Source: Methyloceanibacter superfactus
GTDB taxonomy: Bacteria; Pseudomonadota; Alphaproteobacteria; Rhizobiales; Methyloligellaceae
DNA length: 64,000 bases
Reading direction: 5' to 3'
NCBI RefSeq assembly: GCF_001723305.1
Contig: NZ_LPWF01000027.1
Location: 62,001 to 126,000, forward strand
Shown here: positions 1-64,000 of the stretch, piece by piece
Position numbering within the stretch: position 1 is the stretch's first letter
How the letters are laid out: the number at the start of each line of letters is the position of its first letter
Made by a program: the position numbers and the translations under genes
Notes under the pieces: model-generated
The model's input: the letters and a program-made list of their open reading frames with translations, nothing else
What the model was told of the DNA's origin: nothing
Database searches by the model: none

Positions 1-97
1 GATGCGCACGATGCGCGCCTGGTGCGCGGCGCTTGGTGACCGCCAAATGGACCAAGGGCAGCACGATGCTCAGGGCGACGATGAAAAAGCCGATCAT
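1..97 (-). CDS. Partial small membrane protein (start only)
   Basis: An open frame starts at an ATG at 97 on the minus strand and runs off the left edge, giving 32 residues. The first 20 (MIGFFIVALSIVLPLVHLAV) form one hydrophobic segment, followed by a basic stretch with TKRR. A purine-rich AGGGGG lies a few bases upstream of the ATG. I cannot name a family. The frame is short and at the contig edge, so it could be chance; the hydrophobic start plus a ribosome-binding site is the only support. Confidence 0.35.
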   Translation of the reverse strand, partial: MIGFFIVALSIVLPLVHLAVTKRRAPGAHRAH

Positions 98-149
98 GCG
101 AGCCCCCTGCCGTCCCCCGACGCGCCTTTTTTTGAGTCCCTAGGCTTGC

Positions 150-422
150 TCACTCTGCCTTCGGCGGGGAGTCCGCGTCAACGGGCGTGGCCTTGCGCTC
201 TTTCCGGCGGTGCCACCACACGGTGAGCTGACGCCGCCAGCGGCGCACGACCGGCAGATCCACCGACAGAACGAAAAAGCCGAGGGGGATCATCCAGAAG
301 CCGAGCACCGGCAGGAAGCCCAGGAGGCCGCCGGCCACCAGCAGGATGCCCATGCCGAGCCGCACGGGCTTCGAGCGCGGCAGATGCAGATGACCGTTGA
401 ACAGGCGGACCTTGGGGGCCAT
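150..422 (-). CDS. Small inner-membrane protein, PGPGW-like
   Basis: This 90-residue protein has a basic N-terminus (residues 1-22), then two closely spaced hydrophobic segments at about 23-38 and 40-55, and a very basic tail (RRWRRQ, RRKERK). The pattern of short Gly/Pro-rich membrane hairpin followed by an Arg-rich cytoplasmic tail resembles small PGPGW-type transmembrane proteins. No function is known for that family that I could apply here. It stands alone upstream of the tRNA-Asn gene and reads away from it. Confidence 0.55.
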   Translation of the reverse strand: MAPKVRLFNGHLHLPRSKPVRLGMGILLVAGGLLGFLPVLGFWMIPLGFFVLSVDLPVVRRWRRQLTVWWHRRKERKATPVDADSPPKAE

Positions 423-589
423 GCGCTTCCCGGGGTTCTTGCGGGCGGATGCCGGACATAGGCGGTTCGAGCGGGCGCGGCAAGCGGGCGCATTTTGGTC
501 GGCTCGCGCGCGCGTAAAGCGCTGGAAAGCCTGCCGACCTTTTGCTATCTAGCGGGTCAGCGCCGCTTGGGAGCCCAAGCGCGCCCTGC

Positions 590-665
590 TCCCCGGTAGC
601 TCAGTTGGTAGAGCAAGCGGCTGTTAACCGCTGGGTCGCTGGTTCGAGTCCGGCCCGGGGAGCCA
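590..665 (+). tRNA. tRNA-Asn (anticodon GTT)
   Basis: The 76-nt sequence folds as a standard cloverleaf. The acceptor stem is TCCCCGG (590-596) with CCGGGGA (655-661), and the discriminator base is G662. The 3' CCA is encoded (663-665). The anticodon stem is AGCGG/CCGCT around the loop CTGTTAA, giving anticodon GTT at 623-625 (Asn). The T-loop GGTTCGAGTCC is canonical. Confidence 0.97.
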
Positions 666-893
666 ACTCACCCAAGCTCAATTTTTGTGATGGAAGTCCC
701 TGCCGCCGCGAGCGAAAGGGTCATTCTCGACCCCTTCACCCCCGTACCCGTACGGCGGGCGGGATACGCAAAACAGCTCCCGCCAAGGGTCCAGAACGCG
801 GCCGTCCCAGGATGGTTCCACACCAAATTCTGATGGAGATCAGGGACGCCGACCGGCGGGGCGCGGGCCCTGTCTGGGAGCGGCGCGAGGCGT

Positions 894-1397
894 CTAGGCG
901 GGGACGAACTTCATGGCCACGCCGTTCATGCAGTAGCGCAAGCCCGTGGGTTTCGGGCCGTCGTTGAACACATGACCGAGATGGCCGCCGCAGCGGCGGC
1001 AATGGACCTCGTCGCGCAGCAGGCCGAAAGACCAGTCCTGGCTCGTCTCGACGGCGCCCTCGATGGGCGCATAGAAGCTCGGCCAGCCCGTGCCGGATTC
1101 GAACTTCGTCTCCGACCTGAAGAGCGGCAGATCGCAGCCGGCGCAAACGAAGGTGCCAGCGCGCTTCTCTTTGTTGAGCGGGCTGGTCCAGGCGCGCTCG
1201 GTGTCTTCCTCGCGCAGCACGGCATATTGCTCGGGCGTCAGAATCTTGCGCCACTCCTCTGGAGTCTTGGTGACCTCGAAATGTCCGTCGGTGGCGGCCG
1301 TGGCTTCGCCGCCCTGCCATTTGAGCGCGGCGATGCCGGCCGCCGCGACGGCGGCGACACCGGCCGTGCCCAAAAGAATCTCTCGTCGCGTGATCAT
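894..1397 (-). CDS. msrB: Peptide-methionine (R)-S-oxide reductase, Tat-exported
   Basis: MsrB reduces methionine-R-sulfoxide in oxidised proteins. The 167-residue protein begins with a twin-arginine leader (TRREILLG, then a hydrophobic stretch to about residue 25), so it should act in the periplasm. The mature part has the MsrB fold signatures: zinc-binding CAGC and CRRC pairs, the GTGWPSF substrate loop, GHVFNDGP, and the catalytic cysteine in LRYCMNG near the C-terminus. The frame is intact. It is divergent from the lipid kinase gene downstream, with about 190 bases between the starts. Confidence 0.93.
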   Translation of the reverse strand: MITRREILLGTAGVAAVAAAGIAALKWQGGEATAATDGHFEVTKTPEEWRKILTPEQYAVLREEDTERAWTSPLNKEKRAGTFVCAGCDLPLFRSETKFESGTGWPSFYAPIEGAVETSQDWSFGLLRDEVHCRRCGGHLGHVFNDGPKPTGLRYCMNGVAMKFVPA

Positions 1398-1585
1398 GTC
1401 GGCTCCTCATGCGTTATGCCCATGCCGGCAGCGCCAAACGACCGGGCGTTCGCAAAATTTCTCTAGTGGAATCTAAGCACTCTCCCCCATGCTTCAAATC
1501 AACTTGCGCGCACGGATGTTCACGACCCTTTGTTCTCGCGCTTACCTCGTCCCCGGCCCGGGGCGCTTCAGGAGACCGACCGCCA

Positions 1586-2488
1586 ATGCGGGTGCTTGTC
1601 GCCGTTAACCCCAACGCATCGAGATGCGCGGACGTCTTGCCCACGCTTCCCGGCTGGCTCTCGGCGCGCGCGGACTCGGTGTTCGTGGCTTGCGGCTCGC
1701 GGGACGAGATGGCGCAAACCCTTAAGGAGCATGGCGCGAGCGCCGATCGGATCGTCATCGGCGGCGGCGACGGAACCATCTCGAGCGCCCTGCCGGAGAT
1801 TCTCGCGCTCGGCAAGCCGCTCGCCGTTCTGCCGCTCGGCACCGCCAACGATTTCGCGAACACGCTCGGAATGCCGGCCGACGTCTATGAAGCCGCCGAG
1901 ATCGCCCTTGGCGGACGCACCCATAAAATCGATGTCGGCCTCGTCAACGGCACACCGTTCGTGAACGTGGCGAGCGTCGGGGTGGCGGCCAACGTGGCGC
2001 ATGCGCAGTCGGCCGAGTTGAAGCGCCGCTGGCGGATGTTCGCCTATGTCATCAGCCTCCTCCACGCCGCGCGGGAATCGAATCCGTTCATCGTCAAGAT
2101 CAGCGCCGACGGCCAGGCCACGTGGTCGGGTCCGGTCTACCAGGTCAGCGTCGGCAACGGCCGCTTCCATGGCGGCGGCCTCACGGTCGCCGAACATGCG
2201 GCCATCGACGACGGCAAGCTCGATCTCTACCTGGTCACGCCGGGACCGTTCTGGGAGCTGGTGGCGTGCATCACCCATCTGAAGTTCGGCTTCGCCAAGC
2301 CGACGCTGTTGCAGCGCAGCTGCGCCGAGCACGTGACGATCGCGACCCGTAGCCCCAAGCCGATCAACGCCGACGGCGAGACCCGGTCGCAGACGCCGGC
2401 GGAACTCTCGGTGATGCGCCAAGGGCTGACGGTGATCGTGCCGCATGCATTGCCCGCGGGGCATCGCGGGTTGGTCGGGATCGGCTAG
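1586..2488 (+). CDS. Diacylglycerol kinase-like lipid kinase
   Basis: This 300-residue protein belongs to the diacylglycerol/YegS-type lipid kinase family. It carries the nucleotide-binding signature IGGGDGTISSALP (about residue 60) and LPLGTANDFANTLG (about residue 85), then the family's C-terminal beta-sandwich with SVGNGRFHGGG and NADGE. It probably phosphorylates a membrane lipid such as diacylglycerol. I chose the ATG at 1586 because AGGAGA lies at a good distance upstream and because the family starts with MRVLVAVNPNA-like sequence. A longer upstream extension is open but unlike the family. Confidence 0.85.
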   Translation: MRVLVAVNPNASRCADVLPTLPGWLSARADSVFVACGSRDEMAQTLKEHGASADRIVIGGGDGTISSALPEILALGKPLAVLPLGTANDFANTLGMPADVYEAAEIALGGRTHKIDVGLVNGTPFVNVASVGVAANVAHAQSAELKRRWRMFAYVISLLHAARESNPFIVKISADGQATWSGPVYQVSVGNGRFHGGGLTVAEHAAIDDGKLDLYLVTPGPFWELVACITHLKFGFAKPTLLQRSCAEHVTIATRSPKPINADGETRSQTPAELSVMRQGLTVIVPHALPAGHRGLVGIG

Positions 2489-2493
2489 GGCGT

Positions 2494-3930
2494 CTAACCG
2501 CGCGACGTCACCTGCGCCGCCGGGATGACCATCTCGCAGCGCACGCCCTCGGCGGGGAAGCTCAGAGTCACGTCACCCTCGAGCGCCCGGCCGACGACAG
2601 TCTCGATCATCGCCCGGCCGAAACCGGAGCGCTCGGGCGGGGTCACCGCGGGGCCCCCCTCCTCCTGCCACACCAGCTTGAGTTGAGCGGCGTCCTCGCA
2701 GAAATTCCATTCTATGCGGATCTCGCCCTTGGGGTCTGACAGCGATCCGTATTTCTCCGCGTTGGCCGTCAGCTCATGCAGGGCCAAGCCGAGATTTTGC
2801 ACGGCCTCCGGCTTCAGCATGACGTCCTCGCCTTCGATGGCGATGCGCGCGCCGAAGCCGTCCGCGTGGGCCTCGAGCTGCTGCTCCACGAGCATGCGCA
2901 GCGAAGCGCCGTGCCAGTCGTCAGCGATCAGGAGATCGTGGGAGCAGCCGATGGCGTAGAGCCGCGCGCTGAAGCGATCGAGGAAGTCGTCGACCGAGCG
3001 CGTGCGCGAGGCGGTCTGGCGCGCGATGGCGTGGATCACCGCCAGGAGATTCTTCGAGCGGTGGGTCAGCTCGCGCAACAGCAGGCGCAAGTGGTCCTCA
3101 TTGGCTTTGCGCTCGCTGATGTCGACGGCAACCGACGCGGCGCCGACGACACTTCCGTCGGGTCCGCGCAACGGCTCGATGACGACGTAGAAGGATCGCT
3201 CCCGGGCGTAGAGCTCGAAGTCGACCTCGAGCTCTTGCGAAGAGTCCGTCTCCATAGCCTTGCGCTTAGCCGCCATCAGCTTCTCCGCGGCTTCGGCCGG
3301 GACGATGCCGGCGTCGGTCTTGCCCAACACCTGATCGTCAGCGAGACCGGCCGGAAGATTATGCGCCCAGGTGAAATGCAGATCCTTGTCCTGGCTGAAC
3401 ACGGAGATGGGGGAACCGCGCAGGGCAATCTCGAAGCGCTGCTTGGCTTCGGCCAATTCCTTGGTGCGGGCCGCCACCCGCTCCTCGAGCTGCAAGCGCG
3501 TCTCGCTCAGCTCTTCGAGGGTCTTCAGATGCGCGGCGATCTCCGACTGCAGCCGGTCGCGCGACGGCACGCTGCTCAAATACGGGGCGAGCCACCACAG
3601 GCCGAGCCCCGTGGCCAGCGCCAGCAGCGCCGCGGCGCCCTTCAACACGCCTTCCAACGCGCCGTCGAGTTGCTGCGACGGCATCCACTGGCTGAACACC
3701 GCGGCGAAATGGACGAGACCGACGGCGAACACGAACAGCAAAAAGAGCTTCACCAGCGCCGCTTCACCTTGGCTGCTCTCGCCGCGCTGCTTGTAGAGAT
3801 AGAGCAGGACCGCGGGCACGAGCAGGAAGGCCGCGGCGATGACCCCGTCGGCGACGGCGTTGAGCACCACCAGGACCGAGGTCCAATCGTCTTGCCCGGT
3901 ATCAAAAAGTGAGGTCAGCGAGATTCCCAT
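2494..3930 (-). CDS. Membrane-bound PAS sensor histidine kinase, HWE/HisKA_2 type
   Basis: This 478-residue kinase has three to four N-terminal membrane segments (residues 20-125), a coiled coil (LEERVAARTKELAEAKQR, about 148-165), a PAS domain starting at RFEIALRGSPISVF, then the HWE-type H-box LLRELTHRSKNLLAVIHAI with the phospho-accepting His. The ATPase domain has ALHELTANAEKYG as its N-box. HWE/HisKA_2 kinases are the usual upstream kinases (PhyK type) of PhyR in Alphaproteobacteria. The phyR locus lies 1.4 kb away, so control of the general stress response is a reasonable inference, not a proven pairing. Confidence 0.85.
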   Translation of the reverse strand: MGISLTSLFDTGQDDWTSVLVVLNAVADGVIAAAFLLVPAVLLYLYKQRGESSQGEAALVKLFLLFVFAVGLVHFAAVFSQWMPSQQLDGALEGVLKGAAALLALATGLGLWWLAPYLSSVPSRDRLQSEIAAHLKTLEELSETRLQLEERVAARTKELAEAKQRFEIALRGSPISVFSQDKDLHFTWAHNLPAGLADDQVLGKTDAGIVPAEAAEKLMAAKRKAMETDSSQELEVDFELYARERSFYVVIEPLRGPDGSVVGAASVAVDISERKANEDHLRLLLRELTHRSKNLLAVIHAIARQTASRTRSVDDFLDRFSARLYAIGCSHDLLIADDWHGASLRMLVEQQLEAHADGFGARIAIEGEDVMLKPEAVQNLGLALHELTANAEKYGSLSDPKGEIRIEWNFCEDAAQLKLVWQEEGGPAVTPPERSGFGRAMIETVVGRALEGDVTLSFPAEGVRCEMVIPAAQVTSRG

Positions 3931-3998
3931 GGTTGACCGTCAATCCATCACAGCACGCCACTCACTGGCGACATGGTGCGTCTGGCCCGGCCCCAAGC

Positions 3999-4153
3999 TC
4001 AAACGATCGCGGCGATCAGGGTGACGAGGAAGACGACAAGAAAGATAAAGAACAAAATACGCGCGACGCCGGCCGCGGCCGACGCGACGCCGCCAAATCC
4101 GAGACGCCGGCCACCAACGCAACAACGGCGAAAATGATCGCCCAAAACAACAT
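3999..4153 (-). CDS. DUF1328/YtjA small membrane protein, broken by one missing base
   Basis: From the ATG at 4153 the frame reads MLFWAIIFAVVALVAGV. After that, the next frame continues as GFGGVASAAAGVARILFF and ends at the TGA at 3999-4001. Together they match the classic two-segment DUF1328 protein of about 52 residues with its conserved GFGG turn. One base, most likely a C making GTC-CTC-GGA, is missing near 4105. GAGGAG precedes the ATG. These proteins are typical of the alphaproteobacterial general stress regulon. I regard the break as a sequence error. Confidence 0.8.
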
Positions 4154-4233
4154 TTCTGGCTCCTCACTCCGGTAAGTCTCTTAAGTCTACGCCTCAAGCC
4201 GGCGGCTGCGCCCTTCGCCCCCCGCGTACAGCA

Positions 4234-4259
4234 AACGTCCGGTTTCGCGATTTCGTTGC
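4234..4259 (-). promoter_or_regulatory. Possible EcfG promoter for the DUF1328 gene
   Basis: On the minus strand the sequence reads GCAAC, 17 bases, CGTT, about 80 bases upstream of the DUF1328 ATG. It differs from the EcfG consensus GGAAC-N16/17-CGTT at one position. The location and the stress-related neighbour support it, but a single near-match can occur by chance. Confidence 0.35.
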
Positions 4260-4271
4260 ACCTCCGGTCCA

Positions 4272-4619
4272 TCAAAAACCCGCAATGGCGGCGAGAAGGT
4301 CCTGGTCGGTGAACGGCTTGCGAACCAACCGGGCCTGGCGGTGCTCCGGCGGCAAGCTTTCCCGTCCATAGCCGCTGACGAAAGCGAAGGGGATGCGACG
4401 GGCGGCCAGCGCATCGGCGATGCGCCCCGCCGGCTCGCCGGCGAGATGCGCGTCGAGCAGCGCGCCGCGCAAAGGTCCGCGCTCGATCGTGGCGAGGGCC
4501 TCGCTCACGGTGCTCGCCGGGCCCGCCACAGCGACGCCCGCTTGCTCCAGTGCGGCGACGATGTCGAGGGCGATGAGGAACTCGTCCTCGACCACGAGAA
4601 TGGGGTGTGCGGTCATCAC
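4272..4619 (-). CDS. Single-domain response regulator
   Basis: This 115-residue protein is a receiver domain without an output domain. It shows the acidic pair VVEDEF near residue 12, the phospho-accepting Asp in GALLDAHLAG (about residue 57), the Ser/Thr switch in FAFVSGYG and the conserved Lys in LVRKPFTD. It is divergent from csbD and lies one gene away from the HWE kinase. Single-domain regulators at such loci usually act as phosphate sinks or adjust PhyR phosphorylation; that role is an inference from context. Confidence 0.85.
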   Translation of the reverse strand: MMTAHPILVVEDEFLIALDIVAALEQAGVAVAGPASTVSEALATIERGPLRGALLDAHLAGEPAGRIADALAARRIPFAFVSGYGRESLPPEHRQARLVRKPFTDQDLLAAIAGF

Positions 4620-4713
4620 TCCTTCACCTTTCTCTCGGTTATCGCGCGGTCGTCACACGAAACCCATGCACTCTTTATTGCGCCGCGGAGACTGCCGCCG
4701 CGCCGGCCCTTAC

Positions 4714-4739
4714 GGAACTTGCGTGTACGTCCGCGCGTT
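4714..4739 (+). promoter_or_regulatory. EcfG (general stress sigma) promoter of csbD
   Basis: GGAAC at 4714-4718 and CGTT at 4736-4739 are separated by exactly 17 bases. This is a perfect match to the EcfG consensus GGAAC-N16/17-CGTT. It lies 67 bases upstream of the csbD-like start codon and points toward it. The ecfG gene itself is 1.9 kb downstream. Confidence 0.75.
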
Positions 4740-4805
4740 TCATTGCGCATCTAAGTCAGGCCCGTACATCCGCTATGGGGCCGCCAACAAAGGGAGTAAC
4801 ATTCC

Positions 4806-5003
4806 ATGAATTGGGATCGAGTCGAAGGCAATTGGAAGCAACTTACCGGCAAGGCGCAGCAGCAGTGGGGCAAGCTCACCAACGACGACCTGGACCAGGT
4901 CGAAGGCCGCCGCACGGAACTGGTGGGCAAGATCCAGGAGCGCTACGGCGTTGCCAAGGACGAAGCCGAGAAGCAGGTCGATACCTGGCTCCAGAATATG
5001 TAA
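4806..5003 (+). CDS. CsbD family stress protein
   Basis: This 65-residue protein begins MNWDRVEGNWKQLTGKAQQQ and continues with the family pattern WGKLTNDDL and VEGRRTELVGKIQERYG. CsbD-like proteins are small, highly charged, helical, and induced by general stress; their molecular role is not settled. A perfect EcfG promoter stands directly upstream and AAAGGGAG acts as the ribosome-binding site, so this gene is a confident member of the local stress regulon. Confidence 0.93.
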   Translation: MNWDRVEGNWKQLTGKAQQQWGKLTNDDLDQVEGRRTELVGKIQERYGVAKDEAEKQVDTWLQNM

Positions 5004-5140
5004 CGACACGCCGGAATGCCGCGCTGCTGGCGGGCGCCCCATGAGGCCCTGTCCGGCGCGCGGCGCTCCCATATCGATTCCAGCCCCGTGGCGCGGGGCA
5101 AACGCTTTTTCCCTCCCCTCCTGACGCCGAGGTCTCCAAC

Positions 5141-5331
5141 ATGCTGACGACAATTCTCATTATCATCCTCATCCTCGTCCTACTCGGCGCGGTTCCCGCT
5201 TGGCCCTATAGCCGCGGTTGGGGCTACGGTCCGTCCGGTATCGTCGGGCTGATCCTGGTAATCCTGCTGATCCTGCTCCTGCTCGGAAAAATCTACGCCG
5301 TCGTCGGTCTCAGGCGCTCGCCGAGGGCTGA
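5141..5331 (+). CDS. DUF3309 small membrane protein
   Basis: The first 52 residues match DUF3309: a first membrane segment (MLTTILIIILILVLLGAVP), the conserved WPYSRGWGYGPSG loop, and a second segment rich in Leu/Ile ending LLLLLGKI at about 5295. The family normally stops there. In the given sequence the same frame stays open to 5527, running antisense through the 3' end of phyR, which is implausible. A one-base shift would end it at the TGA at 5329-5331. The core is secure but the exact stop is not. It lies between csbD and phyR, where small membrane stress proteins are common. Confidence 0.75.
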
Positions 5332-6118
5332 TCGCGCAAGCTCGCGCGACGCTCGAAGAACAGCGCCTGGGACACGATCGCCTTCACGGTATCGGGCTGA
5401 TACGGTTGGTGATGAGAAAGGCCGGCTCGGGCCGCTCGCCCGTCAACAGCCGGTCGGGATAGGCGGTGATGAAGATCACCGGCACTTGGAACAACGCCAG
5501 CATCTCGTTGACGGCGTCGAGGCCTGAGCTGCCATCGGCAAGCTGAATGTCGGCGAGCACCAGACCGGGCTTGCTGTTCTCCACCGCGCGGACAGCTTCC
5601 TTATGCGTGCGCGCGACACCGGCCACGCGATGGCCGAGCCCCTCCACGATGCTTTCGAGATCCATGGCGATCATCGGCTCATCCTCGATGATGAGCACAT
5701 CGGTGGCGACCTGCGCGGCAATCTCCCGCCCCGCGGCATCGATCAGCGCTTCGGCATTGTCCACCGTGGTGTTGAGAATGATGGCGGTCTCGTCCGGGGT
5801 GAAGCCTTCCACGGAGCTGAGCAGGAAGGCCTGCCGGGGCAACGGCGTGATCTGCTCGAGCTTGCGGTCCACGGGCGTCGTACCGCCCTGGAACGCTTCC
5901 GGTTTCAGGTTGATGCCGACGGAATTCCAAAGTCCCAGGAAGGTCCGGTAGAGCGCGATGCGCGGATCGAGATTGTCGTCAAACAGCGACGAATCCTCGG
6001 CCAGGACCTCTAAGGTGGCCGCCACATAGGCGTCGCCGGCGGCTTGGGTTCCCGCCAGGGCACGGGCAAACCGGCGAAGGTAGGGCAGATGAGGCGCGAT
6101 CGTTTTCGACAACGACAT
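5310..6118 (-). CDS. phyR: PhyR anti-anti-sigma response regulator (one indel near the C-terminus)
   Basis: PhyR controls the general stress response of Alphaproteobacteria. When phosphorylated it binds NepR and frees EcfG. The N-terminal half (residues 1-135) is the sigma-factor-like domain (PYLRRFARALAGTQAAGDAYV, then GFTPDETAIILNTT). The C-terminal half is a receiver with acidic EDEP, the phospho-accepting Asp in LVLADIQLADG and the Thr switch in VIFITAYPD. After AFLIT the frame breaks. One missing G (AAG to AA) restores KPYQPDTVKAIVSQALFFER and a stop at 5310-5312. The break is probably a sequence error. The gene is divergent from nepR-ecfG. Confidence 0.93.
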
Positions 6119-6218
6119 CGATGTGACTTTCTCTTATTGGGGCAGCACCCCGCAACTCCCAGTGTCTCACAAATCGGGTGCGAGGGAGCTATTTAGGAAT
6201 GAGCGTGAGCGTCGGTCA

Positions 6219-6244
6219 AATGCCGAAACTCCGGCAAAAGTTCC
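6219..6244 (-). promoter_or_regulatory. Possible EcfG promoter of phyR
   Basis: On the minus strand GGAAC, 17 bases, CATT lies about 100 bases upstream of the phyR start. It matches the EcfG consensus except for one base in the -10 element. Autoregulation of phyR by EcfG is known in the group, which makes the site plausible but not certain. Confidence 0.4.
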
Positions 6245-6351
6245 GTCCGCTGTGGAACCAATTGAACCTCCAAGTGCTTTTGTAGCCCAAAGGCGCGGCG
6301 GAATCCGTTAAACTGAGGTCTTGCCGGGTAGCAAGCCAATCAGGAGCCGCT

Positions 6352-6593
6352 GTGGAACGAAACGATAAAAAGAAGGCCAGCAGGCGAATGACGCTAACGC
6401 CAGTAAAGAGCGCGCCACATCCCCCGCCCCCAAGGCGAGACCGGGTGGCGCGGCAGCGGACGGCATGTCCCCTGCCCTGCAGGCCCATATCGGACGCCAA
6501 GTTCGCGCGATGTTCGATGAAGTGGCCGAAGAGCCAATTCCCGATCACCTGCTGCGCTTGCTCAAGGAACTCGACCAAAGCGGAGAGAAGTGA
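6352..6593 (+). CDS. nepR: NepR anti-sigma factor (one missing base)
   Basis: NepR holds EcfG inactive until phosphorylated PhyR takes it away. The diagnostic core is clear near the end: LQAHIGRQVRAMFDEVAEEP followed by IPDHLLRLLKELD, ending at TGA 6591-6593. The core frame is open only from ATG 6465. The well-placed AGGAG at 6342-6346 precedes a GTG at 6352 in another frame. The span 6352-6593 is one base short of whole codons, and the C-runs at 6421-6430 are the likely place of a lost base. Restored, the protein has about 80 residues, normal for NepR. ecfG starts one base after its stop. Confidence 0.85.
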
Positions 6594-6594
6594 T

Positions 6595-7125
6595 TTGCCG
6601 CGGAACGTCTCCCAAAACCTGAGAGAGTCCCTCGTGGCACAGATCGGCAGCCTTCGGGCGTTCGCCGTGTCCTTGTGCGGCGACCGGGACCGCGCCGACG
6701 ATCTCGTTCAGGAAACCCTGTTCAAGGCGTGGAACCACCTGGATTCCTTCAAGGAAGGCACGAACCTGAAGGCGTGGCTGTTCACCATCCTGCGCAACAC
6801 TTATTTCTCCGAACGGCGCAAACGGAAGCGCGAGGTCGAGGATGCCGACGGCAAATATGCCGCCCGCCTCGCCAGTCGTCCGGCGCAGCCCGGCCACATG
6901 GACATGCAGGACTTCCAGGCCGCGCTGGTGCAATTGCCGGACGATCAGCGCGAGGCCTTAGTCCTTGTCGGCGCGGCAGGCTTCTCCTACGAGGAAGCGG
7001 CGGAAGTGTCCGGTTGTGCCGTGGGCACCATCAAGAGCCGGGTCAATCGCGCCCGAAACCGTCTCGCCGATATGCTCGAGCTCGAAGCGGCCGAGGACGG
7101 GACGCCCAAAGCCAAGATCGCTTGA
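6595..7125 (+). CDS. ecfG: EcfG-type general stress sigma factor
   Basis: EcfG is the extracytoplasmic-function sigma factor that transcribes the general stress regulon from GGAAC/CGTT promoters. The 176-residue protein contains sigma region 2 (DRADDLVQETLFKAW, then FKEGTNLKAWLFTILRNTYF) and region 4 (LPDDQREALVLVGAAGFSYE, then GTIKSRVNRARNRL). I place the start at the TTG at 6595, one base after the nepR stop, because GGAGAGAAG precedes it and the sequence then aligns with typical EcfG N-termini. The frame is open further upstream only because it overlaps nepR. It is translationally coupled to nepR. Confidence 0.93.
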   Translation: MPRNVSQNLRESLVAQIGSLRAFAVSLCGDRDRADDLVQETLFKAWNHLDSFKEGTNLKAWLFTILRNTYFSERRKRKREVEDADGKYAARLASRPAQPGHMDMQDFQAALVQLPDDQREALVLVGAAGFSYEEAAEVSGCAVGTIKSRVNRARNRLADMLELEAAEDGTPKAKIA

Positions 7126-7137
7126 AGCTCCGCACGC

Positions 7138-8103
7138 TCAGAGCAAAAGCGACATGAAGACGCTCATGGTGAGCAGCGAGCCGAGAGTGCTGATGAGCAG
7201 CGCCGAGGCCGTCTCGCGGGCGGCGACTTTATATTGAACGGATAGCATCACGACCAGCACGATGGGAGGAAGCGCGGTGGTCAACACCGCCTCGCCCAAG
7301 ATCGGGTTGCGGTAGCCGAGCGATAGCATCGCGGCCAAGACGAGCGACGGCTGGAGAATGTTCTTCACGAAGACGAGGAACAGCACGGGACGGTTCACGA
7401 CCACCTGGAAGCCGGCGAGAATGATCCCCGAGGTGAACAAGGCGACACCGGCCGAGGCATTCCCCAGCAACGAGAGCGAGTTGAACGCGACGGCCGGCAG
7501 CTTGACATCCATCAGCACGATGACGAAGCCGAGGAGCGGCAGCCACACCACCGGCTGCTTCAACGCGGACAGGATCTTGCCCCAGACGTCTGCGCTGGGC
7601 GGCGCGGTCTGGGCTGTGTCCCCACGGCGATGGGTCGGCGCCTCGGTCGCTCCCAAAGACAGGATGATGAGCGTTACCGGCACCAGGGCCACCACGATGA
7701 TGATGCTGCCGAGCGCCACGGGGATGTCCGCCTTGGCGCCGTAAAGATAGCCAAGAACCGCCGAGCCGACGAAGGCGGTGCTGGGGGCGGAGGCGGTCAG
7801 CGCGCCGAGCGCGCTCAGGCTTGCGGAGTAGCGAAGGCCGAAGCGGGCGAGCAGGAAGATGGCCGCATACATGCCGATGATGGCGATCGCCAGGATGATC
7901 CCGAGAGGCAGATCCCTTAGGAGATCCTCCCGCCCCGCACTCACCACGCCGACGAAAAGTGAGAGCGGCAGGGCATAGCTCATCACCATGCGGTTGAGGG
8001 TCGGCACCTCCTTCTGCTCGAAATCGTGGTGCCGCGCGGCGAAGTAGCCGAGCAGAATGGTGATGACCGCAGGCAGCAGCGCTCCTAGAATTTTCTCAAG
8101 CAT
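7138..8103 (-). CDS. AEC family (auxin efflux carrier-like) permease
   Basis: This 321-residue integral membrane protein has about ten hydrophobic segments in two halves, starting MLEKILGALLPAVITILLGY and separated by a hydrophilic loop around residues 165-190. Family features include the N-terminal LGYFAARHHDF element and late NPILGEAVLTTALPP. AEC permeases export organic anions or related small molecules, but the substrate cannot be read here. I chose the ATG at 8103 because GGAG lies 5 bases upstream; a longer start would overlap the divergent neighbour. It converges on ecfG. Confidence 0.85.
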   Translation of the reverse strand: MLEKILGALLPAVITILLGYFAARHHDFEQKEVPTLNRMVMSYALPLSLFVGVVSAGREDLLRDLPLGIILAIAIIGMYAAIFLLARFGLRYSASLSALGALTASAPSTAFVGSAVLGYLYGAKADIPVALGSIIIVVALVPVTLIILSLGATEAPTHRRGDTAQTAPPSADVWGKILSALKQPVVWLPLLGFVIVLMDVKLPAVAFNSLSLLGNASAGVALFTSGIILAGFQVVVNRPVLFLVFVKNILQPSLVLAAMLSLGYRNPILGEAVLTTALPPIVLVVMLSVQYKVAARETASALLISTLGSLLTMSVFMSLLL

Positions 8104-8185
8104 CGCTGCTCCTTCGGGGCTTTCCGCGAAGCCACCATACGAGACCCGACTGAACCGATAAACCGATGTGGAGGCCGACACAGCC

Positions 8186-8440
8186 ATGAAGACGCTCTCA
8201 CCCGCCGAGCTCGATCAAGCCAAACTCGATCCGGGCTCCGTGTTCGAGCGACCGGACGAGGTCCTCGCCGCGTCTTTGACTGCGGACGACAAGAAAACCA
8301 TCTTGCTGCGCTGGGAAGAGGACGCCGAGGATCTGATGCGGGCCACGGGGGAAGGCATGCCGCCTGAGGACAATCGCCGCACGCCGGCGGAGCTGCTGCG
8401 CGCGGTGCAGGCGGCCTTGGCGCAGCTTGCCGCTGCTTAG
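8186..8440 (+). CDS. Conserved hypothetical protein (84 aa)
   Basis: The protein begins MKTLSPAELDQAKLDPGSVF and contains ADDKKTILLRWEEDAED in its middle, followed by a helical, Ala/Leu-rich end. Short acidic proteins with this layout are common in Hyphomicrobiales, but I know no function. It has no signal peptide or membrane segment. GGAGG lies upstream of the chosen ATG. It stands divergent from the AEC permease and 100 bases before an EcfG-controlled gene, so a stress link is possible. Confidence 0.7.
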   Translation: MKTLSPAELDQAKLDPGSVFERPDEVLAASLTADDKKTILLRWEEDAEDLMRATGEGMPPEDNRRTPAELLRAVQAALAQLAAA

Positions 8441-8472
8441 AAATTTATCTTTGCAAATCCTTAGGTTACTGC

Positions 8473-8497
8473 GGAACCCTTCCGGTCTTTGTGCGTT
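8473..8497 (+). promoter_or_regulatory. EcfG promoter of the 58-residue membrane protein
   Basis: GGAAC at 8473-8477 and CGTT at 8494-8497 are separated by exactly 16 bases, a perfect EcfG consensus. It lies 46 bases before the ATG at 8543, on the same strand, in the gap after the preceding gene. Confidence 0.75.
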
Positions 8498-8542
8498 TGC
8501 CAATAACACATCCGAACATTCCCAAAAGAACGGAGGTTACCC

Positions 8543-8719
8543 ATGGCAACGACCAAGTTCGACGTGGCCGGCGAGCCGCACACCGAGGTCACGACCACAG
8601 AAGCCCGTCAGGCAACCCATGCCGGGATGATTTGGGTGCTCGGCATCTCTCTGGCGCTCGCCGTCGCCGCCGGTCTGGCGTTGGGATTCGGCTGGATTAC
8701 GCTCCCCTGGGCCGCCTGA
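8543..8719 (+). CDS. Small membrane protein under EcfG control (58 aa)
   Basis: The protein has a hydrophilic N-terminal half rich in Thr/Glu (residues 1-27) and one membrane segment (about 30-52, GMIWVLGISLALAVAAGLAL). It ends with FGWITLPWAA. CGGAGG lies 6 bases before the ATG. It is of unknown function. The perfect EcfG promoter upstream assigns it to the general stress regulon. Its size and single membrane span resemble many small envelope stress proteins. Confidence 0.8.
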   Translation: MATTKFDVAGEPHTEVTTTEARQATHAGMIWVLGISLALAVAAGLALGFGWITLPWAA

Positions 8720-8787
8720 CCCCTTGATGTTCGGGCCCGGAAGACAAATCTCTAAGGTTCTGGTTCCCGACATGATGGGGATGAACC

Positions 8788-9306
8788 GTGGGATTCCGTC
8801 TTGGCCATTTCAGCGCCGTGCTCGTCGCGGCCACGCTTGCGTTGAGCGCGGGCTCCGCGTTGGCCAAGCCGGCGGACTCGCAAGAGGATCCCGCGTCTTC
8901 CCAGTTCGAGAGCCTGGCTTCTAGATTGAAGGCCGGAACCGAGCGGGCGCTAGATGCGGCCAGCGACGCCGCGGCCCGCGCCGTGGATGCAAGCAAGGGC
9001 GCCATCGCCGAGACGGAAACCGATCTCGGCCCGCGGCTCGAAACTTTCCGTCAAATGTTAAACGACCAGAAAGCCAAGCTGGCCATGATCGGCGAGGACG
9101 CGGTTGACCGCTTCGACGCGTGGAAGCAAGCGGCCACGGACTCTTGGTCCGAGATATGGTCCGACACGCGGACCAAGTCTTGGACTCAAACTTTTACCCA
9201 GTCCTGGACCGAGTTCCGCCGCGCGGCCACCGAAGCGCTCGACCGGTTCCGTGACTGGATCGCCGATCAGCCTAAGAGCGACGATTATACTGAGACCCCC
9301 GTTTGA
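8788..9306 (+). CDS. Exported helical protein of unknown function
   Basis: This 172-residue protein starts at a GTG and has a clear Sec signal peptide (VLVAATLALSAGSALA, cleavage after about residue 26). The mature part is a long amphipathic helix rich in Ala, Asp and Arg. Residues 112-160 contain a run of Trp-containing repeats (TDSWSEIW, TKSWTQTF, TQSWTEF, RDWIAD) spaced about 8-11 residues apart. I recognise no family. It follows the EcfG-controlled membrane protein and precedes another helical protein, so it may be part of an envelope stress set. Confidence 0.75.
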   Translation: MGFRLGHFSAVLVAATLALSAGSALAKPADSQEDPASSQFESLASRLKAGTERALDAASDAAARAVDASKGAIAETETDLGPRLETFRQMLNDQKAKLAMIGEDAVDRFDAWKQAATDSWSEIWSDTRTKSWTQTFTQSWTEFRRAATEALDRFRDWIADQPKSDDYTETPV

Positions 9307-9329
9307 ACTCCCTTGGAAAGAGACCCGAG

Positions 9330-9794
9330 ATGACCGACACCCCCAAGACTGAACAGGCCGACAAAGAGTGGGCCGACCTGCAGCGCGATCTCGACACGCT
9401 GGGCGATCAGCTCGGCAGCCTGCGCGAGCACACCGCCGCCCTCGGCGACACGATGATCGCCAATCTGGAAGCGCGCTATCAGGACGTGAGAAACAAGAGC
9501 CTGAGCTACCGCAACGCCACCGAGGCGCAGTTCGAGGCCATTCGTCAGATGGCACTGGAGCAGGCGGCAGCCACCCAGAGCACGTTGACGGAGACGGCCA
9601 TGAAGTCCGCCGAGATGGCCAAGGAAACCACGCGCCAGGCGTGGGAACGGGCCGAGCCGTTGCGTCAAGGCGCGCAGGAGGTCGGCAAGGGCTTCGTCCG
9701 CGCTTGGTCCGAGCTCGCCGCCTCGTTCGGCAAGGCCGCCACCAAGATCCAGTCGACGGAGAAGCCCGGCGAAGAGGGCCACAAGCCCGGCTAA
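9330..9794 (+). CDS. Cytoplasmic coiled-coil protein of unknown function
   Basis: This 154-residue protein has no signal peptide and is predicted helical throughout, with heptad-like stretches (WADLQRDLDTLGDQLGSLRE, then AQFEAIRQMALEQAAATQ). A basic, Pro/Lys-containing tail ends it. It resembles phasin-like or apolipoprotein-like helical proteins in general character, but no motif allows a firm call. It starts 24 bases after the exported helical protein and a strong terminator follows, so the two probably form one transcription unit. Confidence 0.7.
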   Translation: MTDTPKTEQADKEWADLQRDLDTLGDQLGSLREHTAALGDTMIANLEARYQDVRNKSLSYRNATEAQFEAIRQMALEQAAATQSTLTETAMKSAEMAKETTRQAWERAEPLRQGAQEVGKGFVRAWSELAASFGKAATKIQSTEKPGEEGHKPG

Positions 9795-9836
9795 GGCATT
9801 TTCGAGCAACACGTTTAAAGAACGCACACCGAACAG

Positions 9837-9866
9837 TGCCCGGGTCGAAAGGCCCGGGCATTTTCT
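9837..9866 (+). terminator. Rho-independent terminator
   Basis: The 8-bp stem TGCCCGGG (9837-9844) pairs with CCCGGGCA (9853-9860) around an 8-base loop, followed by TTTTCTTT. It ends the transcription unit of helical proteins. It also sits just beyond the stop of the convergent pabBC gene. Confidence 0.85.
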
Positions 9867-9872
9867 TTGCCG

Positions 9873-11700
9873 TCAGCCCGCGTGCGCCGGCGCGCAGGCG
9901 TCCGTTTCAGCCGGCTGCATCAGCTCGGCCCGGATCAGGCCGCGCACCGAGTTGCGAGATAGAGGCGGTCGGCGCGGGCGAGATCGGCCGGCGTCAGCAC
10001 CGCTTCGCTCGCCGCCGCGCGCGGCAGGTCCAGCAGCTCCTCGCGGAGCGTGCCGGGCAGGAGGCCGCAGGCCAGCGCCGGGGTGAACAAGCGGCCGTCC
10101 TGCTCGAGGAACAGCGTCGTGCGCGTCCCTTCCGTCAATTCGCCGCGCTGATTGAGGAACACGACCTCGTCGCATCCGGTGAGCGCTTTTTGCCGCTCCA
10201 TCTCCTTGTCGTAGAACTGCCGCCGCGTCGTCTTGTGGTAGAAGAGCGGGTCCTTCTCGTCCACGCGCTGATCGGAAATCACGAAGCGCCACACCGTGTC
10301 CTTGGTGGGCAGCGTGATCTCGGTCGACGTCACGGTGATGGCGCCGTCCTCGGCGAGCAGCAGCCTGACCAGCGCCACCGGCGCGGCGATCGCGGCGGCT
10401 TGCGCCTCCAGTGCGGCGATCACCGCCTCGCGCGAGAAGGGATAGCCGAAATGATGGGCCGAGGCCTGTAGCCGGGCCAAATGCCGCTCCAGGAGATGGA
10501 ACCCCTCCCCCTTTTCGTAGCGCAAGGTCTCGATCAGCTCGAACGGCGCGTCGATCTTGGTAAGGAAGTGCGCCTTGAGCAGACACTCCTCATATTCCGA
10601 CTCCTCCTTGGAGTCGGCGACGATGCCGCCGCCGATACCCATCTCGCCGCCGGTCTCGTCGAGCACCACGGTGCGGATGGCGACGTTGAACTGGGCGTCA
10701 CCCGTCGGCGCGATATGGCCGATGGCGCCGGTATAGATGCCACGGTCCTCGCCCTCGAGCTCGCGGATGATCTCCATGGCGCGCACCTTCGGCGCCCCGG
10801 TGACCGAGCCGCACGGGAACAGCGCCCTGAGCATGTCTCGTAGCCCCATGTCGGAGCGCAGCTCCGCGGTGATCCCCGAGGTCATCTGATGCACCGAGCG
10901 GTAGGTCTCCACGGTGAACAGATCGGTGACCTCGACGGAGCCGATCCGCGACACCCGGCCGAGATCGTTGCGCAGCAAATCGACGATCATCAAATTCTCG
11001 GCGCGCTGCTTCTCGTCCATAGCGAGCCACGTCTTGAGGCGGGCATCCTCGCGCGGCGTGCGGCCGCGCGGCGCCGTCCCCTTCATGGGCCGCGCCGACA
11101 TATGCTGGCCGTCGCGGCGGAAGAACAGCTCCGGCGACAGCGACAACACATGAAGGTCCGGCGTCGCGATGAGGCCGCCATAGGCGACGCGCTGCTTGCG
11201 GCGCAAGCCGGCATAGAGCGCCGTGGGATCGCCCTCGAAGTCGAAGTGGAATTTCTGGGTGAGATTGATCTGGTAGACGTCGCCCGCGGTGATGAAGTCC
11301 TTCACCGCGGCGAAGGCGGCGGCATATTCCTCGCGCGACCAGGACAGTCTGAGATTGGAGATCTTGGCGCGCTCGCCCCCGCCATTGTCATCGAGCCAGG
11401 TGCGAGTCTCGCCGTCGTTGAAGGAACGCGGCGCCTTGAACAGGCCGATCCAGAATAACGGCGTGCGGCGCGTCTCGGGCAACAGGTGCCGCAGCTTGGG
11501 CTCGAGGCAATAGCCGAGCTCGTAGGCGAAGTAGCCGGCGGCATGGAGCCGCGCGCGAGACCGTCTGAGACCTTCTGGAGTGCTGATTCGACCTCGGCGG
11601 GATCGTTGACGGTGACGACCTCTTCCGGCGCGGCGAAGAGCAGGCTGCGGCCGCCCGGCGTCAGGCTATCGTCGAGAAGCACATATGGCAGATCAGTCAT
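9873..11700 (-). CDS. pabB: Aminodeoxychorismate synthase PabB fused to aminodeoxychorismate lyase (two indels)
   Basis: The N-terminal part is PabB (chorismate-binding), with DVYQINLTQKFHFDFEG, MKGTAPRGRTPREDA, LRNDLGRVS and GSVTGAPK. The C-terminal part is a PLP-fold IV lyase (PabC) with FHLLERHLARLQ and EGTRTTLFLE. Together they make p-aminobenzoate from chorismate and an ammonia source. Two single-base losses split the frame. Near 11550 GGC-CTC has become GGC-TC. Near 9957 GGC-AAC has become GC-AAC; restoring it gives GNSVRGLIRAEL to the stop at 9873. pABA is the precursor of H4MPT, and the gene lies 105 bases downstream of fhcC on the same strand. Confidence 0.9.
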
Positions 11701-11805
11701 CGAAAGGCGCCGCTTGAGGGATCAAAGATCAAGCATAGAGGATATGGGCGGGGGGCGCGTCAACATCGAGGCCCGCGAGGCCCCTGACGAGCCCACTTTG
11801 GCCGT

Positions 11806-12609
11806 TTAGGCGAGGATCAGCATCTCGCCTTTGCCGAGCACGGCCATGTCGCCCATGAGACGGCGGGCGCGGTCGCCGAGCCGGATGCGGATGTCTTGGT
11901 CGCGGAGCCATTTCTCCAGCAGGCGGAGATAATCGAACTCCATGACGCCGCAATCGCTGAAGGTGGGCAGGATGTCCTTGGGCTTCTCCATGAAGATGAG
12001 GCTGCCGCGGCGGTTGCCATAGCCGGCGTAGCGGCCGGCGCCGCGCTGAGCACGAGCGTGCCGGCAATCATGCGGCCGCCGGCATAGTCGCCCGCCTTGC
12101 CGCCGACGACCACGAGGCCCGCGACGCATGCGTTCGCCGAGCAGCGCGCCAGTATCGCCGCCGACGGTGACGAAGCCGCCCTTCATGCCCATGGTCTCGC
12201 CCAAGGCCACGCCGCAGGCTTGCGCGCCCACATTGCGGCGAATGGTGATCTCGCCGCCGGCCATGCTGGCGGCGGCAAGCACGCCGGCGCTTCCGGTCAC
12301 GCCGATCTTGCCGGACTTCATGCGCGCGCCGAGAGAGGCGCCCGCGTCGCCGTCGACGAAAATCGCGCCGCCCTCGAGCTCGGCGCCGATCTTGTCGCAA
12401 CGCTCGTCGGTGCCGACGAAGTGGATGTTCTGCGCGTCCTTGCCCTTCACCTTGAAGGCGTCGCCCACGGTGAGCGTTTCGCGCGTGGTGCCGATCGACA
12501 CCGCCTCGATGTCCTTGCGGCTCATGCCAGCTAGCCGCGCGGGCACCAGCGGCGACAGGTCGAGCCGCTGGCCGGGCGTGTCTTTCAGCTCGAAGATCAG
12601 CGCGCTCAC
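11806..12609 (-). CDS. fhcC: Formyltransferase/hydrolase complex subunit C (two indels)
   Basis: FhcC is a structural subunit of the bacterial formyltransferase/hydrolase complex, which moves the formyl group from H4MPT to methylofuran and releases formate. The protein (about 267 residues) shows the beta-helix GXXGXXXG pattern of glutamate-synthase alpha-C-like domains (GGAIFVDGDAGASLGARMKS, VGGDTGALLGERM). The start is a GTG at 12609 overlapping the fhcD TGA (GTGA). An extra G near 12118 and a lost base near 12045 shift a short stretch out of frame and back. Confidence 0.9.
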   Translation of the reverse strand: MSALIFELKDTPGQRLDLSPLVPARLAGMSRKDIEAVSIGTTRETLTVGDAFKVKGKDAQNIHFVGTDERCDKIGAELEGGAIFVDGDAGASLGARMKSGKIGVTGSAGVLAAASMAGGEITIRRNVGAQACGVALGETMGMKGGFVTVGGDTGALLGERMRRGPRGRRRQGGRLCRRPHDCRHARAQRGAGRYAGYGNRRGSLIFMEKPKDILPTFSDCGVMEFDYLRLLEKWLRDQDIRIRLGDRARRLMGDMAVLGKGEMLILA

Positions 12610-13514
12610 CCGACGATCTCCTTCAGGTGGAAGTGATGGGGGCCAAGATTGCCGCCGTAATTGCCGGCGGTGATATGGGTGACACCTTCCCGCGCACCGC
12701 CCTTGGCGATGGCGTGAATGCCCGCATGCATCGCCTTGTGGATGGCCTCGGCGGTCAGGCCGTCGATGACGATCTCCAGCACCGCTTCCACGTTGAGCGG
12801 CAGCTCCGATTTCACCGCGCCCTTCAGGCTCGGGCAATAGGCGTCGTTGGTCGAGGCGATCTGGCCCTTATATTTCGAGCCGACCTTAGAGCCGGAGCGC
12901 ACGATGCCGCCGGGGAACGGGGTAATGACGTCGGGCAGTTCGGCCATGGCCTTCACCGCGCGGGTGCAGGCAGCGAGCACGGCCGCATGAGTCTTGCCGA
13001 GCACCAGAAGATTGCCGCCGCCGACCGCTTTCTTGGTCAGCCCCGTCTTGTCCTCGCAGACGAACTCACCGTCCATGACGGGAATGCGCCAATAACGCTT
13101 GCCGCCGAGCACTTTCGACATCTGCCAGCCGTCGCCGAAGAACCGGAGCGACGAACCTAGCTTCAGCGATTTCTCGCCTTCGAGCCCGGCAAAGCAGGCC
13201 GAGCCGGGACTGGTCAGCACGCATTGGCCGACGCGGTTCCTGAGCTGCGTCTGGAGCTTGTCGGCATTCATGGTGAACAGCAGCACGGCGACGCCGGGGC
13301 GCCCGTCGGGGGTTTCTTTCCGCGACAGCGTGCGCTCGATGCCGGCCTCGGCTCCGCAGGCGATCACCGAGGTGGCGAAACCGGTCATGGTGCGCGCCGA
13401 GATCAGCGCCCATTCCATGGTGGGCGCCGTGATGATGATCCGCGTGCCGACCATGGGAAAGGCCTCGGCAAACGTTTCGATAATGGTGACGCCTTTGACT
13501 TTTAGCTCTGCCAT
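12606..13514 (-). CDS. fhcD: Formylmethanofuran:H4MPT formyltransferase subunit D
   Basis: FhcD (Ftr) transfers the formyl group between H4MPT and methylofuran. The 302-residue length is typical. Recognisable stretches are IIETFAEAFPMVGTRIIITA at the start, CVLTSPGSACFAGLE in the middle and GAREGVTHITAGNYGGNLGP near the end. I start it at ATG 13514 from family length. In the given sequence the frame is also open upstream into fhcA without a stop, probably because of an inserted base at the end of fhcA. Its TGA overlaps the fhcC GTG. Confidence 0.93.
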   Translation of the reverse strand: MAELKVKGVTIIETFAEAFPMVGTRIIITAPTMEWALISARTMTGFATSVIACGAEAGIERTLSRKETPDGRPGVAVLLFTMNADKLQTQLRNRVGQCVLTSPGSACFAGLEGEKSLKLGSSLRFFGDGWQMSKVLGGKRYWRIPVMDGEFVCEDKTGLTKKAVGGGNLLVLGKTHAAVLAACTRAVKAMAELPDVITPFPGGIVRSGSKVGSKYKGQIASTNDAYCPSLKGAVKSELPLNVEAVLEIVIDGLTAEAIHKAMHAGIHAIAKGGAREGVTHITAGNYGGNLGPHHFHLKEIVG

Positions 13515-15151
13515 GTCATCTCGACGTTGGGATCGCCGCGAAGCGTCGCGGCGGGTGGTGACGGCGTCGGAAACGCCGAACCAGGACGGATCGACGCCAT
13601 AATAGCGGTCGTAGAAGGTTTTTACGCGCTTCTCAATCTGCGCGTCAAAACCAGGCTCGACGTGATAACAGCGGCCATAGGTTACGCGCACGACCTTGCC
13701 TTTGCGCACCACGAGCTCGCCCGACTTGAACACCAAATCGGCGGCGGAGAACATCGCCGTCTTGTTTTTCTGCTCAGCATAGACGGCAATGTCGGCGATG
13801 GCGCCGGGCGCCAAATGACCGCGGTCGGTGAGGCCAAGCAGCTTGGCCGGCGCGGCGCGGGTGATGACGGCGAGCTCGGACAGGGTCAGCTCGCGGGTGA
13901 TCCCGGCGAGATTGGATACCTCCCGCGAGGCCTCGGGTAGATCGTCGAGCCAGCGGGCGCGCTCGTCCTTGTCCATGAGCAGGTGAAAGATTTCCGGATA
14001 GCGCACGAACAGCGCGCCGTTCGGATGGTCGGTCGAGAACAGCACGCGCCAGGGATCTTCGGCCATGAGGAAGATCTCGAGACCGATGGCCCATTGCAGC
14101 GCGTTGACGAAGCTCTTGGGCTTGTAGTTGTAAGGCACCACGCCGGTGCCGTTGCCGTCGCCCTGATTGAGCGCCCATTTCTTCGGGCTCGCGGCGTGGC
14201 GTCCGTCGAACTGGCGCAGAATGTCGCCGGAGATGGTGATGGTCTGGCCGAACATCACCTGGCCGACGTCGACGGAGGCGTTCTTGTGCTTGTTCACCGC
14301 CTCCATGAGACGCGGCGCGCCGGATGAGAAGCCGCGATCGCCGCCGTCGCCATACCCGTAGAACTGGATGTGGGCGAAGTGAATGGGCAGGCTTTGCGTC
14401 GCCTCGAGCGTGGCGACCGCAGTCTCCACGTTGCCGGCGATGCCGAGATTGTTGCAGTGAACATGGGGCGGATGCGGCACGCCGAGACCGGCCACCGCGT
14501 TCTGCATCGCCTCGACGATGGCGCGGGATGACACGCCGTAGTCCGGCACCTCGTCGTCGAGACCGAATTTGCGGTCGTTGAACTTGAGGCCTCCGAGCCG
14601 CCGGCATTGATGACCTTGAGGCCGAGCGCCTTGGAGTGATGCAGGGTCCAGGCGACATAATCCTTCAGCTCGTCGCCGCCGCCGCGTCCGTCGCGCAACA
14701 GCTCGAGCGTGTAGTCGTCATTGCCGAGAATGACGAGCCCGGCCACGTCGATGATCGGGATCGCGGCGAGCGCGATCTGCGCCTCGATGGCGTGGGTCGG
14801 GATCATCGCCGGCTCGATGACTGTGGTGTAGCCCATCTCGGCATAGCGAATGCCGGTGGCATAGGCCCCCCATGAGGCCGGCGACGGCGCGATCGGCTGC
14901 CCGTCTTGGGCGGCGAGCGCCGGCAGCTCGGGCATCAGCTGGCGGCCAAGGGTGACGTTGGAACCGGCGATATGGGAGTGCACGTCGATGGCGCCGGCCA
15001 TGACGATCTTGCCGCGGATATCGTAGACCTCGTCCGGCGTGCGGCCTTCCGGCGCGGCGACGATGCGGCCGTCCTCGATGAAGAGATCGCCGACGCTGTC
15101 GCGGTTGTTGGCCGGATCGATGATGCGGCCGCCTCTCAGCTCGATGAGCAT
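13502..15151 (-). CDS. fhcA: Formyltransferase/hydrolase complex subunit A (indels)
   Basis: FhcA is the amidohydrolase-fold subunit that hydrolyses formylmethanofuran to formate. The N-terminus has the metal-binding DVHSHIAG near residue 55, then HVHCNNLG, and STDHPNGALF later. One T is lost near 14590 (GCC-TTC-AAG read as GCC-TCA), splitting the gene. Near the end a one-base shift (probably an extra T in GCTTCG) would give a TAA at 13502-13504 overlapping fhcD by 13 bases. The start ATG overlaps the fhcB TGA (ATGA). Total restored length is about 549 residues. Confidence 0.92.
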
Positions 15152-16245
15152 CAGGCCGCCCTTCTCTCGTCGATCAACTCGGCGATGCGGGTCAGCACGG
15201 CGGCGACGGTCGGCTTGCCCTTATCCGCTTTGCCGGCCTTGACCATGCCGATGCCCGAGAGGGGCGGCAGAAAGAGAGCCGCGTCGTGATCGGCGGCGGC
15301 GCTCGCCACCTCGATGACGATGTCGTCCTTGGCCGCGCGCGTGGGATTGGCCGACAGCACGATGGCGGCAGCGCCTTTCGGTCGCGCCGCAGTGTCGCCC
15401 GCCAGCGCGTCGATCCACACCAGCGCGTCGGCCTCGGCCGATTTGAGCAGCCGGTCGGTGTCGTAAGCCCACGCATCATGCTGCGGCACGTCACCGGCAA
15501 AACTCGTGCGTATGGGCAACCCGCACGTCCAAGTGGAGCACAGATTGACGCCATCGCCATTGCCGGGCGCGGCCATCGAAAGAATTGCCGCGCGGGTGGT
15601 GAGCACCAGATGGCGCACCATCTCCAAGACAGTGTGCATCACCGGTTCCTCGATCTCGGCCGGATCGTAGACGAAGACGGCGAAGGCGGATTTACGCAAG
15701 CGCGCCGCGGCGGCGTCGATCTTCGCTCGCAACGCCGTGTCGCGCAGGTCGAAGCGGCCTTCGCGCAAGCTGGCGGCGAGGAGCGCGACGAGCTCGGGCA
15801 GCGACGCCCGGCTGTCCACCGCGGTCGCGCTCACATGTTTCGGCGTCTTGGCCTTGTCGGCCCCGAGAAGAATCAACTCGCGCTTGTTGTCACCGGGGCG
15901 CGGCAGTCCCGGCTTTGCGGGAAACAGCTTCTCCACGAGATCGGGGTCGCGGGCGAGCGGCGCCTTGCCGATCACCACGACGGTATCGGCGCGATTGCGG
16001 ATCTCGCCGAAGCTTGCCGGTGTGCCGCCCGTCTCGCGCATGACCTTGGAGGCGCGCATGAGGCCGGCGCTGGCCGCATGATCGATGACGCCACCGAGCT
16101 TCTCGGCGAGGCTCAGCGCGGCCGCGGCGCCGCCGATGTCGGTGAGAAGTCCGCCGAAGACCGGGAATCGCGCGCGATCCAGCAAGTCCGCTGCACGTTC
16201 GAGCGCGCTGTCCAACTCGGCCTCCTCCCCCCTCATCTTCGCCAT
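15151..16245 (-). CDS. fhcB: Formyltransferase/hydrolase complex subunit B
   Basis: FhcB is homologous to the molybdenum/tungsten subunit of archaeal formylmethanofuran dehydrogenase, but in bacteria it has lost the redox function. The 364-residue protein has the family's VFGGLLTDIGGAAAALSLAE near the start and LPPLSGIGMVKAGKADKGKP near the end. I chose the ATG at 16245; an ATG three codons further in and a TTG upstream are also possible, and no strong ribosome-binding site decides. It is the first gene of the fhcBADC operon and overlaps fhcA by ATGA. Confidence 0.9.
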   Translation of the reverse strand: MAKMRGEEAELDSALERAADLLDRARFPVFGGLLTDIGGAAAALSLAEKLGGVIDHAASAGLMRASKVMRETGGTPASFGEIRNRADTVVVIGKAPLARDPDLVEKLFPAKPGLPRPGDNKRELILLGADKAKTPKHVSATAVDSRASLPELVALLAASLREGRFDLRDTALRAKIDAAAARLRKSAFAVFVYDPAEIEEPVMHTVLEMVRHLVLTTRAAILSMAAPGNGDGVNLCSTWTCGLPIRTSFAGDVPQHDAWAYDTDRLLKSAEADALVWIDALAGDTAARPKGAAAIVLSANPTRAAKDDIVIEVASAAADHDAALFLPPLSGIGMVKAGKADKGKPTVAAVLTRIAELIDERRAA

Positions 16246-16323
16246 AGCGGCGCACAATTAAACAGGTGACCCCAATGGCGCAAGCGCGCGAATACGCTCA
16301 GCCAGCCAGAATCAGCTTTTCGG

Positions 16324-16709
16324 TCAGCTTTTCGGCTTGTCGTATTTGATATACGAAAAGCGCATGTCGTCGGCGGGCGTGCCTTCGAGCGCGCCGCCTT
16401 CGCGCCCGGCTGCCAGCACACCACATCCTCGATCTTCTTGGCGAGCTCGAAGTCCTTGTCCGAGATGCCCTTGGCCGCGTGATTCATCAGACGCACCTCA
16501 ACCCAGGCATAGGACGCGGTAATATCGGGATGGTGCCAGGCGGCCTCGGCGAGATGGCCGATGGTGTTGATCACCATCAGCGTGCCCTTCCAGCTATTGG
16601 TCTTGTATTTACGCCGGATCCAGCCGCCTTCGAGATGCCAGTGCGGCAGCTCCTTCTTGAGCCGCGCTTCGACCTCGGCGTCGCTATAGGTCCGCTCTGA
16701 CGTTGCCAT
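16324..16709 (-). CDS. Pterin-4a-carbinolamine dehydratase (one indel)
   Basis: This is a PCD/DCoH family dehydratase, about 128 residues restored. The core is TYSDAEVEARLKKELPHWHL, VINTIGHLAEAAWHHPDI and the catalytic-type HHPD and NHAAKGIS. Near 16400 a lost C (GGCCGC to GGCGC) shifts the frame; restored, the tail reads REGGALEGTPADDMRFSYIK and stops at 16324. PCD usually recycles oxidised biopterin cofactor. Lying directly upstream of fhcB on the same strand, it may act on an H4MPT-related pterin instead; that is an inference. Confidence 0.88.
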
Positions 16710-16809
16710 ATCCACCGTCTTTTGAAAAAGTGGGCCGCATTTCCGCAGTTTGCGCGAGAGCATATCAGAGGCACCGAGACGTTCAAAGGAGGCCTTTCGA
16801 GGCGACCTC

Positions 16810-17205
16810 ATGTCAGACCTCATGTCAGACCTGGAGCGTAATAAGACTGCCGTAATGGCGTTCTACGATTTGGCCTTCAATCAGTCGCGGCCGCGCGAGG
16901 CCATGGCGCTCTATGCCGGGGCCGATTACATCCAGCACAATCCCGGCGTGAAAACCGGCAAGGACGGGTTCATCGAATATTTCGAAGAGATGGACCGCCG
17001 CTATCCAGGCAAGCGCGTTCATTTCAAGCGCGTCATCGCCGAGGGCAATCACGTGGCGATTCATTGCTTGCAGGAATGGCCCGGCGACGAAGATTGGATT
17101 GCCATCGACATTTTCCGGTTGGATGACGCCGGAAAGATTGTAGAGCACTGGGACGTGTTGCAGGTCGCGCCGAAGACATCGGCAAACCCCAACGGCATGT
17201 TTTGA
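16810..17205 (+). CDS. SnoaL-like (NTF2-fold) protein
   Basis: This 131-residue protein has the SnoaL-like ester cyclase pattern: VMAFYDLAFNQSRPREAM, ADYIQHNPGVKTGKDGFIEY, and IDIFRLDDAGKIVEHWDVLQ. NTF2-fold proteins of this kind act as small-molecule isomerases or binding proteins, and the substrate is unknown. Two ATGs lie at 16810 and 16822 because the MSDL codons are duplicated; AAAGGAGG stands upstream of both. It sits between the PCD gene (divergent) and the beta-RFAP synthase gene. Confidence 0.85.
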   Translation: MSDLMSDLERNKTAVMAFYDLAFNQSRPREAMALYAGADYIQHNPGVKTGKDGFIEYFEEMDRRYPGKRVHFKRVIAEGNHVAIHCLQEWPGDEDWIAIDIFRLDDAGKIVEHWDVLQVAPKTSANPNGMF

Positions 17206-17246
17206 CGTCCACTGGTTCGCGGTCCGTTTTGCTTGAGTCCGATTCC

Positions 17247-18195
17247 ATGCCCCCTTCCCCTGCCGTGGCGGTGACCACGACCGCGCGTCTGCATTTCGGG
17301 TTCCTCGACCCGAGCGGACGCGGGACCCGGCCCTTCGGCAGTTTCGGACTGTCGCTGGACCGCCCGTGCACGCGGCTCAGGCTCCAGCGCGCCGAGACCT
17401 CCGACGTGAGCGGACCGGAGAGCGAACGTGCGCGCGCTACCTGGCGGCGATCGCCGAAAGCTGCGGCATCTCCCGGGCTATCGCCTGCGGATGGAGCGGG
17501 TCATTCCCTCCCATGCGGGCCTCGGCTCCGGCACCCAGCTGGCGCTCGCGGTCGCACCGCTTTCGCCGCCGCCGAAGGTCTCGACCTGTCGCCACTCGAG
17601 ATCGCCGGCCGGCTCGGCCGCGGGGCGCGGTCGGGCATCGGCATTGCCACCTTCGAGACCGGCGGCGCGGTGCTGGATAGCGGCCCCGCCGATGGCGCTC
17701 TGCCCCAACTCGTCGCCCGCGTCCCCTTTCCGGAAGACTGGCGGGCGCTGCTCATCTTCGACGACAGCGCCAAAGGCCTGGACGGGGCGAGCGAGGTGGC
17801 GGCCTCGAGGCGCTGGCGGATTTCCCGGAAGCCGAGACGACGGATCTCCAGCAACGGATCGTCGAGCGGGCGCTCCCCGCCCTCGCCGCACTCGACTTCG
17901 CCAGCTTCTGCGCCGAGGTGGGGCACCTGCAGGCGCGCATGGGCGCCTATTTTGCCTCTCTACAGGGCGGCATCTTCACGAGCCCGCGCGTGGCAGCCGT
18001 GCTTGAAGGCTTGCGCGCCGACGGCGTGACCGGGCTCGGGCAGAGCTCGTGGGGGCCGACCGGCTTCGCTTTCGCCGCCAGCGAGCACGAAGGCCAGGAG
18101 ATGCTATCGGCGCTGCGCCAGCGGGGGCTCGGCGCGGGCCTGCGCCTGGTGCTGGCGCGCGGCGCAACGAAGGCGCCGAGATCGCCATCGGCTGA
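17247..18195 (+). CDS. Beta-ribofuranosylaminobenzene 5'-phosphate synthase (several indels)
   Basis: This enzyme joins p-aminobenzoate with phosphoribosyl pyrophosphate, releasing CO2 and PPi; it is the first committed step to H4MPT. It is a GHMP-fold protein: TTTARLHFGFLDPSGRG at the N-terminus, the GHMP loop VIPSHAGLGSGTQLALAVA, GRGARSGIGIATFETGGAV, and a C-terminal GLGQSSWGPTGFAFA. At least five single-base indels spread the pieces over three frames (near 17440, 17565, 17800, 17920 and 18165). The stop TGA is 18193-18195 after restoration. The family identity is secure even though the frame is badly damaged. Confidence 0.88.
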
Positions 18196-18336
18196 GCGAG
18201 GAAATCGGTAACACTCGCCGATTGAGGCGCTTTGACGCCGCGCCGATTATGCTAAAGCGAGGCCATCGGCGTTTGCCACCCGTGCCTGGCGCGCGGGCCG
18301 CGGCGAACCCGCGAGCCAAATGACGGGAGATTTACG

Positions 18337-19233
18337 ATGGCGCCGCCGCGCATTCTGCACATGATCACGCCGCTCAAACATATGAGCCCGTTCGACGTCA
18401 ACATGGGGCTGGACGCCGGCTACGACCACGCCATCCCCTACACCAACGTCACGGTCGACGACGTGTATGGACTGGTGCAGGACGCGATCTTCTCGCGCAG
18501 CCCCGACGGCATCAAGCGCACCGGCATGTTCATCGGCGGCAAGAAGGCCATCGAGGCGCTCGACATGATGGACCGCGCCAAGAAGGCGATGGTGCCGCCG
18601 TTCGAGATCTCGGTATTCGCCGATCCGGCCGGCTCCTTCACCACCGCCGCCGCCATGGTGGCTTGCGCCAAGGTGGCGCTGAAGGAGAAGTTCGCCACCG
18701 ACCTCAAGGATAAGCGCGTCGTCGTCTATGGCGGCACCGGCGTCGTCGCCTTCGCGTCCGCCGTCATCGCCACGATGGACGGCGCCAAGGCGGTGCTGGT
18801 CGGGTATGACGGACCGGAGCGCGTGCGCCGGCTGACGATGGAAGCCAATGCGCGATTCGAGGTCGATCTCGGTTTTGCCGACGGCACCACCGAGGAGCAG
18901 AAGGCGGAGCTTGCGCGCGAGGCCGACATCATCTTCACCGCCGGTCCGGCGGGCCGACAGCTCTTGAGCCTAAATCAGATCAAGCCGGCGAAGGACCTCA
19001 AGGTCGTGGCGGACGTCAACGCGGTGCCGCCGCATGGCGTCGAAGGGGTCGGCATCAAGGACAACGGCACGCCCATCGAGGGCACGAGCGCGGTCGGCAT
19101 CGGGGCGCTCGCCATCGGCGACGTGAAGTACAAAACCGAAAGTGGACTCTTCAAGGAGATGATCGAGGCGGAGAAGCCGGTCTATCTCGATTTCCGTGCC
19201 GCTTACAAACTCGCTCAGAAGCTCGCCTCTTAA
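18337..19233 (+). CDS. mtdB: NAD(P)-dependent methylene-H4MPT dehydrogenase
   Basis: MtdB oxidises methylene-H4MPT to methenyl-H4MPT, the second step of formaldehyde oxidation. The intact 298-residue protein begins PRILHMITPLKHMSPFDVNM and has a Rossmann motif VVVYGGTGVVAFASAV near residue 128. Other typical stretches are FADPAGSFTTAAAMVACAK and VVADVNAVPPHGVEGVG. It lies between beta-RFAP synthase and an ATP-grasp gene, all on the plus strand. Confidence 0.95.
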   Translation: MAPPRILHMITPLKHMSPFDVNMGLDAGYDHAIPYTNVTVDDVYGLVQDAIFSRSPDGIKRTGMFIGGKKAIEALDMMDRAKKAMVPPFEISVFADPAGSFTTAAAMVACAKVALKEKFATDLKDKRVVVYGGTGVVAFASAVIATMDGAKAVLVGYDGPERVRRLTMEANARFEVDLGFADGTTEEQKAELAREADIIFTAGPAGRQLLSLNQIKPAKDLKVVADVNAVPPHGVEGVGIKDNGTPIEGTSAVGIGALAIGDVKYKTESGLFKEMIEAEKPVYLDFRAAYKLAQKLAS

Positions 19234-19234
19234 G

Positions 19235-20390
19235 GCGCCGCCGCCCGGACGGGGACGTTCGCGGCGCGGCTCGCTCCTGATCGCGGCGATCTCGGGCCGC
19301 GCGCTCGCGCCGCCGCCGTCGAGGCCGGCTACGATGCGCTCGTTTGCGACTTCTTTGCCGATGCCGACACCCATGCGCTGACCGCCGCCTGCCGCAAGTT
19401 GCCGAGCGACATCGCCCACGGCTTCCAATGGCGGAGTTTGCGGCCGGCGCTCGAAGCGCTCGCCAAGCAGGCACCCTCGCCCGTTCTCGGGGCGATCTAC
19501 GGCTCCGGGTTCGAGGACCGGCCGCAACTCCTCGCCCGGATCGCGGCGCGCATGCCGCTCCTCGGCAACGACGCCGCAACGGTCAAGGCGATCAAGGCGC
19601 CGGAGACATTCTTCGGCACGCTGGAGCGGCTTGGCATCCCACACCCCGAGACGCGCGAAGGGCGTCCTGCCAAGGGCGCTGGCTGGATCGCCAAGCGGCG
19701 CGGCGGCGCCGGCGGCAGCCATGTGGTGCCGAGCCGGCTGCAGAAGGACGCGGACGACATCTATTTCCAGAGATGGGTCGCGGGACGTGCGATCTCGGCG
19801 CTGTTCGTCGCCAATGGGCGTCGCTGTCGCGTCATCGGCTTCAGCGAGCAATGGCCCGCGCCGGCGCCTCGCCGGCCTTGGCGCTATGGGGGCGCGGTGC
19901 GCCCGGCCAATTTGACCAAAGCCGCGGAGGCGGAGATGACGCGGGCCGTGGCGCGCGTGGTCTCGGCCTTCGGCCTCAAGGGACTCGGCTCCGCGGATTT
20001 CGTGCTCACGGAGAATCAGCCCCTGTTGCTGGAGATCAACCCGCGACCCGGCGCCACACTCGACGTCTTCGCAGGCGCGGCAAAATCGCTGCTTGGTCTT
20101 CATGTGGACGCGGTGAAACGCGGCAGGCTCCCCCGGGAAGGCCTGGCATTCGAGGGCGCTGCGGCCTCGACGATCATCCATGCGCCGAAGCGTCTCATTG
20201 TGCCCCGCAGCATGATTTGGCCCTCCTGGGCGGCCGACCTGCCAAAGCCCGGCGAGCAGATCGACAAACAGCGTCCGATATGCACTTTACTGGCCCGCGC
20301 CGGGACCAGAGGGCGTGCCAAGCGCCTCGTCGAGACCCGGAAAGCCAGCCTGCTGGCCAAGATTCAAAAATCCCAGGGGGAGCAGTGTGA
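19235..20390 (+). CDS. ATP-grasp protein of the H4MPT gene cluster (indels)
   Basis: This is an ATP-grasp ligase-like protein always found beside mtdB/mch in H4MPT-using methylotrophs; its reaction is not established. Visible pieces are LLIAAISGRALA, then AAVEAGYDALVCDFFADADT after a lost base near 19310, the nucleotide-binding core WIAKRRGGAGGSHVVPSR, and LLLEINPRPGATLDVF. The tail reads KIQKSQ, and one G missing from a G-run near 20378 hides the ending GGAV and TGA at 20388-20390, which overlaps the mch GTG. No convincing start codon is visible after the mtdB stop, so the 5' end is approximate. Confidence 0.82.
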
Positions 20391-21388
20391 ACAAGAAAAA
20401 GAACGAAGGAAGTGCAGCGAAACAGATGAAGCAGCCGAGCATCAACACCCAAGTCGCACCGCTGGTGCGCGACATCATCGATAATGCCGACGCCTTGCGC
20501 GTGAGCGTGACGAAGGGCTCGCTCGGCGAGACCTTGATCGATTGCGGCGTGAACGCCGTGGGCGGTCTGGAAGCGGGCCGGCGCCTGTCGGAGGTCTGCC
20601 TCGGAGGGCTCGGCGTGGTGACGTTCGAGACCACCAACACCGAGGACCCGTGGCCCTTCAACGTGACAGTGCATACGAGCCAGCCGGTGATTGCCTGCCT
20701 CGGCTCGCAATATGCCGGGTGGAGCCTGTCGGTTGACGACAACGGCAAGAAATTCAACGTGCTCGGTTCCGGCCCGGCCCGCGCCATGGGCTCGTCGGAG
20801 AAGCTCTACGAGGAGCTCGGCTATCGCGACAAGGCGAAGTCGGCCGCGCTCGTGATCGAGGCGGACAAGGCGCCCCCGGCGGCGATGGTCGCGAAAATCG
20901 CCGAGGCCTGCAAGATCAAGCCCGAGCAGCTGACCATCCTCTATGCCCCGACGTCCAGCCTCGCCGGCACGGTGCAGATCGCCGCGCGCTGCCTCGAGGT
21001 GGCGCTGCATAAGGCGCATGAGCTGCACTTCCCGCTGGAGGACATCGTCGACGGCATGGCCACCGTGCCGGTGCCACCGCCGACGCCCGGCTTCATCGAA
21101 GCCATGGGACGCACCAACGATGCCATCATCTATGGCGGCCGCGCCCAGCTCTACGTCACGGGTGAAGCGGCGGCGGCCAAGAAGCTCGCCGAAGCGCTGC
21201 CGAGCATCCAGTCGAAAGACTACGGCAAGCCATTCGCCGAGATCTTCGCGGCGGTGAAGGGCGATTTCTATCAAATCGATCCCATGCTGTTCAGCCCGGC
21301 CAAGGTGACGGTGACGTCCCTCGAAACGGGCGAAAGCTTCCAGAGCGGTCATATCGACGACGCCGTGCTCTCCCGCTCCTTCGGCTAA
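20387..21388 (+). CDS. mch: Methenyl-H4MPT cyclohydrolase
   Basis: Mch hydrolyses methenyl-H4MPT to formyl-H4MPT. The intact protein is 333 residues from the GTG at 20387. Typical stretches are LGETLIDCGVNAVGGLEAGR, FNVTVHTSQPVIACLGSQYA, TILYAPTSSLAGTVQIAAR and GRTNDAIIYGGRAQLYV. I chose the GTG because it overlaps the upstream TGA (GTGA pattern) and GGGGGAG lies 5 bases before it; an ATG at 20426 is a weaker alternative. It is translationally coupled to the ATP-grasp gene. Confidence 0.94.
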   Translation: MNKKKNEGSAAKQMKQPSINTQVAPLVRDIIDNADALRVSVTKGSLGETLIDCGVNAVGGLEAGRRLSEVCLGGLGVVTFETTNTEDPWPFNVTVHTSQPVIACLGSQYAGWSLSVDDNGKKFNVLGSGPARAMGSSEKLYEELGYRDKAKSAALVIEADKAPPAAMVAKIAEACKIKPEQLTILYAPTSSLAGTVQIAARCLEVALHKAHELHFPLEDIVDGMATVPVPPPTPGFIEAMGRTNDAIIYGGRAQLYVTGEAAAAKKLAEALPSIQSKDYGKPFAEIFAAVKGDFYQIDPMLFSPAKVTVTSLETGESFQSGHIDDAVLSRSFG

Positions 21389-21406
21389 GCGCGCAAAGAC
21401 ACGCCC

Positions 21407-22339
21407 ATGGCGCCCGCAGCCCCGCTCAATCCCGCCATCCTCCTGTTCGGCGATGGACGGGATTGGCACGGGCGGAGCCTGCTCAGGGCGTTCAAGCGGC
21501 GAGGCATCAAGCCGCTGGTCGCGCCGCTGGCGACCTGCGGCTTCTCGACCGAGACCGCCACGGGCCTGGCCATTCCGGGCCTCGGCGATCATCGCCCGGA
21601 AGCGGCTTCGTGCGCTTCGTGCCTGGCGGCAGCTTCGAGCAGGTGACCACCTATCTCGGCGTGCTGCATGCCTTGCGGGAGCTCGGCGTGACCGTGTGGA
21701 ACGCGCCCGCGCCATCGAGCGCTGCGTCGACAAATCCACCACCACCTTCTTCTTGCAGCGGGCGGGACTGCCGACGCCCCGGACCTTCACCTCGGTCAGC
21801 CGGAGCGCCGCGGAGGAGATCGTCCGCAAGGCATACGCCGAAGGGCACAAGCTCGTGCAAAAGCCCCTGTTCGGCGCGCAAGGCAAAGGCCTCCGCTTGA
21901 TCGCGGAGATCGACGATCTGTCGCCGCCGGACGAGGTGAACGGCGTCTACCATCTGCAAGAGTTCGTGCCGCCCGCGCACGCCCAGCATCAGGACTGGCG
22001 GATCTTTATCTGCGCGGGGCGCGTTGTGGCTTCCATGATCCGACACGGGACCCACTGGATCACCAATATCAAGCAAGGCGCACGCGCCAAGGCGGCCATC
22101 GCCAGCCAGGAGCTCGGCGACCTCGCCGTGCGGGCCGCGGCTTCGGTCGGCGCCGACTATGCCGGGGTCGACATCATCCAGGCCCCGGACGGCCGCTTCC
22201 TGGTGCTCGAGGTGAACTCCATGCCGGCATGAACGGGCTCCAGCGGGTGAGTCGTGTGCGCATTTCCGATCACGTGGTCGATGCATTTCTCGACGCCGCC
22301 CTGCCCCCGGCCCGCCGCAAAGACATCGAGGGCGCTTGA
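21407..22339 (+). CDS. RimK-like ATP-grasp ligase of the C1 cluster (indels)
   Basis: This is a RimK-type ATP-grasp protein, probably an amino-acid or glutamate ligase working on the H4MPT or methylofuran side chain (an inference from family and position). The pieces are NPAILLFGDGRDWHGRSLL, GGSFEQVTTYLGVLHALREL, KSTTTFFLQRAGLPTPRT, LVQKPLFGAQGKGLRL and DIIQAPDGRFLVLEVNSMPA. Frame breaks lie near 21600, 21705 and 22230; at the last, TGG-AAC has become TG-AAC. Restored, it continues WNGLQRVSRVRISDHVVDAF to the TGA at 22337-22339. It follows mch by 18 bases and overlaps the next gene (TTGA). Confidence 0.85.
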
Positions 22340-23192
22340 CCGCGCCGCTTAAGCCAGAGGCGATCGCGGCAGCCTTCCACGAGGCCTGCCTGGCGGAACT
22401 CGACGCGCTGAAGCCCGGCAATGTGCATCGCTTCGCCAACGGCCACAGCATGAGTGTCGGCGATTTCGAGGTGAGCGCCGCCGCGGCGGCACCCCTCATG
22501 GGGCCGCGGGCCTCTCGGTCGGGCAGCGCATCGAAGGTGCGGTCGCCGCCACGCAAGCGGCGGTCAAACAGAACACCAATCTCGGCATCGTCTTGCTGGG
22601 CGCACCCCTGGCCCAAGCCGCCCTCGCCTCGGGCGGCAGGTTGCGCGACCGGCTCGACATCGTGCTCGGAACGCTCACCATCGAGGATGCGAAAGCGGCT
22701 TATCGCGCCATCCGTCAGGCCGCACCCGGCGGGCTCGGAGAGGCCCCCGCCCATGACGTCGCCTCGGAACCGAGGGTCACGCTGCTGGAGGCGATGCGCG
22801 CGGCGGAGACCCGCGACCGCATCGCCTGGAACTACACGCACGATTTCGTCGACATTTTCGAGCTCGGCCTGAAATGGCTCGATGGCGGGCTCGCGCGCTG
22901 GGGCGACGTGCCCTGGGTCACCACCTATGTTTATCTCGGATTCCTCGCCCACATTCCCGACACGCTGATCGAGCGCAAGTTCGGCGGGAACGTCGCCAGC
23001 GATGTTCGCGATGAGGCGAGGCCGATCGAAGCGGGACTTTCGCAATCGGCCGCTCCGGAGGAAATGGCGGCGCCGTTGGCTGCTTTCGACCGATCTTTGA
23101 AGGAACGGGGGCTGAATCCGGGGACTTCCGCCGACCTCACCGTGGCGACCCTGTTCGCGGCGGCTTTGCGTGACCCGGTAACGTCCGGATAA
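22336..23192 (+). CDS. CitG/MdcB-like triphosphoribosyl-dephospho-CoA synthase family protein (one indel)
   Basis: The N-terminus shows the CitG family signature ACLAELDALKPGNVHRFA, followed by GHSMSVGDFEVSA. The rest, in a shifted frame after a lost base near 22500, includes TNLGIVLLGAPLAQAA, WNYTHDFVDIFELGLKWL and LKERGLNPGTSADLTVATLF. CitG enzymes build a phosphoribosyl-CoA prosthetic group. In this cluster there is no citrate or malonate lyase, so the substrate is likely different and tied to C1 cofactor synthesis. The TTG start overlaps the RimK-like stop. Confidence 0.82.
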
Positions 23193-23230
23193 CGAACAAC
23201 TCCGACGCACCAAAGTGGGTAATAATCGAC

Positions 23231-23259
23231 TTGCCCAGCCTTCCGACCCCGGCTTATGT
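23231..23259 (+). promoter_or_regulatory. Possible housekeeping promoter of fae
   Basis: TTGCCC at 23231-23236 and TTATGT at 23254-23259 are separated by 17 bases, in the 207-base gap before fae. The match to the sigma-70 type is moderate. fae is usually among the most highly expressed genes in methylotrophs, so a dedicated promoter here is expected. Confidence 0.35.
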
Positions 23260-23307
23260 TCGGCCCCGCGGAGCTCCGACTGGGAGTTGCGGACGGAGGA
23301 GCGTTCA

Positions 23308-23346
23308 CCCAGAGCCACTTTCGTCGGCTTGTCGCCGGACTCTGGG
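23308..23346 (+). other. Hairpin in the fae leader
   Basis: CCCAGAG (23308-23314) can pair with CTCTGGG (23340-23346) around a loop that itself contains complementary CGGC/GCCG parts. It lies 54 bases upstream of the fae start within the likely 5' UTR. It has no T-run, so it is not a terminator; a role in mRNA stability is possible but unproven. Confidence 0.35.
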
Positions 23347-23399
23347 CCGGCGACCGCCGTTTTGTTTTGATCATCCTAGTACTAGGGAGGGGTTGCCTC

Positions 23400-23909
23400 A
23401 TGGCCAAAATCACTGGTGTTTGTGTCGGCGAGTCGCTCGTCGGCGACGGTAACGAAGTTGCTCACATCGATCTGTTGCTCGGCCCGCGCGGCAGTGCCGT
23501 GGAGACGGCGTTCTGCAACGCGCTGACGAACAACAAGGACGGCTTCACCACGCTTCTCGCCGTGGTCGCGCCGAACCTGCTCTGCAAGCCGGCAACGATC
23601 CTTTACAACAAGGTCACCATCAAGGATGCGCGTCAGGCCGTGCAGATGTTCGGTCCTGCTCAGTACGCCGTGGCCAAGGCCGTGGCTGACTCCGTGGCCG
23701 AAGGTGTGATCCCCGCCAACGAGGCAGACGACCTTTATGTCTGCGTCGGCGTGTTCATCCATTGGGAAGCCAAGGACGACAAGAAGATCCAGGACTTCAA
23801 CTATCGCGCCACCAAGGAAGCCATCGCCCGCGCCGTCGCCGGCGAGCCCAAGGCCTCCGAAGTGACCGCGAAGAAGGACACTGCCGCTCACCCCTTCGCC
23901 GCTGGCTGA
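23400..23909 (+). CDS. fae: Formaldehyde-activating enzyme
   Basis: Fae condenses formaldehyde with H4MPT to methylene-H4MPT, the entry to the pathway. The intact 169-residue protein begins [20 protein letters not shown] and contains the catalytic His in [17 protein letters not shown], plus [17 protein letters not shown] and [18 protein letters not shown] start it at ATG 23400, preceded by GGGAGGGG; the upstream in-frame extension is untranslated leader. A terminator lies downstream at 24017-24052. Confidence 0.96.
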
Positions 23910-24005
23910 AAGGGAGAACCCCCAGGTCGGGACGACCCGGGTGCTCCGGGCCCGATTCGGCGGTGGCTGCAGAAGCTCGGTCTTTAAGAACGGCGCTTAC
24001 AGCCC

Positions 24006-24787
24006 TTAGGTTTGAGATCGCCGTCCTCGCAAGAGGGCGGCGATTTCTTTTTGGGTGACCGTACCGGCATGGAGCGCCGTGGCGGCGAGCACCCCGTGGG
24101 CGCGAGCTCGGCTGCTTGCTTAATGTCGTCCAGATTGCCGACGCCGCCGGCGACATAGACGGCGCGGTCTCCCTCGCAGCCCAAGGCGTCCTTCAGACGG
24201 CCGAAATCGGGGCCCTGCTCACGGCCGACAAGGCCGAGGCTCATCAAGATGAGCCGGTTGGGCCACAGCGCCGGATCGGCGATCACCGCGTCGGGCCCAC
24301 GCAAGCCCTGCTCGTCGAAGTCGAGAGACAGGACGACATTGTTGCCGAAGCTGGCACGAATATTCTCCCAGGCCTCGAGGCCGGCAAGGGTCTCGCTGCC
24401 GATGACCAGGGTGGCGCCCAGCGGCAGCCAGAAGGCGCAGTCGGAGACGTCGGAGAAACCGGCATCGATCCACAGCGCCGTGCCGGGAAAGGCGTCGGCG
24501 AGCTCCCGGCAAAGGGCGAAATTGTCGCCGCGGCCCAGAATGGCGTCGAGGTCGGCGACATAGAGGATTGGCGATCCGGTGATCGCTAGGAGGGCCCGGG
24601 CAATGACCACGGGATCGTGGGGCGGGCCGAAGGGGCTCGCGAGCGGGCGGTATTCGGCGCGCTTGCCGGCACGGGCATGCTTGCCGGCGCGGGCATGGAC
24701 GACTAACCCATCCTTGAGATCGATGACGGGGATGACGGCGAAATCGCCGGACGTCTCCCTGGAGATGGCTTCAGACTGAAGCGTCAT
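24006..24787 (-). CDS. HisA-like TIM-barrel protein of the C1 cluster (one indel)
   Basis: This resembles the HisA/HisF TIM-barrel proteins: FAVIPVIDLKDGLVVHAR at the N-terminus, ILYVADLDAILGRGDNF, then NVVLSLDFDEQGLRGPDAV and VYVAGGVGNLDDIKQAAEL, which is the phosphate-binding end. HisA isomerises a ribosylated intermediate of histidine synthesis. Here, beside fae and mfnF, it more likely acts in H4MPT or methylofuran formation, but the reaction is unknown. A one-base indel near 24095 hides the true end, which restores to VLAATALHAGTVTQKEIAAL and stops at 24006. Confidence 0.82.
24017..24052 (+). terminator. Rho-independent terminator of fae, inside a convergent gene
   Basis: ATCGCCGTCCTC (24017-24028) pairs with GAGGGCGGCGAT (24033-24044), with one G-T wobble, around a GCAA tetraloop, and is followed by TTCTTTTT. 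It is oriented to stop transcription from fae. The same bases encode the last residues of the convergent HisA-like gene. Confidence 0.75.
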
Positions 24788-24854
24788 GGCGAGCGCTCCT
24801 GCAGTGCTGACCCTATCATGACGTTAAACACGGTGCTGGCAAATTGAGGGCTGA

Positions 24855-25888
24855 ATGGCAGCTTCATTTGGGTGGGATTTGGGCGCGCCAACGTCAAGCT
24901 GGCGCAAGTGGAGGACGGGCGCGTCACCGCGGTGACGCAGATCCCCTGCCCCGCGATCGCCGACCCGGGGAAATTCAACCAGGCGGTGGCCGTGGCACTG
25001 GAGGCCTGCCCGGCCGAGGGGCGGCACGCCGTGACCATGACCGGGGAACTCTCCGACGTGTTCCCGTCACGCGCCGCGGGCGTCGCCTATCTCACCGGCC
25101 TGATGATCAAGACGACGGGCCCGGCAACGCTGTTCTACAGCCTGAAGGACGGCCTCGTCGGCGGCGATGCCGTGCGCGCGCACTGGCCGGATGTGGCTTC
25201 GGCCAATTGGCATGCGAGCGCCACCCTCGCCGCCCAACTCTGCACCAACGGCTTGCTGGTGGATGTGGGCACCACGACCACGGATCTCATTCCGTTGAAG
25301 GACGGCACGGCGGCCGCCATCGGTCTCACCGACGGCGAGAGGATGACGGAAGGAGAGCTCATCTATGGCGGGGTGGTCCGCACGCCGGTGATGGCCATCG
25401 CGCAAACCGCACCGTTCAAGGGCCGCATGCAAGGCATCGCCGCCGAACGCTTCGCCACCATGGCCGACGTCTACCGCATCACCGGCGAATTGCCCGACAA
25501 CGCCGACCCCTACCCGGCCGCCGATCAGCGCGGCAAGAGCGTCACGGAGAGCGCCGGCCGGCTCGCCCGCATGCTCGGGCGGGACGCCGACGACGCGGAG
25601 TTCATCGCCTGGAAGGCGCTGGCGCATTATCTCGCCCGCCGCCAGCTGGAGCAGATCGAAGCGGATGCACGTGTGCTCTTGGAGCGGGAGGACCTGCCCG
25701 TGGACGCGCCGGTGATCGGCGCCGGCTGCGGGCGGTTCCTTGCGCAAACGCTCGCCACGCGGCTCGAACGGCCCTATCGCGACTTTGTGGATCTCATCGA
25801 TTGCGACCCGGAAATGGCCGATTTGGCGGCGGTCTGCGCGCCGGCCGTGGCCGTAGCCCTGCTTGCATCGGCTCCCGCCGCCCCCTAA
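24855..25888 (+). CDS. mfnF: Hydantoinase/oxoprolinase-type H4MPT-linked C1 protein, MfnF-like (one indel)
   Basis: This belongs to the H4MPT-linked C1 transfer pathway family (hydantoinase/oxoprolinase-type ATPase). Its archaeal member MfnF couples the furan and tyramine parts of methanofuran. Motifs: FGRANVKLAQVEDGR near the start, FYSLKDGLVGGDAVR, the actin-like phosphate loop LLVDVGTTTTDLIPL and GAGCGRFLAQTLA. The first 11 residues (MAASFGWDLGG) are in another frame because one G is lost near 24890, so the start is ATG 24855. It is divergent from the HisA-like gene. Confidence 0.82.
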
Positions 25889-25986
25889 ATGCTGAGATAT
25901 GCCGGCCGAAGGGCACTGCTTCTGCCCCCATTCTGCTCAAAATGCGCTAAATTGCGCCAAACAACGACAAGAGGACTCGCGAATCT

Positions 25987-27151
25987 ATGCCCACGGAATT
26001 TGCCCGTGATGACGTCCATGACGACATCGTCTACCCCTCCGCCATTCCCTTCGTCTTGGTCCATCTCGCGTGTTTCGGGGCGATCTGGTCGGGCGTCACC
26101 TGGCCGGCGGTCATCCTCTGCGTTGCGCTCTACTGGATCCGCATCTTCGCTATCGGCGCCGGCTATCATCGGCTGTTCTCGCACCGCGCCTATACGACCA
26201 GCCGGACCTTCCGCTTCATCCTCGCCATCCTCGCGCAGAGCACCGCGCAGAAGAGCGTGTTGTGGTGGGCGGCCAAGCACCGCCACCATCATTTGCATTC
26301 CGACACCGAACTCGATGTGCATTCGCCCCGCCATACAGGCTTTCTCTATAGCCATGTGGGGTGGATCTTCGCCAAGCGGCACGACCTGTTCGACGAGGCG
26401 GCGGTCGCCGACCTGATGCGCTATCCCGAACTCAGGTGGCTGCACAAATACCAGCTCGTGCCGGCCGTGGTGCTCGCCGGGCTCTGCTTCCTCATCGCCG
26501 GCTGGTCCGGCCTGTTCGTCGGCTTCTTCTGGAGCACGGTGCTCGTCTATCACGCCACGTTCTGCATCAACTCGCTTGCCCATGTGCGCGGCCGGAAGCG
26601 CTACGTGACCGGCGACGACTCCCGCAACAATTGGCTGCTCGCCGTCTTCACCATGGGCGAAGGCTGGCACAACAATCACCACGCTTTCCAGAGCAGCGTG
26701 CGGCAAGGCTTCCGCTGGTGGGAGATCGATCCGACCTTCTACATCCTGAAGGCGCTCTCCTGGATGGGCGTCGTGTGGGATATGCGCTCGCCGCCCGAGC
26801 AGGTGTTGCGGAACGAGCAGCGGCTCGGCGCGCATCGGTCATCAACCGCGCGGCCGAGCAGCTCGCGGCGCATTTCAATGCCGAAGGCATTGCCCACTCC
26901 ATCGCCTCGGCGCTGCACGCCTCCGAGCTGACGGCGCTGCGCGAGAGGCTCAACCGGGCCCATGACCGCACCGCCGAGGTGCTCGCCACCGTGCATCTGC
27001 CGCATATGCCGAGCCGCGAGGAGGTCATCGCCAAGCGCGGTCCATGTTCGCCAAGACCAAGTCTCTGGAAGAGATCGCCGACCGCGCCTACGAGCTATTG
27101 CTCGCGTCGGTGGGTCCGAGGCTCGCGGCCTCCAGCGAACAGCCATCATAA
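25987..27151 (+). CDS. Membrane acyl-CoA/fatty acid desaturase (two indels)
   Basis: This is a delta-9 type fatty acid desaturase with the three histidine boxes HRLFSHR, HRHHHLHSD and HNNHHAF that bind the di-iron centre, and four hydrophobic segments between them. It introduces a cis double bond into membrane fatty acids. After QVLRNEQRLGA the frame shifts near 26832 and again near 27040. Restored, the tail is a helical domain (RVINRAAEQLAAHFNAEG, SLEEIADRAYELLLASV) ending at TAA 27149-27151. A C-terminal helical extension of this kind is common in alphaproteobacterial desaturases. Confidence 0.9.
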
Positions 27152-27292
27152 CGGCCTCTCCCCTTCGGGACTTCAGGCACACAGGCCGGAACGGCCGGAA
27201 ACCAATTATTGATGGTGCTGGACCTCAATCTGAACCCGCGGGGCTCAAGACCGTTAGGAAGACACAGCCCGAAACAACCAACGGAGCCTCAC

Positions 27293-27645
27293 ATGCGCGT
27301 TATTCTGACTTCGGCAGCCGCCCTGGTCGCCGGCGCCCTCCTTCTCACTGCCGGCACGACGGCCGCCCCGGCCGCGCCGCTCTCTTCAATGGCGTCCTTG
27401 GACGCGGCGTCCACCGCCGTGCAAAAGGTCGATTGGCGCCGCCGCTATTACCGCCGCAATGGCGTCTGGCCGCCGGTCACCGGCCCGGGCGCGTGGTGGA
27501 GCCAGGGGTGGTCGTGGAAACGGATGATGGCGACGTGGTCGTCGTGGCGCCGCTGCGGCCCGCGAGCTGTGGCGAGTTCCATTATTGGAACGGCGTGGCC
27601 TGCGTCGACGCCCGCTTCAACGATCCCTATATCGGCCCAAAATAA
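27293..27645 (+). CDS. Small exported Trp/Arg-rich protein (one indel)
   Basis: The protein has a Sec signal peptide (VILTSAAALVAGALLLTAG, cleavage near residue 26-30) and a mature part with WRRRYYRRNGVWPPVTGPG. After a lost base near 27490 it continues in the other frame with VVVETDDGDVVVVAPLRPAS, CGEFHYWNGVACVDARF and a stop at 27645. Two cysteines may form a disulfide. Arg/Tyr-rich exported proteins of this kind are frequent in Hyphomicrobiales but have no assigned role. ACGGAG precedes the ATG. Confidence 0.7.
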
Positions 27646-27665
27646 CCGGCTGAGGACGCGATGAA

Positions 27666-27696
27666 GATCCGAGGGGCCTAGCGGGCCCCTCGGATC
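27666..27696. repeat. Perfect 13-bp inverted repeat
   Basis: GATCCGAGGGGCC (27666-27678) pairs perfectly with GGCCCCTCGGATC (27684-27696) around the 5-base loop TAGCG. It lies 20 bases after the stop of the exported protein and before the convergent OsmC gene. There is no T-run on either side, so it may be a transcript-end stabiliser or factor-dependent terminator for both genes. Confidence 0.6.
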
Positions 27697-27771
27697 GCCG
27701 CGATATTTGCCTAGCGATGCGCCGAAACGTGCCTTAGCCGGATAGCAGCGCGATCAGCGCCCGCGGCCTGC

Positions 27772-28350
27772 CTAGGCCGCTCTCTCAATGACGACAGGCA
27801 CCGGGCGGCAGACCGTATTGCAAACCGGAGATTGGGTCCGCGCCACGTCCAACAGATCTTCCAACATCTCGTCGGAGCAATCCGCCTCGATCTTCATGAG
27901 AATGCGGATCCGTTCGTAACCCGGTGACACGCTCTCATCGAGTCCAAGCATGCCTCGCATGTCGATCTCACCCTCAAGCTTCGTCGAGAGATGCCGGATC
28001 GTGATGCCGCGTGCCGCTGCGTGCAGCACGAGCGTGGTGGTGGCGCATCCCGCCATGGCGTGCAAGAGAAACTCCACGGGGTTGGCGCCCTCGTTGTCGC
28101 CGAGCAGGACAGGCGGCTCTCCGTTCATGAACTCGAACGGCTCCTCCCGGGAGTCGTCCTCACGCCCCGCTCCGTAGAAGTCGCGGATGGTGGAGCGGTT
28201 CGTCCCTCCGCTGATCCACGTATTGGCGGCCCGGAACTGGAACCTGGCCAAGCCCGGATCGGCCTTGATGGCATCAATCGTGTCGAAGGCCGCCTGGACA
28301 TCCAGGCCATTGACCATGACTGGCTGTGTCATTGCTTGCTGCGTTTTCAT
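27772..28350 (-). CDS. OsmC family peroxiredoxin-like protein
   Basis: This 192-residue OsmC/Ohr-fold protein has the two redox cysteines in HAMAGCATTTLVLHA and TQSPVCNTVCRPV. OsmC proteins reduce organic hydroperoxides with thiols. The N-terminal region (NTWISGGTNRSTIRDFYG) matches the OsmC subgroup of about 190 residues, larger than classic OsmC. I chose ATG 28350. It is divergent from a GlxA-like regulator 114 bases away, which may control it. Confidence 0.87.
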   Translation of the reverse strand: MKTQQAMTQPVMVNGLDVQAAFDTIDAIKADPGLARFQFRAANTWISGGTNRSTIRDFYGAGREDDSREEPFEFMNGEPPVLLGDNEGANPVEFLLHAMAGCATTTLVLHAAARGITIRHLSTKLEGEIDMRGMLGLDESVSPGYERIRILMKIEADCSDEMLEDLLDVARTQSPVCNTVCRPVPVVIERAA

Positions 28351-28464
28351 GCTTGATCTCCATTCGCATCTCGCCTCCCGCGCCATCGCGGCGGCTTCTA
28401 GGGATCAAGATAAGGAAGGCGTTTCCACCCCCTCAGATCGATATTCGTCAGAAAGGGTCGATTC

Positions 28465-29526
28465 GTGCCAAGATCGCCCGTCATGGAGACCTCGGCCCCT
28501 CCGATCGAAGCCCTAATCGTCGCCGTGCCGGAAACCGCGGGCTCGGCTCTCTACGGCATGGTCGACGTTCTGGCCTCCGCCGGCAATCTTTGGGAGGAAC
28601 TGGCCTGGACCGATACGCCGTATCATCCCATCCGCCCGCGAATCGTATCGCCGGTCGATGCGCCCTTCGTCTGCGGCAATCGCGTGCCGGTCACGCCCGA
28701 CCAATTCGTCGGCGACGATCCCTCCGCCGATATCGTCATCCTGCCGGAGTTGTGGCTCGCACCTGACGACGATCTCAAGGGCCGCTATCCGGACGTCCTG
28801 GATTGGGTGCGGCGGCGCTACCACGCCGGGAGCAGCATCTACTCCGCTTGTTCCGGCTCCGTGATGCTCGCGGCCACAGGCCTACTCGACAATAAGGAGG
28901 CCACTTCCCACTGGGGTTATGAGGATCTCTTCCGGACTCGTTACCCGAAAGTGCGCTTCCGCCCCGAGCCGCCGCTCGTATTCGCCGATCCTGCCGGGCG
29001 CATCGTCACCGCCGGCGGAACGACGTCCTGGCACGATCTGGCGCTCCATATCATCGCGCGCCATGTCAGCCCCGGCGAGGCCTTGCGGATCGCCAAGGTC
29101 TATCTCTTGAAGTGGCACAGCGAGGGGCAGCTTCCCTACGCCGCCCTGGTCCGTCCACAGCCCCACGCCGACGCAATCGTGCGCCGATGCGAAGAATGGC
29201 TTGCCGAGCACTATCGCGATGCCGAGGCTGTGACGAAGATGGCCGCGATTGCCGGCATTCCGGAGCGTAGTGCCAAGCGGCGCTTCAAGGTCGCGACCGG
29301 AACGACGCCCATCAATTATGTGCAGAGCCTGCGTATCGAGGAAGCGAAGCGACAGCTCGAGGCCGGGTCCGTCTCCTTCGAGAAGATCGCCGCGGACCTG
29401 GGCTATGAAAACCTTGCCTTCTTCCGCAGGCTGTTCAAGCGGTCGACCGGCCTGACTCCAGGTCAGTACAGAAGAATGTTCCGCCCGTTCATGGAAGCAG
29501 GCGGCGGCACGCTTCGAGGGCCGTAA
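28465..29526 (+). CDS. GlxA-type transcriptional regulator (DJ-1 domain plus AraC HTH)
   Basis: This 353-residue regulator has an N-terminal DJ-1/PfpI amidase-like domain (residues 12-190) with the nucleophile-elbow-like IYSACSGSVMLAATGLL, and a C-terminal AraC HTH domain (VTKMAAIAGIPERSAKRRFK, then AADLGYENLAFFRRLFKRST). It probably senses a small molecule and activates neighbouring genes. The GTG at 28465 has AAAGGG upstream; an ATG at 28483 is the alternative. The divergent OsmC gene is the likely target. Confidence 0.87.
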   Translation: MPRSPVMETSAPPIEALIVAVPETAGSALYGMVDVLASAGNLWEELAWTDTPYHPIRPRIVSPVDAPFVCGNRVPVTPDQFVGDDPSADIVILPELWLAPDDDLKGRYPDVLDWVRRRYHAGSSIYSACSGSVMLAATGLLDNKEATSHWGYEDLFRTRYPKVRFRPEPPLVFADPAGRIVTAGGTTSWHDLALHIIARHVSPGEALRIAKVYLLKWHSEGQLPYAALVRPQPHADAIVRRCEEWLAEHYRDAEAVTKMAAIAGIPERSAKRRFKVATGTTPINYVQSLRIEEAKRQLEAGSVSFEKIAADLGYENLAFFRRLFKRSTGLTPGQYRRMFRPFMEAGGGTLRGP

Positions 29527-29617
29527 CGTCTCCTTGCACGCCGACGGCAGCGGCGTGATCCGAGTGGCGCTGACACGCCTCGGATCTACCGCTGCACGGG
29601 CGGCGCCCCTCAGCCAA

Positions 29618-30037
29618 TCAATGGTGTGCCGCTACGCCTCTTACGCATTCGGACAGCAGGTCGCCGGACGTGGTCTGTCCGATATCGCCGAGACTGAGGA
29701 TACCGACCATCCTCTTTTTCCGATTGATGACCGGTAGCCTGCGGACCTGCAGTTCCTCCATGTGATGGATTGCCTTGGCGAGATCATCGTCCTCCCGACA
29801 GCAATGGATGCCGGGTGTCATGACATCGCGGGCGGTGGCGCGCTTGGCATCAAAGCCTGGCTGCGCGAGCCCTTTGCACACGATGTCACGGTCAGTGACC
29901 ATGCCAATAAGTTGGTCCCCCTCGCCGATCGGGATGGCACCGATATCATGCTGGCGCATCAGTCTGGCGAGGTCGACAATAGACGTGCCTGGGTCGACCC
30001 AGTTGACGCCCTTGTGCATTGCTTCTTTGACTTTCAT
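29618..30037 (-). CDS. CBS-domain pair protein
   Basis: This 139-residue protein is two tandem CBS motifs and nothing else: residues 7-60 (VKEAMHKGVNWVDPGTSI, then IGMVTDRDIVCKGLA) and 70-125 (ARDVMTPGIHCCREDDD, then RLPVINRKKRMVGILS). Such stand-alone pairs bind adenosyl ligands and are often stress-linked in Alphaproteobacteria. It is monocistronic; CAACGGAGG precedes the ATG. The target is not visible from the sequence. Confidence 0.9.
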   Translation of the reverse strand: MKVKEAMHKGVNWVDPGTSIVDLARLMRQHDIGAIPIGEGDQLIGMVTDRDIVCKGLAQPGFDAKRATARDVMTPGIHCCREDDDLAKAIHHMEELQVRRLPVINRKKRMVGILSLGDIGQTTSGDLLSECVRGVAAHH

Positions 30038-30142
30038 GGCTGGACCTCCGTTGCTGGCGTTTAGCTGTGCAGCGCCGGTTGCCCCCGTTTGACAATTATA
30101 CCGCAGATGGCGCTCGAGCGCACGGCCCCAGAGGCTCCCACC

Positions 30143-30528
30143 CTACGGAGGTGTTTCGTCAGGCACCTCCGTGCGTGGCCGTGTCGCTGGGTCGACGCCG
30201 GTTATCCCGCCGAGATAGGTCAGGATCGCATCGACCTGCTCGGTCGAGAATTGGATCTGCGGCATGTCCCGATGCCTGGAGCCCATGCCTTCGGCGAACC
30301 CGCCTTCAAGCTGCTCGATGGGATAGGTGAGATAGATCTTCCGTAGCGGCGGCGCCTTTTCCAGAGGGCTCTCGTCTGCCGCGCCGATGGCATGACAGCG
30401 CGCGCAATATTTCTCGAGAATAGCCTTGCCCTCGACGGCCGAGTCGTCGCCCGCGCCGCGCAACCCGTGCCGAGCGTCAGCAGCGCCAGGGATGCGGCGG
30501 CGAAGCGAAGGTGGACAAAGCGCGTCAT
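30143..30528 (-). CDS. Exported class I cytochrome c (one indel)
   Basis: The N-terminal frame gives a signal peptide (FVHLRFAAASLALLTLGTG). After a lost base near 30465 the other frame continues with GAGDDSAVEGKAILEKYCAR, the haem-binding CARCH, and a distal methionine in RDMPQIQF. The restored protein has about 128 residues and is a small periplasmic c-type cytochrome. AAGGGAG precedes the ATG at 30528. It may take electrons from a methanol or other C1 dehydrogenase; this is only a suggestion. Confidence 0.85.
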
Positions 30529-30585
30529 GGTCACTCCCTTCAGAGAACGGTACAGGGTCGGCTGACCAGGGTCGTCAGCGCAAGT

Positions 30586-31155
30586 CTACTCTGGCGCGTG
30601 CTTGTAGTGATCCTCGATCTTCTCGACCAGGATCCGCCAAGCCTCGTGCTCCTTGGGACCGGCCGTCTTCTCCACGGCGATCTGAAGATAAGCGAGCTCC
30701 TGCTCGACCTTCTCGCGCGGCAGCATCTTCAGGCGGCTGGCCAGGATCGCCGCCTCGATCACCGCCGCTTGCGCCCGGTTGAAGCCCTTGAACGGGGCGT
30801 GGGTCGCCTCATGCACGACGCGGCAATGAAAGCGCGGCCGCACCTCGTCCTCCTCGATCTCGTCGACCGTGAGCTCGATATGGGCCAGCGCGCCTTCGAG
30901 CACGGCGCCGGGAATGTGGGTCGCCGGCCGCACCGGCCACTCCTTGGTGCCGGTCAGGCAACCGGCAAAGACGAGCACGTCGTCGGTGAAGCTCGCCACG
31001 GCGAACGGATTGGCCCGCAGATTGTCCAGCGTGGTCGACGGGCGGAACGGCGCGATGACCCAGCCGTCGCCGTCCTCAATGAGGCCGAGCGGCGCGATAT
31101 AGGCGCTGCCGTCGTCGTTGAGCGTGGTGACGATACATTCGCGGATCATCGGCAT
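30586..31155 (-). CDS. DUF447 flavin-reductase-fold protein of the C1 cluster
   Basis: The 189-residue protein belongs to DUF447: IRECIVTTLNDDGSAYIAPL, VIAPFRPSTTLDNLRANPFA, and a C-terminal helical part with FNRAQAAVIEAAILASRLKM. DUF447 proteins have an FMN-binding split-barrel fold and are found next to H4MPT genes in methylotrophs and methanogens. The reaction is unknown; a reductase step in pterin or furan synthesis would fit. It closes the operon mfnB-folB-mfnE-DHPS-like-DUF447. Confidence 0.85.
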   Translation of the reverse strand: MPMIRECIVTTLNDDGSAYIAPLGLIEDGDGWVIAPFRPSTTLDNLRANPFAVASFTDDVLVFAGCLTGTKEWPVRPATHIPGAVLEGALAHIELTVDEIEEDEVRPRFHCRVVHEATHAPFKGFNRAQAAVIEAAILASRLKMLPREKVEQELAYLQIAVEKTAGPKEHEAWRILVEKIEDHYKHAPE

Positions 31156-31174
31156 GATGGCACCTTAGGCTGCG

Positions 31175-32575
31175 TCATGAGGTTTTGCCCTTCTTCTTGG
31201 CGAGCAATGTGTGGCCGGCCTCTTTGAGCCGCGTTCTGTCGTCGCTCGGCGTATCGGCGGCGACACCCCAATCGAGCGGGTCGTCTTGCGCGTAGCGTTT
31301 GGCAAGCCGCCAAGCGATCTCGGCCTTGGCCAGCTCGGCCCCGAGATAAAACGCATGGGGACCGTCCTCGTCGATCCCGAGCTTGGGAAACAGCTCGAAG
31401 ACGTCTTGCGCGACGTGATGGCCGTCCCGGTTATAGATGTGGACGCCGTCCTCGGCGATCTCGATGCGGAAATTCTTGTCCCGCACCGCTGCGGCGTTCT
31501 CGGCGATCTCCTCGGGCGTCTGAGGAAACGGCCGCTTCGCATGCAGGCATAGCAGCTCGTCGGTGTAGCCTTTGGGCAGCTCGCCGTCGGCGCGCGAGGC
31601 GAACATCAGGCGTCTGGCGACGTCATGCTCCTCGTAGGTGCGCCGCGTATGGGGACTGACCTGCACCACGAGCACGTTCTTGATCTTGAGCTCGGATGCG
31701 ATGCCGATCAGCATGGCCGTGGTGCCCGTGGTGTCGGCCTCGGTCAGCTCGGTGAGATTGCCGGTCCCCAGCAGGATCTCCACGTCGGGCCGCTCGCGGC
31801 GTAGCCGCGCATAGCGCTCCAACGACTGCATGAAGCCGAAATTGATCGGATCGAGCACGGGATCGGCGAGGTAAGGCCGCCCCTTGGCATCGAGCGCGTC
31901 CATGGCCCGGTAGAGCGAGGCCATGTCGCCGTGATCCTTGGGAATGAGGACGGGCACCGAGGACACCGCGTCGGCGATGTGGAGCGTGGACTCATTGAGG
32001 CTCAGCAAGTAATCGGCGCCGGCCTTGCCGCCGCGCAACAACTCGTCGGGATCGGCGGAGTCGATGCTGACCTTGTAGCCATGAGTCTTGAGGGCCCGCA
32101 CCGCGTCCTCGAGATGCGGAAACGGCGTGTCGGGCAAGCAACCGAGATCGATCACATCGGCGCCCTTGAAGGAGTAATCCTCCGCCAGCGCGAGAATCTC
32201 CTCGATGGTCATGGCCGTGGCGTCGATGATCTCGCCGAAGATTTGAATGTCGTATTGCGTCATGTCGGACGCTTTGCGCGCACGTCCGAAAAAGGCGGGA
32301 ATATCCTTGATTTCGTCCGGCCCGCGCACGACCGGCACGCCGTAGCGCTCGCTCAGGCGGTCCAGATCGGCCCGGCAGCGGCCCGGCAGCATGATCTTGT
32401 CCGCGTCGCCCCGATCGGGAAGCCGGCGCATGATGATCTCCTCGGTCATCAGCGCCGCCACCTTCACGCCGATGTCGAGCACCTTCCAGTCGAAATCCGC
32501 CTCCATGTCTTGAAGGACGGCCTCGAGGCGGGTTTGCGCCAAATGTCCGGTCAGAAACAGGATGCTCTCGGTCAT
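31175..32575 (-). CDS. Dihydropteroate synthase-like protein of the H4MPT cluster
   Basis: The intact 466-residue protein belongs to the family annotated as dihydropteroate synthase-related in H4MPT-using organisms. After an N-terminal domain (SILFLTGHLAQTRLEAVLQD), a TIM-barrel region shows FKGADVIDLGCLPDTPFPHL and GYKVSIDSADPDELLRG, typical of pterin-binding proteins. It then has LLGTGNLTELTEADTTGTTA. It probably joins the pterin to the ribosylaminobenzene unit, the step that replaces normal dihydropteroate synthase. The start overlaps nothing and follows the mfnE stop by 13 bases. Confidence 0.88.
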   Translation of the reverse strand: MTESILFLTGHLAQTRLEAVLQDMEADFDWKVLDIGVKVAALMTEEIIMRRLPDRGDADKIMLPGRCRADLDRLSERYGVPVVRGPDEIKDIPAFFGRARKASDMTQYDIQIFGEIIDATAMTIEEILALAEDYSFKGADVIDLGCLPDTPFPHLEDAVRALKTHGYKVSIDSADPDELLRGGKAGADYLLSLNESTLHIADAVSSVPVLIPKDHGDMASLYRAMDALDAKGRPYLADPVLDPINFGFMQSLERYARLRRERPDVEILLGTGNLTELTEADTTGTTAMLIGIASELKIKNVLVVQVSPHTRRTYEEHDVARRLMFASRADGELPKGYTDELLCLHAKRPFPQTPEEIAENAAAVRDKNFRIEIAEDGVHIYNRDGHHVAQDVFELFPKLGIDEDGPHAFYLGAELAKAEIAWRLAKRYAQDDPLDWGVAADTPSDDRTRLKEAGHTLLAKKKGKTS

Positions 32576-32588
32576 CGCGGGCTGAGCC

Positions 32589-33248
32589 TACTCGATCAGC
32601 GCCGCGCGGCGTATTGTCGGCGAGGCTCGCGGCAAGCGCCTCTTGATCGCCCTGGCCGAAGATGGCGGCCGCGACGCCGGTATCGGCCAGCATGGCGGGA
32701 AAGGCCTCGTCCACGACGCCGTCACGGGCGAGCTGAGCGGCGCTCAAGGGCGCATGCCGCCGCTCGACGGACTTTATAAGATAGCAGGTCTCGGCGCCCA
32801 GTTGCCCCGCGAGCCACAGAGCCAGGCTGTCGGAGGTCAGCCGCCAGGTGGCTTCCACGTCGGCGCGGCCCGAGACGAGTGTGTATGGCGCCCACACCGC
32901 GACATGGTCCCGGCCGAGGATTCCTCTAAGCGCTTCCGCGTCGTGGCCGACCTCGAAGCCCGGCCGCATGCCCGCCACCGCCCAAGCGAGCTGATCCATG
33001 GCGAGCAGCGCCATGCGGTGCGCGGCAGCATCGCCGAAGCCCAGCTGCTGCTGGCAGTTGCGCACCTCGTCGGCGAGCGCCCCTCCCCCCGGCACGATGA
33101 CGACGGGAACGGGACTTGCGGCGATCGCATCCAGCCAAGCGGACAGGGCTTGCGAGCGGATGACGCTGCCGCCGAGCTTGACGACGGTACGCGGCGCCTC
33201 GCAAGTGAGCGGCGCATGTGCGCCCCTTTGCAGCGCCCGGCCATCCAT
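32589..33248 (-). CDS. mfnE: Amino acid kinase-fold protein, MfnE-like (one indel at the end)
   Basis: MfnE phosphorylates the aminomethyl-furan methanol intermediate of methanofuran. The protein has the amino acid kinase fold: TVVKLGGSVIRSQALSAW, VVIVPGGGALADEVRNCQQQ, and TSDSLALWLAGQLGAETCYL with the LIKSV substrate loop. The C-terminus reads FGQGDQEALAASLADNT and then runs on through the next gene in the given frame. A one-base loss near 32605 hides the stop, probably TAG at 32589-32591. It sits between folB and the DHPS-like gene. Confidence 0.83.
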
Positions 33249-33251
33249 GCC

Positions 33252-33659
33252 TCAGGTCTCCGCCTTGCTCCGCACGATCTCGACACCGACGGCGCCGGGA
33301 TCCTTGTCGAGCTTCTCGATCCTGACCATGACGCGCGCCGCGCGGGGATGAGCGAGACAATGGTCGGCCACTTCCTCGGCCAGGGTCTCGACCAAATTGA
33401 TATGGCCGCGCGCGATGATCGATTTGATGCCCTTGGTGATGTAGTCGTAATCGAAGGCGTTGCCGATATCGTCGTCGAGCGCGCCGGTCGCGGGCATCAC
33501 GTCGACATCGACGGAGAAGCCCACGCGCTGGGTGACGCCCTTCTCGTTGGTGAACACGCCGATCTCCACGTCGAGCACGTAGTCGTGCACGAAGATGCGG
33601 TCGTGGGGCTTGCCCGTGTCGCGCGTGGAAGAGATGCGTCCCAGTCGCTTGTCCGTCAT
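33252..33659 (-). CDS. folB: Dihydroneopterin aldolase family protein
   Basis: FolB splits dihydroneopterin to hydroxymethyl-dihydropterin. The 135-residue protein has DRIFVHDYVLDVEIGVFTNE, GNAFDYDYITKGIKSIIARG and the catalytic-type INLVETLAEEVADHCLAHP. It carries a 20-residue N-terminal extension before the fold. Being in the methylofuran/H4MPT operon and not beside folK or folP, it may serve H4MPT synthesis. It ends three bases before the mfnE start. Confidence 0.88.
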   Translation of the reverse strand: MTDKRLGRISSTRDTGKPHDRIFVHDYVLDVEIGVFTNEKGVTQRVGFSVDVDVMPATGALDDDIGNAFDYDYITKGIKSIIARGHINLVETLAEEVADHCLAHPRAARVMVRIEKLDKDPGAVGVEIVRSKAET

Positions 33660-33696
33660 CGGTCCCGGTCCTGTGGCGGCTTTGTCGGTCGAAGCT

Positions 33697-34425
33697 CTAG
33701 CACAAAGCCGCGGCGCGCGGCTCCCGCATTTCCGTCTCGGACCGGCCCGGCTCCGCCGGAATCAGGCTGCGAATGCGGCGGCAGGCGGCGGAATCGAGGC
33801 CCGCGCTCCGACGTGCCCCATGGCACAGCGCGCCGCGAAAGCCGATGACGTCGGGGGAGAGCGCCAGCAAGGGCGCCACATGCGCGATGCGCAGCGCGCC
33901 GGCCACGCCCACGATCAACCCCTCGCGCTGACCCGCCGTCACGAAGCGGGCGATGTCGGGGATGCTCATATGGTCCAGAAGCGATCCCGTCCGTTTGCCG
34001 GCGGTGTCGAGCATCACGCCACGAGCGCCCATCGCCACCGCGGCGGCGACCGGGTCGAACGCCGGCATGGCGTCGGCAAAGAACACCAGGATGATGCCCG
34101 CGCGGCAGCGTTCGGCCTGCAAGATCTTGAAGCAGGCTTGCGGGTCGCCGCCAGGCAGCACGCCGAGCTTGACGTCATCGACGGCGCACGCCGCCGTGGC
34201 CCTCACCGCGCCGGCGACAAGGCCGGGATCCATGGGAAGATCGCCCACCGTGGCGCTGACCGGCACCCGGCCGGCGACCACGCTCACGCAGGCCTCGATG
34301 GTGACGAGGTCTACGGCACCGAGCGCGCCTTTGCCGGGATCCTTGAGATCGACGATATCGGCGCCGGCATCGAGCACGATTTGCGCCTCGTCGGCATCGC
34401 GCACGCTGGCGAGGAAGCGCGTCAT
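33697..34425 (-). CDS. mfnB: (5-formylfuran-3-yl)methyl phosphate synthase
   Basis: MfnB condenses two molecules of glyceraldehyde-3-phosphate to the furan core of methanofuran. The protein (242 residues from ATG 34425, with AAGGGGG upstream) has the DUF556/MfnB pattern: FLASVRDADEAQIVLDAGAD, IVDLKDPGKGALGAV, PVSATVGDLPMDPGLVAG, and GARGVMLDTAGKRTGSLLDH. The LKDPGKGALGA lysine is the Schiff-base type residue in the family. It is the first gene of the second cofactor operon. Confidence 0.88.
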   Translation of the reverse strand: MTRFLASVRDADEAQIVLDAGADIVDLKDPGKGALGAVDLVTIEACVSVVAGRVPVSATVGDLPMDPGLVAGAVRATAACAVDDVKLGVLPGGDPQACFKILQAERCRAGIILVFFADAMPAFDPVAAAVAMGARGVMLDTAGKRTGSLLDHMSIPDIARFVTAGQREGLIVGVAGALRIAHVAPLLALSPDVIGFRGALCHGARRSAGLDSAACRRIRSLIPAEPGRSETEMREPRAAALC

Positions 34426-34452
34426 GCGCGCCCCCTTCGGTCCGCCCAAGCA

Positions 34453-36144
34453 TCAGCGGAAAAGCCAGTCGAAGGCGCCGCCACCGCCGCCACCGCCGCC
34501 GCCACCACGCGCCCGCCGGCGCTCGTTGCGCGGCTGCCCGCCGAAACCCCACGAATCGGTATCGCGGCCGCGCGCCACCGGCGCCCGGCGCTCCTTGCGG
34601 AGCTTAATCTCGTTGGCATGGCCGTCCGGGTCCGTGACGACCACCGAGACCGCCTGCCAGTTCCATTGGGCCGCCCGCTCGCCCCAGCGCTGCGGCTCGA
34701 TGGACACGACCTTGTTGGCCCGCGTGTCGACGATGGCCACATATTCCAGCTCGTCGCCGCCGCCGAAATCGCCAGCGTAATATTTCAGCAGACCGATGCC
34801 GGACAGCGCGCCGCGCATCAGCTTCCATTCCAAGATCTTTGGCTTGCCGGCGCCGAACATCTCGAGCTCGACCCGCAGCGCTCCGTAATCCGGATTGCTC
34901 GCCATGTAGCGGCCCGGCGACGGCTCGGTCACGACCCAGCCGTCCATCGCCTCGCCGAGAGGCTGGCCCGTAGCCACCGGCACCTCCTGATTGAGGCGGA
35001 GAAGCGCGGCGCGGCTTTCGGCCTGGAACGGATCCTTGGCGAGCGCGCGCTGGTAGTCGTAGATGGCGTCATCGACGCGCTCTTGCGCCTCGTAGACGCC
35101 GCCGCGTATGCGCAAAGCCAGCGGATCGCCCAGGCTGAGCTCCAGCGCCCGGTTCACGTCCATCAGCGCCTCGTCGAGGGAGTCGGACTTGAGCTTCGCC
35201 TCGGCGCGCATGGCGTAAGCTTGGCGTTGTTCGGATCCATCTGGATGCGCGGGTGTAGTCGCCGATGGCATCGTCGTAGCGCTTGTTGTTGGCGAAGAGC
35301 ACGCCCCGCTCCACATAGGCCTCGACCAAATCGGGATTGAGCTCGAGCGCCGTATCGAAATCGGCGATGGCTTCCTTGAATCTGTTCTCCGCCGCATAGG
35401 CCTCCGCGCGCAGCAGGACGAGCTTGGGCTGGGGCACGTTGGGCTCGAGGTCTAGCGCTTGGGTGGCGTCCTCGGCAGCTTCGCTGAAATTATCGATGGC
35501 AAAATTCGCCTCGGCGCGATTGCGATAGGCGGCGGCATATTTCTGATCGAGGCTGATGGCCCGGGTGAGATCGCGCACGGCCGCATGATAGCGGGCCAGC
35601 TCCTCATGGGTCCGCCCGCGTCCGTTGAACGGCACCGGGCTTTGCGGCAGCAGCTCGGCCGCCTTGCGGAAGGACTGAAAGGCCTCTTCATATTGGCCGA
35701 GAGCGGCATAGGCGTTGCCGCGATTGTTGTAGGCGGCGCCGTAGGCGGGCTGGAGCTGAATGGCGCGGTCGAAGTCTTTGACGGCCTCCTCGGGGTGGCC
35801 GAGATCCATCAAGGCATTGCCGCGATTGTTGTAGACCGTGGCGCTCTCGGGCGAGAGTTGGATCGAGGCGTTGAAGTCGTCGATCGCCTCCCTGGTCTGC
35901 TTCATGCGCCATTTGGCGACGCCCCGGTCGCTATAGATGCTCGCCTGCACGAAGGTGGAGACGTCAGGGGTCGCCAGGGCCTCGTCATAAAGGGTGACGG
36001 CCCGGTCGAACTGACCGCGGATCATGGCGGCCGCGCCTTCGCGGGCGCGTAGCAGAATCTGGTCCTCGGCATGCGCCGGGCGGCCGCCCCGAGAACGAGG
36101 CCGGCGGCGAGAATCAGACGGAAATTGGCGCGAAAGAATGCCAT
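34453..36144 (-). CDS. Exported TPR-repeat protein with Gly-rich tail (two indels)
   Basis: The protein (about 560 residues) begins with a signal peptide (MAFFRANFRLILAAGLVLGA). A lost base near 36065 then leads to repeated TPR motifs, for example AVKDFDRAIQLQPAYGAAYN, AIADFDTALELNPDLVEAY and ALMDVNRALELSLGDP, at least eight in all. A second indel lies near 35240. The C-terminal third is a non-TPR domain (VVTEPSPGRYMASNPDYGA) and ends in a run of nine glycines before AFDWLFR. It probably acts as a periplasmic scaffold; the partner is unknown. Confidence 0.82.
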
Positions 36145-36256
36145 GGCGGCGATGAGCGGCTTTCCCTTGAGCGGCGTCTTCCCTTCATGTCTCCCATAAG
36201 GTTGGAGTGTGTCAACAAAGGGTCGCCCGGGGCTTCCCTGACCCAAGCGGCGGCGC

Positions 36257-37755
36257 TCAGCCGTCGAGCGACCAACCATCGAGCGACAGGGATTCGAGGC
36301 CGCGCAGCACCTCGGGCAGCATCTCCGGTAAATCCTCGGCGATCAGGCCGGGCCCGAAGGCCTTGGCGGCCTCGCCATGAAGCCATACGGCGGCGCTCGC
36401 CCCCCAGACCGCGCTCATGCCTTGGGCCAGCATGCCGAGGATCATGCCGCCGAGCACATCGCCGGACCCTGCCGTGGCCAGCCAGGGCGTGCCGTTGGCG
36501 TCGATCACGGCCAGCCCGTCCGGCGCGGCGATCACCGTGTCGGCCCCCTTGAGCACCACGATGGCGCCGGCGCGTGCGGCGGCGGTGCGCGTCTTGTCGA
36601 CCTTGGAGGTCCCCGGCACATCGCCGAACAGCTTGGCGAACTCGCCTCATGCGGCGTGATCACCACGGGCGCCTCGCGGCCGTGGATGGCCTTGAACAGC
36701 GTTTCCCTGTCGTCGGCAAACGAGGTCAAGGCGTCGGCATCGAGCACCACGCTCGGACCGGCCTTGAGCGCGGTCAGCACCGTGGCCTTGGTCTCTTCGC
36801 CGAGCCGTGGCCGGGCCCGATGAGAAAGGCGTTCTTGCGCGGATCGGACAGCAGCGCGGCGATCCCTTGTGGACCATCGGCTTCGCGCACCATGATCGCC
36901 GTGAGCTGGGAGGCATTCACGGCGAGCGCATTCCGCGGCGAGGCGACGGTGACAAGCCCGGCACCGGCTCTCAACGCCCCGCGTGCCGCCATGCGCGCGG
37001 CGCCGGTCGCGTCCATCGGCCCCGAGGCCACCAGCGCATGACCGCGCAGATATTTATGTCCCTCCTCCGTCGGCCAGGGGAACTCCGGAAGCCACAACCC
37101 CGGCTCGTTGGCAAAGGTGTTCGGCTTGACCGTGGCGAGCACGCTGTCGGGAATGCCGATATCGACGAGGCCGACCGCGCCGCAGTGGAGCCGTCCCGGT
37201 AGCAGAAGATGTCCCGGCTTCAGGCGGAAGAAGGTCACCGTGGCATCGGCGTGGATGGCGGTGCCGCGCACCGCTCCCGTGGTGCCATCGACGCCGCTCG
37301 GCACGTCGACCGCCACGATGGGGGCGCCGCAGGCATTGGCGGCGTCGATCAGATCGGCGAGCTTGCCCTCGATGGGTCGGGCGAGGCCTGCGCCGAACAG
37401 CGCATCGACGATGACGTCGGCGCTCGCCAGCAATTCCGAGCTCAGGGGCTCGGGCGTCTTTCCGCAGCGCGCGGCCATGGTGGCGGCATCCGCGGGCAGC
37501 TTCGCCGGATCGCCATCGAAGCCGAGCCGCACCGCATAGCCGTGCTCCGTCAGGTAGCGCGCGGCAACGAACCCATCGCCGCCATTGTTGCCGGGACCGC
37601 AGAGCACCACGACGGTCGCCGCGATCGGAACCGCGCGAAGACTTCATCGGCGACGCCGCGCCCTGCATTTTCCATGAGCACGCGCCGGGCACTCCACCCT
37701 CGATGGTGAGGCTGTCGGCGCGTCCCATTTCCTCCGCGGTCAAGAGCTCAAGCAT
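36257..37755 (-). CDS. nnr: Bifunctional NAD(P)H-hydrate epimerase/dehydratase (four or more indels)
   Basis: Nnr repairs hydrated NAD(P)H. The N-terminal YjeF epimerase domain shows LLTAEEMGRADSLTIEGGVP and VVLCGPGNNGGDGFVAARYL. The C-terminal ADP-dependent dehydratase domain shows KYLRGHALVASGPMDATGAA, FLIGPGHG, VVLDADALTSFADDRETLF and the signature ATAGSGDVLGGMILG. The pieces lie in different frames with breaks near 37660, 37620, 36810 and 36645. Bifunctional fusion of the two domains is normal for bacteria. The gene is divergent from glnB. Confidence 0.9.
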
Positions 37756-38400
<645 letters not shown>

Positions 38401-38501
38401 CGACTGACCGCCTGCTGAACGACTAGAGTGTAATTGGAAGCAACACCTAATGGCTGCCCTTTTTGAATGGGCGGCTCAATCATGCATGACAGGGAGTGGA
38501 A

Positions 38502-39911
38502 ATGGCAGACGCAAAGAGTATTGCTAAGAAACTCAAGGACGAGGAGATCAAATTCGTCGATCTGCGCTTCACCGACCCACGCGGGAAGATGCAGCACGTG
38601 ACGATGGACTCGTCCCTCATGGACGAAGAGGCATTTGCCGAAGGCGTCATGTTCGACGGCTCGTCGATCGCGGGCTGGAAGGCGATCAACGAGTCCGACA
38701 TGAAGCTCATGCCGGACTGCGACTCGGCGGTCATCGACCCGTTCTTCGCGCAGAGCACGCTGGCCGTGTTCTGCGACGTGCTCGAGCCGCTCACCAACGA
38801 GCCCTATGAGCGCGATCCGCGCTCCATCGCCGGCAAGGCGCAAGCCTATATGCAGCAGACCGGCATCGGCGACGTGGCCGTGTTCGGACCCGAAGCCGAG
38901 TTCTTCGTGTTCGACGACGTGCGCTTCGCGGCCGAGCCCTACAACTGCGGCTACAGGCTGGACTGCACGGAGCTGCCATCCAACATGGACACCGAGTACG
39001 AGATGGGCAATCTCGGCCACCGTCCGCGCACCAAGGGCGGCTATTTCCCGGTGCCGCCGATCGACTCCGCGCAGGACCTGCGCTCTGAGATGCTGTCGGT
39101 GATGGCCGAAATGGGCGTCACCACCGAGAAGCATCACCATGAGGTGGGCGCCGCCCAGCACGAGCTCGGCATCAAGTACGGACCGATCGTCAAGACCGGC
39201 GACGACATGCAGATCTACAAATACGTGATCCACAACGTCGCCCATGTCTACGGCAAGACGGCAACCTTCATGCCGAAGCCGGTGTTCGGCGACAACGGCT
39301 CGGGCATGCATACCCACCAGTCGATCTGGAAGGGCTCGACGCCGATCTTCGCCGGGGACAAATATGCCGACCTGTCGGACACGGCGCTGCACTACATCGC
39401 CGGCATCCTGAAGCATGCCAAGCGCTCAACGCCTTCACCAACCCCAGCACCAAACTCCTACAAGCGTCTGGTGCCGGGCTATGAGGCACCGGTGCTTCTC
39501 GCCTATTCGTCGCGCAACCGCTCAGCCTCGTGCCGCATTCCGCTCGGCACCGGTCCGAAGTCGAAGCGCGTCGAGGTGCGCTTCCCCGATCCGACCGCCA
39601 ATCCCTACCTCGCCTTCGCGGCGATGCTGATGGCGGGCCTTGACGGGATCGAGAACAAGCTCAACCCGGGCGATCCGATCGACAAGAACCTCTACGATCT
39701 GCCGCCGGAGGAGCTCGAGAAGGTGCCGACCGTCTGTGGTTCGCTGCGCGAAGCTTGCGAGTCGCTGGACGCCGACCGCGCCTTCCTCAAGAAGGGCAAC
39801 GTGTTCTCCGACGACGCCATCGACGCGTATCTCGAACTTAAGATGGAAGAGGTGGAGCGGTACGAGATGATGCCGCACCCGATCGAGTTCGACATGTATT
39901 ACAGCGTCTAG
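38502..39911 (+). CDS. glnA: Glutamine synthetase type I (compensating indel pair)
   Basis: GlnA makes glutamine from glutamate and ammonia. The 469-residue protein is full length: [53 protein letters not shown] and the adenylylation Tyr in [11 protein letters not shown]. At 39421-39450 the conserved [17 protein letters not shown] reads [17 protein letters not shown]. This is exactly what a lost G (AAG-GCG to AAG-CG) followed by an extra A (AAC to AAAC) would give, so ten residues are out of frame. ATG 38502 follows AGGGAG. Confidence 0.96.
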
Positions 39912-39943
39912 CCGGTTCCGGATCCAGACGCTCGAGACAAGAT

Positions 39944-39979
39944 GGGGGCGGCCGCAAGATTTGCGGTCGCCCCCTCTTT
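39944..39979 (+). terminator. Rho-independent terminator of glnA
   Basis: GGGGGCGGCCGCAA (39944-39957) pairs with TTGCGGTCGCCCCC (39961-39974), one mismatch, around a 3-base loop, followed by TCTTTC. It lies 33 bases after the glnA stop. Confidence 0.8.
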
Positions 39980-40086
39980 CGCCCGGCCTGCCGAACCTTG
40001 GGCCCTTATGTCCCGCGTTCCCCCGTCGGACGCGGGAGGCCAATAGTTCTTGCCAGGCTCCCCCAAACTTTTCTCGGCGCGCGCGC

Positions 40087-40383
40087 CTACATCAGATAGA
40101 TCGCTCCGTAGATCAGGGCCCCGCCCACGGTCACGTAGAGCCACGACTTGTTGTCCCGGTACCAGTCGTCGAACATCGACGGCAGACCGAAGATCACAAA
40201 GCGGAACAGCGATAGCGTGATGAACGCGGCGATCATGCCGAGCACCCAGAGCGACAGGTTGGCCGGCTGGCCGCCCTGCCCGGCATCCACCAGGATCATG
40301 GCTGCATTCGTCGTGCCGAGATTGACCGCGCCCCATACGGACACCGCAGCCAACCCCACCAGCATGGCGTAACGCATCAACAC
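40087..40383 (-). CDS. Small membrane protein (98 aa), unknown function
   Basis: Three hydrophobic segments are visible (about residues 3-20, 46-66 and 80-97). The loop between the second and third contains FGLPSMFDDWYRDNKSW. No signature links it to a known family. It lies convergent to glnA and is monocistronic. Confidence 0.65.
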   Translation of the reverse strand: MLMRYAMLVGLAAVSVWGAVNLGTTNAAMILVDAGQGGQPANLSLWVLGMIAAFITLSLFRFVIFGLPSMFDDWYRDNKSWLYVTVGGALIYGAIYLM

Positions 40384-40488
40384 CGCTCGAAATCCCCTCG
40401 TCTTTGCCGAGAATTTTAGGGACGAGAGGGTAAAGAAACGGGAAAGCGTTAGACTTAAGCGCGCGTTAACGGCGACGCTACGCGCGCC

Positions 40489-41042
40489 TCAGGCGGCCTT
40501 CCACTTGATGGAGCAGCCGATGGACGAAACCTGCTCGCGCGGGCCCTTACCCGTCTCGGCAATCTCTTTCATCGCCTCGAACAGGTCGCGGCGGACATCG
40601 GCGGAGGCGGGCTCCCGGCCGCTTGCGTCGAGGCGCCCACGATATTGCAGTTCGAGATCGCCGTTAAAGCCGTAGAAGTCGGGCGTACAGACGGCGTCAT
40701 AGGCGCGGGCGACCTGTTGAGTCTCGTCATGGAGATAGGGAAAGGTGAAGCCGTGCTCCCGGGCGAAGGCCTCATGTTGTCGAAGGAATCGTCTGGGTGG
40801 GTGGTGGCGTCGTTGGCGCAGATGGCGATCGCGCTGACGCCGAGCGGCGCGAGCGCCTTGGCGTCACGCACGATGCGGTCGATCACCGCCTTTACATAGG
40901 GGCAGTGGTTGCAGATGAACATGACGAGGGTGCCGTTCGGGCCCTTGAGGTCGGCCAGGCTGTAGGTCTTGCCGTCGACGCCGGGAAGCTCGAAATCAGG
41001 CGCCTTCCAGCCAAAATCGCAGACGGGTGTATGTTCGGCCAT
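40489..41042 (-). CDS. Thioredoxin-like redoxin family protein (one indel)
   Basis: This is an AhpC/TSA-type thioredoxin-fold protein, about 184 residues. The N-terminal half has FGWKAPDFELPGVDGKTYSL and the redox motif ICNHCPYVKAVIDRI (CxxC). After NM a lost A (AAG to AG near 40785) shifts the frame. Restored, it continues KAFAREHGFTFPYLHDETQ, VCTPDFYGFNGDLELQYRG and ends at the TGA 40489-40491. The family is common next to other redox genes, but its substrate is unknown. It is divergent from phoX. Confidence 0.87.
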
Positions 41043-41119
41043 GAGCCATTCCTCTTCGCAAATCTGTCACCGCAGCCCTCTAATTTCGGGGCAAACCAAT
41101 TGTTCCGCTGGGCAGGCAT

Positions 41120-43134
41120 ATGACCAATAACGACATCTTCCGCAACCGGGCCGCGGCCTGCGAGGCCCATGACGATATCCCGCGCAGCCCCGAGGACGGC
41201 GAAACAATCGGCGAGGTCATCATCCGGCGCTATAGCCGCCGGGACGTCATGCGCGGCACGCTGGGCGTCACCGCCGCCGCGGCGTTGTTCGGCCCGGCCG
41301 CCTTCAGGGCCAGCACCGCAGCCGCCGCGACCACCGCCGACCGCTTCGACTTCGACGGTGTCGAGCCCGGCATCGACACCACGCATCACGTCGCGGCGGG
41401 CTACCAGGCCAAGCCGCTGCTGCGGTGGGGCGATCCCCTGGCGCCCGGGCTGCCTCCGTTCAATCCCAACAACCAGAGCGCCGCCGATCAGCTCAAGCGC
41501 TTCGGCTACAACAACGACTACATCGCCTATTTCCCGATCGACGGAAGCAGCACTCACGGGCTGCTCTGCATCAATCACGAATACACCAATGAAGAGCTGA
41601 TGTTTCCGGGCATCAAGAAGCGCCAGGACACCTCCGGCTTCGGCGACATGACCGCGGAGATCGTGGATGTCGAGATGGCGGCGCATGGCGTGACCGTGGT
41701 CGAGATCGTGCGCAAGGGCGCCGATTGGGAGGCCGTGCTCGACAGTCCCTATAACCGGCGCATCAGCCCGGCCAGCACCGTCATGTCCGTCGACGGCCCG
41801 GCGGTCGGCAACAAGCGTCTGCAAACGAGCGGCGATCCTTCCGGCAAGACCATCCAAGGTACGCTCAACAATTGCGCGGGGGGCAAGACACCCTGGGACA
41901 CCTATCTGACGGCCGAAGAGAACTTCCACGGCTATTTCTGGACCAATCACTGCGAGCCGGGTGGCGCCGCCCCCACCGGCCTCGGCGGCGACCAGGCCCA
42001 GAGCTACGCGCGCTACGGCATTCCGGGGCTGTGGCAGGCCTGGGGCAAGTTCATCGACCGCTTCAATGTGGATGCGGAGCCGAACGAGCCGAACCGCTTC
42101 GGCTGGATCGTCGAGATCGACCCGTTCGAGCCGGACTCCGAGCCGGTGAAGCACACCGCCCTTGGACGCTTCTGCCATGAGGGCGCGGAGTGCGTCGTCA
42201 ACACCGACGGCCGTATCGTCGTGTATTGCGGCGATGACGGGCGCGGCGAGTATGTCTATCGCTTCGTCTCGGCCGGCCATTACGACCCCGACGACCGGGC
42301 TGCCAATAAACGCCTGCTGTCGCATGGCCTGATGTCCGTGGCGCGGTTCGACGCCGACGGCAAGGTCCACTGGCTGCCGCTCGAGTTCGGCCGCCCGTGC
42401 TGACGCCGGACTCGGATTCGAGTCCCAGGCCGACGGTGGTGATCGACGCCGCGCGCCGCGGATCTGTTGGGCGCGACCCGCATGGACCGTCCGGAGGACG
42501 TGCAGCCCAACGAGGTCACCGGCAAGGTCTATGTCATCCTCACCAACAACACGAAGCGTAAAGAGAAGGACATCGACGCGGCGAACCCGCGGCCGGACAA
42601 CGCCTTTGGCCATATCATCGAGATGACGCCACCCGACGGCGACCACGCCGCCGACAGCTTCGCCTGGGACATGCTGGTCAAATGCGGCGACCCGGCGATC
42701 GCCGCCGTTGGCGCCATGTGGAGTCCCGAAACCTCGAAGGACGGCGGCTGGTTCGCCTGCCCCGACACGCCGCCGTGGACAAGGACGGGCGGCTGTGGGT
42801 CGCCACCGACCAAGGCGACAACTGGCCGCGCACCGGGCGCGCCGATGGCCTGTTCGCCTTGGAGACGGCAGGCGCCGCGCGGGGCACGCCGAAGCTCTTC
42901 TTCCGCGTGCCGATCGGCGCCGAAATGTGCGGGCCTTGCTTCACGCCGGACGGCGAGACGCTGTTCGTCTCGGTGCAGCATCCGGGCGCCGACGGGGCCG
43001 AGGCGATGATCGGCTTCGGCCGGGCCTCCACCTTCAACGATCCCGTCACGCGCTGGCCCGATTTCGAGGACGGCATGCCGCCGCGCCCCTCGGTCATGGT
43101 CATCACCAAGGACGGCGGCGGCAAGATCGGCTGA
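41120..43134 (+). CDS. phoX: PhoX-type alkaline phosphatase (several indels)
   Basis: PhoX phosphatases release phosphate from organic esters in the periplasm and use calcium and iron. The N-terminus has a Tat signal ([20 protein letters not shown]). Typical stretches are [77 protein letters not shown] and [20 protein letters not shown]. Frame breaks cluster at 42395-42470 (about four indels) and one near 42777. Restored length is about 670 residues. The stop is 43132-43134. Confidence 0.88.
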
Positions 43135-43262
43135 TCGCCCGGCCACGCCGCTGGCTCTTGAAAATCCGCCGGGCGCGTGCGAGCTATCGACGGGTTCCAC
43201 ACGTCGTTGATTCTTTCCACATCCGGAAGCGCGATTAGCGCCTTTGGCATGAGGACACGCCC

Positions 43263-45311
43263 ATAGCACGCACCCGCAAACCTGCCTCGACCAGTGATCT
43301 GTTCGATGCCGCGCCGAAAAGGAAGCCGGCCACGGCCTCCAAGGCGCCCGCGCGGAAAAGCGCCGGCGGCCGCGGCGGTGACGATGCCTATACCGCCGCC
43401 GATATCGAGGTGCTGGAAGGCCTGGAGCCGGTTCGCCGGCGCCCGGGCATGTATATCGGCGGCACCGACGAGAAGGCGATGCATCACCTCTTCGCCGAGG
43501 TGCTCGACAACGCCATGGACGAGGCGGTCGAGGGCCATGCGAGCCGCATCGAGGTCGACCTCGCCGCGGACGGCACCCTCACCGTGACCGACAACGGCCG
43601 CGGCATTCCGGTCGATCCGCATCCCAAGTTCAAGAAGAAGTCGGCGCTCGAGGTCATCATGACCACGCTGCACGCGGGCGGTAAGTTCGACTCCAAGGTC
43701 TATGCCACCAGCGGCGGCTTGCATGGCGTCGGCGTCTCGGTGGCCAACGCCCTGTCGGAGACGCTCGACGTCGAGGTGGCACGGGGCCAGAAGCTCTACC
43801 GGCAGAGCTATACGCGCGGGGTCCCCGATGGCCCGATAAAAAATCTCGGTGCCATCAAGAACCGGCGCGGCACCAAGATCAGCTTCAAGCCGGACCCCAA
43901 GATCTTCGGCAAGGGCGCCGCGTTCAAGCCGTCGCGCCTGTTCCGCATGTCGCGCTCGAAGGCCTATCTCTTCCGCGGCGTCGAGATCCGCTGGTCCTGC
44001 GCCAAGGCGCTGCTCGGCAACGACGCCGAGACACCCGAGACCGCCGTTCTGCATTTCCCCGGCGGCTTGAAGGACTTTCTCGCCACCCGCATCGAAGGCC
44101 TCACCACGGTCACCAACGACGTATTCGCCGGACGCATCGAGAAGGCACAAGGTCACGGCTCGGTCGAATGGGCGATCGCTGGGTGACGCCGACGGCTTTC
44201 TCAGCTCCTATTGCAACACCGTGCCGACGCCGGACGGCGGCACCCATGAAGCGGGCTTGCGCGCCGCACTTACCAAGGCCTTGCGCGCCTATGGCGAGCT
44301 CACCGGCAACAAGCGCGTGGCGCAAGTGACCGCCGACGACGTGCTCGGCACGGCGGCGGCCATGCTGTCGGTGTTCATCCGCGAGCCGGAGTTCCAAGGC
44401 CAGACCAAGGACCGGCTGGCGACCCAGGAAGCCGCGCGCATCGTCGAGAGCGCTATCCGCGACGCCTTTGACCATTGGCTGACCGGCAATCCGACCCAAG
44501 CCAACCGCCTCCTCGATTGGGTGGTCGACCGCTCCGAGGAGCGCTTGCGGCGCCGCAAAGAGAAAGAGATCGGCCGGCAGACGGCGACCCGCCGCTTGCG
44601 CCTTCCCGGCAAGCTCGCCGATTGCGCCTCCACGGGGGCGCAAGGCACGGAGATCTTCATCGTCGAGGGCGATTCCGCCGGCGGCTCGGCCAAGCAGGCG
44701 CGTGACCGCGCGACACAAGCCGTGCTGCCCTTGCGCGGCAAGATCCTCAACGTGGCGAGCGCCAGTTCCTCCAAGCTCGCCGACAACCAGCTCTTGAGCG
44801 ATCTCATCCAGGCGCTCGGCTGCGGCACGGGCACGCGCTATCGCGACGAGGATCTGCGTTACGAGAAAGTGGTGATCATGACCGACGCGACGTGGACGGC
44901 GCGCATATCGCCTCGCTGCTCATCACCTTCTTCTACCGCGAGATGCGCGGGCTCATCGCGGGCGGGCATCTCTACCTCGCCGTGCCGCCGCTGTTCCGCA
45001 TCAGCCAAGGTGCCAAGACGCTCTACGCCCGCGATCCCGCCCACAAGGACGAGCTCATGGCCACGGAGTTCAACGGCCGCGGCAAGATCGATGTGAGTCG
45101 TTTCAAAGGTTTGGGTGAGATGCTTCCGAAGCAGCTCAAAGAGACGACCATGGATCGCTCGGTGCGCACACTGCTGCGCGTCGAGATCGACGAGGACCCC
45201 AGCAGCACCACGATGCTGGTCGATCAGCTCATGGGCAATAAGCCCGAGGCGCGGTTCAAATTCATTCAGGATCGCGCCGAATTCGCCGAACCCGAGGCGC
45301 TCGACATCTAG
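43263..45311 (+). CDS. parE: DNA topoisomerase IV subunit B (indels)
   Basis: ParE is the ATPase subunit of topoisomerase IV. It has LEGLEPVRRRPGMYIGGTDE, the ATP-lid GGLHGVGVSVANALSE, the TOPRIM motif EIFIVEGDSAGGSAKQARDR and the C-terminal SRFKGLGEMLPKQLKETTMD. Frame breaks lie near 44183 (two lost bases) and near 44885 (GCG-GAC to GCGAC). The frame is open from 43263, where the codon is ATA not ATG (ATAGCACGCACC); no in-frame standard start is visible nearby, so a G may have been misread. A 50-residue Lys/Ala-rich N-terminal extension precedes the fold. Confidence 0.92.
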
Positions 45312-45329
45312 GCGAGGCGCCCGCGGCGC

Positions 45330-45803
45330 TTAGAGCCAGCGCGGCACGCGGGTTTTGTAGCGCGTATAGGCGTCGCCGAACTTCCGCTCCAGATAGGCCT
45401 CCTCCGGCTCGACTACGCCGCGCTGCAAGATCATCAGCGCCGGCATGAGGAGGAGAAGCACCCAGACGCTCGTCAGGATGATCGATAGGCCGAAATAGAC
45501 GAGCACGAGGCCGATATAAATCGGATTGCGCGTCAGGTGATATGGGCCGGCGGTCACGAGAGCCGTGGCCGGCAGCCCAGGCACGACATGGGTGCCGGCA
45601 CGGTGGAAAGCGCGGGCGGCGAGGATCGCCAAGGCGAAGCCGAGGCCCATGCAGACAAAGCCGACCGTGAGGCCAAGCCCGTTGGGCTGGGCCAGGCCAG
45701 GGCCGATCGGCAGAATGAGGGACAACACGCAGCCGAGCGCCAGCGCCGCCACAAACAGAAGCGGCGGCTTGATCGCCACATCGGCGTAGTCGACCGTATT
45801 CAT
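45330..45803 (-). CDS. Isoprenylcysteine carboxyl methyltransferase (ICMT)-like membrane protein
   Basis: This 157-residue membrane protein has four to five hydrophobic segments. Its C-terminal methyltransferase motif is GPYHLTRNPIYIGLVLVYFG followed by EPEEAYLERKFGDAYTRYKT and RVPRWL. This is the PEMT/ICMT pattern that binds S-adenosylmethionine at the membrane. The acceptor is unknown. It converges on parE. Confidence 0.82.
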   Translation of the reverse strand: MNTVDYADVAIKPPLLFVAALALGCVLSLILPIGPGLAQPNGLGLTVGFVCMGLGFALAILAARAFHRAGTHVVPGLPATALVTAGPYHLTRNPIYIGLVLVYFGLSIILTSVWVLLLLMPALMILQRGVVEPEEAYLERKFGDAYTRYKTRVPRWL

Positions 45804-46130
45804 GGATGCCCTGCCCTCAACTTCCTCTCCCCCGCGCGCATCTTATAGAACGTGCCCATCGCGGGACGGTTCAAAAGGGCGCGATCCTCTGACGCGGCCT
45901 CCGAAGGGGCGGAGAGCGCGATTTCACTTGATTTACCTTCTTTCTGCCTATTTTTGCCCCTTGCGCCCATGCGTCATGCCGCCTATTTGAATGCTAGCGA
46001 AAGACGGTCATCAGGCCGTAACGCTCCAGTGGTGTCTTGCGCAGAGACCACGAATCGTAGCAGCAAACCTTTGCGCCGAAAGAAAGAAGATGCGCGCCGC
46101 CCAAAGGCCGCGCGGTATTTTTGCTAACGC
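45804..46130 (+). other. Long leader region of the DEAD-box helicase
   Basis: This 327-base gap separates the divergent methyltransferase and helicase genes. One plus-strand frame is open from 45852 to a TAA at 46125-46127, three bases before the helicase ATG. Its last 20 codons are Lys/Arg-rich (LRRKKEDARRPKAARYF). Long leaders with regulatory structure are common before RNA helicase genes. I see no clear promoter or named RNA. Confidence 0.35.
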
Positions 46131-47717
46131 ATGAGCTTTTCTGATCTTGGCCTAAGCCCCAAAGTTGTCTCCGCCGTCACTGCGGCTGGATTTGAGACCC
46201 CGACCCCAATTCAAGCCAATGCCATTCCCGTAGCGGTCATGGGCCGCGACGTGCTCGGCATTGCCCAGACCGGTACCGGCAAGACGGCATCCTTCGTGCT
46301 GCCCATGCTGACGCGGCTGGAACGCGGACGCGCCCGGGCGCGCATGCCGCGAACGCTGATCCTTGAGCCGACCCGCGAGCTCGCCGCCCAAGTGGCGGAG
46401 TCCTTCGAGCTCCTCGGCAAGAACCACAAGCTGACCATGGCGCTCCTCATCGGCGGCGTGTCCTATGTCGAACAGGACAAGAAGCTCGATCGCGGCGCCG
46501 ATGTGGTGATCGCCACCCCGGGCCGCCTGCTCGATCATTTCGAGCGCGGCAAGCTGCTGTTGAACGCGATCGAGATTCTCGTGGTCGACGAAGCCGACCG
46601 CATGCTCGACATGGGTTTCATTCCCGACATCGAGCGCATCTGCAAGAAACTCCCCTTCACCCGCCAGACCCTGTTCTTCTCGGCGACGATGCCGCCGGAA
46701 ATCCAGCGCCTCGCCGACAATTTCCTGCACAACCCCGAACGTATCGAAGTCTCCCCGCCGGCCACCGCCGCAACGACCATCGTGCAGCGCCTGAAGAAGG
46801 CTCCTGACGATCCGGCCGGCAAGCGGCTGGCCTTACGGGAGCTGATGCAAGAGGTGGACGTCAGAAACGCCATCATCTTCTGCAATCGCAAGAAAGATGT
46901 CGGTGTCGTGTTCCGGTCGTTGCAGCGGCACGGGTTTAATGTCGGGGCGCTCCATGGCGACCTCGACCAGCGCGAACGTACGGCGACCCTGGACGCCTTC
47001 CGCAACGGCACGATCGCCTTCCTCGCGGCCAGCGACGTGGCGGCGCGCGGGCTCGATATTCCCGACGTGAGCCACATCTTCAATTACGACGTGCCGGTCC
47101 ATCCGGAAGACTATGTCCACCGCATCGGCCGCACGGGCCGGGCGGGACGCGAAGGCTTCGCCGCCATGCTGGTGACGCCGAAAGACACCAAGGCGCTCAA
47201 GGCCATCGAGAAGATGTTGGGCCAGGAGATTGCCTGGGTCGACGGCCCCCCTACCCAGGAAGAGCGGGCGCAAGCCGAGAGTTCCGAGCGAAGCGATGGA
47301 CGGCGCCGGCGCGGTGGCCGTTCGCGGCGCTCAAAGGACGCAGGCCCCAAGGATACAGGCAAGGACACAGGCCCCAAGCACACGAGCGCCAGAGGCGCCC
47401 CTGCCGAGGCGGCGAGCCCCAATGGCGCCGACAAGCCGGTGATGGCGCAAGCCGAGGCTCCCAAGCCGAAAGAGGCCGCCGCCAAGCCCCAAAGCGCCGA
47501 GCAAGACTCCGGCAATGGCCGTCAGGCCAAGCCCCGCGCCAAGGCGCGGGACGACGAGCGCCGGGAGGGCGGCCGCGATCGGGGTAAGCAAGGCGAGCGC
47601 AAGCAAGGCCGGGGCGGCCAGGACCGGTCTCAGGACCGGAATAAGGGTTCGCAACAGGCGCGCGGCATGGGCGACCATGTCCCGGCCTTCATGATGCGCC
47701 CGGTGCGGGTGCCGTAG
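46131..47717 (+). CDS. DEAD-box RNA helicase (RhlE-like)
   Basis: The intact 528-residue helicase shows all motifs: Q-motif GFETPTPIQANAIPV, Walker A AQTGTGKTASFVLP, VVDEADRMLDMGF, FFSATMPPEIQ, and HRIGRTGRAGREGF. Residues 385-528 are a low-complexity basic tail rich in Lys, Arg, Gly and Gln (GRRRRGGRSRRSKD, RGGQDRSQDRNKG), typical of RhlE proteins that bind ribosomal or mRNA structures. It probably helps in rRNA processing or cold growth. Confidence 0.94.
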   Translation: MSFSDLGLSPKVVSAVTAAGFETPTPIQANAIPVAVMGRDVLGIAQTGTGKTASFVLPMLTRLERGRARARMPRTLILEPTRELAAQVAESFELLGKNHKLTMALLIGGVSYVEQDKKLDRGADVVIATPGRLLDHFERGKLLLNAIEILVVDEADRMLDMGFIPDIERICKKLPFTRQTLFFSATMPPEIQRLADNFLHNPERIEVSPPATAATTIVQRLKKAPDDPAGKRLALRELMQEVDVRNAIIFCNRKKDVGVVFRSLQRHGFNVGALHGDLDQRERTATLDAFRNGTIAFLAASDVAARGLDIPDVSHIFNYDVPVHPEDYVHRIGRTGRAGREGFAAMLVTPKDTKALKAIEKMLGQEIAWVDGPPTQEERAQAESSERSDGRRRRGGRSRRSKDAGPKDTGKDTGPKHTSARGAPAEAASPNGADKPVMAQAEAPKPKEAAAKPQSAEQDSGNGRQAKPRAKARDDERREGGRDRGKQGERKQGRGGQDRSQDRNKGSQQARGMGDHVPAFMMRPVRVP

Positions 47718-47785
47718 GGCTCCCACGCTTCTGAGCGCCCGAGGGCGCTCAACCTTCTCCCAACGATAATTCAGCTGTCTGGAAA

Positions 47786-48166
47786 CTACTCGGCGGGCTC
47801 GGCCGCTTGTCCGCCTGCGGGCGTCAGCATCACCGACTCGCCACAGCCGCAGGCGCTCGTCTGGTTCGGGTTGTTGAACACGAAGCCAGAATGCATGCGG
47901 TCCGCCTGATAATCCATCTCGGTGCCGAGCAGGAACATCACCGCCGTCGGATCGATCAGGAGCTTGACCCCCTTATCCTCGACCACCTCGTCATGGGGGC
48001 CGCGGCTCTCGGCATATTCCATGGTGTATTCCATGCCGGCGCAGCCGCCATTCTTCACGCCGATCCGCACGCCCTCGATTTCCCGGCCGGAGGCGGCGGA
48101 AAGCTTGCGAATCCGCTCCGCGGCGGCGGCGGTCAGGCGCATCACTTGGGGTCGGGGCGTGGTCAT
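47786..48166 (-). CDS. sufA: A-type Fe-S carrier protein
   Basis: SufA/IscA carries Fe-S clusters to apoproteins. The 126-residue protein has VMRLTAAAAERIRKLSAA, the first cysteine in KNGGCAGMEYTM and the C-terminal pair in QTSACGCGESVML. It closes the suf operon (iscS-like, sufB, sufC, sufD, sufS, sufT, sufA), all on the minus strand. The gap to sufT is 45 bases. Confidence 0.93.
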   Translation of the reverse strand: MTTPRPQVMRLTAAAAERIRKLSAASGREIEGVRIGVKNGGCAGMEYTMEYAESRGPHDEVVEDKGVKLLIDPTAVMFLLGTEMDYQADRMHSGFVFNNPNQTSACGCGESVMLTPAGGQAAEPAE

Positions 48167-48211
48167 GGCTACAAGTTGGGTTGATTTGACGGTTTGTTCA
48201 AGAGCTTGGCT

Positions 48212-48702
48212 CTAGAACATATTGAGCTCGAGGCGGGCCTCGTCGGACATGCGCGACATGTCCCAGGGCGGATCGAACACCAGATTGACCTTCACCTGGC
48301 CCACGCCGGGCACCGCGCTGACGGCGTTCTCCACCCCACCGGGCATCTCGCCCGCCACCGGACAGCCGGGCGCCGTGAGCGTCATGACCACGTCGATATT
48401 GCGGTCGTCGTCGACATCGATCTTGTAGATGAGGCCGAGTTCGTAGATGTCGACCGGAATTTCAGGGTCGAACACGGTCTTCAGCGCCGACACGAGATCA
48501 GAATGAAGCTGCTCAAGCTCCTCCGGCGGAATGGACGACGGCGCACTCTCCACGATCATCCCGGGCGTTGGCGACGCGCCAGGCTCGCCAGGGTCCGCGC
48601 CTCGGCGGCTGACTGCACCTCGCCCGGCACGGACTGGGCGATCCCCGGCGACATCTCGTCGGGCGTCTCCGCCGTCTCGTTTCTCTGAGTCTTTTCAATC
48701 AT
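48212..48702 (-). CDS. sufT: SufT-like DUF59/MIP18 protein (one indel)
   Basis: SufT helps mature Fe-S proteins. The C-terminal domain (115 residues) reads VFDPEIPVDIYELGLIYKID and the cysteine motif TLTAPGCPVAGEMPGG. The N-terminal 47 residues (starting MIEKTQRNETAETPDEMSPG) are in another frame. A lost G near 48560, in CCGGGG before ATG, separates the parts. The start is ATG 48702. Typical alphaproteobacterial SufT carries such a non-conserved leader of 30-50 residues. Confidence 0.88.
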
Positions 48703-48716
48703 GTCAGTCACCGAGT

Positions 48717-49994
48717 TTAAGCGAACATCTCACGGGTCTTGCGCAGTGCGTCCACGAGCCGGTCGATTTCCTCGAAGCTATTATACATGGCGAATGAGGC
48801 ACGGCATGTCGAGGTTACGCCAAAGCGGGCCAGCAGAGGCTCGCAGCAATGGGTGCCGGCGCGCACCGCGACGCCGTGCCGGTCGAGAATTGTGCTCACA
48901 TCGTGAGCATGGGCGCCCTCCACCTCGAAGGAGATGATGCTGCCCTTGTCCTTGGCCCGGCCGAAAATCCGCAACCAATTCAACTCGCCGAGGCGCTCCA
49001 TGGCATAGGCCAGCAGCGCATCCTCATGAGCCTTGATGGCCTCGCGGCCGATGCCTTCGACATAGTCGATCGCCGCGCCGAGCCCGATGGCCTGGACGAT
49101 GGCCGGCGTCCCCGCCTCGAAGCGGTGCGGCGGTTTGCCGTAGGTCACCTCGTCGGTGGTGACATAGCCGATCATCTCGCCCCCGCCCTGATACGGCGGC
49201 ATGGCCTCCAGCAGCGCCTTCTTGCCGTAGAGCACGCCGATGCCAGTCGGACCATAAAGCTTGTGGCCGGTGAAGACGTAGAAATCGCAATCGAGGTCCT
49301 GCACGTCGACGGGCATGTGCACCGCGCCTTGGGCGCCGTCGATGAGCACGGGGATGCCGTGGGCATGGGCGATGCGCACGATCTCCTTCACCGGCACGAT
49401 CGTGCCCAGCACGTTCGACATCTGGGTGACGGCGATCATTTTGGTGCGCGGCGTGATCAGCTTCTCGAACTCGTCGAGCAGGAAGTCGCCGTCGTCGGAG
49501 ACCGGCGCCCATTTCAGTACCGCGCCTTGCCGCTCGCGGATGAAATGCCAAGGCACGATGTTGGAGTGGTGCTCCATGATGGTGAGCAGGATCTCGTCGC
49601 CGGCGCCGATGCGCGGGCGCCCGAACGACGAGGCCACGAGATTGATCGCCTCGGTGGCGTTGCGGGTGAAGACGATCTCCTCGTCCGACCGCGCGTGAGA
49701 AAGCCCCTCACCGTCTCGCGCGCCTTCTCGAAATTGGCGGTGGCGAGATTCGACAGATGGTGGAGCCCGCGATGGACGTTGGCGTATTCGTGGCCGTAAG
49801 CGTTGCTGACGGCATCGATCACGCTTTGCGGCTTTTGCGCCGAGGCGCCGTTGCGAGATAGGTCAGCGGTTTGCCGTGGACCGTCTCGGCCAGAATGGGA
49901 AAGTCGGCGCGGATAGCGTCGAGGTCGAACGGCGCATCGACGGCGCGGATGTCTTGGCCGCTTTGGTGTTGACCGGTGGCGTAATGATGGTCAT
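48717..49994 (-). CDS. sufS: Cysteine desulfurase SufS (about three indels)
   Basis: SufS removes sulfur from cysteine for Fe-S cluster assembly. The pieces are [20 protein letters not shown], then [18 protein letters not shown], and the long C-terminal part with [18 protein letters not shown], the PLP lysine in [14 protein letters not shown], and the active cysteine in [12 protein letters not shown]. Breaks lie near 49940, 49855 and 49705. The ATG at 49994 reads [11 protein letters not shown]. It is the second desulfurase of this operon. Confidence 0.9.
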
Positions 49995-50006
49995 CGGCCC
50001 TCCCCG

Positions 50007-51359
50007 TCAGCCGGCCTCGACGCCGAGCCAAGCGGCTGACGCGGCGTTGAACGCCTCACGCAAGGCTTCGTCGTCGACGACCTCGAAGGCCTCGCCGACA
50101 AAGGCCTGAATAAGCATGGCGCGCGCTTCCGGCTCGGGCAGGCCACGCGATTCCAGATAGAACAGCAGATCCTCGTCGATCTGGCCGGAGGTGGCGCCGT
50201 GGCCGCAGACCACGTCGTCGGCGAAGATCTCAAGCTCGGGCTTGGAATCGAACTCCGCCGTCTCGGACAGCAGCAGCGCCTGAGCCATCTGCTTGCCGTC
50301 GGTCTTCTGCGCATCCGGCGAGACGATGACCTTGCCCTGGAAGATGCCGCGCGCCTCGTCGTCGAGGACCACCTTGAACAATTCACGGCTGTCGCAGGCC
50401 GGCACGCGATGCTCGACCACCAGGGTGGTGTCGCAGTGCTGGCGGTCGCGGCCGAGGCACGCACCGGAAATGTCCGCCGAGGACCCCTCACCGTTGAAGG
50501 CCACATAGACCTGATTGCGGGCGAGCGCGGCGCCGGTCGAAAGCTGGAAGCCGTTATAGCGGGCATCCGCTCCGAGGGCCGCGAGCCACACATTGAGGTG
50601 AATCGTTTCAGGGGCTTCGCGCTGGATCTTGATGTGATTAATCGCGGCCTTGTCGCCAATCTTGATCTCGGTGACGGCGTTGCGCTGGAGCCCCGTCATG
50701 CCGAGGCTGCCATAGCTCTCGAGCACCGTGGCCGAGGCGCCCGCCTCCGCGGCGATGACATTGCGGGTGAAGGTGGACGCCGCCTCGCCGGTGCCGTCGA
50801 GATGGACGAGATGGATGGGCTTGCCAAGCGTCAGGCCCTCGGGCAAGCGCAAAGCCACGCCGCCGGTCATCAGTGCGGTGTTGAGCGCCAGCACGGCGTC
50901 GTCCTCACGCGGATTGACCTGTCCCAAGGCGGCCTTCAGCCATTCCGGCGGCATCTCCAGCAGATGGGACAGCGAGCTGACCTCGACGCCGGCCTCGCGG
51001 AGCCCCGACATGTCCGATAGATCGACGCGCAATTCGCCTTCGACGATGACGATGCGGTAGGCGGGGAACGCCGCGATCGCGCTGCCCAGCGCGGCTTCGA
51101 GCGCTTCGTCGCTCACGGGGATGCCCAGCGCGGTGACGAGCGGATGGACCTCGTCGATCCGCGCGCGCAGATCGGTGTATTTCCACGCCTCGATACGGCG
51201 ATGGGGCAGCCCCAGACGGCCATAGGCCTTGATGGCGTCGGCGCGCAGCGCCGCGACAAACGGGTTGCCCGCGCCGGGAAGCGCCTTCTCGGCCTTGGTG
51301 TAAAGGTCGAGATAATCCTGCTCGGCCTTGCTGCGGAACTGTTGGACGGACAAGTCCAT
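50007..51359 (-). CDS. sufD: Fe-S cluster scaffold subunit SufD
   Basis: SufD forms the SufBC2D scaffold. The intact 450-residue protein has [20 protein letters not shown] at the N-terminus and the SufBD beta-helix core with [40 protein letters not shown], and [20 protein letters not shown] at the C-terminus. It lies 13 bases after the sufC stop and 12 before sufS. Confidence 0.95.
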
Positions 51360-51372
51360 GAATTAAGTCTCC

Positions 51373-52128
<756 letters not shown>

Positions 52129-52178
52129 CTAGTCCGTCTTTCTAACTCTTTGGCATCAGAGTCTGTTCTGTTGCGTTC

Positions 52179-53651
52179 CTAGCCGACCGAGCCCTCGAGG
52201 CTGATCGAGATGAGTTTCTGGGTCTCCGCCATGAACTCCATGGGGAGCTGCTGAAGCACGTCGCGGACGAAGCCGTTGACGATGAGCGCCACCGCCTCCT
52301 CCTCCGACAGGCCGCGGCTCAGGCAATAGAACAGCTGGTCGTCGGAGATCTTCGAGGTGGTCGCTTCGTGCTCGAAGGTCGCGCTCGCATTCTTGGCCTC
52401 GATATAGGGCACGGTATGGGCGCCGCATTTGTCGCCGATGAGCAACGAGTCGCAGACCGTGAAGTTCCGCGCGTTGGTCGCCTTGCGATGAGCCGAGACG
52501 AGCCCGCGATAGGTGTTGTTGGAGCGGCCGGCGGCGATGCCTTTGGAGATGATGCGGCTCGACGTATCCTTGCCCAGATGGATCATCTTGGTGCCGCTAT
52601 CGACCTGCTGATAGCCGTTGGAGATGGCGATCGAGTAGAACTCGCCGCGTGAGCCGTTGCCGCGCAAGATGCAGGACGGGTATTTCCAGGTGATGGCCGA
52701 GCCGGTCTCGACTTGCGTCCAGGAGATCTTGGAGCGGTCGCCGCGGCAATCGCCGCGCTTGGTGACGAAGTTATAGATGCCGCCCTTGCCGTTCTTGTCG
52801 CCCGGATACCAGTTCTGCACCGTGGAGTATTTGATCTCGGCGTCCTCTAGGGCCACGAGCTCGACCACGGCGGCATGGAGCTGGTTCTCGTCGCGCATGG
52901 GTGCGGTGCAGCCTTCGAGATAGCTCACGTAGGAGCCCTTGTCGGCGATGATGAGCGTGCGCTCGAACTGTCCGGTCTGCTCGGCATTGATGCGGAAATA
53001 GGTGGAGAGCTCCATGGGGCAGCGCACCCCTTCCGGCACGTAGACGAAGGAGCCGTCGGAGAACACCGCAGAGTTGAGCGTGGCGTAGAAGTTGTCGGTG
53101 GCCGGCACGACCGAGCCCAGATATTTCTGCACCAGGTCGGGGTGGTTCTTCACCGCCTCGGAGATCGAGCAGAAGATCACGCCCGCCTTGGACAGCTCCT
53201 CCTTGAAGGTGGTGACCACCGAGACGCTGTCGAACACGGCGTCGACGGCGACGCGCGGCGCGCCTTTGACGCCCGCGAGTACCTCCTGCTCCTTCAGCGG
53301 GATGCCGAGCTTCGCATAAGTGGCAAGGAGCTCGGGATCGACCTCGGCGAGGCTCTTCGGTCCCTCGGTGCTCTTCGGCGCCGAGTAGTAGTAGAGATCC
53401 TGAAAATCGATCTTCGGGTAGTGAACGTTGGCCCACTCCGGCTCCTGCATGGTCTGCCAGCGCCGGAACGCTTCCAGCCGCCACTTGAGCAGCCATTCGG
53501 GCTCGTGCTTCTTGGCCGAGATGAAGCGGACGATGTCCTCGTTCAGACCCTTGGGGGCCTTGACCGATTCAATGTCGGTGAAGAAGCCGTATTTATACTG
53601 ATCGACGTCGATCTCTTTGACGCGTTCGACCGTTTCCTGCACTGCCGCCAT
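52179..53651 (-). CDS. sufB: Fe-S cluster scaffold subunit SufB
   Basis: SufB is the main scaffold on which the cluster forms. The intact 490-residue protein has [20 protein letters not shown] near the start, [40 protein letters not shown] and a C-terminal [18 protein letters not shown]. The conserved cysteine SYLEGCTAP is present. It follows the IscS-like gene by 36 bases. Confidence 0.96.
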
Positions 53652-53687
53652 TACTGCTGCTCCAAATTCTCTTTCGTTTGCGACTAG

Positions 53688-54838
53688 TTAAGCCGCTTCC
53701 TTCGCGCTCTGCTTGAGCCGCTTGATCACGTCACCGAAGGCGCTGAGATATCTCTGGATATCGGTATTCTCGCTGCCTATTCCAAGCTTATCCGGATGGC
53801 GCCCTCGGCCAATTCAGGCGCCACGCCCATGGCCGCGAGCACATGGGAAACCTCGACCTTGCCCGACGAGCAGGCGGACCCGGCGCTCACCGCGATGCCC
53901 GCCAGATCGAGAGCGATCACCAGCGTCTCCGACTTCGCGCCCGGCACGGCGATGCAGGCCGTGTTCGGCAGGCGCCGCACATTGCCTGAGAACACCACCG
54001 CATCCTCGGCGATGGCCCGCACACCCTCTTCCAGCGCATCCCTGAGCTTGGCGATCTCGTCCATCTTGGCGAGGTCGGCCGCGGCCAGTTCCGCCGCTAC
54101 GCCGAAGCCAATGATGCCGGGAACGTTCTCCGTGCCGGCCCGGCGCCGGCCTTCCTGACCGCCGCCCTTGATGAGTGGCTCGACGGTGACGCCTTCGGCG
54201 AGAACAAGCGCGCCGGCCCCTTTCGGTCCGCCCATCTTGTGAGCCGACAGGCTCACCATGTCGGCGCCCAGTTCGGCCATGTCGAGCGGCACCCGGCCCG
54301 CCGCCTGAATGGCGTCGCAATGGAGCAGCCCACCGGCGTCGTGCACGATCTTGGCGGCTTCCGCCACGGGCTGAATGGCGCCCGTCTCATTATTGGCCGC
54401 CATCAAGGAGACGATCGGCCGCCAGCCGCCGGGCTTATGCTTCTCGAGCTTCCGCGCGAGGACCGCGAGATCGGCGATGCCGTCCGGCGTCACGGGGATG
54501 ATGGTCGTGGTCTCGGGATGGAACCGGCCGCCCGAGAGCACCGAGGGGTGCTCAATCGCCGACAGGTAGCAGTGCCAGGAGGCGTCGCCCGACAGGGCGG
54601 CAAGCGCCAGCGCGTTGGCTTCGGTGCCGCCGCTGGTGAAAATCACATTCGCGGGGCTCGCGCCGACCAGCTTGGCGACCTTGGCTCTGGCATCCTCGAT
54701 GGCCGCGCGGGCCGCGCGGCCCTCCTCATGCACGGAGGACGGATTGCCGTGCAGGCCGAGCGCCGCCGTGACCGCGTCGCGCACTTCCGAGCGCAAAGGC
54801 GCCGTCGCGTTATAATCAAGATAGGAGCGCTGGTTCAT
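53688..54838 (-). CDS. IscS/NifS-type cysteine desulfurase, first gene of the suf operon (one indel)
   Basis: This PLP enzyme has SYLDYNATAPLRSEVRDAV, the lysine in VSLSAHKMGGPKGAGALVL and the active-site loop AGSACSSGKVEVSHVLAAM. It is a group I (NifS/IscS-like) desulfurase, distinct from the SufS in the same operon. A lost G in TTGGGAATA near 53782 creates a false stop; restored, the tail is GSENTDIQRYLSAFGDVIKR to TAA 53688-53690. ATG 54838 is the family start. Confidence 0.9.
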
Positions 54839-54963
54839 GCTGTGCCAAGCTCGCGGCCAAACGCCGCCGGTTAACGCTTGCACGAGCCCCCGTCGCCCGT
54901 GCTATGAAGCGCGGCCTAACAAATGCACCGCTCCAAGCGCCCAGCTGATTTGGAACGGCCTTG

Positions 54964-54980
54964 TTTGGAACAATTCTAAT
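54964..54980. promoter_or_regulatory. Irr-type iron-control element (ICE) upstream of suf
   Basis: TTTGGAACAATTCTAAT contains the near-palindrome TTnGAA-N3-TTCTAA, which matches the Irr box TTTAGAA-N3-TTCTAAA at all but one or two positions. It lies about 125 bases upstream of the first suf gene. Iron control of suf by Irr is known in Rhizobiales. Confidence 0.55.
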
Positions 54981-55099
54981 CTCTTGTTTGTATAGGATTC
55001 CGAGGCGGCAGAGTCAAGTTTTGCGGCGCCCAATCACACGCCCCATATACAAGCACGCATCCCCATCAGCGCGTTAACGCATCTCGAGGCCAGTAGTTC

Positions 55100-55767
55100 A
55101 TGCCTGAAGTCAATATCAGCGGCCCCAGCGGTCGAATCGAAGCCCGCTATCATCATGAGGCCTCTCCGAATTCGCCGGTCGCCTGATCCTGCATCCGCAC
55201 CCGCAATTCGGCGGGACGATGAATAATCAGGTCGTGTATCATCTGTACTACGCTTTCCAGAAGCGTGGATTTTCGGTGCTGCGCTTCAATTTCCGCGGCG
55301 TCGGGCGCAGCGAGGGGCTGTTCGACAACGGCCCGGGCGAGCTGGCGGACGCGGCCACGGCGCTCGACTGGCTGCAGGCCTATAACGCCGATGCGCCGTC
55401 CTGCTGGATCGCCGGAGTGTCCTTCGGCGCCTGGATCGCCATGCAGCTCCTGATGCGCCGCCCCGAGGTCGAAGGCTTCATCTCCGTGGCCCCGCCGGCC
55501 AATCTCTATGACTTCACCTTCCTGGCCCCCTGCCCGTCCTCCGGGCTGATGGTCAACGGCGCGAAAGATCGAGTCGTGCCAACCGAATCCGTGCGCGGGC
55601 TTGTGGATCGTCTCAAGACGCAGAAGGGCATCGTCATCGACCACCAGACCGTGCCCGACGCGAACCACTTCTTCGAGGATCGCATGGAAGGCCTCATGGA
55701 CGTGGTCGACGGCTATCTCGACAAGCGTCTCGGCAAGCTGAAGAAGCGCAAGGACACGGCCGCCTAA
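55100..55767 (+). CDS. Alpha/beta hydrolase (one indel)
   Basis: The N-terminal frame gives MPEVNISGPSGRIEARYHHE. A lost C near 55183 then makes a false stop (GCC-CTG to GCCTG). The other frame continues with ILHPHPQFGGTMNNQVVYHL, NFRGVGRSEG, the nucleophile elbow WIAGVSFGAWIAM, the acid in NGAKDRVVPTE and the His in DANHFFED. About 222 residues. The substrate is unknown. It is a common conserved alphaproteobacterial hydrolase next to tyrS. Confidence 0.88.
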
Positions 55768-55884
55768 GGGCCGCCTTCCCTTCGGCCCCGTGCGCCGTCC
55801 TGGACTGGCGGGTTTGGTATTCGTCCCGCAAACCTGCTAGAGGCTCTGGCCAACGCCAGTCAGACGAGAAGCGGCCAATCCGCC

Positions 55885-57137
55885 ATGAGCACCGTCAAAT
55901 CGGACCTGCTGCACGAGCTCACCACGCGCGGCTTCATCCATCAATGCACCGACGAGGCGGGCCTCGACAAGCTCGCGCGCGGCGAGACCATCACCGGCTA
56001 TATTGGCTTCGACTGCACGGCGCCGAGCCTGCATGTGGGCAACCTGGTCGGCATCATGCTGCTGCGCAAGCTGCAGCAGACGGGCCACCGCCCGATCGTG
56101 CTGATCGGGGGCGGCACCACCAAGGTCGGCGATCCGTCCGGCAAGGACGAGTCCCGCAAGCTCCTCACGGACGCGGAGATCGGCGCCAATATCGCCGGCA
56201 TCGAGACGGTGTTCTCCAAGTTCTTGAGCTTTGGCCATGGGACGCGTGACGCGATCATGGTCAACAATGCCGACTGGCTCGGCGCGCTGAACTACATCGA
56301 CTTCCTGCGCGACTATGGGCGCCATTTCAGCGTCAACCGCATGATGAGCCAGGACTCCGTCAAGCTCAGGCTCGACCGCGAACAGAATTTGAGCTTCATC
56401 GAGTTCAACTACATGGTGCTGCAGGCCTACGACTTCGTGGAGCTTTACCGGCGCGAAGGCTGCCGCTTGCAGATGGGCGGCTCGGATCAGTGGGGCAATA
56501 TCGTGAGCGGCATCGAGCTCGGCCGGCGCACCGAGAGCGCCGAGCTGTTCGGCCTCACCTCGCCGCTCCTCACGACCGCCTCGGGCGCCAAGATGGGCAA
56601 GACCGCGGCGGGCGCGGTGTGGCTCAACCCCGACATGCTCTCCCCTTACGACTATTGGCAGTTCTGGCGGAATGCCGAGGACGCCGACGTGCCGCGCTTC
56701 CTCAAGCTCTTCACCGAGCTGCCGCTGGGAGAGATCGGCAAGCTCGCCGCGCTCGAGGGCGCCGAGCTGAACGAGGCCAAGAAGATCCTCGCCACCGAGG
56801 CCACGGCACTCGTGCATGGGCGCGATGCGGCGGACCGCGCGGCGGCAACGGCGCGGACCACGTTCGAGCAGGGGCAGACCTCCGCCAACCTGCCGAGCAT
56901 CGAGGTGGCGCGCGGCGACCTCGAAAAGGGATTGGGCGTGCTCAACGCGGCGGTGCTGGCGGGCTTCGTGAAGTCGACCGGCGAAGCGCGGCGTCAGGTC
57001 AAGGGCGGCGGCATCAAGGTCAACGACGCGGCCGCACCGACGAGCGGCAGTCGCTCACTTTGACTGACCTGACCGACGAAGGCGTGATCAAGCTGTCGCT
57101 GGGCAAGAAGCGCCACGCGCTCATCCGTCCCGTCTAG
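55885..57137 (+). CDS. tyrS: Tyrosyl-tRNA synthetase (one indel)
   Basis: TyrS charges tRNA-Tyr. It has the HIGH-like [59 protein letters not shown], and the KMSKS variant [13 protein letters not shown]. The C-terminal S4 domain starts [17 protein letters not shown] lost base near 57037 breaks the frame; restored, it ends [20 protein letters not shown] and ALIRPV at 57137. This essential gene cannot be a pseudogene, so the indel is an error. Confidence 0.94.
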
Positions 57138-57146
57138 ATCTTCCGT

Positions 57147-60100
57147 CTACCTGACGTTCTGGAACGGCCTGATGCGCTCGTTCTTCTGTGCCGCGGCCGC
57201 GGCGCCCGGATCCGGCACGGTGCCGGTGAAGTCGAAGATCTGCCGGAAGATGCCCGGCGCCATCACCGACATGGGATTGACGAGCACCGTGGGGTCGTCG
57301 AGCTTGCCTTTAATGGCGAAGGTGATGCCCACCACGCCCTCGCCTTGGCGGCCCACCAGGATCTTGCCGAGAATAGGCACGGCGCCGAGCGCCGAGTTCA
57401 GGCCGTAGAGCGGAACGTAGGTGCCGCCGAGATCGACCGTCTGCGATTTGAAGTCCACCGTGCCGCGCAAGGTGGCGCCGAGCGCCGGACCGTTGATATA
57501 GGCGTCGCGCAGACGGAACTTGCCGGCGCGACGGAGAAGGGCGCGCGCAGGCGCTTGAACACGATGCTCGACTTGACCATCTGCTGCTTCTGCTCGCCGA
57601 GGACGGCGGCGGCGCTCGGGTCGGTGAGGACGTCGGCCACAACGGGATCGCCCTCCACCTCGAAGTCGCGCGCCCATAGGGTCCCGGACTTCGTCCCCGG
57701 CCCGCCGGCATCCATGTTCACTTGCAGCGAGGCATCCCCGCCCTTGATGCTGCGATAGAAGCCGACCAAGCGGAACGCCGCGCCGGCGTCATGCGCCTCG
57801 GCCTTGAGGATTCGGGCGCCGTTCTTATTTTGCAGCTCGACGGCGGCCACTTCCCTGCCGTTCAGCAGGCCCTTGGCATCGAGGGCGATCAGCCGGCCAT
57901 CGCGCTTCTTGAGCATGACATCCACATTCGTCGCCGTGGTATCGTAGAAGCCGACGACGCGTCCGATCTTGGCGGTGAAATCGATGCCGAAGGGCTGCGC
58001 CGGCTCCGTCGATCCGTCCTCGACAAGCTGGCCCGCCGAGAACAAAGAGCGGAAGAATTGCTGACCGTCATAGCTCGGACCTTCGGCGTGGACCTCGAGC
58101 ACCTGATCGTCGCGGACCTCCGCGGTGATCTCGACATGGGTCTGGGGGCTCACCGAGAAATCCGAGAAGTAGAACTTCTTGAGGTGCTGATCGGCGTCGA
58201 GAGAGATCTGACCGTCGACGGCGATATCGTCACCGACGATCTTGAAATTCTGCAAGTCGGTCGAGCCGTCCTCGTGCTTGGCCACGTCGAAGCTCACCTG
58301 CGCCGCCTTTCCGGTCGGCTTGGTCCACCCCATGCTGCCGAAGAGTAGCTGCGCGTTGGTCAGGTCGGCTTCCATGCTCATGGACTGCGTGGCCTGTCCC
58401 AAGCCCGTGACCGACAGCGTAAGGGGTGTCGGCCCCTTGACCAGATGGTTGACCTTGATCCCGAGCTTGTCGCGCAAGGCTTCGTCGAGCGTGGCGGAGA
58501 CCCTGACGGGCGGCTGCTGGCCGGCGGGCGCGTAGAAGACCCGCTGCCAGTAGATCTCGGCGGGCACTTCCTTGATCTTGATCTCGCCCTTGGCGGTGAC
58601 GCCCTCGTCGGAGAGCTCGACGTCGAGCGCGCCGCCGTCGATGTCCATGTCGCCCACGAGGTTCGAGGCGATGGCGTCGTTGAGACGCGCCAACCACTCA
58701 TCTTGATCTCCTTGAAATCGAGATCGTTCTTGAGCGGCATCGACAAGGTGAACTCTCCCACGGCGGAGCCACCGAGGAAGTCCGGCTTCATGCCGACGGC
58801 GCTAATATAGCCCAGCGGCTCGTGATCGAGGAGTTGCATGACCGTCGGCGTGGGCGCGGCCGCCTTGTAGGTGATGACGCCCTGCTGCGGATCCTCGCGC
58901 AGGTCGGGGATGTAGAAGCGCCCTTCACTGAGCGTAATCTCTTGTCCGGCGGCGGGGACGATCTTGCCCTGGGGAATGTCGACCATGAACTCCGTGCCCA
59001 CCACGGTGAGCTTGGCGTCGCCCGTGATCACCGGCGGCAGGCCTTCCACGTAGACGATGCTCATGCCGGAGAAGTTCAACTCGACATCGACCGCGCCTTC
59101 GGGCGCCGCGGCCCCCTGCTCGATCTCGGCGATGGCGCCGGCCGGCAGCGACACGTTGAACTTGCCGCCGACCACTTGGCCGCCCGATACGCGCTCGAGC
59201 ACCCACTCGCGTGCCTTGCCGGCGAGAAATTTGGGCCAGAAGCGCTTCAGGGTTTCGACCGGCATCGGGCTCACCTTGCCGGCCAGCTTGACCGCGGGCG
59301 AACCGGGCGCGTCCACCACGCTGCCGGACATGACGATCGAGGCGTCCCCGGCGCGAATGACGAAGCGGGACAGCGTCATGGTGCCTTCCTTGGACGAGAG
59401 GCTTCCCTTGGCGGTCCATTCGTCGATCTTGAGGGGGGCGAGACCGAACTCGGCGATCCCCAGAGCCGCATCGTTCGCCTTCAAGGAAAAGTCCCAAGAG
59501 ACCGCCTTGCCCTTGTCGTCGCGCACGGGGCGGAACTCGCCGCTGAAGGTGGCCCGGCTCTTGCCCCAGCGCAGCGTCGAGGGGGCGATCTCGACCACGT
59601 CGCTCTCTTTCAGATAGCGCACCGTGAAGTCGCCGTGGTCGATCCGCACGGGCGTATCGCGATCCCAAGGTGGGGTGATCGGACCCGGCGCCAGCCTGAG
59701 CCGCGCCTCACCCGACAGGAACTCGCCCGAATCGTCCAACTCGACATTGGTCTCGCCATCGACCGCCATGTCGAGCGCGCGGAGGATGCCGATCGTGGGG
59801 AAGTTGCCGGCAATGCCCGCCGGCACCAGATTCTCGATCAGCGCGGTGATCAACAGACTGTTGCGCCTGGCGCGTTGCTCGGTACGAACCTCGAGCTGCC
59901 AGTCGCCCTTGCTGGAGGCGACATTGGCTTCGCCCACGAGGATGCTGCGGTTGTCGCGATGCTCCAGATCTATGGCGAAGTCCGGCACCTGCCATAAAGT
60001 CTGCGCGCCGTCCTGGTTGAGGACGACGATCGCATTCTTGAAACCGAACCGCGTCAGGTAGGACGTGTCGCCGCGGCGGGCGCGGTCGAAGACCTCGGTC

Positions 60101-60803
60101 ACCGTCTTGTTCAAATCGAATTTGCGTCCGCCGGCGCCGATCGGCAGCTCGGGCCGCTCGGCACTGACCGCCTCCGGCGGCTCGGCCGCGACTTCGGGGG
60201 CGCCGTCCGCCGGCAGCGCGCCGCGGATCAACACATCACCGTCCGTATTGGACGGCCGGGTGAAGGCCAAGGCCAGGCCTTGGTCGGCCGTGTAAGACAG
60301 CAAGAGGCGCGGGCCGATGAAGTCGACGCTGCCCGGCGCCAACCGCCCCGACAGCAGTCCCGCGCCGCTCATGCCGATGGCGGCAAGCGGCGCTTGGGCG
60401 ACGATCGAACCGTCCTTGTCGAGGAGACGAATGTTGCGGAGGCGGAACAACACGCCCGGCCCGTCGGCGCTGCGCTGGAGAACCGCGTCGTCGATCTTCA
60501 CGCGCAGGTCCGAAAGCTGATCGTTGATCGCCGCCTCGATGGGCGGGACGAGAGCGGGGAGAGAGATCGGGCCGTTGGCGAGACGCCCATAGCCAAAGAC
60601 GATGGCAATGAGCCCAACCACGAGCACGCCGGCGAAAATCTCGCGGCAGACATGGGCGCTGCGCGAAGAGAGCTTGGCGCAGCTCGATCTGACCGGCGCG
60701 GAACCCGCTTCACCCACTCCCGGCCGCGCGCGGGCAAGGCGCGGATCGCCTTGCCGCCCTCGGCGGTCAGCTTCAGCCAGGTCCCTGCGATCGGTTCGTC
60801 CAT
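57147..60803 (-). CDS. Large AsmA/YhdP-like envelope protein (three indels)
   Basis: The protein (about 1,218 residues) has an N-terminal cytoplasmic part (MDEPIAGTWLKLTAEGGKAI), one membrane segment (IFAGVLVVGLIAIVFGYG) and a very long beta-rich periplasmic part with DUF3971/AsmA-like features: NGPISLPALVPPIEAAIN, FDLNKTVTEVFDRARRG, WPKFLAGKAREWVLERVSGG. Near the C-terminus lies GLNSALGAVPILGKILVGRQ, a typical AsmA end. Such proteins are proposed to carry phospholipids across the periplasm. Breaks lie near 60690, 58695 and 57535. Confidence 0.85.
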
Positions 60804-61332
60804 TCAGTCACAGGCCCCCAAATTTCGGCCGAGCGCCCGATCGCGCCCTCCACCAGGGGCCTACACGAGCAGACTTGTGCTACGACCGGCCCGCCATCGC
60901 ACGACGACACAGCGCTGCCCGGTCCGCTCATGGTCTCTTGCCGGCAACCCCCCAAGGCGTACCCTCAACATCTCGCCCGTGCCTCGTTACCACGGCCCGG
61001 AACGAGAGGCTAAGGTCTCGTGCCATATGAGGCAGGAAAATCGGCTAAAGGAAGGCGATTCCAACCCTTTCAGGCATCGCCGGTCCCCTTCAGGGAGGCC
61101 TAGGGGAGGTCTCCCCCCGCAGGCAGGAGAAGCCCCATGACAAGGTTGGGGCGAGGCGATATTGTCACGGGCAGGAGTTGGGTGCTGGGTATTGGTCTTT
61201 GGTCGGGCAACTCCGCGACAATCCAGATCTAGGCGGCTCTAAGCCTGCTGTGCTGTCTCAATGTCGCGGGACCTGGTGCCGAGTACGTTTTTGCGCTTTG
61301 CGTCACTCGTTTGAATGGGGAGGTACCCAGTT
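60804..61332 (+). other. Intergenic region of 529 bases with possible RNA structure
   Basis: No gene is visible between the AsmA-like gene and bactofilin. It holds the divergent promoters of both. Between 61050 and 61116 two local hairpins can form: GGCGAT (61054-61059) with ATCGCC (61076-61081), and GGGGAG (61103-61108) with CTCCCC (61111-61116). I do not recognise a known RNA family. GGGGAGG precedes the bactofilin ATG. Confidence 0.4.
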
Positions 61333-61896
61333 ATGTTCACGAAAAAGCCTGAGCCTGGTGAGAGCGTCACCAAGATGGGAGAGCGGCCGAGCGCCGCGCC
61401 CGAGCCCAAGTCATCGCCGTTCACCGAGCGGCCCGCCACATTCGGCAAGGGGCCAACGCCGAGCGCCAGTTCCAGCTCCAGCAAGATGGTCCCCTCGATC
61501 ATCGGCGAGGACCTGACGATCACCGGCAACGTCACCTCGAAGGGCGAGATCCAGGTCGACGGCGAGATCCAGGGCGACATTCATTGCGGCTCCCTGCTGC
61601 TCGGCGACACCTCGCAGGTCATGGGCTCGGTCATCGCCGAGGACGTCGTGGTGCGCGGCCGCGTGGTCGGCTCCGTCCGCGGCCTCCGGGTCACCTTGCA
61701 GGCTCAGTCCCACGTGGAAGGCGATATCTTCCATCAAAGCCTCGCCATCGAACAAGGCGCTTATTTCGAGGGGAAGTCGCGCCGGTCCGACGATCCGATG
61801 GCCGACATCAAGGCGCCGGAAAGGCCCGCCCCGCGCTCCGACAAGCCGAGCGATTCCGGCGGGGGAAATCCGTTCTCGAGCCGCGCCGCCGAGTAG
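61333..61896 (+). CDS. Bactofilin cytoskeletal protein
   Basis: Bactofilins form membrane-associated filaments that guide local cell-wall growth. The 187-residue protein has a disordered N-terminus (residues 1-52), a beta-helix core with SIIGEDLTITGNVTSKGEIQ, VDGEIQGDIHCGSLLLGDTS and VRGRVVGSVRGLRVTLQAQS, and a disordered Pro-rich tail. The layout is typical of the family. It stands opposite to prfB. Confidence 0.93.
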   Translation: MFTKKPEPGESVTKMGERPSAAPEPKSSPFTERPATFGKGPTPSASSSSSKMVPSIIGEDLTITGNVTSKGEIQVDGEIQGDIHCGSLLLGDTSQVMGSVIAEDVVVRGRVVGSVRGLRVTLQAQSHVEGDIFHQSLAIEQGAYFEGKSRRSDDPMADIKAPERPAPRSDKPSDSGGGNPFSSRAAE

Positions 61897-61936
61897 CCGG
61901 CACGCCGAACGGGGATTTTCAGCGAATGGATTGCGG

Positions 61937-61962
61937 GGCCTAGGCACAATGCCTAGGCCTTC
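61937..61962. terminator. Bidirectional terminator between bactofilin and prfB
   Basis: GGCCTAGGCA (61937-61946) pairs perfectly with TGCCTAGGCC (61950-61959) around the loop CAA. It lies between the convergent ends of bactofilin and prfB. T-rich sequence is short on both sides, so efficiency is uncertain. Confidence 0.6.
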
Positions 61963-61972
61963 GCCTTGGCGT

Positions 61973-63086
61973 TTAGGCTTTGGCGTCAGCGTGGATGCGC
62001 TCGGCGAGCGCGGCCTCGATGAACGCATCGATATCGCCATCGAGCACGGCGCTCGGATTGGTGCTTTCGACGCCCGTCCGCAAATCCTTCACCAGCTGAT
62101 AGGGCTGCAGCACATACGACCGGATCTGGTGGCCCCAGCCGATCTCCGACTTGGTGGCGGCGGTCGCCAGCGCCTCTTCCTCGCGCCGTTTGAGTTCCGG
62201 CTCGTAGAGGCGCGCGCGCAACATGGCCCAGGCGGTGGCGCGGTTCTTATGCTGGGAGCGCTCGTTCTGGCACTGCACGACAATGCCGGTTGGCACATGG
62301 GTGATGCGTACCGCGCTGTCGGTGGTATTGACGTGCTGACCGCCGGCGCCTGAGGCGCGATAGGTATCGATGCGGAGATCCTTCTCGTCGATCTCGATCT
62401 CGATGGCGTCGTCGATGGCGGGATAGATCCACACCGAGGCGAAGCTCGTGTGCCGCCTGGCGTTGGAATCGAATGGCGAGATGCGCACCAGCCGGTGCAC
62501 GCCCGACTCGGTCTTGAGCCAGCCATAGGCATTGAGACCCTTGACGAGGATGGTGGCCGACTTGATGCCCGCCTCCTCGCCGTAATGCTCGCCGATGAGC
62601 TCGACCTTGTACTTGCGGCCTTCCGCCCAGCGCATATACATGCGCTGCAGCATCTGCGCCCAATCCTGACTCTCGGTGCCGCCGGCGCCGGCGTGAATCT
62701 CGATATAGGCGTCGTTGGCATCCGCCTCGCCGGACAGCAGCGCCTCCACCTCGCGGGTATGGGCCTCCTTGCCGAGCTTGCGTAGGGCGGCTTCCGCCTC
62801 GGCGACGATGCTCTCGTCGCCCTCCTCCTCGCCAAGGGCGACGAGGGTCAGATTGTCATCGAGGTCGGCGGTGATGCGGTAGAAGGCGCCGAGGGCTGCT
62901 TCGAGCTGCTGGCGCTCACGCATGAGGCCCTGGGCGCGTGCCGCATCGTTCCAGAAATCGGGCGCCTCCGCCTCGCGGTCGAGCTCGGTCAGCCGCGCCT
63001 TTGCCTGATCGGGGTCAAAGATACCTCCGGAGCAGGGACAGGGATTCTCTGATCTCGTTGACGACCGTTTCAGTCTCGGCGCGCAT
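61973..63086 (-). CDS. prfB: Peptide chain release factor 2, with programmed frameshift
   Basis: RF2 ends translation at UGA and UAA. The short first frame is [20 protein letters not shown] followed by RYL and a TGA; the main frame continues [20 protein letters not shown] and has the RF2 signatures [39 protein letters not shown] and the catalytic [20 protein letters not shown]. The stop at 63015-63017 is at a classic +1 recoding site, so it is real regulation. Total length is about 370 residues. Confidence 0.95.
63014..63028 (-). promoter_or_regulatory. Programmed +1 frameshift site of prfB
   Basis: On the minus strand the sequence reads GGAGG-TAT-CTT-TGA-C. An internal Shine-Dalgarno (GGAGG) lies three bases upstream of the slippery CTT and an in-frame TGA, the same arrangement as in E. 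coli. Ribosomes slip +1 when RF2 is scarce, so RF2 controls its own synthesis. Confidence 0.93.
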
Positions 63087-63187
63087 TCGTTGCCTCGGCT
63101 TGGCTAGGGGACTCGTAGGAATTCATCGGGCGACGAGCCACGTCGAGGCGGGAAACCCGCCTCGGCCCGGCGCCTCATCTCTTGGTT

Positions 63188-64000
63188 TTAGTAGAGGCCG
63201 CCGGTGCCGGATGTCAAAGCCCGGTCATTGCCCGGCGGCGGCTGATATTGGCCCTGTGGGGGATACTGTCCCTGCGGCGGAAACTGTCCTTGCGGCGGAT
63301 ACTGTCCTTGCGGCGGATACTCGCCAGCCGGCCCGGCCTGGGCACCGTCCGGATATTCGGGGAAGTCCTCGCCAGGAATCCCCTCCTCGCCCTCGACCGC
63401 GACAGCGGCGGCGCCATCGGGGACCTGAGAGGGCTTGAAGGCTTCCATGATCACGCCCTGGTCGCCGCGGCGCGCCGGCAGTCCGGTCTTGTGGTTGACG
63501 CGCACCAGCATGGCGCCGGGCGGCGCCCGGAACGGCACCGGCGGCACGTCCTTCAGTGCCGCGGCGAAGAAGTCGCGGACGATCGGCGCGGCCACGCCAC
63601 CGCCGGTCGCGCTGCGGCCCATGTTCCTCGGCTGATCGAAGCGACATAGCGCCGACGACGAGGTCGGGCGTGTAGCCGATGAACCAGGCATCCTTGTAGT
63701 CGTTGGTGGTGCCGGTCTTGCCGGCGATCGGGCGCTTCAACACGGTGAGCTTGCGGGCGGTGCCACTCTGCACGACACCTTCCATGATCCCCACCATCTG
63801 GAAGGCCGAGATCGGATCGACGATCTGCTTGCGGTCGTCGACCAGCTCCGGCTCCGCCTGACCGGTCCACTCCCGCGCGCCGCACTGGCCGCAGTCGCGG
63901 CCGTCATGACGCCAAACGGTGCGCCCGTAGCGATCCTGAATGCGGTCGATAAAGGTCGCGTCGACCTTCTTGCCGCCATTGGCGATGATGGAATAGGCGT
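63188..64000 (-). CDS. mrcA: Penicillin-binding protein 1A, C-terminal part (truncated by window end, indel)
   Basis: This is the C-terminal part of a bifunctional class A penicillin-binding protein. It has AYSIIANGGKKVDATFIDRI, SAFQMVGIMEGVVQSGTAR and the KTG box PIAGKTGTTNDYKDAWFIGY. Then, after an indel near 63640, it continues RNMGRSATGGGVAAPIVRDF and VRVNHKTGLPARRGD. The tail is Pro/Gln-rich with PPQGQY repeats. Transglycosylase and part of the transpeptidase domain lie beyond the window. It makes peptidoglycan in the periplasm. Confidence 0.9.
63253..63324 (-). repeat. Four 18-bp tandem repeats in the PBP1A tail
   Basis: Four units of about CTTGCGGCGGATACTGTC stand head to tail (63253, 63271, 63289, 63307). 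They encode the hexapeptide PPQGQY/F on the minus strand. The array is in frame, so copy number can vary without breaking the protein. Confidence 0.85.

Follow-up and report, generated by a model that had tools for sequence, protein, structure and literature searches.

A small-protein gene cassette beside phyR and nepR-ecfG in Methyloceanibacter, with an EcfG site and a second promoter-like element

EcfG regulons include many small proteins without assigned function, and the cassette described here, three genes that we call g1, g2 and g3, adjoins the core genes of this general stress response in Methyloceanibacter superfactus. The sequence GGAAC-N16-CGTT upstream of g1 agrees with the EcfG consensus of R. 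etli (PMC3892343). A second point of comparison for g2 and g3 is Sll1863, a general stress protein of Synechocystis that ranks among the most salt-induced and abundant stress proteins and has no assigned molecular function (PMC8670252, PMC6789579); inactivation of sll1862/sll1863 reportedly produced no salt-sensitive phenotype (PMC8670252). For heat-shock promoters, the published RpoH1 consensus reads CTTGAA-N15-16-CCTATAT (PMC4843759). Finally, small general-stress proteins such as CsbD and those of the DUF3309 type are, like the products of g1-g3, small, encoded at a stress locus and devoid of an enzymatic domain, but no sequence relation to g1-g3 was found. Among the papers listed by our literature searches none described the g1-g2-g3 set; the initial annotation of this DNA, which knew of no such system, was right about the set, whereas its components look like stress proteins of familiar kinds.

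The window analysed is a stretch of 64,000 nucleotides from contig NZ_LPWF01000027.1. In its coordinates, the features of the locus are the following:

8186..8440, plus strand: conserved 84-aa open reading frame between ecfG and g1, with the motif DKKxILxRWExDAExLxRATEEGM
8473..8497, plus strand: EcfG promoter of g1, a perfect match to GGAAC-N16-CGTT
8543..8719, plus strand: g1, membrane protein of 58 aa with a single span, TEARQG family
8723..8751, plus strand: promoter-like element CTTGAT-N16-CAAATCT, a candidate own promoter of g2-g3 by its conservation, RpoH-like -35 and spacing
8788..9306, plus strand: g2, 172-aa predicted exported helical protein with a GTG start and a Trp-rich C-terminal half
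9330..9794, plus strand: g3, 154-aa predicted cytoplasmic long-helix (coiled-coil) protein, found genus-wide
9835..9862, plus strand: intrinsic terminator of 12 pairs after g3, ahead of the convergent pabB

The core general stress response genes phyR (5384-6118, minus strand) and nepR with ecfG (within 6352-7125) lie beside the cassette. Three same-strand genes, the perfect EcfG site and the terminator reported in the initial annotation are all present in the sequence, and its predictions of a 58-aa single-span protein, an exported Trp-repeat protein and a cytoplasmic helical protein stand. The set had been drawn from 8186, thereby taking in the separate 84-aa gene; this reading frame ends upstream of the EcfG site and hence falls outside that promoter's transcript, leaving the three downstream genes. 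It matches no Pfam or NCBIfam family, and in G001, G009, G012, G015 and G016 it likewise separates ecfG from the cassette. No terminator separates g1, g2 and g3, the first being located 3' of g3, where strong hairpins with differing stem sequences hold the same position in seven relatives. The three reading frames are under purifying selection, with dN/dS of about 0.1-0.5 in most pairs and up to about 0.8 in the most divergent g2 pairs. Elsewhere at the locus, a CsbD gene (4806-5003) with its own perfect EcfG site (4714-4739) is followed by a DUF3309 gene; both are ordinary members of a general stress locus.

The EcfG site reads GGAACCCTTCCGGTCTTTGTGCGTT and the ATG of g1 lies 70 nt downstream. 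A single perfect match is weak evidence, because the pattern is not enriched genome-wide (62 matches in the own genome against 77 for the reversed control); we therefore dropped the genome-wide count as evidence and turned to conservation. A perfect site stands about 60-100 nt ahead of the g1 start in all four intact copies at the locus (G000, G009, G012 and G016), and it is this recurrence that gives the site weight and upholds the stress control proposed in the initial annotation. By sequence, g1 thus shows what marks EcfG regulon members, GGAAC-N16/17-CGTT at a conserved upstream distance. In the protein, an EARQ motif precedes one transmembrane span that begins at about WVL (a single hydrophobic span with a mean hydropathy of 2.36), as is characteristic of the TEARQG family; the protein matches no Pfam family. 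Such g1-type proteins, with EARQ and one span, were found in 28 of the 99 Hyphomicrobiales genera sampled (loci L167-L196, L046 and L047 among them). EcfG sites lie upstream of their genes in 13 of 32 stretches, as compared to 6 of 224 length-matched controls (Fisher p 2.5e-9), an excess that holds when the Methyloceanibacter members are removed (p 1.4e-8). To judge from these sequences, TEARQG is an unnamed, widespread Hyphomicrobiales family that is often linked to EcfG and no speciality of the trio; as a candidate general-stress family it merits a study of its own.

The g2 protein begins with a predicted signal peptide (residues 1 to about 26, ending ALA, followed by KP) and continues as a helical body, modelled with low confidence (pLDDT 55). 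Three Trp residues are invariant among its members, and the Trp repeats quoted in the initial annotation belong to an insertion limited to G000, G002 and G006, which indicates a lineage-specific expansion. For g3, the model (pLDDT 80) shows a helix of 100 residues that ends in a break at EPLR, followed by a short second helix, the C-terminal part bearing the conserved motif EPLRQGAQEVGxGxxRAWSExxxSFGKAA; neither a Foldseek search with the model nor a profile search of solved structures gave a PDB match. Weak matches to PF01442 (Apolipoprotein A1/A4/E), a model of amphipathic helices, are found in 13 of 14 g3 members; a score of 17.8 bits stands against a gathering cut-off of 90, and we take the likeness only as a sign of amphipathic helices.

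Helical proteins inflate profile scores, matches to the sll1863 family included. Below the cut-off of the corresponding family model, NCBIfam NF052504, matches come from several members of g3 and one of g2, with best E-values of 2e-4 to 4e-4 (0.3-0.6 for the window's own g2 and g3), and no g2 or g3 member attains the curated 35 bits. We compared profiles using an alignment built from true sll1863 family members of other Alphaproteobacteria: g2 scored 31.5 and g3 27.8. Of 30 heptad-block shuffles the highest-scoring gave 19.5 for g2 and 21.9 for g3, and reversing the profile gave 17.0 and 15.9, respectively. The likeness exceeds what coiled-coil composition yields, yet g2 and g3 resemble the family and are not members of it. 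Shared with it are small size, Trp, helices and the association with stress, and its C-terminal pattern AW..L..G.E.AW.DL..A...A..RF recalls RAWSEL..SFGKAA in g3 and the SW/AW pattern of g2; by contrast, g2 is predicted to be exported and g3 carries an additional long helix at its N terminus. Other candidates were set aside. Matches of g2 and g3 to Pfam Metal_resist, imelysin, YbgS and DivIVA fell below cut-off and were inconsistent among members, as expected of coiled-coil noise; a solved-structure profile match of g2 to a chimeric helical construct (E 0.007) was taken as chance; a mutual paralogy of g2 and g3 found no support (profile comparison E 0.26); and a search of PHROGs gave nothing useful.

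We then considered the distribution of the cassette in 16 other Methyloceanibacter genomes (17 with the own genome). Synteny is constant, running phyR (minus), nepR-ecfG (plus), g3 and pabB (minus), with a minus-strand transporter, the 84-aa gene, g1 and g2 as optional members, in that order, between ecfG and g3. The g3 gene occurs in 15 of the 17 genomes, the two misses being assemblies that are 80-85% complete, and among 297 genomes of the order a profile search found only two weak matches outside the genus; g3 is essentially confined to Methyloceanibacter. Seven genomes of the genus carry g2, the six relatives being 29-46% identical to the window's copy, and outside it g2 gives marginal matches only. 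Intact g1 is present at the locus in four genomes. The conserved order in relatives on which the initial annotation staked its reading is borne out in part: g1-g2-g3 is kept wherever g1 and g2 are present, and neither g2 nor a locus-type g1 was seen without g3 in the genomes of the genus. The members also part company: G009 has g1 and g3 without g2, G002 and G006 have g2 and g3 without g1, and at six fully covered loci (G003, G004, G005, G007, G013 and G014) g3 stands alone, with no EcfG site. The deepest split of the midpoint-rooted g3 tree, which is well supported, has trio genomes on either side; in all probability the trio is ancestral, with members lost since. The relatives thus form a natural series of three genes, two genes and g3 alone that separates the parts. 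This free separation, together with the standing of g1 as a distinct and widespread EcfG-linked family, would suit a reading in which unrelated general-stress genes have gathered near ecfG and share regulation but no joint function. We hold that reading to be on the unlikely side, since g2 was never found without g3 and both resemble one stress-protein family, which favours some shared role of these two.

Alignment of the upstream DNA revealed a strongly conserved sequence, CTTGAT-N16-CAAATCT, in the gap between g1 and g2. In the form CTTGA(T/A)-N16/17-CAAAT(C/G)T it lies ahead of g2 or g3 in 12 of 14 relatives: before g2 where g1 is absent (G002 and G006), before g3 where both are absent, and in G009 as the variant CTTGAA-N17-CAAATCT. 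The G010 copy is probably on another contig, its g3 being at a contig end; in G016 the element is absent from the g1-g2 region, where the gap is about 12 nt. The pattern has a single copy in the own genome, and genus-wide there are 27 matches, not all of them at the locus, against one for the control. As the yardstick for RpoH we took the hsp20 promoters of this genus, with the pattern CTTGAA...CCCATAT; the upstream regions of groES show no clear sites and were not used. Set against the RpoH consensus, the element agrees at five of six positions of the -35, in a spacing of 16 and at four of seven positions of the -10. At 11 of 13 loci, no other site within 300 bp fits the hsp20-based profile better, a test that is partly circular in that the element had been found by its CTTGA. 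The likeness to the promoters of S. meliloti RpoH1 and of hsp20 thus lies in the -35 (CTTGAT against CTTGAA) and the spacing, whereas the -10 differs (CAAATCT or CCAAATGT against CCCATAT or CCTATAT) and the score is lower (2-16, as compared to roughly 20-33 for most genuine hsp20 promoters). We regard 8723-8751 as a promoter candidate with RpoH-like features, the choice of sigma factor being inferred from these sequences. The -10 half, atypical of known sigma factors, and the conservation of an element that is single-locus in the own genome might instead speak for a binding site or leader sequence governing read-through into g2-g3; this we think improbable, because the spacing of the hexamers fits RpoH promoters of the same genus, an Rfam search returned no family for the element, and it precedes g3 even where no same-strand gene lies directly upstream. 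As a separate observation, the g3-only genomes (loci L017 and L019-L023) contain a second near-invariant block, GGGGAATTGTCCTATCGTCACTTGATTGCGCTACGACC, about 60-120 nt upstream of g3; this block is absent from the window and fits no motif that we recognised.

A conserved element of this kind in the g1-g2 gap weakens the initial annotation's claim of a single stress promoter, of which the EcfG site before g1 remains, and g2-g3 lack an EcfG site of their own in G002, G006 and the six g3-only genomes. It also bears on the proposal, made in that annotation, that one EcfG-driven operon supplies a membrane-spanning, a periplasmic and a cytoplasmic partner of an envelope-protecting complex. The invariable gene order, the lack of a terminator between the genes, the probable antiquity of the trio and the G016 locus, where a gap of about 12 nt without the element makes one EcfG transcript likely, would all accord with this proposal, yet they are opposed by the six full loci with g3 alone, the loci lacking g2 (G009) or g1 (G002 and G006), g1-type genes that are widespread without partners, the fast evolution of g2 and the element ahead of g2-g3. 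That g1 and g2 are lost so freely speaks in particular against an obligatory complex. Given the g3-only genomes, the partnerless g1-type genes and the separate element of g2-g3, a three-part complex is not obligatory; we found no evidence that supports one and consider the proposal very improbable.

The best reading, in our view, is that the cassette is an accessory part of the alphaproteobacterial general stress response beside phyR/nepR-ecfG, and that g1, g2 and g3 are probably stress protectants. With that response it shares the GGAAC-N16-CGTT promoter of g1 and the position next to its core genes; it differs in that the most conserved gene, g3, has no EcfG site in six genomes and in that, in the window, g2-g3 lie behind a different element. 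We give about even chances to a fuller version of this reading, in which protectants with amphipathic helices would act at either face of the inner membrane and respond to two stress inputs. Under general stress, EcfG would transcribe g1 and, by read-through, g2 and g3; separate transcription of g2-g3 would start from the second element, possibly through RpoH upon heat or protein damage. The g1 product would be a small inner-membrane stress protein independent of the other two; g2, after its predicted export, and g3, presumably in the cytoplasm, would be amphipathic-helix proteins of an sll1863-like kind. Their Trp/Ala helical faces may bind membranes or unfolding proteins and hold them during stress, in a mode akin to that of LEA-like or phasin-like protectants rather than that of a stoichiometric three-part machine; composition and helix prediction are what suggest this protectant function for g2 and g3. 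The more specific proposal that g2 and g3 are a matched sll1863-like pair guarding both faces of the inner membrane under dual EcfG/heat-shock promoters, with g1 as membrane partner in a genus-specific envelope-stress device, we judge highly improbable. Since the set comes apart in relatives and shows two promoter signals instead of one, we see in the cassette a modest variant of known stress proteins; taken alone, it reveals no new system. The locus also hints that general-stress and heat-shock control may meet here.

The frame of phyR breaks near its end (5384-5420, minus strand), where the open reading frame ends in FLITNRISPIP and a different frame encodes the ending to be expected, YQPDTVKAIVSQALFF; either an assembly error or a real truncation of PhyR would account for this. 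The pabB/aminodeoxychorismate lyase gene is split across frames at both ends (9873-9960 and 11302-11700, minus strand), its open reading frame ending in RLYLATRCAA with NSVRGLIRAEL in another frame. Taken together, the phyR and pabB breaks suggest indel errors in the assembly. At 12606-14549 (minus strand), two formyltransferase/hydrolase subunits, which we take to be of the Fhc type, appear as one fused open reading frame, perhaps owing to a further assembly indel.

Follow-up and report, generated by a model that had tools for sequence, protein, structure and literature searches.

A cofactor operon of the orf22-orf21-orf20-orf19 type, belonging to methylotrophs that use H4MPT and present in Methyloceanibacter superfactus, has likely captured a folB gene, and the position of this gene, the sole FolB found, would couple the shared pterin supply to methylofuran synthesis. 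This explanation is built on computed gene identities, conserved gene order, single copy number, one FolB lineage and shared open frames. The window, which is the whole stretch of 64,000 nucleotides that was analysed, carries on its minus strand, from 34425 to 30586, mfnB, folB, mfnE, a DHPS-like gene and DUF447 in that order. All five were recognised by ORF reading and family matches.

The five-gene operon and its products

33697..34425, minus strand: mfnB (orf22), (5-formylfuran-3-yl)methyl phosphate (4-HFC-P) synthase; PF04476, 204.8 bits (cut-off 22.4); solved homologue MJ1099 (4rc1/4u9p), E 1.5e-21
33252..33659, minus strand: folB, dihydroneopterin aldolase of a divergent, operon-borne lineage; PF02152, 74.9 bits (cut-off 31.8)
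32588..33248, minus strand, inferred natural end near 32590 (read from the sequence): mfnE (orf21), aminomethylfuran phosphate kinase; AA_kinase PF00696, 45.5 bits (cut-off 24.9); NF040622 below cut-off; relatives' frames
31175..32575, minus strand: DHPS-like protein (orf20 by position); DUF6513 (PF20123), 106.6 bits; TIGR00284, 192.6 bits (below its cut-off of 256.65); PF14251; predicted model
30586..31155, minus strand: DUF447 protein (orf19 by position); DUF447_N (PF04289), 90.6 bits (cut-off 24); DUF447_C (PF20766), 69.1 bits (cut-off 24.8)
34453..36025, minus strand: TPR-repeat gene directly upstream of mfnB; TPR matches; split into two frames in this assembly

The genes had been described beforehand as five closely spaced neighbours on one strand, which is borne out, and the family matches confirm their order. 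The gaps are 37 nt between mfnB and folB, 3 nt between folB and mfnE, 19 nt between the DHPS-like gene and DUF447, and 27 nt between the TPR gene and mfnB. With mfnB, mfnE, the DHPS-like gene and DUF447 in one strand-consistent group, the locus qualifies as an orf19-orf22 island of methylotrophs. The proposal that furan and pterin genes form one unit stands as regards a tight and conserved unit, but this unit must also include folate, since no FolB other than this one was found in the genome. The link between furan and pterin genes is stronger than co-location alone would make it, because relatives have shared MfnB-FolB frames. The five genes are presumably co-transcribed, although gene order by itself is no proof of this. 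The TPR gene, which in the loci read adjoins the operon in Methyloceanibacter and Methyloligella only, may be the transcript's first gene. A scan for sigma-70 promoters and terminators gave no more matches than shuffled sequence.

As assembled, mfnE lacks a stop at the usual end and stays open through the DHPS-like gene to 31992, whereas in most relatives its frame ends after about 200-230 aa. The product scores 55.5 bits against the NCBIfam MfnE model NF040622 (cut-off 300), its frame being broken near the C-terminus. A one-base assembly error is the probable cause, since folK of the same genome is also frame-broken, though frame breaks are seen as well in some relatives' operons (L021, L027, L049, L076).

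The operon FolB exceeds the cut-off of the domain model TIGR00526 (57.3 against 45.05 bits) and falls short of that of the folB equivalog TIGR00525 (68.5 against 72.15 bits). Its best solved homologue by sequence is 3v9o, a dihydroneopterin aldolase of Burkholderia. The columns of Tyr and Lys, which we take to be the catalytic residues, are both kept in the FolB rows printed from the alignment. From its sequence, this FolB is predicted to cleave 7,8-dihydroneopterin.

folB and folate genes in the genome and across the order

A family search of the genome returned a single FolB match, the operon folB, and no second folB elsewhere. The preliminary description had linked folB to H4MPT synthesis and had itself named a sole copy needed for folate as the finding that would speak against its reading; a sole copy is what the search returned, so by that test folB is not a dedicated H4MPT enzyme, and its product most likely feeds folate and H4MPT alike. 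The assembly is 93% complete, so a second folB might be absent from it; five Methyloceanibacter genomes rated 99-100% complete also hold the single operon copy. Among 42 genome handles searched (40 distinct genomes, since G029 and G030 duplicate G020 and G019), FolB was present in 40, with one copy in 39 and two in G021, and no match was found in two genomes of the same genus (G015, G017). In each genome of Methyloceanibacter, Methyloligella, Methylocapsa and Hyphomicrobium with a FolB match, the copy is by position the operon one, that of G013 being placed by comparison with L041. Low family scores also occur outside the operon, in the FolB of G003 and in one copy of G021.

Other folate genes lie apart. 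A true folP, for which a search had been advised, is found outside the operon (G000:C28), as is the broken folK, and the DHPS-like gene is therefore not the folate DHPS. In some bacteria, FolB is replaced by a PTPS-family protein. The one such protein of this genome is encoded next to queE (TIGR04508, 344 bits, cut-off 240), has QueD as its best NCBIfam match (81.2 bits, below the cut-off of 89.25) and carries Asn at the position occupied by Glu in PTPS-III; on these grounds it is an unlikely FolB substitute.

Across the order, 53 of 249 genomes carry DUF447, and the gene order of each was taken from a stretch of 7 to 11 kb (5 kb in G080, which its contig cuts short). In 23 of the 53, mfnB and mfnE flank folB, a frequency that places this order far from chance. 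A folP-folB-folK group stands upstream of the cluster in six, five times upstream of mfnB-mfnE and once where no mfnB or mfnE was found. In another 23 (Methylobacterium, relatives of Ancylobacter and others), no folB stands within the 10 kb or so that was read around the cluster, which makes the coupling optional; a FolB match 15-31 kb away on the same contig was seen in 11 of these. The last genome, G208, has no recognisable cluster and a weak DUF447 match. Where folB lies between mfnB and mfnE, 21 of 23 genomes have a single FolB match and two genomes (G042, G230) have two; outside f1, the single match is equated with the operon copy by count rather than by position. Beyond the order small flanks were read, and none of them showed folB adjoining mfnB.

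A FolB tree of 97 rows, kept after duplicates were removed by hand, places the 42 operon FolBs on one side of one branch, with one change needed (support 85/91), and this grouping was recovered in 80% of bootstrap trees. folB was probably captured into the operon once, in Hyphomicrobiales.

Joint frames, proposed coupling and alternative explanations

In the window a stop and the 37-nt gap divide mfnB from folB, but a single open frame spans MfnB and FolB in 11 of 40 loci, against 1 of 288 for all other neighbouring pairs (repeat loci from one genome, the short ones L001-L018 and the window itself were set aside in this count). Eight of these loci form a sub-clade of the FolB tree (support 89/95) and represent one evolutionary event. 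Both domains were above cut-off in all seven sub-clade proteins submitted to a Pfam scan; the eighth, L159, ends at a contig edge and was outside it. The other three joint frames (L021, L027, L076) are found in Methyloceanibacter, each with another broken gene at the locus, namely mfnE in L021 and L027 and DUF447 in L076; they are counted nonetheless, given the low control value for other pairs. The sole other open pair belongs to L164, whose triple frame MfnB-FolB-MfnE may be due to chance. In the predicted model of the L028 protein, the MfnB part resembles MJ1099, the FolB part resembles dihydroneopterin aldolases and the linker has low confidence. Such frames may be translated as one polypeptide.

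Beyond these observations, the explanation proposes a common transcript, the activities of the enzymes, translation of each joint frame as a single protein, a purpose for the coupling and pathway steps for the DHPS-like protein and DUF447. MfnB would make the furan ring, which MfnE would activate for methylofuran. FolB would convert dihydroneopterin to 6-hydroxymethyl-dihydropterin, the branch point between folate and H4MPT. From there, FolK and FolP, whose genes lie outside the operon, would lead to folate, while the route to H4MPT would probably use the DHPS-like protein and DUF447. Because the sole FolB found sits between mfnB and mfnE, pterin supply would come under the same control as methylofuran synthesis, and cofactors used together in formaldehyde oxidation would rise together. 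In relatives with one MfnB-FolB frame the ratio would be 1:1, provided that the frame is translated as one polypeptide. A bolder idea, possible but doubtful, is that a bifunctional MfnB-FolB enzyme (or a complex where the proteins are separate) fixes the ratio of the first committed furan step to the shared pterin branch point; one operon would then meter methylofuran, H4MPT and folate, and folate would thereby be subordinate to methylotrophy.

The gene order could be read as an inherited neighbourhood in which folB landed once and its position has no regulatory or functional meaning. One FolB lineage covers all 42 operon rows, so that many genomes amount to few events, and many DUF447-bearing genomes have no folB at the cluster. 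Against this, the order is kept across five families (f1, f2, f5, f23, f40), a different FolB lineage arrived separately upstream of the cluster together with folP and folK, and MfnB and FolB came to share a frame in one sub-clade and again in Methyloceanibacter, while other pairs almost never do; this reading is therefore unlikely. It is less probable still that the operon FolB now serves the furan or H4MPT branch and that a non-homologous enzyme performs the dihydroneopterin step of folate. Operon FolBs do form a divergent lineage in the tree, and they score 72-84 bits (59-76 for seven joint-frame ones) as compared to 92-125 for most other FolBs. The genome also holds a PTPS-family protein, but its gene neighbours queE as expected for queuosine synthesis, the match to QueD and the Asn residue likewise speak against the replacement, and no second FolB was found. 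Coupling through a shared FolB is preferred.

The DHPS-like protein had been proposed as a pterin-joining enzyme. It consists of an N-terminal DUF6513, a pterin-binding-type TIM barrel at about 106-332 and a C-terminal part with a DUF4346 match below cut-off, and in its predicted model residues 106-332 adopt the fold of DHPS (Z about 20). The invariant FolP motifs are missing, so that the pterin-joining role is a guess. In 16 aligned FolPs (of 33 matches), loop 1 NVTPDSFSDG and the SRK motif are invariant, whereas the region of the DHPS-like protein that matches begins only after loop 1, its consensus has no equivalent of this loop, the S-R of SRK pairs with G-N, and Lys lies beyond the alignment. 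A Pfam scan gave no PF00809 match for it; this genome's two matches belong to FolP (C28) and to a protein with a long frame (C25). Among relatives, the DHPS-like gene reaches PF00809 weakly (25.7 bits in G034, cut-off 25.5; in G033 only with neighbours). A pterin-binding enzyme of other chemistry, such as a barrel of the methyl-transfer type, is a conceivable though less favoured alternative to pterin-arylamine joining. The FolP match that begins after loop 1 and ends with S-R opposite G-N would fit it, as would the methyltetrahydrofolate methyltransferase 2e7f, at Z 19.4 against 20.6 for the best DHPS. Conversely, DHPS comes first in both Foldseek and VIA, the protein retains the S-(I/V)-D-(T/S) motif, and the gene adjoins H4MPT genes in most loci read.

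DUF447 has solved homologues (3b5m, 2iml, 2ptf, 2nr4) and is a relative of the FMN split-barrel proteins, its PNPOx_N match being below cut-off. This kinship to a flavin-binding fold, and the adjacency to the DHPS-like gene in most loci, could suggest that DUF447 is the flavin-dependent dihydromethanopterin reductase of the pathway. That role is very improbable, since two reductases, unrelated to each other, are already known and at least one of them has a candidate in 52 of the 53 DUF447-bearing genomes, all except G208. Of the 53, 34 have a DmrA-type protein (with an internal stop in G020), 22 an AfpA-type protein in the cluster, and four both. The name DmrA is given on DHFR kinship (27.4 bits), size and PMC6193120 rather than on an annotated DmrA sequence. 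The AfpA-type genes have PF02441 matches, along with matches below cut-off to the models for AfpA and dihydromethanopterin reductase. AfpA was searched genome-wide in 27 genomes and only at the cluster in the others; the genome-wide search found none in this genome, where a DmrA-type gene lies elsewhere.

Methylotrophs must balance three carbon-carrying cofactors, two of them from a common pterin precursor, and a sole-looking FolB in a furan operon, joined in some relatives to the furan enzyme by a common frame, offers a direct, testable handle on this balance. For annotation, the operon FolB should be labelled neither specific to H4MPT nor routine folate housekeeping, and there is reason to give the DHPS-like protein and DUF447 a second look.

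Relation to known gene clusters and enzymes

Apart from folB, the gene set is already known as orf19-orf22 of the methylotroph cluster, according to the excerpts available of PMC8141765 and PMC3615186; the new element is folB within the orf22-orf21-orf20-orf19 set. In the “archaeal-like” cluster of Methylorubrum extorquens, Orf22 and Orf21 are the products of mfnB and mfnE (PMC8141765, excerpt), and the island of Methylosinus trichosporium OB3b is given as orf19-orf20-afpA-orf21-orf22 (PMC3615186, excerpt). Compared with these clusters, the DHPS-like gene and DUF447 occupy the places of orf20 and orf19, by position only. folB lies here between mfnB and mfnE, whereas the same excerpts mention none there. 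The M. trichosporium island, as excerpted, has afpA, which this operon lacks, the DmrA-type gene being elsewhere in the genome. A search of the open-licence literature returned no paper pairing “4-HFC-P synthase” with “dihydroneopterin aldolase”, or MfnB with FolB.

With the folate operon folP-folB-folK, the operon shares a FolB of the same family, above the PF02152 cut-off in both, and, judging from sequence, presumably the same reaction. Here, however, folB is distant from both folP and folK and comes from another FolB lineage, and the KPxAP context around Lys in the folP-folB-folK type is replaced by EKLDK...PGAVGVEI. MJ1099, the MfnB of Methanocaldococcus jannaschii, has the 4-HFC-P synthase sequence and fold in common with the mfnB product of the window; it has no FolB domain, whereas the 11 joint-frame loci related to the window operon combine MfnB and FolB in one frame.

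Gene order and surroundings of the five-gene unit

The five genes of the preliminary description were recovered on the minus strand, in the order and positions claimed for them, and form a putative operon of enzymes with predicted activities:

34425-33697, minus strand: mfnB, name backed by Pfam and NCBIfam
33659-33252, minus strand: folB, name backed by Pfam and NCBIfam, narrowly under the TIGR00525 cut-off
from 33248 (open frame 31992-33248), minus strand: mfnE, matched by Pfam and NCBIfam, under the curated NCBIfam cut-off
32575-31175, minus strand: DHPS-like gene, matched by Pfam and NCBIfam, under the curated NCBIfam cut-off
31155-30586, minus strand: DUF447 gene, name backed by Pfam and NCBIfam
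34453-36025: TPR gene, 27 nt upstream of mfnB

The intergenic gaps, where measurable, are 37, 3 and 19 nt. The TPR gene may share the transcript of the operon; among the loci read, Methyloceanibacter and Methyloligella are the only genera where it adjoins the operon. The mfnE frame stays open past the point where most relatives end, and this is read as a probable assembly error because folK of the same genome is also frame-broken. Split or run-on frames are seen as well in the TPR gene, in a YjeF/Carb_kinase gene (36257-37610) and in an amidohydrolase/FTR stretch (12606-15151); these, like the broken folK, are probably indel errors in the assembly.

Another stretch of the window, at about 12.6-25.9 kb, encodes formyltransferase/hydrolase parts, mch and a methylene-H4MPT dehydrogenase, together with two ATP-grasp proteins and CitG-like, HisA/F-like and hydantoinase-like genes, among which we presume fhc, mtdB, orf7 and orf9. 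The proposed "second operon" is thus one part of a methylotrophy island. Among named genomes, the DHPS-like protein has its closest relatives (72-87% identity) in Methyloceanibacter, Methyloligella and related Hyphomicrobiaceae MAGs.

Copy number and role of folB

The family search of the genome (G000) gave a single FolB match, the operon copy. FolP was found elsewhere, at C28, a point that the preliminary description had left to be checked, and the frame-broken FolK lies at C36. In the copy-number set, whose 42 handles represent 40 different genomes, FolB is present in 40 handles and single in 39 of those. Since the match is the only one in the genome, the operon folB most likely serves folate as well as H4MPT synthesis, as judged from sequence. 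This is the second of the outcomes that the preliminary description had named as counting against its interpretation. The assignment of folB to H4MPT alone is thus not retained, and the reading shifts to a putative branch-point enzyme shared by both pathways.

Distribution, lineage and shared reading frames

DUF447 was found in 53 of 249 genomes of the order, and the neighbourhood of each was read for gene order. The arrangement mfnB-folB-mfnE occurs in 23 of them, followed mostly by (afpA), DHPS-like and DUF447. In six, folP-folB-folK lies upstream of the cluster, in five before mfnB-mfnE; in the other (G121), mfnB and mfnE were not found in the stretch read. The order folP-folB-folK directly followed by mfnB-mfnE-(afpA)-DHPS-like-DUF447 is seen at L029, L180, L182, L183, L186 and L187, from Chthonobacter and family f10 genomes. 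No folB was found in the stretch read at the cluster in a further 23; in 11 of these (families f32, f33, f26 and f40) the contig also holds a FolB match at a distance of 15-31 kb, which may mean that folB tends to settle in this region more widely. No recognisable cluster was found in the remaining genome, G208.

Some Hyphomicrobium-like genomes carry the DHPS-like gene outside the cluster. At L050-L052 and L054-L059, mostly Hyphomicrobium, DHPS-like genes 51-53% identical occur with the other operon genes absent from the stretch read, and G039 and G041 carry mfnB-folB-mfnE-DUF447 elsewhere than the DHPS-like gene. In the wider class, MfnB was detected in 17 of 386 genomes, and G000 and G080, two members of the order surveyed above, were the only ones with FolB as its neighbour within flanks of about 1.5 kb. 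G080 has two MfnB matches (C45 and C109), one lying outside the operon and the other truncated at a contig end. At L125 (G083, not among the DUF447 matches), folP-folB-folK precedes an MfnB-like gene of 34% identity, possibly a remnant or a gene of other function.

A single branch (support 85/91; 80% of bootstrap trees) separates the 42 operon sequences from all others in a tree of 97 FolBs, and they stand well apart from the FolBs of folP-folB-folK operons. Nearest to them come FolBs encoded on their own in the window's family, along with two betaproteobacterial ones; the exact neighbour is unsure because the tree has few columns and a long-branch warning.

MfnB and FolB share a single open frame in all eight loci of a sub-clade (Methylocapsa acidiphila and genomes of f40, f23 and f5) and in 3 of 32 other loci, all Methyloceanibacter-like. 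As a control, all other neighbouring pairs in the same loci share one frame in 1 of 31 cases (sub-clade) and 0 of 257 (rest). Both Pfam domains exceed their cut-offs in each of the seven sub-clade proteins scanned, out of eight. The AlphaFold model of one (L028) consists of two confident domains and a weak linker (mean pLDDT 87.9, pTM 0.63) and resembles MJ1099, the Methanocaldococcus jannaschii MfnB, and dihydroneopterin aldolases. Where ATG, GTG or TTG sits in the linker, FolB may instead be made from a second, internal start. A 609-aa open frame with MfnB, FolB and AA_kinase (MfnE) domains lies at L164 (3754-5580, minus strand) in G230, a genome with a second, higher-scoring FolB.

The DHPS-like and DUF447 proteins and comparison with known clusters

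The model of the DHPS-like protein (mean pLDDT 80.5), proposed earlier as a pterin-joining enzyme, matches dihydropteroate synthases with a Foldseek E of 1.6e-9 and a Z of about 20 over residues 106-332. Compared with a profile of 16 FolPs of the order, the match has 96% probability and the strand around S-(I/V)-D-(T/S) is kept; it begins past FolP loop 1, and at its end S-R of the invariant SRK faces G-N. On this model and profile, the protein probably binds pterin.

DUF447 has homologues with solved structures, themselves uncharacterised. PMC6193120 describes DmrA and AfpA/DmrB, bacterial dihydromethanopterin reductases that are unrelated to each other. Of the 53 DUF447-bearing genomes, 52 hold candidates for at least one of them, those for DmrA being named by DHFR kinship and size; of AfpA, the two candidates scanned match the flavoprotein family and, below cut-off, the AfpA model. 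DUF447 is thus unlikely to be this reductase. It also occurs in the Haloferax and Sulfolobus controls, which suggests a role reaching beyond this operon.

The ATP-grasp pair and HisA/F-like gene of the window fit the description of orfY, orf5 and orf17 in PMC8141765. The orf19-orf22 cluster is already known, and no paper naming MfnB with FolB was found in the open-access literature, to which the search extended. As far as these searches reach, what appears new against the known cluster is the capture of an apparently sole folB by the operon, together with the single lineage of operon FolBs and the shared MfnB-FolB open frames.
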